From: an uncultured bacterium
GTDB taxonomy: Bacteria > Pseudomonadota > Gammaproteobacteria > Burkholderiales > Burkholderiaceae_C
NCBI GenBank assembly: GCA_903830565.1
Contig: CAIKUF010000207.1
Span: 1 to 33,509, forward strand
DNA length: 33,509 bases
Direction: 5' to 3'
Shown here: piece after piece, positions 1-33,509 of the stretch
Numbering within the stretch: the stretch's first letter is position 1
How the letters are laid out: each line of letters opens with the position of its first letter
Notes under the pieces: model-generated
Seen by the model: only the letters and a program-made list of their open reading frames with translations
Database searches by the model: none
Told to the model about the DNA's origin: nothing
Translations under genes and position numbers: made by a program

Positions 1-1
1 A

Positions 2-238
2 TCGTCCACGGCCTAGCACCCGGGTGGCGTGCGCCCGCCAACAGCGAGCGCTGCATCGGATCAGGACGGCGGGGCGTTCTGCGCAGCGAGGGAAAGGAGG
101 AGGCCCGGTCAGAGACCGGGCCGGGGGACACGAGCGCAGCAGAGCGCCCCGTCGTCGTGATCGCGCGCCGACATTCGCGTGTGGCCACCTCGGCTCGCGC
201 GATACCGTGCACGAGCAACGTCCGTAGTGGGCCGAAAG
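2..238 (+). repeat. Dispersed structured intergenic repeat, copy 1
   Basis: Bases 2-100 match the reverse complement of about 33387-33485 with only about three differences. The match resumes after a hairpin at 123-134 and continues, more diverged, at about 196-238. Visible structure includes the 10-bp palindrome CACCCGGGTG (17-26), the palindrome CTGCGCAG (79-86), and a perfect 9-bp stem with a 3-base loop (102-110 / 114-122). The element ends about 40 bases before the permease start at 279 and points towards it. No protein is credible here; open frames in it are translations of the repeat. The family identity is not recognised. Confidence 0.75.
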
Positions 239-278
239 CCGAAGTTGTGTTTGCGCATGTCGTGGCCACATCCATGAG

Positions 279-1238
279 ATGACGCTGACCTGGCCAGTCG
301 TCGCCGCGGTGCTGTTCGGAGCGCTGCTTCATGCGTCTTGGAACGCGCTCATCAAGTCGGGCACGGACAAGTCGCTCGACACCGCGTTGATCCATGTGAT
401 GGGCTGCGTGGTTGCCATCCCGCTGCTGCTGACGGTCGGCCTGCCGCCGCCGGCCGCGTGGCCTTGGCTGGCGGCTTCGCTCGTCATCCACATCGGCTAC
501 TACATTGCGCTGGCAGGCGCCTACAAGCACGGTGACCTCGGCTTCACCTACCCCATCATGCGCGGCCTCGGGCCGCTGCTCGTCGCGCTGATCCTCGGCG
601 TCAGCGGCGGCGCGATCATCGACGAGAAGCTCTCGCTCGCGACCATCCTCGGCGTCGCCGGCATCAGCAGCGGCGTGCTGCTCGTCGGCCTGTCGCATGT
701 CTCTCAAGGAAACGCCGGGCCGCCCCAAGTTTCCTTGCTCCCCCTTGGGGGGACGGTCGCCGCAAAGCGGCGGCCTTGGGGGCACGCAGACAGCGATCAT
801 CGGCGGGCGTTGCAGTACGCGCTGCTGAACGCGGCCATCATCGCGGTCTACACCATCGTCGACGGCATCGGCGTGCGCGCGAGCGGCAACGCATTGCAGT
901 ACGTGGCTCTCCTCTTCCTGCTCGACGGCCTGCCCTACTTCCTGCTCGTGATGCACCGCCGCGGCAAGGCCGAGCGGCCTGCCGCGTGGGCGCACATGCG
1001 CAAGCGCTGGCCGCTGGCGCTGCTCGGCACCTTGGCTTCGCTGGGCTCTTACGGAATCGCGCTGTGGGCGATGACGCGCGCGCCGGTGGCGGCCGTGGCG
1101 GCGCTGCGCGAGACTTCGGTGCTGTTCGCCGCGCTGCTCGGCACGTGGCTGCTGAAGGAGCCCTTCGGCGCCCGGCGCGCTGCCGGTACGCTTTGCATCG
1201 CCAGCGGCGTGATGGCGGTGCGGCTGGCGCAGGCTTGA
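279..1238 (+). CDS. EamA/DMT-family permease carrying an in-frame repeat insertion
   Basis: A 319-residue integral inner-membrane protein with the drug/metabolite transporter plan: two EamA repeats of about five hydrophobic helices each (about 5-140 and 178-318). The pattern ALLHASWNALIKSG near residue 15 and the helix VAAVAALRETSVLFAALLG near the end are typical of the family. The substrate cannot be told from sequence. Residues about 142-170, in the loop between the two halves, are encoded by a palindromic repeat (see 704-786). They read as a polar, Pro/Gly/Arg-rich insert unlike the rest of the protein, but the frame is kept. The gene ends 16 bases before the flavoprotein gene and is probably co-transcribed with it, so transport of a methylated amine is possible but is only inference. 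The Shine-Dalgarno signal is weak. Confidence 0.85.
   Translation: MTLTWPVVAAVLFGALLHASWNALIKSGTDKSLDTALIHVMGCVVAIPLLLTVGLPPPAAWPWLAASLVIHIGYYIALAGAYKHGDLGFTYPIMRGLGPLLVALILGVSGGAIIDEKLSLATILGVAGISSGVLLVGLSHVSQGNAGPPQVSLLPLGGTVAAKRRPWGHADSDHRRALQYALLNAAIIAVYTIVDGIGVRASGNALQYVALLFLLDGLPYFLLVMHRRGKAERPAAWAHMRKRWPLALLGTLASLGSYGIALWAMTRAPVAAVAALRETSVLFAALLGTWLLKEPFGARRAAGTLCIASGVMAVRLAQA
704..786 (+). repeat. REP-like palindromic repeat inside the permease gene
   Basis: A cluster of inverted repeats inside coding sequence. CAAGGAAAC (705-713) pairs with GTTTCCTTG (729-737). CCCCC-TT-GGGGGG lies at 740-752. CGCCGC-AAA-GCGGCG (758-772) is a 6-bp stem with an AAA loop. CCCCAAG (723-729) faces CTTGGGGG (775-782). 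C/G-rich hairpins with CCCCTTGGGG cores are, from memory, common between genes in Burkholderiales. The length is about 28 codons and no stop or frameshift results. Confidence 0.7.
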
Positions 1239-1254
1239 ACTCGGAGATCACGGC

Positions 1255-3666
1255 ATGGCACTTCCCACCCAGGCCCGCATCGTCATCGTCGGCGGCGGCA
1301 TCGTCGGCTGCTCGACGGCCTATCACCTCGCCAAGCTCGGCCACACCGACGTGCTGCTGCTCGAACAGGGCCAGCTCACCTGCGGAACGACCTGGCACGC
1401 GGCCGGCCTCGTCGGCCAGATGCGGCCGAACCGCAACATGACGCGGATGAGCAAGTACGGCATCGAGCTCTACGCGCAGCTCGAAGCCGAGACGGGCCTC
1501 GCGACCGGCTGGAAGCAGTGCGGTAGCGTCAACGTGGCGGCGACGCCAGAGCGCATGAAGGTGCTGCGCCGGCAGGCGACGCTCGCGCGTAGCTTCGGCG
1601 TCGAGGTCGAAGTCATCACGCCGCAGCGCGCGGGTGAGCTCTATCCGCTGCTGCGCACCGACGACCTGCAGGGCGCGATTTGGATTCCCGGCGACGGCAA
1701 GGCCAATCCGGCCGACCTCACGATGTCGCTCGCCAAGGGTGCGCGCAACCGCGGCGTGAGGATCGTCGAGGGCATCGAGGTGACCGGCGTGACGAGCGAG
1801 CGCGGGCGAGTCACCGGCGTGCGCACCGCGCAGGGCGACGTCGCGTGCGAGATCCTCGTCAATTGCGCCGGGCAATGGGCGCGCCAGTTTGGGCGCCTGG
1901 CCGGCGTCAACGTGCCGCTCTATTCGGCCGAGCACTTCTACATCGTGACCGACCGTATAGCCGGCGTGCACCCCATGCTGCCGGTGATGCGCGACCCCGA
2001 CGGCTTCATCTACTACAAGGAAGAAGTCGGCGGCCTCGTGATGGGCGGCTTCGAACCGAAGGCCAAGCCGTGGAAGGTCGACCCGATTCCGTCGACCTTT
2101 CGCTTCGAGCTGCTGGGCGAAGACTGGGAGCAGTTCGAGATCCTGATGCGCAGCGCCATCCACCGCACGCCGTGCCTGGAAACGGCGCGCGTGAAGATGC
2201 TGCTCAACGGCCCCGAGAGCTTCACGCCCGACGGCAACTTCATCCTCGGCGAGGCGCCGGAGATGCGCAACTACTTCGTCGCCGCGGGCTTCAATTCGGC
2301 AGGCATTGCCAACGCCGGCGGCGCGGGCAGCCTGATCTCGCAGTGGATAGACGGGGGCGAGGCGCCGCTCGATCTGTGGGACGTCGACATCCGCCGCTTC
2401 GGCCCCTTCATGGCCAACCGCAAGCTGCTCTCGGAGCGCACCGGCGAGACGCTGGGCCTGCACTATGCGATGCGCTGGCCGCGCCAGGAACTCGAGACGG
2501 CACGGCCGCTGCGCACCTCGCCGCTGTACGACCGCCTCGCTGCGCGGGGCGCGGTGTTCGGCAGCAAGAACGGCTGGGAGCGCGCGAACTATTTCAAACC
2601 GGTGGACGCTGCGGATGCCGTCCACGGCCTCGGCCGCCCGGACTGGCTGCCGTGGATGATCGCCGAGCAGCGCGCGACGCGCGAAGCGGTGGCGCTGTAC
2701 GACCAGAGCTCGTTCTCGAAGCTGCTGCTGCAAGGCCCCGACGCACTCGCCGTGCTGCAGCGCCTGTGCGCGAACGAGATGGACGTGGCCGTGGACCGCA
2801 TGGTCTACACCGCGATGCTGAGCGAGCGCGGCGGTTTCGAGAGCGACCTGACGGTGATCCGTCTCGCGAGCGAGCGCTTCCTGATCGTCACCGGTTCGGC
2901 GCAGGCAACGCGCGACATGGACTGGCTGGCGCGTCACATCGCACCCACTGAGAACGCGCAGCTCAGCGACGTGAGCGCGCTCACCGTCGTGCTCGGCCTG
3001 ATGGGGCCGAAGGTGCGCGAGCTGCTCGCCCGCGTGTCGCCCGACGACCTGTCGCCCGAGTCGCTGAAGTTCAGCCACACACGCGAGATCGACCTCGGTC
3101 ATGCGCGGGTGCGCGCCGCGCGCATGAGCTATGTCGGCGGCCCCGGCTTCGAGCTCTACGTGCCGGTCGAGGTGGCGCGCCACGTCTACCTGACGCTGCA
3201 CGAAGCCGGCGCCGATCTCGGCCTCACGGACGCCGGCTACTACGCGCTCGACGCGTTGCGCATCGAGGCCGGCCGGCGCGCCTGGAGCGCCGAACTTGGC
3301 CCCGACGAAACGCCCTTCGAAGCCGGCCTCGGGTATGCCGTCAAGCTGACGAAGTCAGCCGACTTCATCGGCAAGGCCGCATTGCTCAAGGCCGTGGGCC
3401 AGCCGCTGCGCAAGAAGCTCGTTAGCATCGTCGTCGATTCGCCGGGCGAGTACCTGTGGGGCGGCGAGGCGCTGGCCATCGCTGGTGAAGCGGTGGGCGA
3501 GATTTCGTCGGCAGGCTGGGGCTTCAAGGCCGGACGCTGCGTCGGCCTCGCCTACCTGCGCGGCGCCGCCGCAAACACCTCGCACCATGGCACGCCGATC
3601 ACGGTGGACCTGTGGGGAGAGCCGGTCACTGCGACGGCGTGGGACGCCTGGCCGCCCAAGGCCTAG
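1255..3666 (+). CDS. FAD-dependent dehydrogenase with GcvT-type C-terminus (dimethylglycine/sarcosine dehydrogenase-like)
   Basis: 803 residues, a normal length for this family. The N-terminal FAD-binding Rossmann fold shows VIVGGGIVG at about 10-18 and an acidic LLLEQ at the end of strand 2. GTTWHAAG at 44-51 carries the His (about 48) that binds FAD covalently in dimethylglycine and sarcosine dehydrogenases. The D-amino-acid-oxidase-like part runs to about 380, followed by an FAO linker. From about 430 there is an aminomethyltransferase (GcvT)-like tetrahydrofolate domain with the patterns YDQSSFSKLLLQGPDA, GGFESDLTV, YVGGPGFELYVP and ALDALRIEAG. Expected reaction: oxidative demethylation of an N-methylated glycine, passing the one-carbon unit to folate in the cytoplasm. 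The true substrate cannot be decided. The gene follows the permease by 16 bases and the ATG is well placed. Confidence 0.88.
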   Translation: MALPTQARIVIVGGGIVGCSTAYHLAKLGHTDVLLLEQGQLTCGTTWHAAGLVGQMRPNRNMTRMSKYGIELYAQLEAETGLATGWKQCGSVNVAATPERMKVLRRQATLARSFGVEVEVITPQRAGELYPLLRTDDLQGAIWIPGDGKANPADLTMSLAKGARNRGVRIVEGIEVTGVTSERGRVTGVRTAQGDVACEILVNCAGQWARQFGRLAGVNVPLYSAEHFYIVTDRIAGVHPMLPVMRDPDGFIYYKEEVGGLVMGGFEPKAKPWKVDPIPSTFRFELLGEDWEQFEILMRSAIHRTPCLETARVKMLLNGPESFTPDGNFILGEAPEMRNYFVAAGFNSAGIANAGGAGSLISQWIDGGEAPLDLWDVDIRRFGPFMANRKLLSERTGETLGLHYAMRWPRQELETARPLRTSPLYDRLAARGAVFGSKNGWERANYFKPVDAADAVHGLGRPDWLPWMIAEQRATREAVALYDQSSFSKLLLQGPDALAVLQRLCANEMDVAVDRMVYTAMLSERGGFESDLTVIRLASERFLIVTGSAQATRDMDWLARHIAPTENAQLSDVSALTVVLGLMGPKVRELLARVSPDDLSPESLKFSHTREIDLGHARVRAARMSYVGGPGFELYVPVEVARHVYLTLHEAGADLGLTDAGYYALDALRIEAGRRAWSAELGPDETPFEAGLGYAVKLTKSADFIGKAALLKAVGQPLRKKLVSIVVDSPGEYLWGGEALAIAGEAVGEISSAGWGFKAGRCVGLAYLRGAAANTSHHGTPITVDLWGEPVTATAWDAWPPKA

Positions 3667-3710
3667 CGGTCGCCACAATCGCATCGACCAAGCGCCCGAC
3701 CGGAGGATTC

Positions 3711-4489
3711 ATGCAACTCGCCACCTGGAACGTCAACTCCCTCGCCGTGCGCCTGCCGCAGGTATTGGACTGGCTGGCCGCGAACCCCGTCGACGTGCTG
3801 GTGCTGCAGGAAACCAAGCTCAGCGACGACAAGTTCCCGCACGCGGAGATCGAGGCCGCGGGCTATGGCGTGCAATGGCACGGCCAGAAGACATACAACG
3901 GTGTCGCCCTGCTCAGCCGCAACGCGGTGACCGCCGTGAACAAGGGTATGGCGGGACTCGACGACGCGCAGGCGCGCGTGATCGCCGGCACGTTCGCCGG
4001 CGTGCGCGTGATCGGCGCCTACGTGCCGAACGGCCAGGCGCCGGGGAGCGACAAGTTCGCCTACAAGATGGCATGGCTGGATGCGCTGCGCGCCTGGCTC
4101 GCCAAGGATCTCGCCGAACATCCGCGGCTCGTGTTGATGGGCGACTTCAACATCGCTCCCGAAGACCGCGACGTGTACGACCCCGAACTGCTGCGCGGCC
4201 AGATCCTGTGCACCGACGACGAACGCGCGCACTTTCGGGCATTGACCCAACTCGGCCTCGCGGACGCCTTCCGCCTGTTCGAGCAGCCGCCCAAGAGCTG
4301 GAGCTGGTGGGACTACCGCAACCTCGCGTTTCGCCGCAACCAGGGGCTGCGCATCGACCACATCCTGGTCAGCGAAGCATTGCGGCCTTGCGTCACGGCG
4401 TGTGCGATCGACAAGCTGCCGCGCAAGAACGAGCGCCCGAGCGACCACGCGCCGGTGATCGTCACGCTGCGCGACGAGAGTGCACAGCC

Positions 4490-4514
<25 letters not shown>
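3711..4514 (+). CDS. xth: Exodeoxyribonuclease III
   Basis: 267 residues, typical of the ExoIII/AP-endonuclease family, which cleaves 5' to abasic sites and removes 3' blocking groups in base-excision repair. Visible motifs: N-terminal LATWNVNSLAVRLP with metal-ligand Asn, VLVLQETKL (catalytic Glu 34), MGDFNIAPEDRDV (Asp/Asn pair), and C-terminal SDHAPV (Asp-His). The start at 3711 is chosen because CGGAGG lies just upstream and homologues begin MQLATWNVNS; an upstream in-frame ATG at 3612 would overlap the flavoprotein gene. The 3' end overlaps the convergent ntrC gene by 25 bases, an order (glnL-glnG convergent with xth) seen in other betaproteobacteria. Confidence 0.95.
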
Positions 4515-5986
<1,472 letters not shown>

Positions 5987-6024
5987 GCACAGCCTGTGGT
6001 TTGCTTTCCTTGCCTCTTCACCTC

Positions 6025-7152
6025 TCAGGGCAGCGGGATCACAATCTTGAAGATGGTGTGACCCGGCTCGCTCTCGAATTCCACCGCGCCCTGGTGTTGC
6101 TGCACGAAGGTCTGCGCGAGCGTCAAGCCCAGCCCCGACCCGCCTTCGCGCCCCGACACCAGCGGGTAGAAGATGCGATCGCGGATGTCCTGCGGCACGC
6201 CAGGCCCGTTGTCCTCGATATGCAATTCCAGTGCCAGCCGCCAGCGATGCTTGCCTATGGTTACTTGGCGCGCAACGCGCGTGCGCAGCGTGAGGCGGGC
6301 GTCGCCGACCGCGATACGTTCGGCCAGCGCTTGGGCAGCGTTCTGCGCCACGTTGAGCACGGCCTGGATCAGTTGTTCGCGGTCGCCGCGGAACTCGGGC
6401 AACGAGGCATCGTAGTCGCGCTCGACGCGAAGGCCGCGCGCAAACTCGGCCAGGATCAGCGAGCGAACGCGCTCGCACACTTCGTGGATGTTGACGTCGC
6501 CGACGACGTGCGGCTTGCGGTGCGGCGCCAGCAGCCGGTCCACCAGCGCCTGCAGGCGGTCAGCCTCGTGGATGATGACCTGCGTGTACTCCGTGAGATC
6601 CTTGCTCTGGACCTCCATGCCCAGCAGCTGCGCCGCGCCGCGAATGCCGCCGAGCGGGTTCTTGATCTCGTGGGCGAGATTGCGAATCAACTCCTTGTTG
6701 GCCTGCACCTGGTCGAGCACGCGCTCCTCGCGGTCTTGCCGCGTCTGTTGCTCGATCTCCACCAGTTCGACGATGACCTGCTCCCCGCTGCGGTCGATCT
6801 GGTTGACGATCACGTGCACGGGTAGCGCCTCAGCGTGCCCGGGGCGGCGCAGCAGGCCCTCGAAGCGGCTGGTCGAGAAGTCGTTGCGCGCCACTGCGGC
6901 GACCGTGTCGGCGACGGCGCGGCCGTCGACGAACCAGTCGAACAGCACGCCGCGCAGCACGCTGCGCCGCGACAGCCCGAGTCCGCTTTCGAACGCTGCG
7001 TTGGCGAACGCGCAGCGGCCGTCGGCCTGCACCACCGCCACCATCGTCGCCAGGTGGTCGAATGCCGCGTAGGGTGTCGCCGAATCTTCACTGATCGCCG
7101 CCGGCGCGGCGGCGATCGATCCCGAGGCGCCGTCGACCCGGCCCGCGCTCAC
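6025..7152 (-). CDS. glnL: Nitrogen regulation sensor histidine kinase NtrB
   Basis: 375 residues, cytoplasmic with no membrane segments, as expected for NtrB. An N-terminal PAS domain (about 28-120) is followed by the dimerisation/phospho-acceptor helix NLAHEIKNPLGGIRGAAQLL with His 161. The HATPase domain has the N box in LNVAQNAAQAL (about 266-276), the G1 box EDNGPGVP and the G2 box GREGGSGLGL. It phosphorylates NtrC under nitrogen limitation and is switched to phosphatase by PII. The start is a GTG that overlaps the stop of the upstream small gene as GTGA, so translation is probably coupled. The next gene is glnG. Confidence 0.96.
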   Translation of the reverse strand: MSAGRVDGASGSIAAAPAAISEDSATPYAAFDHLATMVAVVQADGRCAFANAAFESGLGLSRRSVLRGVLFDWFVDGRAVADTVAAVARNDFSTSRFEGLLRRPGHAEALPVHVIVNQIDRSGEQVIVELVEIEQQTRQDREERVLDQVQANKELIRNLAHEIKNPLGGIRGAAQLLGMEVQSKDLTEYTQVIIHEADRLQALVDRLLAPHRKPHVVGDVNIHEVCERVRSLILAEFARGLRVERDYDASLPEFRGDREQLIQAVLNVAQNAAQALAERIAVGDARLTLRTRVARQVTIGKHRWRLALELHIEDNGPGVPQDIRDRIFYPLVSGREGGSGLGLTLAQTFVQQHQGAVEFESEPGHTIFKIVIPLP

Positions 7153-7643
7153 GGCGCGAGCTTGGCCAACTCGCGCCTGAGCGCGGCGACGTCACTCTCT
7201 TTGCGCGCGATAGCGGCCCTCATCGCCGCCACGCGATCGAGATAGGTTTGGAAGTTGCGCTCGTTGCCCAGGCGTTCCGGTTCGCCGTTGTTGTATTCCT
7301 GGCGCATCGTCGCGAGCTGCGCTTCGTCGCGCCTGAGCTCGGCCTCGAGGATGCGCCGCGCGTCGCTGTCGCGCGCACGCTGCTCGGCAGGGTCCACCTT
7401 GGCCTCGGGCGCGCGCGCTGCGGACGCCGCCGAGGCGCTGCGCGGCGCGGTCGAGAGGATCGTGATCGGCTGCGCCTCGATGGCCTTGCAGCCCTTCTCG
7501 TCGGCCTGTTTGGGCGTGAGTTCGTTGCTGCTCGTGTACACGTTGCCAGGGCAGCGGTAGACCCGCGTCTGCGCCGGCGACTGCGCGTGGGCCTGCGCGG
7601 CGCAGGCGGCCAGCGCGATCAGCGACAAGCGAAACAGCTTCAT
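7149..7643 (-). CDS. Small exported protein, DUF4124-like, with C-terminal coiled coil
   Basis: 164 residues from the ATG at 7643. An upstream in-frame start six codons earlier is less likely because it would lengthen the signal peptide. Residues 1-21 form a clear signal peptide (Lys/Arg, hydrophobic core, AQAHA cleavage box), so the product is periplasmic. A short domain RVYRCPGNVYTSSNELTP with Cys near 31 and 52 resembles the DUF4124 family, from memory. The C-terminal half is charged (EAELRRDEAQLATMRQE, AMRAAIARKESDVAALRRE) and should form a coiled coil. Its place between glnA and glnL is conserved in related betaproteobacteria as far as I recall, but its function is unknown. The stop overlaps the glnL GTG start by 4 bases. 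Confidence 0.8.
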   Translation of the reverse strand: MKLFRLSLIALAACAAQAHAQSPAQTRVYRCPGNVYTSSNELTPKQADEKGCKAIEAQPITILSTAPRSASAASAARAPEAKVDPAEQRARDSDARRILEAELRRDEAQLATMRQEYNNGEPERLGNERNFQTYLDRVAAMRAAIARKESDVAALRRELAKLAP

Positions 7644-7726
7644 GGCGGCATTGTGGCGCATCGCGCATTTTCAGCGAGTGTGGCATCGGCGTTGCGCCCA
7701 CAAGCCGCGCCTGCAAGTGCACAACG

Positions 7727-7751
7727 AAAAAGGGACGGCTCGCGCCGTCCC
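7727..7751 (-). terminator. Rho-independent terminator of glnA
   Basis: Read on the minus strand, GGGACGGC - GCGA - GCCGTCCC forms a perfect 8-bp stem with a 4-base loop, followed directly by TTTTT. It lies 22 bases after the glnA stop and separates glnA from the exported protein-glnL-glnG operon. Confidence 0.9.
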
Positions 7752-7772
7752 CGTGTACCGACAAGCGCTGCT

Positions 7773-9188
7773 TCAGCCGGCGTAGTACATGTCGAACTCG
7801 ATCGGATGCGTGGTCATGCGAAAACGCGTGACTTCCTGCATTTTGAGCTCGATGTAGGCGTCGATGTAGGCGTCCGTGAAGACACCGCCTTTGGTCAGGA
7901 AGGCACGGCCCTTGTCGAGGTAGTCGAGCGCCTGATCCAGGCTATCGCACACGGTCGGGATCTTCGCGTCTTCCTCGGGCGGCAGGTGGTACAGATCCTT
8001 GGTCGCGGCCTCGCCCGGATGAATCTTGTTCTCCACCCCGTCGAGCCCGGCCATCAGCATCGCCGAGAAGCCGAGGTAGGGGTTGCACAGCGGATCGGGG
8101 AAGCGGCACTCGATGCGCCGGCCCTTCGGGTTGGCGACGTATGGAATGCGGATCGACGCCGAACGGTTGCGCGAGCTGTAGGCCAGCTTGACCGGCGCCT
8201 CGAAGCCGGGCACGAGGCGCTTGTAGCTGTTCGTGCCCGGGTTGGTGATCGCGTTCAAAGCACGGGCGTGCTTGATGATGCCACCGATGTAGTAGAGCGC
8301 GAACTCAGACAGTCCTGCATAGCCGTCGCCGGCGAACAGGTTCTTGCCGTCCTTCCAAACCGACTGGTGGACGTGCATGCCCGAGCCGTTGTCGCCGACG
8401 ATGGGCTTGGGCATGAAGGTGGCCGTCTTGCCGTAGGCGTGGGCCACGTTGGTGACCACGTATTTCTGCACCTGCAGCCAGTCGGCGCGCTGCACCAGCG
8501 TGCTGAACTTGGTGCCGAGTTCCATCTGGCCCGCGGTGCCGACCTCGTGGTGATGCACTTCGACCGGGATGCCAAGCGATTCGAGGATCAGGCACATCTC
8601 GGAGCGCAGATCCTGGAAGCTGTCGACCGGCGGCACCGGGAAGTAGCCGCCCTTGACGCCGGGGCGATAGCCCGTGTTGCCGTGCTCGTAGTCGCGGCCG
8701 GAGTTCCAGGCCGCTTCTTCGGACTCGATCTTGACGAAGCTGCCCGACATGTCGGCGTCCCAGCGCACGCTGTCGAAGACGAAGAACTCGGGCTCGGGGC
8801 CGAAGAAGGCCGCGTCACCGAGACCGGATGCTTTCATGTACGCCTCGGCGCGCTTGGCGAGCGAACGCGGGTCGCGCTCGTAGGGCTTGCCATCGCTGGG
8901 CTCGACGACGTCGCAGCTCATGAACAGCGTCGGCTCTTCGTAGAAGGGGTCGATGTTGGCGGTGTTCGGGTCGGGAATGAGCAGCATGTCCGACGCTTCG
9001 ATGCCCTTCCAGCCTGCGATCGACGAGCCGTCGAAGGCGTGGCCGGCGCTGAACTTGTCTTCGTCGAAATGCGACACGGGCACGCTGACGTGCTGCTCTT
9101 TGCCACGGGTGTCGGTGAAGCGGAAATCAACGAACTTGATCTCGTTGTCCTTCACCATCTTCATCACGTCGGCGACGGTCTTGGCCAT
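7773..9188 (-). CDS. glnA: Glutamine synthetase type I
   Basis: 471 residues, the standard length of the dodecameric GSI-beta enzyme that makes glutamine from glutamate, ammonia and ATP. Visible signatures: [17 protein letters not shown] near the N-terminus, [12 protein letters not shown], the metal site [16 protein letters not shown], the ATP-binding [15 protein letters not shown], and [14 protein letters not shown] followed by [22 protein letters not shown] carries the Tyr adenylylated by GlnE, so the enzyme is probably under covalent control. The start [11 protein letters not shown] is supported by AGGAGA just upstream; the frame stays open another 31 codons but those look non-coding. It is expected to respond to the NtrB/NtrC system encoded downstream. 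Confidence 0.98.
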
Positions 9189-9404
9189 CAAAAATCTCCT
9201 GGCAGGGGCGCTTGGGGTTGGGGTGAATTGCGGGGTGGAAAGCTTGGCATGGTCGCGGCGCCGGGGCACCGAAATGCGCACATCAATGTAGCAGAAAGCA
9301 TGCCCGCGACCGACCGCAAGAGCGTTGCAGACGCGCTCGCGTCCCCCCTCTATTTCGCACCGCTTCGGGGCCGATCAGCCACGGTAATCCACCTTGATGG
9401 CGAA
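9189..9404 (-). promoter_or_regulatory. glnA upstream region, possible promoter
   Basis: 216 bases between glnA and the CinA-like gene. On the minus strand TGCTACATT (9285-9293) could be an extended -10 element about 95 bases before the glnA start. I looked for a sigma-54 element (TGGCAC-N5-TTGCA) and for paired NtrC sites and found none I would defend, although NtrC control is expected. Nothing else recognisable is present. Confidence 0.3.
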
Positions 9405-10199
9405 TCAACGCACCAATTCAGGGCCAAGCCTCGCGTTGTGGGTGCGCAGCCCCGCCAGCAGTTCGGGGTAGGCGGCAGCGACCTGGGCTGAATCGCCCTT
9501 AACGCCGAGCTCGATGTGCCGGCCCCATTGCGGGTGGTCGACGGACGGCAGGCTGAACACCTTCACGCCGGCAAAGCGGGTCTCGATGTCGATCATCAGC
9601 GGCGTCAAGGTCGCTTCCGTGGCGACGAACACGATCACGGACCGTTCGGCCTGCACGTGCTGGCCGCGCAGGTGCGCGTAGCGGGTGTCGAGCAGCGTCT
9701 CGATCATCGGGTGCGCCATCACCGGAAAGCCGGGAACGAAATGCACGTCACCGATCGAAAAGCCGGGGATCTTGTTGTAGGGGTTGGCGATGATCTGCGC
9801 GCCCAGCGGGAACACGCCCATCTCGAGGCGGCGCAGCGTGTCGGGGTGCTCCGGGTCCGCGCTCAAGCCTTGTTCGGCGGCCATCGCGCGCACGCGCTGC
9901 ATGATCAACTCGCGCGCCTCCGGATGCAGCGCGAGCGCCACGCCCAGCGCAGCGGCAGCACACTGGCGCGTGTGGTCGTCCGGCGTCGCGCCGATGCCGC
10001 CGCACGAGAAGACGACGTCGCCACTGGCGAATGCGTAGCGCAGGTCGGCCGTGATGCGCTCGCGGTCGTCCCCCACGTAGCGCGCCCAGGAGAGCGCGAG
10101 GCCCCGCGCGGCGAGGAGTTCGATCACCTTGGGCAGATGTTTGTCCTGGCGCTTGCCCGAGAGGATCTCGTCGCCGATGATGATGAGGCCGAAGTTCAT
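9405..10199 (-). CDS. CinA/MoaB-fold molybdopterin-binding-like protein
   Basis: 264 residues. The N-terminal about 170 residues have the MoCF_biosynth fold: FGLIIIGDEILSGKRQDKH at the start, SWARYVGDDRERI, and the signature FSCGGIGATPDDHTRQ. This domain is shared by CinA, MoaB, MogA and MoeA. The nicotinamide-nucleotide amidase domain of full-length CinA is absent, and the C-terminal part is only recognisable as a continuation of the fold. Such short stand-alone proteins are usually annotated as competence/damage-inducible protein A; the exact reaction is not established from sequence. The ATG at 10199 is chosen because the family motif begins at once and the frame further upstream reads as antisense of the next gene. 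Ten bases separate it from the EI24 gene, so the two are probably co-transcribed. Confidence 0.85.
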   Translation of the reverse strand: MNFGLIIIGDEILSGKRQDKHLPKVIELLAARGLALSWARYVGDDRERITADLRYAFASGDVVFSCGGIGATPDDHTRQCAAAALGVALALHPEARELIMQRVRAMAAEQGLSADPEHPDTLRRLEMGVFPLGAQIIANPYNKIPGFSIGDVHFVPGFPVMAHPMIETLLDTRYAHLRGQHVQAERSVIVFVATEATLTPLMIDIETRFAGVKVFSLPSVDHPQWGRHIELGVKGDSAQVAAAYPELLAGLRTHNARLGPELVR

Positions 10200-10209
10200 G
10201 CGCGTGGCG

Positions 10210-11079
10210 TCAGAGGGAGCGCGCATCGGCGGCGCCGGAATCGATCGCGCCTGGCAATGACGCAGGCGCGATGTCGGATGGCGCGGGCTGCGCGCGCAAC
10301 ATCTCCAGTGCAGCCAGCAGGTAGTGCGCGAACCACAGCGCCGAGAACGCGAACACCAGCGTGTAGATCCAGATCGCCACCGGAACCAGCATCGGCGCCA
10401 TGGCGACGAACAGCACGCCCGACGCCCAGAGCAGGCTGGGCGCGGCGCCGAGGTAGCCGGTGAGCACGCCAATTCCCAGCAGCGGCAAGCGGTGTTCGCG
10501 CAGCAAAGTGCGCCGCTCGTCGGCGCTGGCGTGTTCGGCCAGCATGTCGTAGCTCATCACGCGATACGTCAGCCAACCCCAGATCAGCGGCGGCAGGACG
10601 AGCACCAGCGGCGGCACGAACCACAGCGGGATCGAGACCAGCGTCGCGAGCAGTGCCGCCAGCGTCGCCCACAGCGACGCGAACAGGCCGCCGATCACCG
10701 AGCCGCCGTGCTTCTTCTCGAGCGAGGCAAAGCGGCGCTCGGCAACCAGGCTCAGGATCGAAGGCGACATCAGCAGCGCCACCGCCATCAGCGAGACGAC
10801 GACGATCACGGGCGTGACCAGGAAGACCACGATCAGCGGCGCGATAGCGCTCTTCAGGCCGGACAAGCCGGCGCTGTCCAGCCAGCCCATCAGCGTCGCC
10901 GTGAGACCCCACGAAGACAGCACCTCACGCACCGCGTCGAGCGCGTTGTCCCAGAAGAAATACCCGAGGCCCATCGCCGCGGCAACCATCAACACCAGCG
11001 GCAGCACCGAAAGCGCGATCACCCGCGGATGCAGGCAGTAGGCCACCGCGCGCCAGAAGGAATCGAGCAGCAGGTTCAT
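10210..11079 (-). CDS. EI24 (CysZ-like) integral membrane protein
   Basis: 289 residues from the ATG at 11079; a TTG three codons earlier is possible. Several strongly hydrophobic helices are visible (about 22-43, 75-110, 135-175 and 215-260). The N-terminal LLDSFWRAVAYCLHPRVIALSVLPLVLM and the middle YDMLAEHASADERRTLLREHR with its charged amphipathic stretch fit the EI24/CysZ domain family, which includes sulfate channels and uncharacterised relatives. No sulfur gene lies nearby, so sulfate transport should not be assumed. The C-terminal about 25 residues are Pro/Ala/Asp-rich and probably disordered. It precedes the CinA-like gene by 10 bases. Confidence 0.85.
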   Translation of the reverse strand: MNLLLDSFWRAVAYCLHPRVIALSVLPLVLMVAAAMGLGYFFWDNALDAVREVLSSWGLTATLMGWLDSAGLSGLKSAIAPLIVVFLVTPVIVVVSLMAVALLMSPSILSLVAERRFASLEKKHGGSVIGGLFASLWATLAALLATLVSIPLWFVPPLVLVLPPLIWGWLTYRVMSYDMLAEHASADERRTLLREHRLPLLGIGVLTGYLGAAPSLLWASGVLFVAMAPMLVPVAIWIYTLVFAFSALWFAHYLLAALEMLRAQPAPSDIAPASLPGAIDSGAADARSL

Positions 11080-11176
11080 CGTGCGCAAGGATACGCGAGG
11101 ACCGGCGCACCAGCCCGGCCCGCAGTCGCCATGGGCGTTGCGCCTGGGGCGACTGGGTAACTAACGCTAGATCTCG

Positions 11177-12292
<1,116 letters not shown>

Positions 12293-12321
12293 GATGACTC
12301 TCCAACCTGGTTTGCAATGCC

Positions 12322-12400
12322 CGCCAGTTTAGGAACACAAGCCAGCGAGTTGTGAGCGTTTTCGGTGCAGGCCAACCCGCGTCCGCGCGCTAAACTGGCG
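12322..12400. promoter_or_regulatory. Perfect 11-bp inverted repeat in the ald / lrp-like divergent promoter region
   Basis: CGCCAGTTTAG (12322-12332) and CTAAACTGGCG (12390-12400) are exact reverse complements separated by 57 bases. Each arm reads CTAAACTGGCG in the direction of its own gene, about 30 bases before ald and 26 before the regulator. TAAACT could be the -10 element of each divergent promoter, or the arms could be operators for the Lrp-type protein. No good -35 boxes are visible, which fits promoters that need an activator. Confidence 0.6.
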
Positions 12401-12426
12401 CGACACCAAGGATTCGCGCCCGATTC

Positions 12427-12906
12427 ATGCAAGACCCCGTCATCGACCGCGCCGACCGCCGCCTTCTGCTCGAACTCAGCCAGCGTGGCCGGGCGACCAA
12501 CGTCGAGCTCGCGCAAGCGGTTCATCTGTCGGCCAGCGCCATCGCGCGCCGCCAGCGCGTGCTCGAAGATGAGGGCGTGATCCGCGGCTACAGCGCCGAC
12601 ATCGACGCCACGGCGCTCGGCTTCAACACCACGGTCGTCGTGCAGGTCACGCTCAAGGGCCAGAGCGAAACCGAACTGAGCGAGTTCGAGCAGGCCGTGA
12701 AGCAATGCGACAGCGTCCTGCGTTGCCTGCTGATGTCGGGCAGCGACGACTATCTGCTCGTGCTGCTGGTGCGCGACCTGGTCGACTTCGAGCGCGTGCA
12801 CAAGACGCAGCTCTCGCGCCTGCCGCACGTGGCGCGCATCCAATCGAGCTTCGCGCTGCGCGATGTGGTGCGGCGCGCATTGCCGGCCGATCTGCTGCGC
12901 GATTGA
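12427..12906 (+). CDS. Lrp/AsnC-family transcriptional regulator
   Basis: 159 residues, typical for the family. The N-terminal winged helix-turn-helix reads DRADRRLLLELSQRGRATNV followed by AQAVHLSASAIARRQRVLE. The C-terminal RAM/AsnC ligand domain (about 70-150) includes VVVQVTLKGQ and the Gly-containing ligand loop LLMSGSDDYLLVLLVRD. These proteins form octamers or larger assemblies and sense amino acids. The divergent arrangement with ald suggests that it controls ald in response to alanine. The gene converges on the HAD gene, with 13 bases between stops. Confidence 0.93.
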   Translation: MQDPVIDRADRRLLLELSQRGRATNVELAQAVHLSASAIARRQRVLEDEGVIRGYSADIDATALGFNTTVVVQVTLKGQSETELSEFEQAVKQCDSVLRCLLMSGSDDYLLVLLVRDLVDFERVHKTQLSRLPHVARIQSSFALRDVVRRALPADLLRD

Positions 12907-12919
12907 ACCTAACGCTGAA

Positions 12920-13585
12920 TCAGCGCTGCAAACGCAGCACCTTCCAGCCTTGCGATTGCGCGTGGGCGAACAGCCGCTCATCGGGGTCGACGGCGATCGG
13001 CTCGCGCACGGCCTGCATGAGCGGCAGGTCGTTGATCGAGTCGCTGTAGAAGCTCGCCTGCGACAAGAGGCCCTCCGGCAACGCGTGCTGCGCAAGCCAC
13101 TCGCGCAGGCGCTGCACCTTGCCCTCGCGCATGTTGAGCACGCCGCGCGCGAGGCCGCTGAACACGCCGCCCGCTTCGTCGGGTTCGGTCGCGATCAGGT
13201 GCTCGAAGCCGAGATGCACCGCGGTGAACTCGGTCAGGTAGCGGCTGGTCGCCGTGCTCATCACCAGCAACTCGCCCGGCGTTCGGTGCGCATCGACGAG
13301 CAAGCGGGCCGACGCCGGAATGCGCGGCACGATGCACTCGCGCAGAAAGGCCTCGCGCAGCACATCGAGCTGCGCGCGCGAGCGGCCGGCGAGCGTGGAC
13401 AGATAGAACTCGCTGAACGCCTGCGCGCCGATGCTGCCGGCGCGGTAGGCCAGCTCCACCTGCGCGTTGCGTTCGGCGAAGACCGCGCGGTCGAGGACGC
13501 CGCGCGCAAGCAGGAACTCGCACCACAGGGCGTCGCTGTCGCCGCTGAGCAGCGTGTTGTCGAGGTCGAAGACGACGAGCTTCAA
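12920..13585 (-). CDS. HAD-superfamily (SerB-like, HAD-IB) phosphatase
   Basis: 221 residues. Motif I is VVFDLDNTLL with nucleophile Asp 7 and acid/base Asp 9. Motif II Ser/Thr lies in VMSTATSRYLTEF, motif III Lys in MREGKVQRL, and motif IV in SFYSDSINDLPLM with the two Asp residues. A helical cap follows motif I, as in phosphoserine phosphatase-like HAD-IB hydrolases. The substrate is unknown. It is the last gene of a three-gene run with aldehyde and alcohol dehydrogenases (13 bases after the aldehyde dehydrogenase stop), which hints at a pathway with a phosphorylated alcohol or aldehyde, but relatives also occur alone. Confidence 0.87.
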   Translation of the reverse strand: MKLVVFDLDNTLLSGDSDALWCEFLLARGVLDRAVFAERNAQVELAYRAGSIGAQAFSEFYLSTLAGRSRAQLDVLREAFLRECIVPRIPASARLLVDAHRTPGELLVMSTATSRYLTEFTAVHLGFEHLIATEPDEAGGVFSGLARGVLNMREGKVQRLREWLAQHALPEGLLSQASFYSDSINDLPLMQAVREPIAVDPDERLFAHAQSQGWKVLRLQR

Positions 13586-13598
13586 CGCAGCAGCGTGC

Positions 13599-14999
13599 TC
13601 ACAGCGTCTTCAGGTGGAACGACTTCGGCCGCGTCAGGTGTTCGTAGCCGACCGACGACAGCGTGGCGCCGCGGCCGGTGTTCTTGACGCCCGTCCAGGC
13701 CAGCGCCGGGTCGAGGTAGTCGCAGCGGTTCATGAACACGGTGCCGGTCTGCAGCCGGTCGCCGATCGCGAGCGCGGCGGCTTCGTCCTGCGTGAACACG
13801 CAGGCCGTCAGGCCGTAGGGGCTGTCGTTCATCAGCGCGATCGCCTCGTCGTCGCCGCCCACCGCCATGATGCCGACCACCGGGCCGAAGCATTCGTCGC
13901 TCATCACCTTCATGCCGTGGTTCACGTCGACCACGATCTGCGGCGCGACGTACGCGCTGCCCTCGCGGTCGAGCGCGAAATCGCGGCGGTCGATCAGCGC
14001 GCGCGCGCCCTTGGCCACGGCGTCTGCGATCACCGCGCGCACCGCGTCGGCGGCCGAAGCGCGCACCACCGGGCCTATCGTCGTTGCCGCGTCCAGCGGG
14101 TTGCCGAGCACGTACTGGCGCGTCAGAGCGACCGCCTTACGGACGAACTCAGCATACAGAGCGCGATGCACATAGATTCGCTGGATGCCGCAGCAGCTCT
14201 GGCCGGAGTTGAAGAAGGCGCCGTCGACCAGCGTCTCCACCGCGGCGTCGAGATTCGCGTCGGCGCGCACATAGGCCGGGTCGTTGCCGCCGAGTTCCAG
14301 GCCGACGTGGATGAAGCGCCCGGCCGCTGCCTGCTCGACTGCCACGCCGCCGGCCACCGAACCGGTGAAGCACACGCCGTCCGTCTGCGGCGATGCGATC
14401 AGCGCCTGCGTTCCGGCGTGATCGGTGTGCACGCATTGCAGCAGGCCCTCTGGCAACCCGTCCCGCAGACCGGCGCCGGCCAGTGCCTCGACGATGCGCT
14501 CGCCCGTGAGCGGCGTCTGCGCCGAGGGCTTGAGGATCACCGCGTTGCCGGCCATCAGCGCCGGAACGACCGCGTTCACCGCCGTCAGCAGCGGGTAGTT
14601 CCACGGCGCGACGACGAGCACGACGCCGAGCGGCTCGCGGCGGATGAAGCGCGTGAAGCCGGCGATGGGCTCCGGCCGCACGTCGCGCAGCGCGCTCTCG
14701 GCAATCGAAATCATGTGCCGCGCGCGCGCCTCGAAGCCACCGACCTCGCCCGGCGTGAACCGCAGCGGCCGACCCATCTGACGCGTCAGTTCCTCGGCAA
14801 TCTGCGCTTTCATGGCGACAAAGGCATCGACGCCTCTGGAGAGCAACCGCGCGCGCTCGGCGACGGGCGTGCTTCTCCACGCCGCCTGCGCACTGCGGGC
14901 ACGCGCGAGCATCGCCTGCGCATCGGCAGCATCGACATAGGGCCGGCGCAGCAATTCGCTGCCGTCGATCGGGCTCAGGGTCACGAGTTCCTTGCTCAT
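13599..14999 (-). CDS. NAD(P)-dependent aldehyde dehydrogenase
   Basis: 466 residues from the ATG at 14999. A GTG at 15020 overlapping the upstream stop as GTGA is an alternative, but GAGAAG precedes the ATG. ALDH-superfamily motifs are in order: VVAPWNYPLLTAVNAVVPAL and NAVILKPSAQTPLTG (cofactor binding), FTGSVAGGVAVEQAA, the general base Glu in VGLELGGNDPAYV, the nucleophile Cys in FNSGQSCCGIQRIYVH, and DECFGPVVGI. It oxidises an aldehyde to a carboxylate in the cytoplasm; the substrate is not determinable. It directly follows an iron-type alcohol dehydrogenase, so the pair probably converts an alcohol to an acid in two steps. Confidence 0.92.
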   Translation of the reverse strand: MSKELVTLSPIDGSELLRRPYVDAADAQAMLARARSAQAAWRSTPVAERARLLSRGVDAFVAMKAQIAEELTRQMGRPLRFTPGEVGGFEARARHMISIAESALRDVRPEPIAGFTRFIRREPLGVVLVVAPWNYPLLTAVNAVVPALMAGNAVILKPSAQTPLTGERIVEALAGAGLRDGLPEGLLQCVHTDHAGTQALIASPQTDGVCFTGSVAGGVAVEQAAAGRFIHVGLELGGNDPAYVRADANLDAAVETLVDGAFFNSGQSCCGIQRIYVHRALYAEFVRKAVALTRQYVLGNPLDAATTIGPVVRASAADAVRAVIADAVAKGARALIDRRDFALDREGSAYVAPQIVVDVNHGMKVMSDECFGPVVGIMAVGGDDEAIALMNDSPYGLTACVFTQDEAAALAIGDRLQTGTVFMNRCDYLDPALAWTGVKNTGRGATLSSVGYEHLTRPKSFHLKTL

Positions 15000-15016
15000 G
15001 GGTTCGCTTCTCGTCG

Positions 15017-16150
15017 TCACATCGCCGCCCGGAACAGGCGCTCGAAATCAGCCGCGGTGCACGGCCTGGGGTTGGTCTGGTGGCAGATGTCGGCCGTCGC
15101 GAGTTCAACCAGCCGAGGCAGGTGCGCGTGCGTCACTCCATGTGCGGCCAAGCCGCCGACGATGCCGATGCGCGACTTCAGCTCGCGCAGCCACGGAACG
15201 AAGGCCGCGCCGCCGCCGGCGAGCGCACACGCGTGGGCCAGCTCGTCGAACTTCTCGGGCACGGCTTCGTAGTTCCACGCGAGCACGGTGTCGATCATCA
15301 GCGCGTTCGCGAGGCCATGGTGCAGGTCGCACGCGGCGCCCAGCGCGTGGGCACACGAGTGCACCGCGCCGAGGTCTTTCTGGAACGCGATCGCGCCCAT
15401 CATCGAGGCCATCATCATGTCGCTGCGAGCAGCCAGATTGCCCGGCTCGGTGACCGCCGCGACCAGCGAGCGCGCAGCGATGCGCGTGCCTTCGAGGGCG
15501 ATGCCGTCGCACAGCGGGTGGTAGGCCGGCGAGAGGTAGCTCTCGACGTTGTGCGTCAGCGCGTCGATGCCCGTCGCCGCGGTGATGGCTGGCGGCAGCG
15601 CGAGCGTCAGCTCGGGGTCGGCGAAGACCGCGCGGGCAAGGATCTTCGGCGAGAAGACGACGCGCTTGACATGCGTGTCATCCTCCGAGACGACGCTGGA
15701 GCGTCCGACCTCCGAGCCCGTGCCCGAGGTCGTCGGCAGCGCGACGAAGTACGGCAAGTCGTTGACGATGGGCCGCACCTGCGGGTGGTCCCACACGTAT
15801 TCGAGCACGTCGCCTTCGTGCACCGCCATCACGCCGACGACCTTGGCCACGTCGAGCGCGGCGCCGCCGCCGAAGCCGATCACGCTATCGGCGCGGTGCG
15901 CCTTGAACGCCGCCGCGCCGGCCATGACCTGGCTGCAGGTCGGGTTGCCGAACACGCCGTCGAACACGGCCACGTCCAGCTCGCCAAGATGGCTGCGGAA
16001 CTCGGCCAGCACCGGCAGCGCGCCGAGCGCGCGGTCGGTGACGATCAGCGCTCGCTTGCAGCCGGCACCCTGCAGATGCTGCGCGACGAGCCTGCGCGCG
16101 CCAGCGCCGAAGTGGATGGGCGTGGGGAACGAGAAGCGGGTGATGGTCAT
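15017..16150 (-). CDS. Iron-containing (group III) alcohol dehydrogenase
   Basis: 377 residues with the family pattern: FGAGARRLV near the N-terminus, NAD-binding GFGGGAALDVAK (GGGA instead of the more usual GGGS), LPTTSGTGSEVG, and metal-binding residues in GIDALTHNVESY and CAHALGAACDLHHGLANAL (Asp plus three His). It should oxidise an alcohol or reduce an aldehyde with NAD(P) and a divalent metal. It is the first gene of the run with aldehyde dehydrogenase and HAD phosphatase. The 265 bases upstream (16151-16415) separate it from the HNH gene; a promoter must lie there but none is clear and I see no gene in it. Confidence 0.92.
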   Translation of the reverse strand: MTITRFSFPTPIHFGAGARRLVAQHLQGAGCKRALIVTDRALGALPVLAEFRSHLGELDVAVFDGVFGNPTCSQVMAGAAAFKAHRADSVIGFGGGAALDVAKVVGVMAVHEGDVLEYVWDHPQVRPIVNDLPYFVALPTTSGTGSEVGRSSVVSEDDTHVKRVVFSPKILARAVFADPELTLALPPAITAATGIDALTHNVESYLSPAYHPLCDGIALEGTRIAARSLVAAVTEPGNLAARSDMMMASMMGAIAFQKDLGAVHSCAHALGAACDLHHGLANALMIDTVLAWNYEAVPEKFDELAHACALAGGGAAFVPWLRELKSRIGIVGGLAAHGVTHAHLPRLVELATADICHQTNPRPCTAADFERLFRAAM

Positions 16151-16415
16151 GGCCTGGGCATGGTGTGCTACCCATCAGGGCGGCGTGGGACGAAGCAGTC
16201 GACGGCGCATGCCGATGCAGGTACCGATCAACCGACAAGCCAGCAGTCGCGCAAGCACCTGTCGATGGCGCGGAAGGCAGCACAGACTTCGACGATTGCC
16301 CCAACTGCGTAGAGCACCGCGATACCGGAGTGAGGGAAACGCACGCTCGTTGCCTCGCATTGGCCGGCCATGCAACTCGATGAAATTCCGTGCAGCAGAG
16401 GACTCTGGAGGTGCG

Positions 16416-17054
16416 CTAGGCCGAGGCGCCTTCAGTCGCATCCCCAAGCTTCTTGAACAAAGTTCCGGCAGTGTGCTCGATACCTTGCCGCACAACCTCG
16501 ATCGCCAAGAACGGGCGGTGCTTCCTCAAGTAGCCTAGTGCCACATCGCCTTGTGCAAACATCATCATCACGTCGCACCGATCCTGCACGAAAGTGTCAT
16601 CGTCGTTCAGTTTCAGCGCCTTTATCGTTGCCTCAACACGTTCACGTGTCTGTTCGTCAAGTCCAGCACCGGGCTTCACTAGACAGCTAGGGAAGTCGAG
16701 CACGAACCAGCCAGGTAGCACCGCGAAAGGGTCGATAACGACGCTGGTACCTTTGTGCCCATTCACGCGATGCATGCACAGGCGGAAGTTGCTCCACTCG
16801 TATGCCTGCAGTGGATGTGTCGACTTACTGTTGAAGTGATCGATAGATCCGTTTGGTACATCGATGTACCTACATGTATACGCACACACGCGGCTGTAGG
16901 CTTCGTAAACTTCCTTCGCTGCGCTCTTCCAGAAACTGTTCCTCTTAAATTCTTCGTGGGTAGGTGCCGGGGTCTTCGCCAAGAACTTCTGTCCGGGGAT
17001 GCGCACGTTCACATTGAAGCTGTGCGGTTCGAGTTGAAGCGTTACCGGTATCAA
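16416..17054 (-). CDS. Diverged HNH-family nuclease-like protein (PtuB / TIGR02646-like), partner of the AAA ATPase
   Basis: 212 residues from a TTG at 17054. That TTG overlaps the ATPase stop as TTGA and has GGAG seven bases upstream, better than the ATG at 17090, which lacks a ribosome site. The core reads CAYTC (57-61), GSIDHFNSKS with Asp72-His73, AYEWSNFRL with Asn89, then HRVNGHKG with Asn98 and Lys101, and VIDPFAVLPGWFVLDFPS. This is the His-Asn-His pattern of HNH proteins encoded beside SMC-like ATPases (Septu PtuB, TIGR02646). The second Cys pair of the zinc knuckle is reduced to one Cys (CMHR), so zinc binding may be lost. Inferred role: DNA or RNA cleavage triggered by the ATPase. 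Codon use is less GC-biased than in flanking genes. Confidence 0.8.
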   Translation of the reverse strand: MIPVTLQLEPHSFNVNVRIPGQKFLAKTPAPTHEEFKRNSFWKSAAKEVYEAYSRVCAYTCRYIDVPNGSIDHFNSKSTHPLQAYEWSNFRLCMHRVNGHKGTSVVIDPFAVLPGWFVLDFPSCLVKPGAGLDEQTRERVEATIKALKLNDDDTFVQDRCDVMMMFAQGDVALGYLRKHRPFLAIEVVRQGIEHTAGTLFKKLGDATEGASA

Positions 17055-18925
17055 CTTACCACTCCGAATCGTTCGGCAAATGCGATCCATCGAGGCCAAA
17101 ACCGATCGTCTGAGGCAATGTGCTGCTTGAGTCTCTCGTGGATTGCGCGAATCTCGCTCGATGAGCCTTGCCCGCGCAACTGAACTGCTTTCGCTGCGTC
17201 GATCGCAGCCTCCCCTTCGTTGGACCGTGCATGTCTCAACTCAAATACTGGTGACGTAAGCCACGATGAAACATCGCCAAAGGCAATGTAGTCGATTTCC
17301 TTGAGGCTAATCTCACCTGACTTCTCCATATCGAGGTGAAAGAGTTTGTCTGTCTTCTCACTGAAGACGCTCTCCGACGAGGCCATGACTAACGGCGAGT
17401 GTGTCGCAACGATGTACTGTGCCTGCAATGTAGGCGCAAGTACCTGACTCAGTTCCATAAGTGCGGGTAGAAACGAACGTTGCCACTTCGGGTGCAAATG
17501 AGCCTCCAACTCATCCACGAGAACCACCATACGTCGCTGAGGCAGTGCCTGTGCCATGTTGGCTGCAACGAGGTGCTCATGCCACGTCCACACGACAAGA
17601 TAGGCAAGCGTGACAATGCGTCGAACGCCAGCGGACGCGTAGACGATCGCGGTCTCACCATACGGATGGATCAGCGTTGGAATGTCCCGCGGATCCTCCG
17701 GGATGCGCACAGTCGGTCCCGGCTTGAGTTGCCCGAGATCAGGTGGCGACAACTTGGCGAGCACCTTCTCAAAGCTCCTGAACTGATCCCCTTGCGGATT
17801 GGCTTGCCACCGAACCCAATCACGAATGAGGCCTTCGATTCGGCCAGGCAAGCCATCCCAGACCTCGGCGCTTGAAAAGACTGCTCGGTCGCCACTAGAT
17901 GAAGCAATGCTCGGAAGTGCTTGCCTCGCAGGATCCCAGACAGCAAACGACCCATCAACTCTTGCATAGACGATGAGGCCCGCAATAGTGGGTCGATTCT
18001 TCGGTACTGGCCAAGTCAGCCTCTTCCAGTCGAACGCGATCGTCTTTCTCGTCGCCTTCGAGTGCTCACCTTCAATTGCGAACGAGATCTCGACGTCCGT
18101 GTTGCGTTGTGCTGGGCTCGGATACGAAGGTCTCCCGGCCCAGGTGCCGGTCAGCGCCCACCAAGCCGCCTCAAGCAGAAACGACTTGCCGAGGCCGTTG
18201 TCACCCGTGATCAGGCTGAGACGCTCAGCGGGTTCGAGCACAAATTTGTGCGCTGGACCGAGGCCGCTGGTGGCCAGGTATGACAGCGTGCCACCCTGGT
18301 CAGGCTTCGCATCGGGCGGCGCGGGCAAGTGCTGACGAAGATCATCCCACGTTGCTGGCTCGCCCTGAAAAACTTCCTCTCTGTTTAGGCCGTTCGGAGC
18401 AGCGGTGTCAAAGAGGCGGGCAGCTTCGTCGCTTGTGATGCGATAGTCGGTGAGAAAGGCTGCAGCAACGTCGTCGAATGTGGCCTGCTGTTGCCAGTCG
18501 AAATCGCGATACAGCCAGACGGCAAGGTGAAACGCAGGTATGCGATTTCCCTTCGGAAGCTTCTTGGCAAGGAATGATACGTAGTCGGGTGCCCAAGCCC
18601 AGATTCGCGAGTTGTGTGGGTGAATGAACGCACCGAGAAAGCTTCGAGTGTTTACAGACTGCAGCCCCTTCGCCGAATAGTCGGGACGAACCCACTTCTT
18701 CGCCCTGTCAGCGGACTTGAACGGCTGAAAGAACCAGTCCGAGCCCGGGTCCAACTTGTGGTGGTCGCGCAGAAACTGATCTGTGAAGCTATCCAGTGCA
18801 AAGACGACTTCGTTGCCGACGGGGAGATCGGCACGCTTGCAAGCAAGGAAGGTGATGCCGTGGAATGAATGAACGCCACAGAGGGCATCTATCGAGCGTG
18901 CAATCTGGACGGCGGTGAAGTACAT
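17051..18925 (-). CDS. AAA/ABC-type ATPase of a putative defence operon, with unrecognised N-terminal domain
   Basis: 624 residues. Residues 1 to about 215 are an unrecognised, aromatic-rich globular region (DWFFQPFKSADRAKKWVRPDY, RIWAWAPDYVSFL, AVWLYRDFDW). From about 225 it is an SMC/RecF-like ABC ATPase: Walker A GDNGLGKS (241-248), signature-like YASAGVRR (429-436), Walker B MVVLVDE (466-472) followed by LEAHLHP, and the switch His in ATHS (507-510). The C-terminal about 100 residues (SSWLTSPVFELRHARS) resemble the tail of PtuA-like ATPases. No TOPRIM domain is present. The ATG directly abuts the methyltransferase stop (TAG|ATG), and the HNH gene overlaps its 3' end. Inferred role: sensor and motor that licenses the HNH effector. 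Confidence is high for the fold and moderate for the role. Confidence 0.85.
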   Translation of the reverse strand: MYFTAVQIARSIDALCGVHSFHGITFLACKRADLPVGNEVVFALDSFTDQFLRDHHKLDPGSDWFFQPFKSADRAKKWVRPDYSAKGLQSVNTRSFLGAFIHPHNSRIWAWAPDYVSFLAKKLPKGNRIPAFHLAVWLYRDFDWQQQATFDDVAAAFLTDYRITSDEAARLFDTAAPNGLNREEVFQGEPATWDDLRQHLPAPPDAKPDQGGTLSYLATSGLGPAHKFVLEPAERLSLITGDNGLGKSFLLEAAWWALTGTWAGRPSYPSPAQRNTDVEISFAIEGEHSKATRKTIAFDWKRLTWPVPKNRPTIAGLIVYARVDGSFAVWDPARQALPSIASSSGDRAVFSSAEVWDGLPGRIEGLIRDWVRWQANPQGDQFRSFEKVLAKLSPPDLGQLKPGPTVRIPEDPRDIPTLIHPYGETAIVYASAGVRRIVTLAYLVVWTWHEHLVAANMAQALPQRRMVVLVDELEAHLHPKWQRSFLPALMELSQVLAPTLQAQYIVATHSPLVMASSESVFSEKTDKLFHLDMEKSGEISLKEIDYIAFGDVSSWLTSPVFELRHARSNEGEAAIDAAKAVQLRGQGSSSEIRAIHERLKQHIASDDRFWPRWIAFAERFGVVS

Positions 18926-19837
18926 CTACAGCGAGCGAAGTTGGTTCGCCGAATATATGCAGAACTCACGGTTCAGGTCAATGCCGATCGCAGGCCTGCC
19001 CATCGATACAGCCACGCGAGTTGTCGTTCCGCTACCGACAAACGGGTCTAGAACGGCGCCTCCTTCGGGACAGCCGATCTGCAAGCATCGCTTCACAAGT
19101 TCGTCTGGGTATGGAGCAGTGTCGAGTCCGTTGCCAGCTTTGGGTCTGGCGGCGATGGTCCACATGTCCTCTTCGACCTTCTGATCAATGAGCGGCTGCT
19201 TGTTGAAGAAGTACTTTCGACTGTGGGCGAACATGAACAGGTGCTCGTAACTGCGACTCGGCCTATCGGCAACGGATTCGGGCAGGCAATTTTCGCGATG
19301 CCAGATTATGGGACTACGCAGCACCCAACCACGAGCCGACATTTCGATGGCTACTCGCCATGGGATGCCGATGATTGACTTGCGTTGAAGGCCGATTCCC
19401 AAGCCACCACTCTTGTCGACTGCTCGTAGTCCGAATCGTCGCTTGTTGCTCTTCCGGTCGAGCCCGTGAGACTTGCCCTTGCCTGAGTAGTACGTATCAC
19501 CAAGGTTGAGGAACAGTAGACCATCTGGCCGCAGAACGTGCTTGACTCCGTCCATCACCCCACAGATCGACTTCACGTAGGCCTCAACGGTTTCCTCGAG
19601 ACCAATTTGCCCATCCACGCCGTAGTCCCTCAACCAGTAGTACGGAGGGGACGTGATAACACAATGGACGCTTGCTTCCGGCAACTTAGCAAGCACGAAT
19701 GCCGACGAGCCTTGATAGATGCTCCATCGAGCGTCTCGTGACGATGTGCCGTGCCACTCAGTTGCGGTTGCGCTCTCTGTGTCCTTGAACAGGCTGTTGT
19801 CCACTGCTTCGTTCATCATCGATTCGGAAGTGCGCAT
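18926..19837 (-). CDS. Beta-class site-specific DNA methyltransferase (N4-cytosine or N6-adenine)
   Basis: 303 residues from the ATG at 19837; TTG 19855 and ATGs at 19819/19816 are alternatives, none with a strong ribosome site. The catalytic motif IV TSPPYYWLRDYG (SPPY at about 63-66) precedes the S-adenosylmethionine motif DPFVGSGTT (about 264-272), the order of the beta class. SPPY is commoner in N4-cytosine enzymes but also occurs in N6-adenine ones. The stretch between, about 118-200, including a basic segment, should hold target recognition. The stop abuts the ATPase start, so the two are translationally coupled. Inferred role: marks host DNA so the ATPase/HNH pair spares it, or acts as part of a larger restriction complex. 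No conventional restriction gene is adjacent. Confidence 0.9.
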   Translation of the reverse strand: MRTSESMMNEAVDNSLFKDTESATATEWHGTSSRDARWSIYQGSSAFVLAKLPEASVHCVITSPPYYWLRDYGVDGQIGLEETVEAYVKSICGVMDGVKHVLRPDGLLFLNLGDTYYSGKGKSHGLDRKSNKRRFGLRAVDKSGGLGIGLQRKSIIGIPWRVAIEMSARGWVLRSPIIWHRENCLPESVADRPSRSYEHLFMFAHSRKYFFNKQPLIDQKVEEDMWTIAARPKAGNGLDTAPYPDELVKRCLQIGCPEGGAVLDPFVGSGTTTRVAVSMGRPAIGIDLNREFCIYSANQLRSL

Positions 19838-19855
19838 GATTCCGTGAGTGTCCAA

Positions 19856-19980
19856 CGTCAGACCGTGGATGCAGACGCCATATTGTGCTTGCGCTTCGGG
19901 CTAGACGCCGACGAAGAAGTGGCGCAGGTGTTGTTGCATCGCGGGCCCTGGGTGACGGTGCCGAGGGTCTGCAAACCGTT
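19856..19980. other. Junction between methyltransferase gene and tRNA-Ser; possible gene remnant
   Basis: 125 bases. On the plus strand, 19887-19980 stays open with core-like codon choice and would read GLDADEEVAQVLLHRGPWV; it has no start of its own and runs into the tRNA. It may be the tail of a chromosomal gene cut by arrival of the island. The operon promoter should also lie here on the minus strand; CAATAT (about 19880-19885) is a weak candidate. Confidence 0.25.
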
Positions 19981-20071
19981 TGGCGGAAGAGGTGGGATTC
20001 GAACCCACGTTAGCCTGAAAGGCTAAACCAGATTTCGAGTCTGGCGCATTCGACCACTCTGCCACCCTTCC
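19981..20071 (-). tRNA. tRNA-Ser(CGA)
   Basis: 91 nucleotides including an encoded CCA. The acceptor stem GGAAGGG pairs with CUCUUCC (one G-U), the anticodon stem is CCAGA/UCUGG with loop CUCGAAA giving anticodon CGA (codon UCG), the variable arm UAGCC-UUUC-GGCUA is long as in serine tRNAs, and the T arm is GUGGG-UUCGAAU-CCCAC. The gene follows serS on the same strand by 50 bases. Its 3' end faces the methyltransferase island. Confidence 0.97.
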
Positions 20072-20107
20072 TGGATTCGCGTCGGCGGGTCGATTGCCGA
20101 GGCGTGG

Positions 20108-20113
20108 ATTCTA
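20108..20113 (-). promoter_or_regulatory. Possible -10 element of tRNA-Ser
   Basis: On the minus strand TAGAAT lies between the serS stop and the tRNA, 36 bases before the mature 5' end, so the tRNA may be transcribed independently of serS. No good -35 element is seen. Confidence 0.35.
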
Positions 20114-20121
20114 GCCCAGCG

Positions 20122-21849
<1,728 letters not shown>

Positions 21850-21859
21850 CAGGCTTGCC

Positions 21860-23746
21860 ATGTCGCACGCCCTCGCCTCGCCCGCCAGGCACGCGCCGTG
21901 GCGCATCGCGTTGGTCGGCAACCCGAACTGCGGCAAGACGGCGCTGTTCAACCTGCTCACCGGTGCCCGGCAGAAGGTCGCCAACTACGCCGGGGTGACG
22001 GTCGAGAGCAAGGTCGGCCACGCCCGCCTGACGCACGGGCAGCACGTGACGGTGGTCGATCTGCCCGGCGCCTACAGCCTGACGCCGGCGACGCCCGACG
22101 AGGCGGTGACGCTGGACGTGATCGAAGGCCGGCGCGTCGGCGAGGCCGCGCCGGACGTGATCGTCGCCGTCGTCGACGCGACCAACCTGCGCATGAATCT
22201 GCGCCTCGTGCTCGAGCTGAAACGTCTCGACCGCCCGATGCTGGTTGCGCTCAACATGGCCGACGTGGCGCGCTCGCAGGGCCTGGCGATCGACGTGGCG
22301 CGCCTCGCGGCCGAGCTCGGTTGCCCGGTCGTCGAGACGGTGGCCGTGCGCCACGATGGCCACGCGCAGTTGCTGGCCCAGCTCGAGCGCCAGCTCGGCG
22401 GCCAGACCCCGGTGCAGGGCGTGCACGCGGCGACGCCCGCCGCGCGGCCGGTGGGCGAATTGCAGGCCGAGGTGCGGCGCATCCTCGCCCTCGTCGCACC
22501 GGGCGCGGGCCAGTTCCAGCGCTTTCACCACCGCATCGATGCGCTGGTGATGCACCCGGTATGGGGCCTTGCGATCCTGGCGACGGTGCTGTTCCTGATC
22601 TTCCAAGCCGTGTTCTCATGGGCCAGCGTGCCGATGGACGTGATCAAGGAAGCGATGGTCGGCGTCGGCGCCTGGACGACCGCCCACATGGCGGCCGGCC
22701 CGCTGCGCAGCCTGCTCGTCGACGGCGTGATCGCCGGTGCTGGCAGCGTGCTCGTCTTCCTGCCGCAGATCCTGATCCTGTTCTTCTTCATCCTGCTGCT
22801 CGAAGACTCGGGCTACCTGCCGCGCGCGGCCTTCCTGCTCGACAACCTGATGGGCAAGGTGGGTCTCTCGGGGCGGGCCTTCATCCCGCTGCTGTCGAGC
22901 TTTGCCTGCGCCATTCCGGGCATCATGGCCACGCGCACGATCGCCAACTGGCGCGACCGTCTGGCGACCATCATGGTCGCTCCGCTGATGACGTGCTCGG
23001 CGCGGCTGCCCGTCTACGCGCTGCTGATCGGCGCCTTCATTCCGGCGCGCAGCGTGGGCGTTTTCAACCTGCGCGGGCTCACGCTCTTCGGCCTGTACGT
23101 GGCCGGCGTCGTCTCGGCGATGGCTGTCGCCTGGGTCATGAAGCGCTTGTGGATGAAGAGCCGCTACCAGCCGCTCATGCTCGAGCTGCCGCCGTATCGC
23201 GTGCCGGGGCTGCGCAACCTGGTGCTCGGCCTGTGGGAGCGCGCGCGCATCTTCCTGCGGCGCGTGGGCGGCATCATCTTTGCGCTCACCGTCGTGCTGT
23301 GGTTCCTGGCCAGCTTCCCGGCGCCGCCGCCCGGCGCCACCGGCGCGGCGATCGAGTACAGCCTGGCCGGCATCATGGGCCACGCGCTGCAGCACGTCTT
23401 CGCGCCGATCGGCTTCAACTGGCAGATCTCGATTGCGCTGGTGCCGGGCATGGCTGCGCGCGAAGTGGCGGTGGGCGCGCTCGGCACGGTGTACTCGTTG
23501 TCGGCCCAGGGCGACTCGGTGGCCAATGCGCTCTCGCCGGTGATCGCGCAGGGCTGGTCGCTTGCCACCGCCTACTCGCTGCTGGCGTGGTACGTGTTCG
23601 CACCGCAATGCCTGTCGACGCTGGTCGTCGTCAAGCGCGAGACGAACACGTGGCGCTACCCGCTGCTGATGGCGGCCTACCTGTTCGCCCTGGCCTACGT
23701 GGCGGCCTTCGCCACCTACCGGCTCACGCTCTGGTGGGGAGGCTGA
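21860..23746 (+). CDS. feoB: Ferrous iron transporter FeoB
   Basis: 628 residues. The N-terminal GTPase domain has G1 GNPNCGKT (about 14-21), Thr in the G2 region NYAGVTVES, G3 DLPGAYSLTP and G4 LNMAD. It is followed by a helical spacer and a membrane domain of about 8-10 helices with two Gate-like repeats: GYLPRAAFLLDNLMGKVGLSGRAFIPLLSSFACAIPG is spread over about 315-355, and the second includes GMAAREVAVGALGTVY. It imports Fe2+ across the inner membrane. It is shorter than E. coli FeoB (773), as is common in betaproteobacteria. The next small gene starts at the base after the stop. Confidence 0.97.
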   Translation: MSHALASPARHAPWRIALVGNPNCGKTALFNLLTGARQKVANYAGVTVESKVGHARLTHGQHVTVVDLPGAYSLTPATPDEAVTLDVIEGRRVGEAAPDVIVAVVDATNLRMNLRLVLELKRLDRPMLVALNMADVARSQGLAIDVARLAAELGCPVVETVAVRHDGHAQLLAQLERQLGGQTPVQGVHAATPAARPVGELQAEVRRILALVAPGAGQFQRFHHRIDALVMHPVWGLAILATVLFLIFQAVFSWASVPMDVIKEAMVGVGAWTTAHMAAGPLRSLLVDGVIAGAGSVLVFLPQILILFFFILLLEDSGYLPRAAFLLDNLMGKVGLSGRAFIPLLSSFACAIPGIMATRTIANWRDRLATIMVAPLMTCSARLPVYALLIGAFIPARSVGVFNLRGLTLFGLYVAGVVSAMAVAWVMKRLWMKSRYQPLMLELPPYRVPGLRNLVLGLWERARIFLRRVGGIIFALTVVLWFLASFPAPPPGATGAAIEYSLAGIMGHALQHVFAPIGFNWQISIALVPGMAAREVAVGALGTVYSLSAQGDSVANALSPVIAQGWSLATAYSLLAWYVFAPQCLSTLVVVKRETNTWRYPLLMAAYLFALAYVAAFATYRLTLWWGG

Positions 23747-24016
23747 ATGAACTCCATCGCGCAGAACCTGATCGTTGCGCTGATCGTCGGCGCGTGCGCC
23801 GTCTACGCGGTATGGAAGCTGATGCCCTCGGCCGCTCGGCGACCTCTGGCGACGGCAGCTCTCAGGTTGCCCGTGCCGGCGTGGCTGGCCGCGCCGTTGC
23901 ACCGCGCCACGCAAGCCTCGGCCGGCTGTGCATGCGATGGTTGCGATCGTGCGCTGCCCAAGCGAGCACCGGACTCGGCGCACCCCGTGGTCTTCCACCC
24001 TCGCCAACGCCGCTGA
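23747..24016 (+). CDS. Small FeoB-linked membrane protein with Cys motif
   Basis: 89 residues. The ATG follows the feoB stop with no gap (TGA|ATG), so it is translationally coupled. A single N-terminal membrane segment (about 7-25) is followed by an Ala/Arg/Pro-rich linker and CACDGCD with Cys 61, 63 and 66. This layout resembles FeoB-associated Cys-rich membrane proteins (or DUF6587-like proteins) that take the place of FeoC in some bacteria; the family assignment is from memory. The Cys cluster might bind iron or an Fe-S cluster near the FeoB exit. It converges on ispH with 10 bases between. Confidence 0.75.
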   Translation: MNSIAQNLIVALIVGACAVYAVWKLMPSAARRPLATAALRLPVPAWLAAPLHRATQASAGCACDGCDRALPKRAPDSAHPVVFHPRQRR

Positions 24017-24026
24017 GGCGCTGCAT

Positions 24027-24998
24027 TCAGGGGCGACCCATCGCCTTGTCCCCGAGCCCCATCGGCAACGGGAAGTGAGTCGTTTCCTTCACCCCCGGCA
24101 AGGTGCGCACCGACACCGCGCCTAGCGCGCGCAGGCGGGCGATCACCTGCTCGACCAGGATGTTGGGCGCCGAGGCACCGGCAGTCAGTCCGACGCGCCG
24201 CTTGCCGGCAAACCACTCTGAGCGCAGATCGTCGGGACGGTCGACCATGTAGGCGTCGGTGCCCAGACGCTGCGCCAATTCACGCAGGCGCTTGCTGTTC
24301 GAGCTCGTCGGGCTGCCGACGACGATCACGACGTCGACCTGGGGGCTGAGCACCTTCACGGCATCCTGGCGGTTCTGCGTCGCGTAGCAGATGTCTTGCT
24401 GCTTGGGCTCGCGCACCATCGGAAAACGCCGCTTCACGGCGGCCAGAATCGATGCGGTGTCATCGACCGAGAGCGTCGTCTGCGTCACCACCGCCAAGCG
24501 CTCGGGCCGCGTAACTGCGACGGTCTCAACCCCTGCCACATCCTCGACGAGGTAGATGCCGCCATGCAACTGGCCCATCGTGCCCTCGACTTCGGGGTGG
24601 CCCTTGTGGCCGATCATGATGAACTCGTAGCCCTCGCGATGCAGCTTGGCCACTTCGACGTGGACCTTGCTGACCAGCGGGCAGGTGGCGTCGAAGACTG
24701 TGAAGCCGCGCTCGGTGGCCTCGCGCCGCACGTCCTGGCTCACTCCATGGGCGCTGAACACGAGCGTCGCGCCCGGCGGCACCTCGGAGAGCTGCTCGAT
24801 GAAGATCGCACCCTTGCCCTTGAGGTCGTTCACGACATACGTGTTGTGCACGATCTCATGGCGCACGTAGATCGGCGCGCCGAACTTGTGCAGCGCACGC
24901 TCGACGATCTCGATCGCCCGGTCGACGCCGGCGCAAAAGCCGCGCGGCTCGGCCAGAAGCACGTCCTGCACCGCGAGAGCGTCGGGATCGGTACTCAT
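24027..24998 (-). CDS. ispH: 4-hydroxy-3-methylbut-2-enyl diphosphate reductase
   Basis: 323 residues. IspH catalyses the last step of the non-mevalonate isoprenoid pathway using a [4Fe-4S] cluster; the three cluster Cys are 22 ([13 protein letters not shown]), 106 ([12 protein letters not shown]) and 204 ([11 protein letters not shown]). HPEVEGT with catalytic-region Glu, the TQTTLSVDD loop and [11 protein letters not shown] are also present. The start is the ATG at 24998, two bases after the stop of the FKBP gene, repeating the fkpB-ispH pair known from E. coli. Confidence 0.97.
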
Positions 24999-25000
24999 CG

Positions 25001-25444
25001 TCAAAGAACCCCGATCACATGGACGTCGAACCTGAGCGGCGCGCCGGCCAGCGGGTGGTTGAAGTCGAACAGCAACCAGTCGTCGCCGAGCTCGCGCACC
25101 ACGCCTGCGAAGCCGGCCTTGCCGTCGGGGGTCGGGAACTCGACGGCGTCGCCGACCGCATAGCTGCGCTCGGGGTCACCGAGTTCCTCGAGCAGCGATC
25201 GCTTGATGCGTTGCAGCATCTGCGGGTTGCGCTGGCCGAAGGCCTCGCCGGGCGCGAGATCGAAGCTTGCGCGCGCGCCCTCAGCCAACCCGATCAGCCG
25301 CGCCTCCATCGCCGGAGCCAATTCGCCCGTGCCCAGCGACAGCGTGGCCGGCTTGTCGCCGAAGGTGCTGATGAGGTCGGTGCCGTCGGCGCGCGCCAGG
25401 CGGTAGTGCAGGGTCAGGAACGACCCGGGCTGGATGGCATTCAA
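25001..25444 (-). CDS. fkpB: FKBP-type peptidyl-prolyl cis-trans isomerase (SlpA/FkpB-like)
   Basis: 147 residues from a TTG at 25444 preceded by GAGAAG; homologues begin at this point ([15 protein letters not shown]). An ATG at 25522 would add 26 unrelated residues and overlap the divergent radC start, so it is less likely. The split FKBP domain reads [37 protein letters not shown] and [16 protein letters not shown], the insert-in-flap region gives chaperone activity in this family, and it ends with [21 protein letters not shown]. It is cytoplasmic and in an operon with ispH. Confidence 0.9.
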
Positions 25445-25520
25445 GCGCGGCTTCTCAGAGGATGTCGACTCGGTTCGATAGACTGCGCTGATTTTAGGCG
25501 CTCGCTCCGGCCCGCCCGTC

Positions 25521-26195
25521 ATGACGATCAAAGACCTGCCCGCCTCCATGCGCCCGCGCGAAAAGCTGCTCGCCCGCGGCGCGGCGGCGCTGGGCGACGC
25601 CGAACTGCTGGCCCTGCTGCTGCGAACCGGCCTCAAGGGCACCGGCGTGCTCCAGTTCGCCGAGCGCCTGCTCGCGGAATTCGGCGGCATCTCCCGGCTG
25701 CTGAATGCGAGCGTCGATGACCTCAAACGCGTCAAGGGCATGGGCCCGGCCAAGCGCGCCGAGCTGGCCGCCGTGCTCGAGCTCGCGCGCCGTTCGATGG
25801 CGCGCGAGTTGCAGCAGCGCGCGCTGTTCGATACGCCGGAGCGCGTCAAGGACTACCTGCGGCTTGCGCTCGCGCAGCGCACGCATGAGGTGTTCGCCGT
25901 CCTCTTCCTCGACGCGCAGAACCAGTTGCTGACGATGGAGGAGATGTTTCGCGGCACGCTGACGCAAACCAGCGTGTACCCGCGCGAGGTCGTCAAGCGC
26001 GCTCTCGCTCTCAATGCGGCAGCGGTCGTCTTCGCCCACAACCACCCGTCAGGGGTGGCCGAGCCGTCGCGCAGCGACGAGTTCCTGACCCAGTCGCTCA
26101 AGAGCGCTCTCGCGCTGGTCGACATCCGCGTACTCGATCATCTGGTCGTCGGCCAAAGCGAGGTCGTCTCGTTTGCCGAGCGCGGGCTGCTGTGA
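25521..26195 (+). CDS. radC: RadC-family JAB/MPN metalloprotein
   Basis: 224 residues, the normal length. The N-terminal UPF0758 helical part includes the HhH-like [21 protein letters not shown]. The C-terminal JAMM domain includes the metal-binding [16 protein letters not shown] with His 173, His 175 and Asp 186. Despite the name, a role in recombination repair is not firmly established; in related bacteria homologues are induced in competence. It is divergent from the FKBP gene (76 bases) and its last codon overlaps the Smr gene start as GTGA. Confidence 0.95.
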
Positions 26196-26845
26196 AGCGC
26201 TCCGCGGCGACCGGACTCGATGGGCTCGCGCGGCTCAGGAGCGAACTTCTGCGCCGCGCGCGCGAGGCCTCCGAACGTGAGGCCGAGGCGCGCCTGCAGC
26301 GCGAGTGCGAGCTGCACTCACGCGAGCTGTTCTCGCGCAGCGTCGGGCCCGTCACGACGTTGCCGCATAACGGGCGGACTGAGCTGCCCGCGACCAAGCC
26401 GCAGCCCGAGCCGCTGCAACGTCGGCGCGACGAAGCCGCTGCGCTGCGCGAAACGCTCTCGGACGCCTTCGACGTCGATTCGCTGCTCGAGACCGACGCC
26501 GCGCTGTCGTTTCGGCGCGCGGACATCGGGCCCGACGTCGTCCGCAAGCTGCGCCGCGGCGGCTGGGTGATCCAGGCCGAGATCGACCTGCACGGCCTGC
26601 GTCGGGACGAGGCGCGCGAGCGCCTGGGCGCGTTCCTGCGCGACGCGACGCGGCTGGGCCTGCGCTGCGTGCGCGTCGTCCACGGCAAGGGGAACGGCTC
26701 GCCGGGTCGCGAGCCGGTGCTCAAGCAGCGCGTGCAGAGGTGGCTGGTGCAGACGGCTGCCGTGCTCGCGTTCGCGCAGGCACGCGCGGCCGAAGGCGGC
26801 AGCGGAGCGCTGGTCGTGCTGCTGCAGTCCAGGCCCAACGTGTAA
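26192..26845 (+). CDS. Smr-domain (MutS2 C-terminal-like) protein
   Basis: 217 residues. The GTG start overlaps the radC stop by 4 bases. The N-terminal half (1 to about 120) is charged and helical, with [15 protein letters not shown], and is probably partly disordered. The C-terminal Smr domain starts near 125 with [19 protein letters not shown] and contains [21 protein letters not shown], the LDLHG and HGKG signatures of Smr endonucleases. These are nucleic-acid nucleases in MutS2 and SmrA-type proteins. The substrate here is unknown. The C-terminus ends [13 protein letters not shown] as in proteobacterial SmrA-like proteins. Confidence 0.9.
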
Positions 26846-26853
26846 ACCTCGCG

Positions 26854-26870
26854 CCAGCGCGCGGCGCTGG
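26854..26870. terminator. GC-rich hairpin between convergent genes
   Basis: CCAGCGC-GCG-GCGCTGG is a perfect 7-bp stem with a 3-base loop in the 37-base gap between the Smr and flhG-like stops. It lacks a T-run on either strand, so intrinsic termination is uncertain; it could protect 3' ends. Confidence 0.35.
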
Positions 26871-26882
26871 GCTGGCCACCTC

Positions 26883-27686
26883 TCAGCGCACGAGCTTGGC
26901 GGCCAGTGCCTTGACCGCCCGCGCCGCCTCGCAGCCCGGATGCGTCTCGAGCAGCAACTGGCGTTTTTGCACCGCCGCGCGCACCATCGCATCGGTCGGA
27001 ATCTCGCCCAGCAGTTCGAGCTTGACCGGCTGCTCGGCCTCGGGGTTCACGAAGCGATCGACCACGCGCTGCAACTGGTCGCGGATCGCGCGCGCCTCGC
27101 CCAGGCGGCTCGTCTGGTTGACGACGAGCTGGATGACCGCACGCTGCTGCTGCTGCGAGAGCACCTTGATGGTCGCATAGGCGTCGGTCATCGAGGTCGG
27201 CTCGGAAGTCACGACCATGACCACGTCGTCGGCCAGCGAGACCGCGTAGAGCACGACGTCGGAGATGCCCGCGCCAGTGTCGAGCAGGATGCGATCGAAG
27301 CGCGGCAAAAGCGTCTGGACGACGCCGTGCAGTTGCGTGCGCAGCTCGGGCGTGAGGCGCGAGTACTCGACCATGCCCGATCCCGCCAGCAAAACCGAGA
27401 ATCCACCCGGCGCGGCGATGATCGCGTCCTCGAGCGTCGCCTTGCCCGTGAACACGTCGTGCAGCGTCGTCTTCGGGAACAGGTTGAGGACGACGTCCAG
27501 GTTGGCCAGGCCAAGGTCGGCGTCGAGCACGAGTACGCGCTCGCCCAGGGCCGCGAGCGCCGCCGCGAGGTTGGCGGTGACGAAGGTCTTGCCGACGCCG
27601 CCCTTGCCGCTGGTGACCGCCAGCACGCTGGCGCGCCGAACAGGCGGCGCGCGCACCGGTTCGCTGGAAAGCTCAGGGGTGTCCAT
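26883..27686 (-). CDS. flhG: FlhG/FleN-like MinD-family ATPase
   Basis: 267 residues from the ATG at 27686; a GTG at 27692 overlapping the upstream stop as GTGA is the alternative. The deviant Walker A is TSGKGGVGKTFVTANLA, the A' region is VLVLDADLGLANLDVVLNL, then ILLDTGAGISDVVL and VVTSEPTSMTDAYATIK. The FlhG-type phrasing (GLANLDV, LLPRFDRILLDTGAG) separates it from septum MinD. FlhG controls the number of flagella and works against FlhF. No flhF lies next to it here. It is co-translated with the diguanylate cyclase upstream, and a chemotaxis operon is divergent, all of which supports a motility role. Confidence 0.85.
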   Translation of the reverse strand: MDTPELSSEPVRAPPVRRASVLAVTSGKGGVGKTFVTANLAAALAALGERVLVLDADLGLANLDVVLNLFPKTTLHDVFTGKATLEDAIIAAPGGFSVLLAGSGMVEYSRLTPELRTQLHGVVQTLLPRFDRILLDTGAGISDVVLYAVSLADDVVMVVTSEPTSMTDAYATIKVLSQQQQRAVIQLVVNQTSRLGEARAIRDQLQRVVDRFVNPEAEQPVKLELLGEIPTDAMVRAAVQKRQLLLETHPGCEAARAVKALAAKLVR

Positions 27687-27688
27687 GC

Positions 27689-28411
27689 TCACTCGAATTC
27701 AAAGTCATATTGCGAGAAGCTCAACAGCAGACTTTTCTCTTCCGCGCTGACCTGCGAGTCGGGCATCTGCTCAAGGCAGGTGCGGTTGCGGCCTCCGGCC
27801 TTGGCGCGGTAGAGCTGGCGATCAGCGCGCGCCAGCCAGAGGGGCACGGTCGAGCGCACCCATTGCGGCGCGAAGGCGGCGCCCAGGCTGATCGTGACGC
27901 GAATCGGCACCCCGGCTTCGGTCGTCGCCGGCTGCTGCTCGATGCTGCCGCGGATGCGCTCGGCGACGGCATGCCCGAACGTGGGTGGGCAATTGGGCAG
28001 GATGATCGCGAACTCCTCGCCACCGTAGCGGGCCACCGTGTCCATGGGGCGAACGCACTCGGTGAGCCTCGAGGCGACGGCCTGGATGACGCGGTCGCCG
28101 ACGAGGTGGCCGTGAACGTCGTTGACGCGCTTGAAATGGTCGATGTCGACCATCAGCAGCAGCACCGGCTCGCCTGCACGCGCCACGCGGTCGATCTCGC
28201 GCGCCAGTGCCAGCTCGAACTGGCGCCGGTTTGCCAGGCCCGTCAGGGCGTCGCGACTGGAGAGGTCGCACAAGGCGTCAAGCACGGCCTGCAGCCAGGC
28301 CGGATCGTCGCGCCCGGGCAGTTCGCGCCCCGACTGCAGCAGCAGTTGCAGCGCCGCGTCCAGCCGCAGCCCGGATGGGGCGGACGAAGGCTCAGGTGGA
28401 TCGCTGGACAC
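27689..28411 (-). CDS. Diguanylate cyclase (GGDEF domain)
   Basis: 240 residues from a GTG. A short unrecognised N-terminal region (1 to about 50, ending AVLDALCDLSSRDALTGLANRR) is followed by a full GGDEF domain. The active site YGGEEF is intact (GGEEF at 130-134) and the inhibitory I-site is present as RPMD (121-124), exactly five residues before it, so product inhibition by c-di-GMP is expected. There is no membrane segment, so the enzyme is cytoplasmic. It makes c-di-GMP from GTP. Its stop overlaps the flhG-like gene, implying a joint role in flagellar assembly or motility. The start is uncertain: upstream is a G-free tract with no ribosome site (see 28412-28451). Confidence 0.88.
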   Translation of the reverse strand: MSSDPPEPSSAPSGLRLDAALQLLLQSGRELPGRDDPAWLQAVLDALCDLSSRDALTGLANRRQFELALAREIDRVARAGEPVLLLMVDIDHFKRVNDVHGHLVGDRVIQAVASRLTECVRPMDTVARYGGEEFAIILPNCPPTFGHAVAERIRGSIEQQPATTEAGVPIRVTISLGAAFAPQWVRSTVPLWLARADRQLYRAKAGGRNRTCLEQMPDSQVSAEEKSLLLSFSQYDFEFE

Positions 28412-28451
28412 GGAGGTGGGAGTTGGAGTTGGAGGTTGAGGTGGAAGTGGA
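28412..28451 (-). repeat. C-free G/T/A tract with degenerate hexamer repeats
   Basis: Forty bases of the plus strand contain no C (no G on the gene strand) and consist of degenerate GGAGTT/GGTGGA units with many GG pairs. On the gene strand it would encode a Pro/Thr-rich segment if translation began further upstream, but no start is seen. It could form a two-tier G-quadruplex on the plus strand. It abuts the GTG start of the cyclase. Confidence 0.55.
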
Positions 28452-28557
28452 CCGCATCGCGGTTCGGTGCTGCGACCCAGTCTAGCAGCGCCGCTGCTGC
28501 GTGAAGCCTGCGAACTGGCCTACTTTTAGCCAGCAGTTCGCGCGCCGCGTCGCCGGC

Positions 28558-28584
28558 TCAAGTAAGGCCCGCTGCGGTCGATAA
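28558..28584 (+). promoter_or_regulatory. Sigma-28 (FliA) type promoter of cheR-cheD-cheB
   Basis: TCAAGTAA (28558-28565), exactly 11 bases, then GTCGATAA (28577-28584) closely matches the flagellar sigma-28 consensus TAAAGTTT-N11-GCCGATAA. It lies about 60 bases before the cheR ATG. This places the chemotaxis genes in the late flagellar class. Confidence 0.8.
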
Positions 28585-28643
28585 CAGCCTGGGTGGCGCC
28601 GCGTGCGCCGCATCCGCAACCCCTGTTCGCGCCCGGAGTCCGC

Positions 28644-29522
28644 ATGAGTGCCGTACTGAATGCCCTGGATGCCTCGGTTGCAAACGGCATCCCGCGGCCG
28701 GGACCCCCGGAGACCGAGTTCAGCTTCGCCAGCGCCGACTTCGAACGCGTGCGGCAGCTGATCTTCCAGCGCGCCGGCATCAGCCTTGGCGAGGGCAAGC
28801 AGGCGATGGTCTACAGCCGTCTGTCGCGGCGCATGCGCGAGACCGAGTACCGATCGTTCAGCGACTACCTGCAGTGGCTGGAAAAGTCGACCGGGCCGGC
28901 CGCGGAGAGCGAGTGGCAGGAGTTCGTCAACTGCCTGACCACCAACCTGACCTCGTTCTTCCGCGAGGAGCACCACTTCCACGCGCTGGCCGCCGAACTG
29001 CAGCGTCGGCCCGGCCAGAAGCTGCGCGTCTGGTGCAACGCCGCATCGACGGGCGAAGAGCCGTACTCGATCGCGATGACCTGCGCCGAGGCGCCCGGCG
29101 GCGGGCAGGGCATACAGATCGTCGCCAGCGACATCGACACCCGTGTGCTGGCCAAGGCCAGCAACGGCGTCTACCCGGTCGGCGCGCGCGGCCTCTCGCC
29201 AGAACGCCTGCGCCGGCATTTCCTGCGCGGCAAGGGTGCCAACGACGGCTTCGTTCGCGTGAAGCCCGAACTCGCGCAGCGGATCGAATTCCGCCAGCTC
29301 AACCTGATGGACGCCCGCTGGTCGCTCGGCGACCCGTTCGACATCGTGTTCTGCCGCAACGTGATGATCTACTTCAACCCCGCGACGCAGCGCCAGGTGC
29401 TTGAAGGCATCCACGCGGTGATGAAGCCGCACGGCCTGCTCTTCGTCGGCCACTCGGAGAACTTCAGCGAGTCGAAGGACTTGTTCCGGTTGCGTGGCAA
29501 AACGATTTACGAACGCGCCTGA
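28644..29522 (+). CDS. cheR: Chemotaxis protein methyltransferase CheR
   Basis: 292 residues from the ATG at 28644, with GGAG just upstream. The N-terminal helical CheR domain (about 28-90) contains the basic helix YSRLSRRMRETEYRSFSDYL. The S-adenosylmethionine domain has the signature VWCNAASTGEEPYSIAM, SDIDTRVLAKA, and FDIVFCRNVMIYFNPATQ. It methylates glutamates of chemoreceptors and so resets sensitivity. The family is unmistakable. It is followed by cheD after 16 bases. Confidence 0.97.
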   Translation: MSAVLNALDASVANGIPRPGPPETEFSFASADFERVRQLIFQRAGISLGEGKQAMVYSRLSRRMRETEYRSFSDYLQWLEKSTGPAAESEWQEFVNCLTTNLTSFFREEHHFHALAAELQRRPGQKLRVWCNAASTGEEPYSIAMTCAEAPGGGQGIQIVASDIDTRVLAKASNGVYPVGARGLSPERLRRHFLRGKGANDGFVRVKPELAQRIEFRQLNLMDARWSLGDPFDIVFCRNVMIYFNPATQRQVLEGIHAVMKPHGLLFVGHSENFSESKDLFRLRGKTIYERA

Positions 29523-29538
29523 GTGGCCAAGGCTCCAT

Positions 29539-30204
29539 ATGCTGCAACCCGCACCCCCCGCCGCCGCCTCGCTGGCCCCATCGAGGCTGGCTCGCCTGCG
29601 CGCCCTGCCGCGCAGGGAAGGCGTGGCGTCGTTCTACTACTACGACGCGCACTTTCGCAACGACGCCGTGAAGATCCTGCCCGGCGAGTACTTCGTGCAC
29701 GACGAGGACCTGCTCGTGATGACGACGCTCGGCTCGTGCATCGCCGCGTGCCTGTGGGACCGCCAGACCAGGATCGGCGGCATGAATCACTTCATGTTGC
29801 CCGAGGGCGCGGGCAAGGACTCCTCGACCGACAGCGGGCGCTATGGTTCGTACGCGATGGAACTGTTGATCAACGAGATGTTGAAGCGTGGTGCCTCGCG
29901 CATGTCGATGGAGGCCAAGGTCTTCGGCGGCGGCCAGGTCATCGGCGGCATGAACACCATCAACGTCGGCGAACGCAACACCTCTTTCGTGCTCGACTAC
30001 CTCAAGACCGAGCGCATCCCGGTCGTCTCGCGCGACGTGCTCGACATCTACCCGCGCAAGGTGTGCTTCCTGCCGGCCAGCGGCAAGGCGATGGTCAAGC
30101 GCTTGGCCAGTGCGAACACCGATGCCCTTCTGACGCAGGACCGCGACGCCGCGCGCAAGGCCATCCCGGCCGCGACCGGCGGCGGCTCGGTCGACCTGTT
30201 CTGA
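29539..30204 (+). CDS. cheD: Chemoreceptor glutamine deamidase CheD
   Basis: 221 residues from the ATG at 29539. The catalytic Cys 67 lies in TTLGSCIAACLWD and the His 84 in IGGMNHFMLP, the Cys-His arrangement of CheD. GSYAMELLINEMLKRGA and EAKVFGGGQVIGGM complete the fold. The N-terminal about 28 residues are Ala/Pro/Arg-rich and longer than usual. The C-terminal about 30 residues are likewise poorly conserved. It deamidates receptor glutamines to glutamates. It sits between cheR and cheB, as in many betaproteobacteria. Confidence 0.95.
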   Translation: MLQPAPPAAASLAPSRLARLRALPRREGVASFYYYDAHFRNDAVKILPGEYFVHDEDLLVMTTLGSCIAACLWDRQTRIGGMNHFMLPEGAGKDSSTDSGRYGSYAMELLINEMLKRGASRMSMEAKVFGGGQVIGGMNTINVGERNTSFVLDYLKTERIPVVSRDVLDIYPRKVCFLPASGKAMVKRLASANTDALLTQDRDAARKAIPAATGGGSVDLF

Positions 30205-30206
30205 CC

Positions 30207-30275
30207 ATGAAGACCGTTGCGCGACCCGCGGTCAGACCGCACCGCCCACCCCACAGGTCGAAGCGGAGAAACTGA
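30207..30275 (+). CDS. Possible 22-codon coupling/leader ORF between cheD and cheB
   Basis: The ATG is two bases after the cheD stop and the TGA directly precedes the cheB ATG, so the small frame fills the gap exactly. It would encode a very basic peptide rich in Arg, Pro and His (it begins MKTVARPAVR). No known family is recognised. It may only carry ribosomes from cheD to cheB, or be chance. Confidence 0.25.
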   Translation: MKTVARPAVRPHRPPHRSKRRN

Positions 30276-31364
30276 ATGGACAAGACCCGCGTGGTCGTGG
30301 TCGACGACTCTGCGCTGGTGCGCAGCCTGCTCACCGAGATAATCAACCGCGAGCCGGACATGGAATGCGTCGGCGCCGCCAGCGACCCGCTGGTCGCGCG
30401 CGAAATGATCCGCAACCTCAACCCAGACGTGATCACGCTCGACGTCGAGATGCCACGCATGGACGGCCTCGATTTCCTCGCGCGCCTGATGCGCCTGCGC
30501 CCGATGCCGGTGGTGATGGTCTCGACGCTGACCGAACGCGGCGCGGAAGCGACGCTGCGCGCACTCGAACTCGGCGCGGTCGACTTCGTCTCCAAGCCCA
30601 GGGTCGGCGTCGCCGACGGTCTGCGCCTGCTCGCCGCCGACCTCACCGACAAGCTGCGCGTCGCGACGCGCGCCACCGTGCATCGCAGCGCCGCGCCGAC
30701 CGCGCCGGGCCAGGCGACATCCGCCGCCGCGCCGCCCCGGCCGGCAGCGCCGGCGCGCTTGCTGTCGACCGAGAAGATCGTCTTCATCGGCGCCTCCACC
30801 GGCGGCACCGAGGCGACGCGCGTGCTGCTGATGGCCTTGCCCCACAACGTGTCGGCGATCGTGATCACGCAGCATATGCCGCCCGGCTTCACGCGCAGCT
30901 ACGCGGCACGGCTGGACGGCCTGTGCAAGATCGGCGTCACCGAAGCGCAGGACGGCGAGCGCATCCTGCCCGGCCACGCCTACATCGCGCCTGGCGGTCT
31001 GCACATGACCGTCGAGCGCTCGGGCTCGAACTACATCGCCCGCGTCTTCGATGCCGAGCCGGTGAACCGCCATCGGCCTTCGGTCGAGGTCCTGTTCAAG
31101 TCGGCCGCGCGCGTCGTCGGGCCGAATGCGCTTGGTGTGATGCTGACCGGCATGGGCGCTGACGGTGCCACCGCGATGCGCGAGATGCGCGACGCCGGCG
31201 CCTACAACATCGCGCAGGACGCGGCGAGCTGCGTCGTCTTCGGCATGCCGCGCGAGGCGATCGCGGCAGGCGCGACGCACGAGGTGTTGCCGCTGGAGAA
31301 GATCGCGCCCCGGCTGCTCGAAAAGCTGAGCGTCGGCGCCGACTCGACGATGCATCGCCTGTAG
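30276..31364 (+). CDS. cheB: Chemotaxis response regulator protein-glutamate methylesterase CheB
   Basis: 362 residues. The receiver domain [14 protein letters not shown] has Asp 56 in [12 protein letters not shown] and the conserved Lys in [10 protein letters not shown]. An Ala/Pro linker (about 140-165) leads to the methylesterase domain with the catalytic Ser in [11 protein letters not shown], His in TQHMPPGFT and Asp in [10 protein letters not shown]. It removes receptor methyl groups when phosphorylated by CheA. CGGAGA precedes the ATG. No cheA or cheY is in the window; they may lie elsewhere. Confidence 0.97.
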
Positions 31365-31380
31365 GCGCATCTCCCGCGGA

Positions 31381-32607
31381 TCAGCCGGCCGGAAGGAACA
31401 TGGCCTGCAGATCGCTGAGCAAGTCGAAGCCGCGCGCCGTCGGCTGCACACGTTGCAGGTTGCGCTCGATGAGGCCACGTGCCTCGGCCTGGGCCAGGCC
31501 CGGCTCGATCGCCGAGAGCGCCAGCCCCGTGCGTTCACGAAAGCGGGCGAGTTCGAAACCATCCTTCAAGCGAAGCGCATTGAGCATGAACTCGAAGGCC
31601 AGGTCCGCGCGCGCGACCTCGCTCTCTTGCGCCACCGCGCTGCCCGCAAGCGCCTGCGTCATGTAGCGCGCCGGGTCGCGAAAGCGCACCTGGCGCAGCA
31701 CGCGATGCGGAAACGACAGCTTGCCGTGTGCGCCGGCGCCCAGGCCCAGGTAGTCGCCGAACTCCCAGTAGTTCAGGTTGTGCCGGCAGCGCTGGCCGGG
31801 TCGGGCGTAGGCCGACACCTCGTAGCGTTCGAGGCCGTGCTCGCCCGCAAGCTCGGTGATGCGATCGAGCATGTCGAACGCGGTGTCGTCGTCGGGCAGT
31901 GCGGGCGGGTGCTTGCCGAACAGCGTGTTCGCCTCGATCGTCAGGTGGTAGATCGACAGGTGCGGCGGCGCGTAGGAGAGCGCCGTGCGTAGGTCCGCCT
32001 CCAGCGCGGCCGGCGTCTGGCCCGGGAGCGCATACATGAGGTCGAGATTGAAGGTCTCGAACGCTTCGCGTGCCTCGTCGAGCGCGGCCCGCGCCTGCGC
32101 GCCGTCGTGCACGCGGCCAATGGCCTTGAGCGACGAGTCGTCGAAGCTTTGCACGCCCACCGACAGCCGCGTCACGCCGGCCGCGCGATAGGCGCGGAAG
32201 CGCTCGCGCTCGAAGGTGCCCGGATTGGCCTCGAGCGTGATCTCGCAGCCGGGCGCCAGCGGCAGGCGGGCGCGCACGTCGCCGAGCAAGCGGTCGATCG
32301 CGTCCGGTGCGAACAAGCTCGGCGTGCCGCCGCCGATGAAGACGCTGTGGACGACCCGGCCCCAGACCAGCGGCAGCGCCGCTTCGAGGTCGCAGCGCAG
32401 TGCGTCGAGGTAGCGCGCCTGCGGCAGCTCGGCGCCGACTTCATGCGAATTGAAGTCGCAGTAAGGACACTTCTTCAGGCACCACGGCAGGTGGATGTAG
32501 AGCGAGAGCGGCGGCATCGCGGCGAGGCTGAGCGTGCCGGGACGCAAGTACTGCGCGACGCGGCTTGCGATGCCGGCGTCGTCGTCAGGCACCGCACCCA
32601 AGCTCAT
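31381..32607 (-). CDS. hemW: HemW-type radical SAM heme chaperone
   Basis: 408 residues. The radical SAM cluster motif is CLKKCPYC (Cys 43, 47, 50) after LSLYIHLPW, followed by IGGGTPSLF, TLEANPGTFE, and RLSVGVQSFDDSSLKAIGR. The C-terminal HemW domain includes YEVSAYARPGQRCRHNLNYW and GAGAHGKLS. The pattern CxxxCxYC without the fourth Cys of HemN marks it as HemW, which inserts heme, not as coproporphyrinogen dehydrogenase. The first 30 residues are an extension; an internal ATG at 32517 gives MPPLSLYIHLPW. The start overlaps the rdgB end by 23 bases. Confidence 0.93.
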   Translation of the reverse strand: MSLGAVPDDDAGIASRVAQYLRPGTLSLAAMPPLSLYIHLPWCLKKCPYCDFNSHEVGAELPQARYLDALRCDLEAALPLVWGRVVHSVFIGGGTPSLFAPDAIDRLLGDVRARLPLAPGCEITLEANPGTFERERFRAYRAAGVTRLSVGVQSFDDSSLKAIGRVHDGAQARAALDEAREAFETFNLDLMYALPGQTPAALEADLRTALSYAPPHLSIYHLTIEANTLFGKHPPALPDDDTAFDMLDRITELAGEHGLERYEVSAYARPGQRCRHNLNYWEFGDYLGLGAGAHGKLSFPHRVLRQVRFRDPARYMTQALAGSAVAQESEVARADLAFEFMLNALRLKDGFELARFRERTGLALSAIEPGLAQAEARGLIERNLQRVQPTARGFDLLSDLQAMFLPAG

Positions 32608-33214
32608 GCATCAGCGACAGCATCTGCCGCACGGCGCTCGCGCGGTGGCTGTGCGTATTCTTGGCCTGCGCATCGAGCTCGGCCACGCTGCGTTCGAGCG
32701 CCGGGATGAAGAGTAGCGGGTCGTAGCCGAAGCCTCCCGCGCCCCGACCCGCGTGGAGCAGCGTGCCCTGCCAGCGGCCGCTCGCGATCAGCGGCTCCGG
32801 GTCGCTGGCGGAGCGCACGGCGACGAGCGTGCAGACGAAGCGCGCGCGCCTGTCGGCCACGCCGAGCATGCGCCCGAGCAATAGCGAATTGTTGGCATCG
32901 TCCTGCGCGCGCCGCCCGGCCTCGCGCTCGCCCGGCGGCAGATCGATGGGCGCAAAGTGTGCCGAGGCCACGCCGGGCTCGCCGCCAAGAGCGTCGACAC
33001 ACAGGCCCGAATCGTCGGCGATGGCCGCGCCGCCGCTGGCCAGCGCGGCGTGCCTCGCCTTGGCGAGTGCGTTCTCGACAAAGCTCGCAAAGGGTTCCTC
33101 GGCCTCGGGAATGCCAAGCGATCCCTGGGTGACGAGTTCGATCCCGAGCGGAGCGAAGAGCGTCTGCAACTCGATCAGCTTGCCCGCATTGTTAGACGCC
33201 AGCACGAGTCTCAT
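32585..33214 (-). CDS. rdgB: XTP/dITP diphosphatase (RdgB/HAM1)
   Basis: 209 residues. The N-terminal LVLASNNAGKLIELQTLF binds the nucleotide; PFASFVENALAKARHAA and IADDSGLCVDALGGEPGVASAHF carry the catalytic acidic residues; GGFGYDPLLFIPAL and the C-terminal NTHSHRASAVRQML complete the family pattern. It removes dITP, XTP and related purines from the nucleotide pool. The start is the ATG at 33214; an open frame further upstream only translates the repeat at 33283-33485. It forms an operon with hemW. Confidence 0.96.
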   Translation of the reverse strand: MRLVLASNNAGKLIELQTLFAPLGIELVTQGSLGIPEAEEPFASFVENALAKARHAALASGGAAIADDSGLCVDALGGEPGVASAHFAPIDLPPGEREAGRRAQDDANNSLLLGRMLGVADRRARFVCTLVAVRSASDPEPLIASGRWQGTLLHAGRGAGGFGYDPLLFIPALERSVAELDAQAKNTHSHRASAVRQMLSLMHELGCGA

Positions 33215-33282
33215 GTCGCCTCTTTCAAGTTGCAGCGTGCAATTCCCAAAGCGGAAGTTTCGTCTACGCCGTGCTTGGCTTC

Positions 33283-33485
33283 TTTCGGCCCGTTGCAGTC
33301 GTTCCTGGTACACGGTTTCGCGCGGGCCATGGACGATGGGTGCCCGCCGCTGCTCGTGTCCCCCGGGCCGGGCTTCGCCCGTCCCTCCTCCTTTACCTCG
33401 CTGCGCAGAACGCCCCGCCGTCCCGATCCGATGCAGCGCTCGCTGTTGGTGGGCGCACGCCACCCGGGTGCTAGGCCGTGGACGA
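33283..33485 (-). repeat. Dispersed structured intergenic repeat, copy 2
   Basis: This is the inverted copy of the element at 2-238. Its most conserved part (33387-33485) differs from copy 1 at about three positions. The hairpin (33365-33373 / 33377-33385) is a 9-bp stem with one mismatch and a 3-base loop, at the same place as in copy 1 but of different sequence. The distal part (33283 to about 33330) is diverged. It points towards rdgB and ends about 69 bases before its ATG. The last bases of the window (GCAGCGAGGGAA) recall the GCAGCGAGGGAAA of copy 1 on the plus strand and could be the edge of another copy. Confidence 0.75.
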
Positions 33486-33509
33486 AGGGTGCCTGCCGCA
33501 GCGAGGGAA

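Follow-up and report, generated by a model that had tools for sequence, protein, structure and literature searches.

How can the gene of a membrane transporter carry, within its reading frame, a block of palindromic repeats and still encode a full-length protein? This question is raised by an EamA-type transporter gene in the window, i.e., the whole stretch of 33,509 nucleotides analysed here, which comes from contig C207 of a draft genome (G000, hereafter the own genome; 4.13 Mb, 339 contigs, contamination 3.67%). The answer that we consider very probable is that the block is a dispersed multi-hairpin element moved in trans, that purifying selection has removed the insertions that harm genes and left the in-frame copies, and that the copy in the EamA gene is a tolerated loop.

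The host gene and its insert

The host gene (279..1238, plus strand) encodes an EamA-type ten-helix transporter of 319 amino acids, as indicated by the open reading frame, PF00892, TIGR03340 and an AlphaFold model, and it is interrupted in frame. The closest NCBIfam model is TIGR03340, a phosphonate-utilisation-associated membrane protein, and the match spans residues 8-313 at 219 bits, below the cut-off of 288. The first-pass annotation had placed a repeat block in the coding sequence of this transporter, without a frame shift and within the loop that connects the two EamA halves, and both points are supported: the inserted element lies at 705..785 (plus strand), is repeated in the genome and encodes residues 143-169. 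The addition is in frame as described, with its size revised from 83 bp and about 28 codons to 81 bp and 27 codons. These ends were set by hand, by comparing the nine flanking codons with nine codons of the congener G003; at an identity to congeners of only about 80% they are approximate, and the same limit applies to any target duplication.

The proposed alignment with homologues gave the expected gap, since the 27 extra residues are missing in all 16 aligned homologues (an alignment that leaves out loci L043 and L050). Three congeners have the EamA gene without interruption, with proteins 79-82% identical. The G003 homologue has 292 residues versus 319 in the window, and its DNA is continuous across the site, with the part matching residues 1-144 stopping at 25199 and that matching residues 172-317 starting at 25200. 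The AlphaFold model has a mean pLDDT of 89.4, with ten long helices, one of them broken, and block means mostly above 90; in the element-encoded stretch, pLDDT falls below 50 at residues 145-164 and 166-169. As the rest of the model is confident, the insert is predicted to form a flexible loop between helices 5 and 6. The best solved-structure matches of the model are transporters such as 5i20 and LicB, which we take to be of the drug/metabolite class. In addition, dN/dS between the own gene and that of G003 is 0.27, compared with 0.30-0.38 for insert-free pairs within the genus, a value that mostly reflects the time before the insertion.

Anatomy of the element

As DNA, 705-785 folds into three hairpins with arms 705-713/729-737, 739-744/748-753 and 758-763/767-772, so that the inverted repeats noted earlier are present, standing side by side instead of nested. 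The folding alone is only moderately unusual, with z at -2.46 and 4 of 200 shuffles equally stable. Hairpin 1 (705..737, plus strand) holds its arms around a conserved loop, the 17-base core at 713-729 (CGCCGGGCCGCCCCAAG), and these arms vary and co-vary across copies: 28 distinct arms from 35 own copies score 7.64, versus a mean of 3.72 (sd 0.28, maximum 4.57) in 500 re-pairings of arms among copies. Hairpin 2 (739..753, plus strand) consists of CCCCC/GGGGG and changes little, the pattern CCCCC-NN-GGGGG being nearly constant across copies. Hairpin 3 (758..772, plus strand) is variable in sequence, and compensation is clear in the larger set of 47 named-genome segments (7.43 of 10 paired versus 5.98, maximum 6.49) and marginal in 17 own segments (6.88 versus 6.28, maximum 6.88). 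The right end (773..785, plus strand) is of the TTGGGGGCAC type, for which the consensus of named copies is GGGGG-C-R-C-T-C-A.

On the left flank, the 82 named copies mostly carry CTC-W-C ahead of AAGG. CTC occurs near both ends in most of these copies, and one CTC is shared at the listed tandem junctions. A CTC target duplication was considered and is not claimed, as the end CTCs disagree copy by copy; as well, the empty sites are too diverged for a target duplication to be called.

Arrays in which two to four units follow one another at a spacing of 78-87 bp were seen in several genomes (L121, L122, L123, L124 and L195). Counted from non-overlapping loci, 27 distinct spacings comprise ten of 81 bp, four of 84, three of 78 and three of 87, the remaining seven being 82 (two), 85 (two), 86 (two) and 79 bp (one); 20 of the 27 are thus divisible by three, spacings from one array not being independent. 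Among 31 own copies, the three plus frames are open in 22, 26 and 26 and the three minus frames in 29, 29 and 30, while random 76-bp windows of the contig are open in 68-72% (about 21-22 of 31), so that one plus frame (22 of 31) does no better than random windows. Rfam gave no match over the element (window 550-950, E up to 5) or over element copies in 15 loci (E up to 1).

Repetition and spread

The suggested search for further copies returned at least 42 blast matches in the own genome, the query itself included (40 of 79 candidates scored), and eleven copies, that of the window among them, are 86-100% identical across 77-83 bp. With homologues lacking the loop and the DNA block repeated, neither of the two conditions named in the first-pass annotation as refuting it applies. 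The own genome contains 44 occurrences of the core CGCCGGGCCGCCCCAAG and none of a reversed control pattern. The core is present in 28 of 60 searched genomes, namely 27 of 36 of the same bacterial family (own included in both counts) and one other of the order. Blast with the whole element (E up to 1e-8) found matches in only 12 of the 60, and outside the genus the preserved part is mostly the core and arms. Moreover, 94 stretches of the GTDB collection contain an exact match to a 31-mer that represents the arm type of the window copy. Its carriers among the 80 listed include Thiomonas, Thauera, Rhodocyclales, Ideonella, Roseateles, Pelomonas, Rubrivivax, Trinickia, Polaromonas, Hydrogenophaga and others, and two of these 80 records are labelled Gammaproteobacteria, one being Halothiobacillus. 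Plasmid and phage records gave no match at E 1e-6 and 1e-4. The element is one copy of a repeated family of Betaproteobacteria, chiefly Burkholderiales, which has no gene of its own.

Ten own copies outside the counts given here form a sub-family with the same core and a different 3' half (core-GGCGAATACCGGAGTGCGCAGCACGAAGG; L097, L099, L102, L104, L109, L110, L111, L112, L118 and L032). Seven of the ten are flanked by same-strand coding calls whose frames are shifted. Copies of the sub-family tend to bridge the gap between the TGA of a gene and the ATG or GTG of the following one, and about 7 nt ahead of this start they supply a GAAGG motif resembling a Shine-Dalgarno sequence; the sub-family is possibly a mobile translational coupler. 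A second, unrelated repeat at 30-245 and 33332-33457 has 30 genome matches, itself included; it sits at both ends of the contig as well as at many other contig ends, and probably broke the assembly. The window also contains a tRNA gene (19984-20071, minus strand; RF00005).

In-frame copies inside genes

Codon usage was scored on both flanks of each core-bearing own copy, giving 53 rows, from which the ten copies of the other sub-family and one chance core match were subtracted to leave 42 classified own copies. The chance match was L107, on the minus strand of an acyl-CoA ligase gene, which was dropped because the hairpins are absent. The 42 include quite diverged copies, and more stringent filtering leaves 35 for the arm test and 31 for the stop test; L008, L016 and L019 have altered cores and stand outside the 42. 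Most classified copies are located at or between genes, and a minority lies in frame inside conserved genes. In the own genome this minority amounts to 11 of 42, nine recognised by a shared open frame on both flanks and two further ones by ORF reading, in HrpA (at a contig end) and NuoL (near the gene start). The other hosts are EamA, XdhA, an S9 peptidase, 5-formyltetrahydrofolate (FTHF) cyclo-ligase, V-type ATPase subunit B, a HerA-like helicase, an ABC ATPase, DnaE2 and ParE. Family models of the hosts are split or stretched at the element; five hosts are sense and six antisense to it, and all three frames of each direction are used. Eight own copies between same-strand calls in different frames were inspected by eye for broken genes, a check that covered the own genome, and look like gene ends or junctions. 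A further copy (L010) lies in the first part of the gene for a Pal-like lipoprotein that has an OmpA domain, after MKTMRM and before the LAGC motif; the start or the signal peptide of that protein may have been altered by it.

In other genomes, in-frame copies inside genes were found at 4 of 80 named-genome loci, in a cytochrome d1/NirF-like protein (Hydrogenophaga), an NRPS adenylation domain, ManC and NAD-glutamate dehydrogenase, and in 5 of 40 family-genome clusters, in a YdeP/FdhF-like oxidoreductase, UvrD, NosD, RecJ and MoeA. These nine hosts were judged from family models and domains: in eight of the nine, the match to the family model is broken or extended where the element lies, and the copy in NAD-glutamate dehydrogenase lies in the linker between two domains. 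The rest of the named set has one side coding (33), neither (26), a position near the stretch end (10), opposite strands (3), same strand in another frame (2) or the same frame with an internal stop (2); the corresponding numbers in the family set are 14, 10, 4, 1, 5 and 1. Gene calls are present on both sides of 33 of the 76 named loci without an in-frame copy, which lie between same-strand (22), convergent (9) or divergent (2) genes. The first-pass expectation that such repeats are rarely tolerated in genes is therefore not supported for this family, which is in frame in ten other own genes and nine genes of other genomes, and it also conflicts with the intragenic REPs and Rickettsia palindromic elements (RPEs) described in two publications (PMC3733652, PMC10969869). 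Nor is there support for the EamA loop as the one site that could take the element, given the nineteen other genes carrying the same family in frame.

Empty sites in relatives

The comparison with relatives covers the own-genome hosts, of which nine of eleven have an empty site: EamA, HerA, ParE, the ABC ATPase, DnaE2, FTHF cyclo-ligase, XdhA, the S9 peptidase and HrpA. As read from the alignments, the net length differences are 78 bp for HerA and for FTHF cyclo-ligase, 81 for the ABC ATPase, 84 for the S9 peptidase, 75 for ParE and for HrpA (versus G015), 66 or 84 for XdhA depending on the relative, and 153 for DnaE2, which has a composite copy; all of them are multiples of three. L288, L276, L263 and L253 were left out of the empty-site alignment as too wide.

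The HrpA site is empty in G009 and G015, and a loop of similar length is present in the congeners G003 and G004. Compared with the own element, the loop DNA of G003 scores 21, above all 500 shuffles (7.8, sd 3.7), while the comparison is weak for G004, whose score is reached by 49 of 500 shuffles. Apart from the element, the own HrpA (L292) contains another repeat-like stretch that is in frame (SFPRRREST...DSRLRGND).

V-type ATPase subunit B was absent from the matches listed for six relative genomes. For this protein and XdhA, the extra residues are visible against solved relatives. The solved relatives of FTHF cyclo-ligase match weakly, and the best one of NuoL aligns only downstream of the element, the piece matched upstream being non-significant. 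The insert-bearing NuoL (L015, contig C274) shows 46-49% identity to the best NuoL in five of six relatives, which include two congeners, the value for the remaining relative being 36%; given so low an identity to congeners, contig C274 could be a second complex I operon or a contaminant.

Origin, selection and alternative explanations

We infer the mobility of the element from its dispersal and the empty sites, no transposase or excision product having been found. An enzyme acting in trans would move the element, and this mover probably recognises its folded single strand, as hairpin pairing is kept while the stem sequence is free. The occurrence of copies in all six frames suggests that insertion is not aimed at a single frame or peptide. 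Purifying selection would then purge insertions that shift the frame or strike a structured part, so that the gene copies surviving would be those with a net length divisible by three and placed in loops or linkers. The element seems well suited to genes, 81 bp being the commonest tandem spacing and stop codons being few, and with such a net unit a fair share of gene insertions should be readable through. The EamA copy is predicted to be translated as a 27-residue loop between helices 5 and 6, and transport should stay intact.

Other explanations would place the cause in expression, in the state of the genes, in the data or in a function of the insert. The element might remain untranslated, through ribosome bypass or RNA removal, leaving a protein without the 27 residues. 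The hairpins at the site would agree with this, and the counting method favours in-frame, stop-free copies, so that a bypassed frame-breaking copy could be missed; however, the gene-internal copies counted are in frame and stop-free, which neither bypass nor splicing requires, and we consider this explanation very unlikely. Slightly less improbable, and still quite unlikely, is that the interrupted genes are pseudogenes in decay, as the second repeat-like stretch in the own HrpA might indicate. ParE is normally essential, and its presence among the hosts speaks against decay, as do the otherwise long open frames (the 319 amino acids of EamA, together with ParE, DnaE2, HerA, RecJ and MoeA) and the EamA dN/dS of 0.27.

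An artefact of assembly or binning, for which the 339 contigs and the contamination level of the draft could be cited, has hardly any probability in our judgement: in-frame copies also occur in other assemblies, including the single-contig genome G008 (locus L066) and G006, G017 and G018, listed as 100% complete, and the element lies inside its contig, 700 bp from the end. Finally, the peptide or the mRNA hairpins might serve the host gene in regulation, localisation or interaction and be kept by selection for that role. The HrpA loops at the same place in G003 and G004 fit such exaptation, that of G003 exceeding every shuffle as if an old insertion had been kept through speciation; however, the G004 test is weak, and the use of six frames and unrelated genes disfavours a common function, which makes exaptation unlikely, if the least improbable of these alternatives. 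A tolerated copy of a dispersed, trans-moved element thus remains our reading of the EamA insert.

A broader proposal goes further, and we advance it tentatively, with the odds somewhat against it: palindromes spread across Betaproteobacteria, with a constant loop, compensating stems and a new mover, would be adding segments of 25-28 residues to core proteins outside Rickettsia, some of which (HrpA) would have been inherited by several species with the palindromes lost and the frame kept. If true, this would be an ongoing source of new protein segments. The recurrence of in-frame copies in core genes, together with the empty sites of relatives where checked, amounts to a natural experiment, open to counting, on which parts of proteins accept insertions; the copies with co-varying stems are a set in which to seek the mobilising enzyme.

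Comparison with known elements

In the collection of papers searched, the core strings GGGCCGCCCCAAG and CTTGGGGCGGCCC gave no match, nor did a search linking RPEs with betaproteobacteria, and no title on this family was among the matches listed. Short transposase-less MITEs such as ERIC and RU (PMC2759123, PMC10969869) resemble the element in being small, lacking a transposase gene and occasionally lying inside genes; unlike in those, inspection of the element by eye reveals neither clear terminal inverted repeats nor a clear target duplication.

The likeness to REPs in the first-pass annotation holds for behaviour and not for structure. According to Di Nocera and others 2013 (PMC3733652), GTAG/CGTC REPs are dispersed hairpins mostly outside genes, sometimes grouped; intragenic ones, which encode 20-30 residues, are known in several other bacteria, and their hosts include DnaE2 and UvrD-type helicases, as do those found here. 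The element differs in lacking a GTAG or CGTC end tag, as window positions 703-786 contain no GTAG/CTAC and a single, internal GACG (CGTC on the other strand). Furthermore, REPs are described there as single hairpins of 20-40 bp, whereas the element has 81 bp and three hairpins, with the loop conserved and the stem sequence not. Association with a RAYT, a Y1 tyrosine transposase linked to REPs of the GTAG class, was looked for and not seen: no core was found in the 4.0 and 2.5 kb stretches around the two Y1 (RAYT-like) loci of the own genome, and PF01797 had no match in G003 and G004, both element-bearing, although these drafts may miss genes. Since a Y1 gene is present in 25 of 36 genomes searched, the own one included, a RAYT may nevertheless act on the element in trans.

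In-frame palindromes are known in Rickettsia as RPEs (Ogata and others 2000, 2002, as covered in PMC10969869 and PMC3733652). Like these, the element is a short palindrome in frame in many unrelated protein genes, where it adds tens of residues; sequence membership is not assigned, and by description it is set apart by its high G+C betaproteobacterial hosts, its length of about 81 bp, its three hairpins and its variable, co-varying stem. It behaves like RPEs and intragenic REPs and, having no end tag and three hairpins, misses the definition of a REP. Protein-coding palindromes are best known from Rickettsia, for which an obligate intracellular life and weak selection are a ready explanation; here the same phenomenon is met in larger betaproteobacterial genomes and in core genes such as ParE, RecJ, UvrD, DnaE2 and MoeA.
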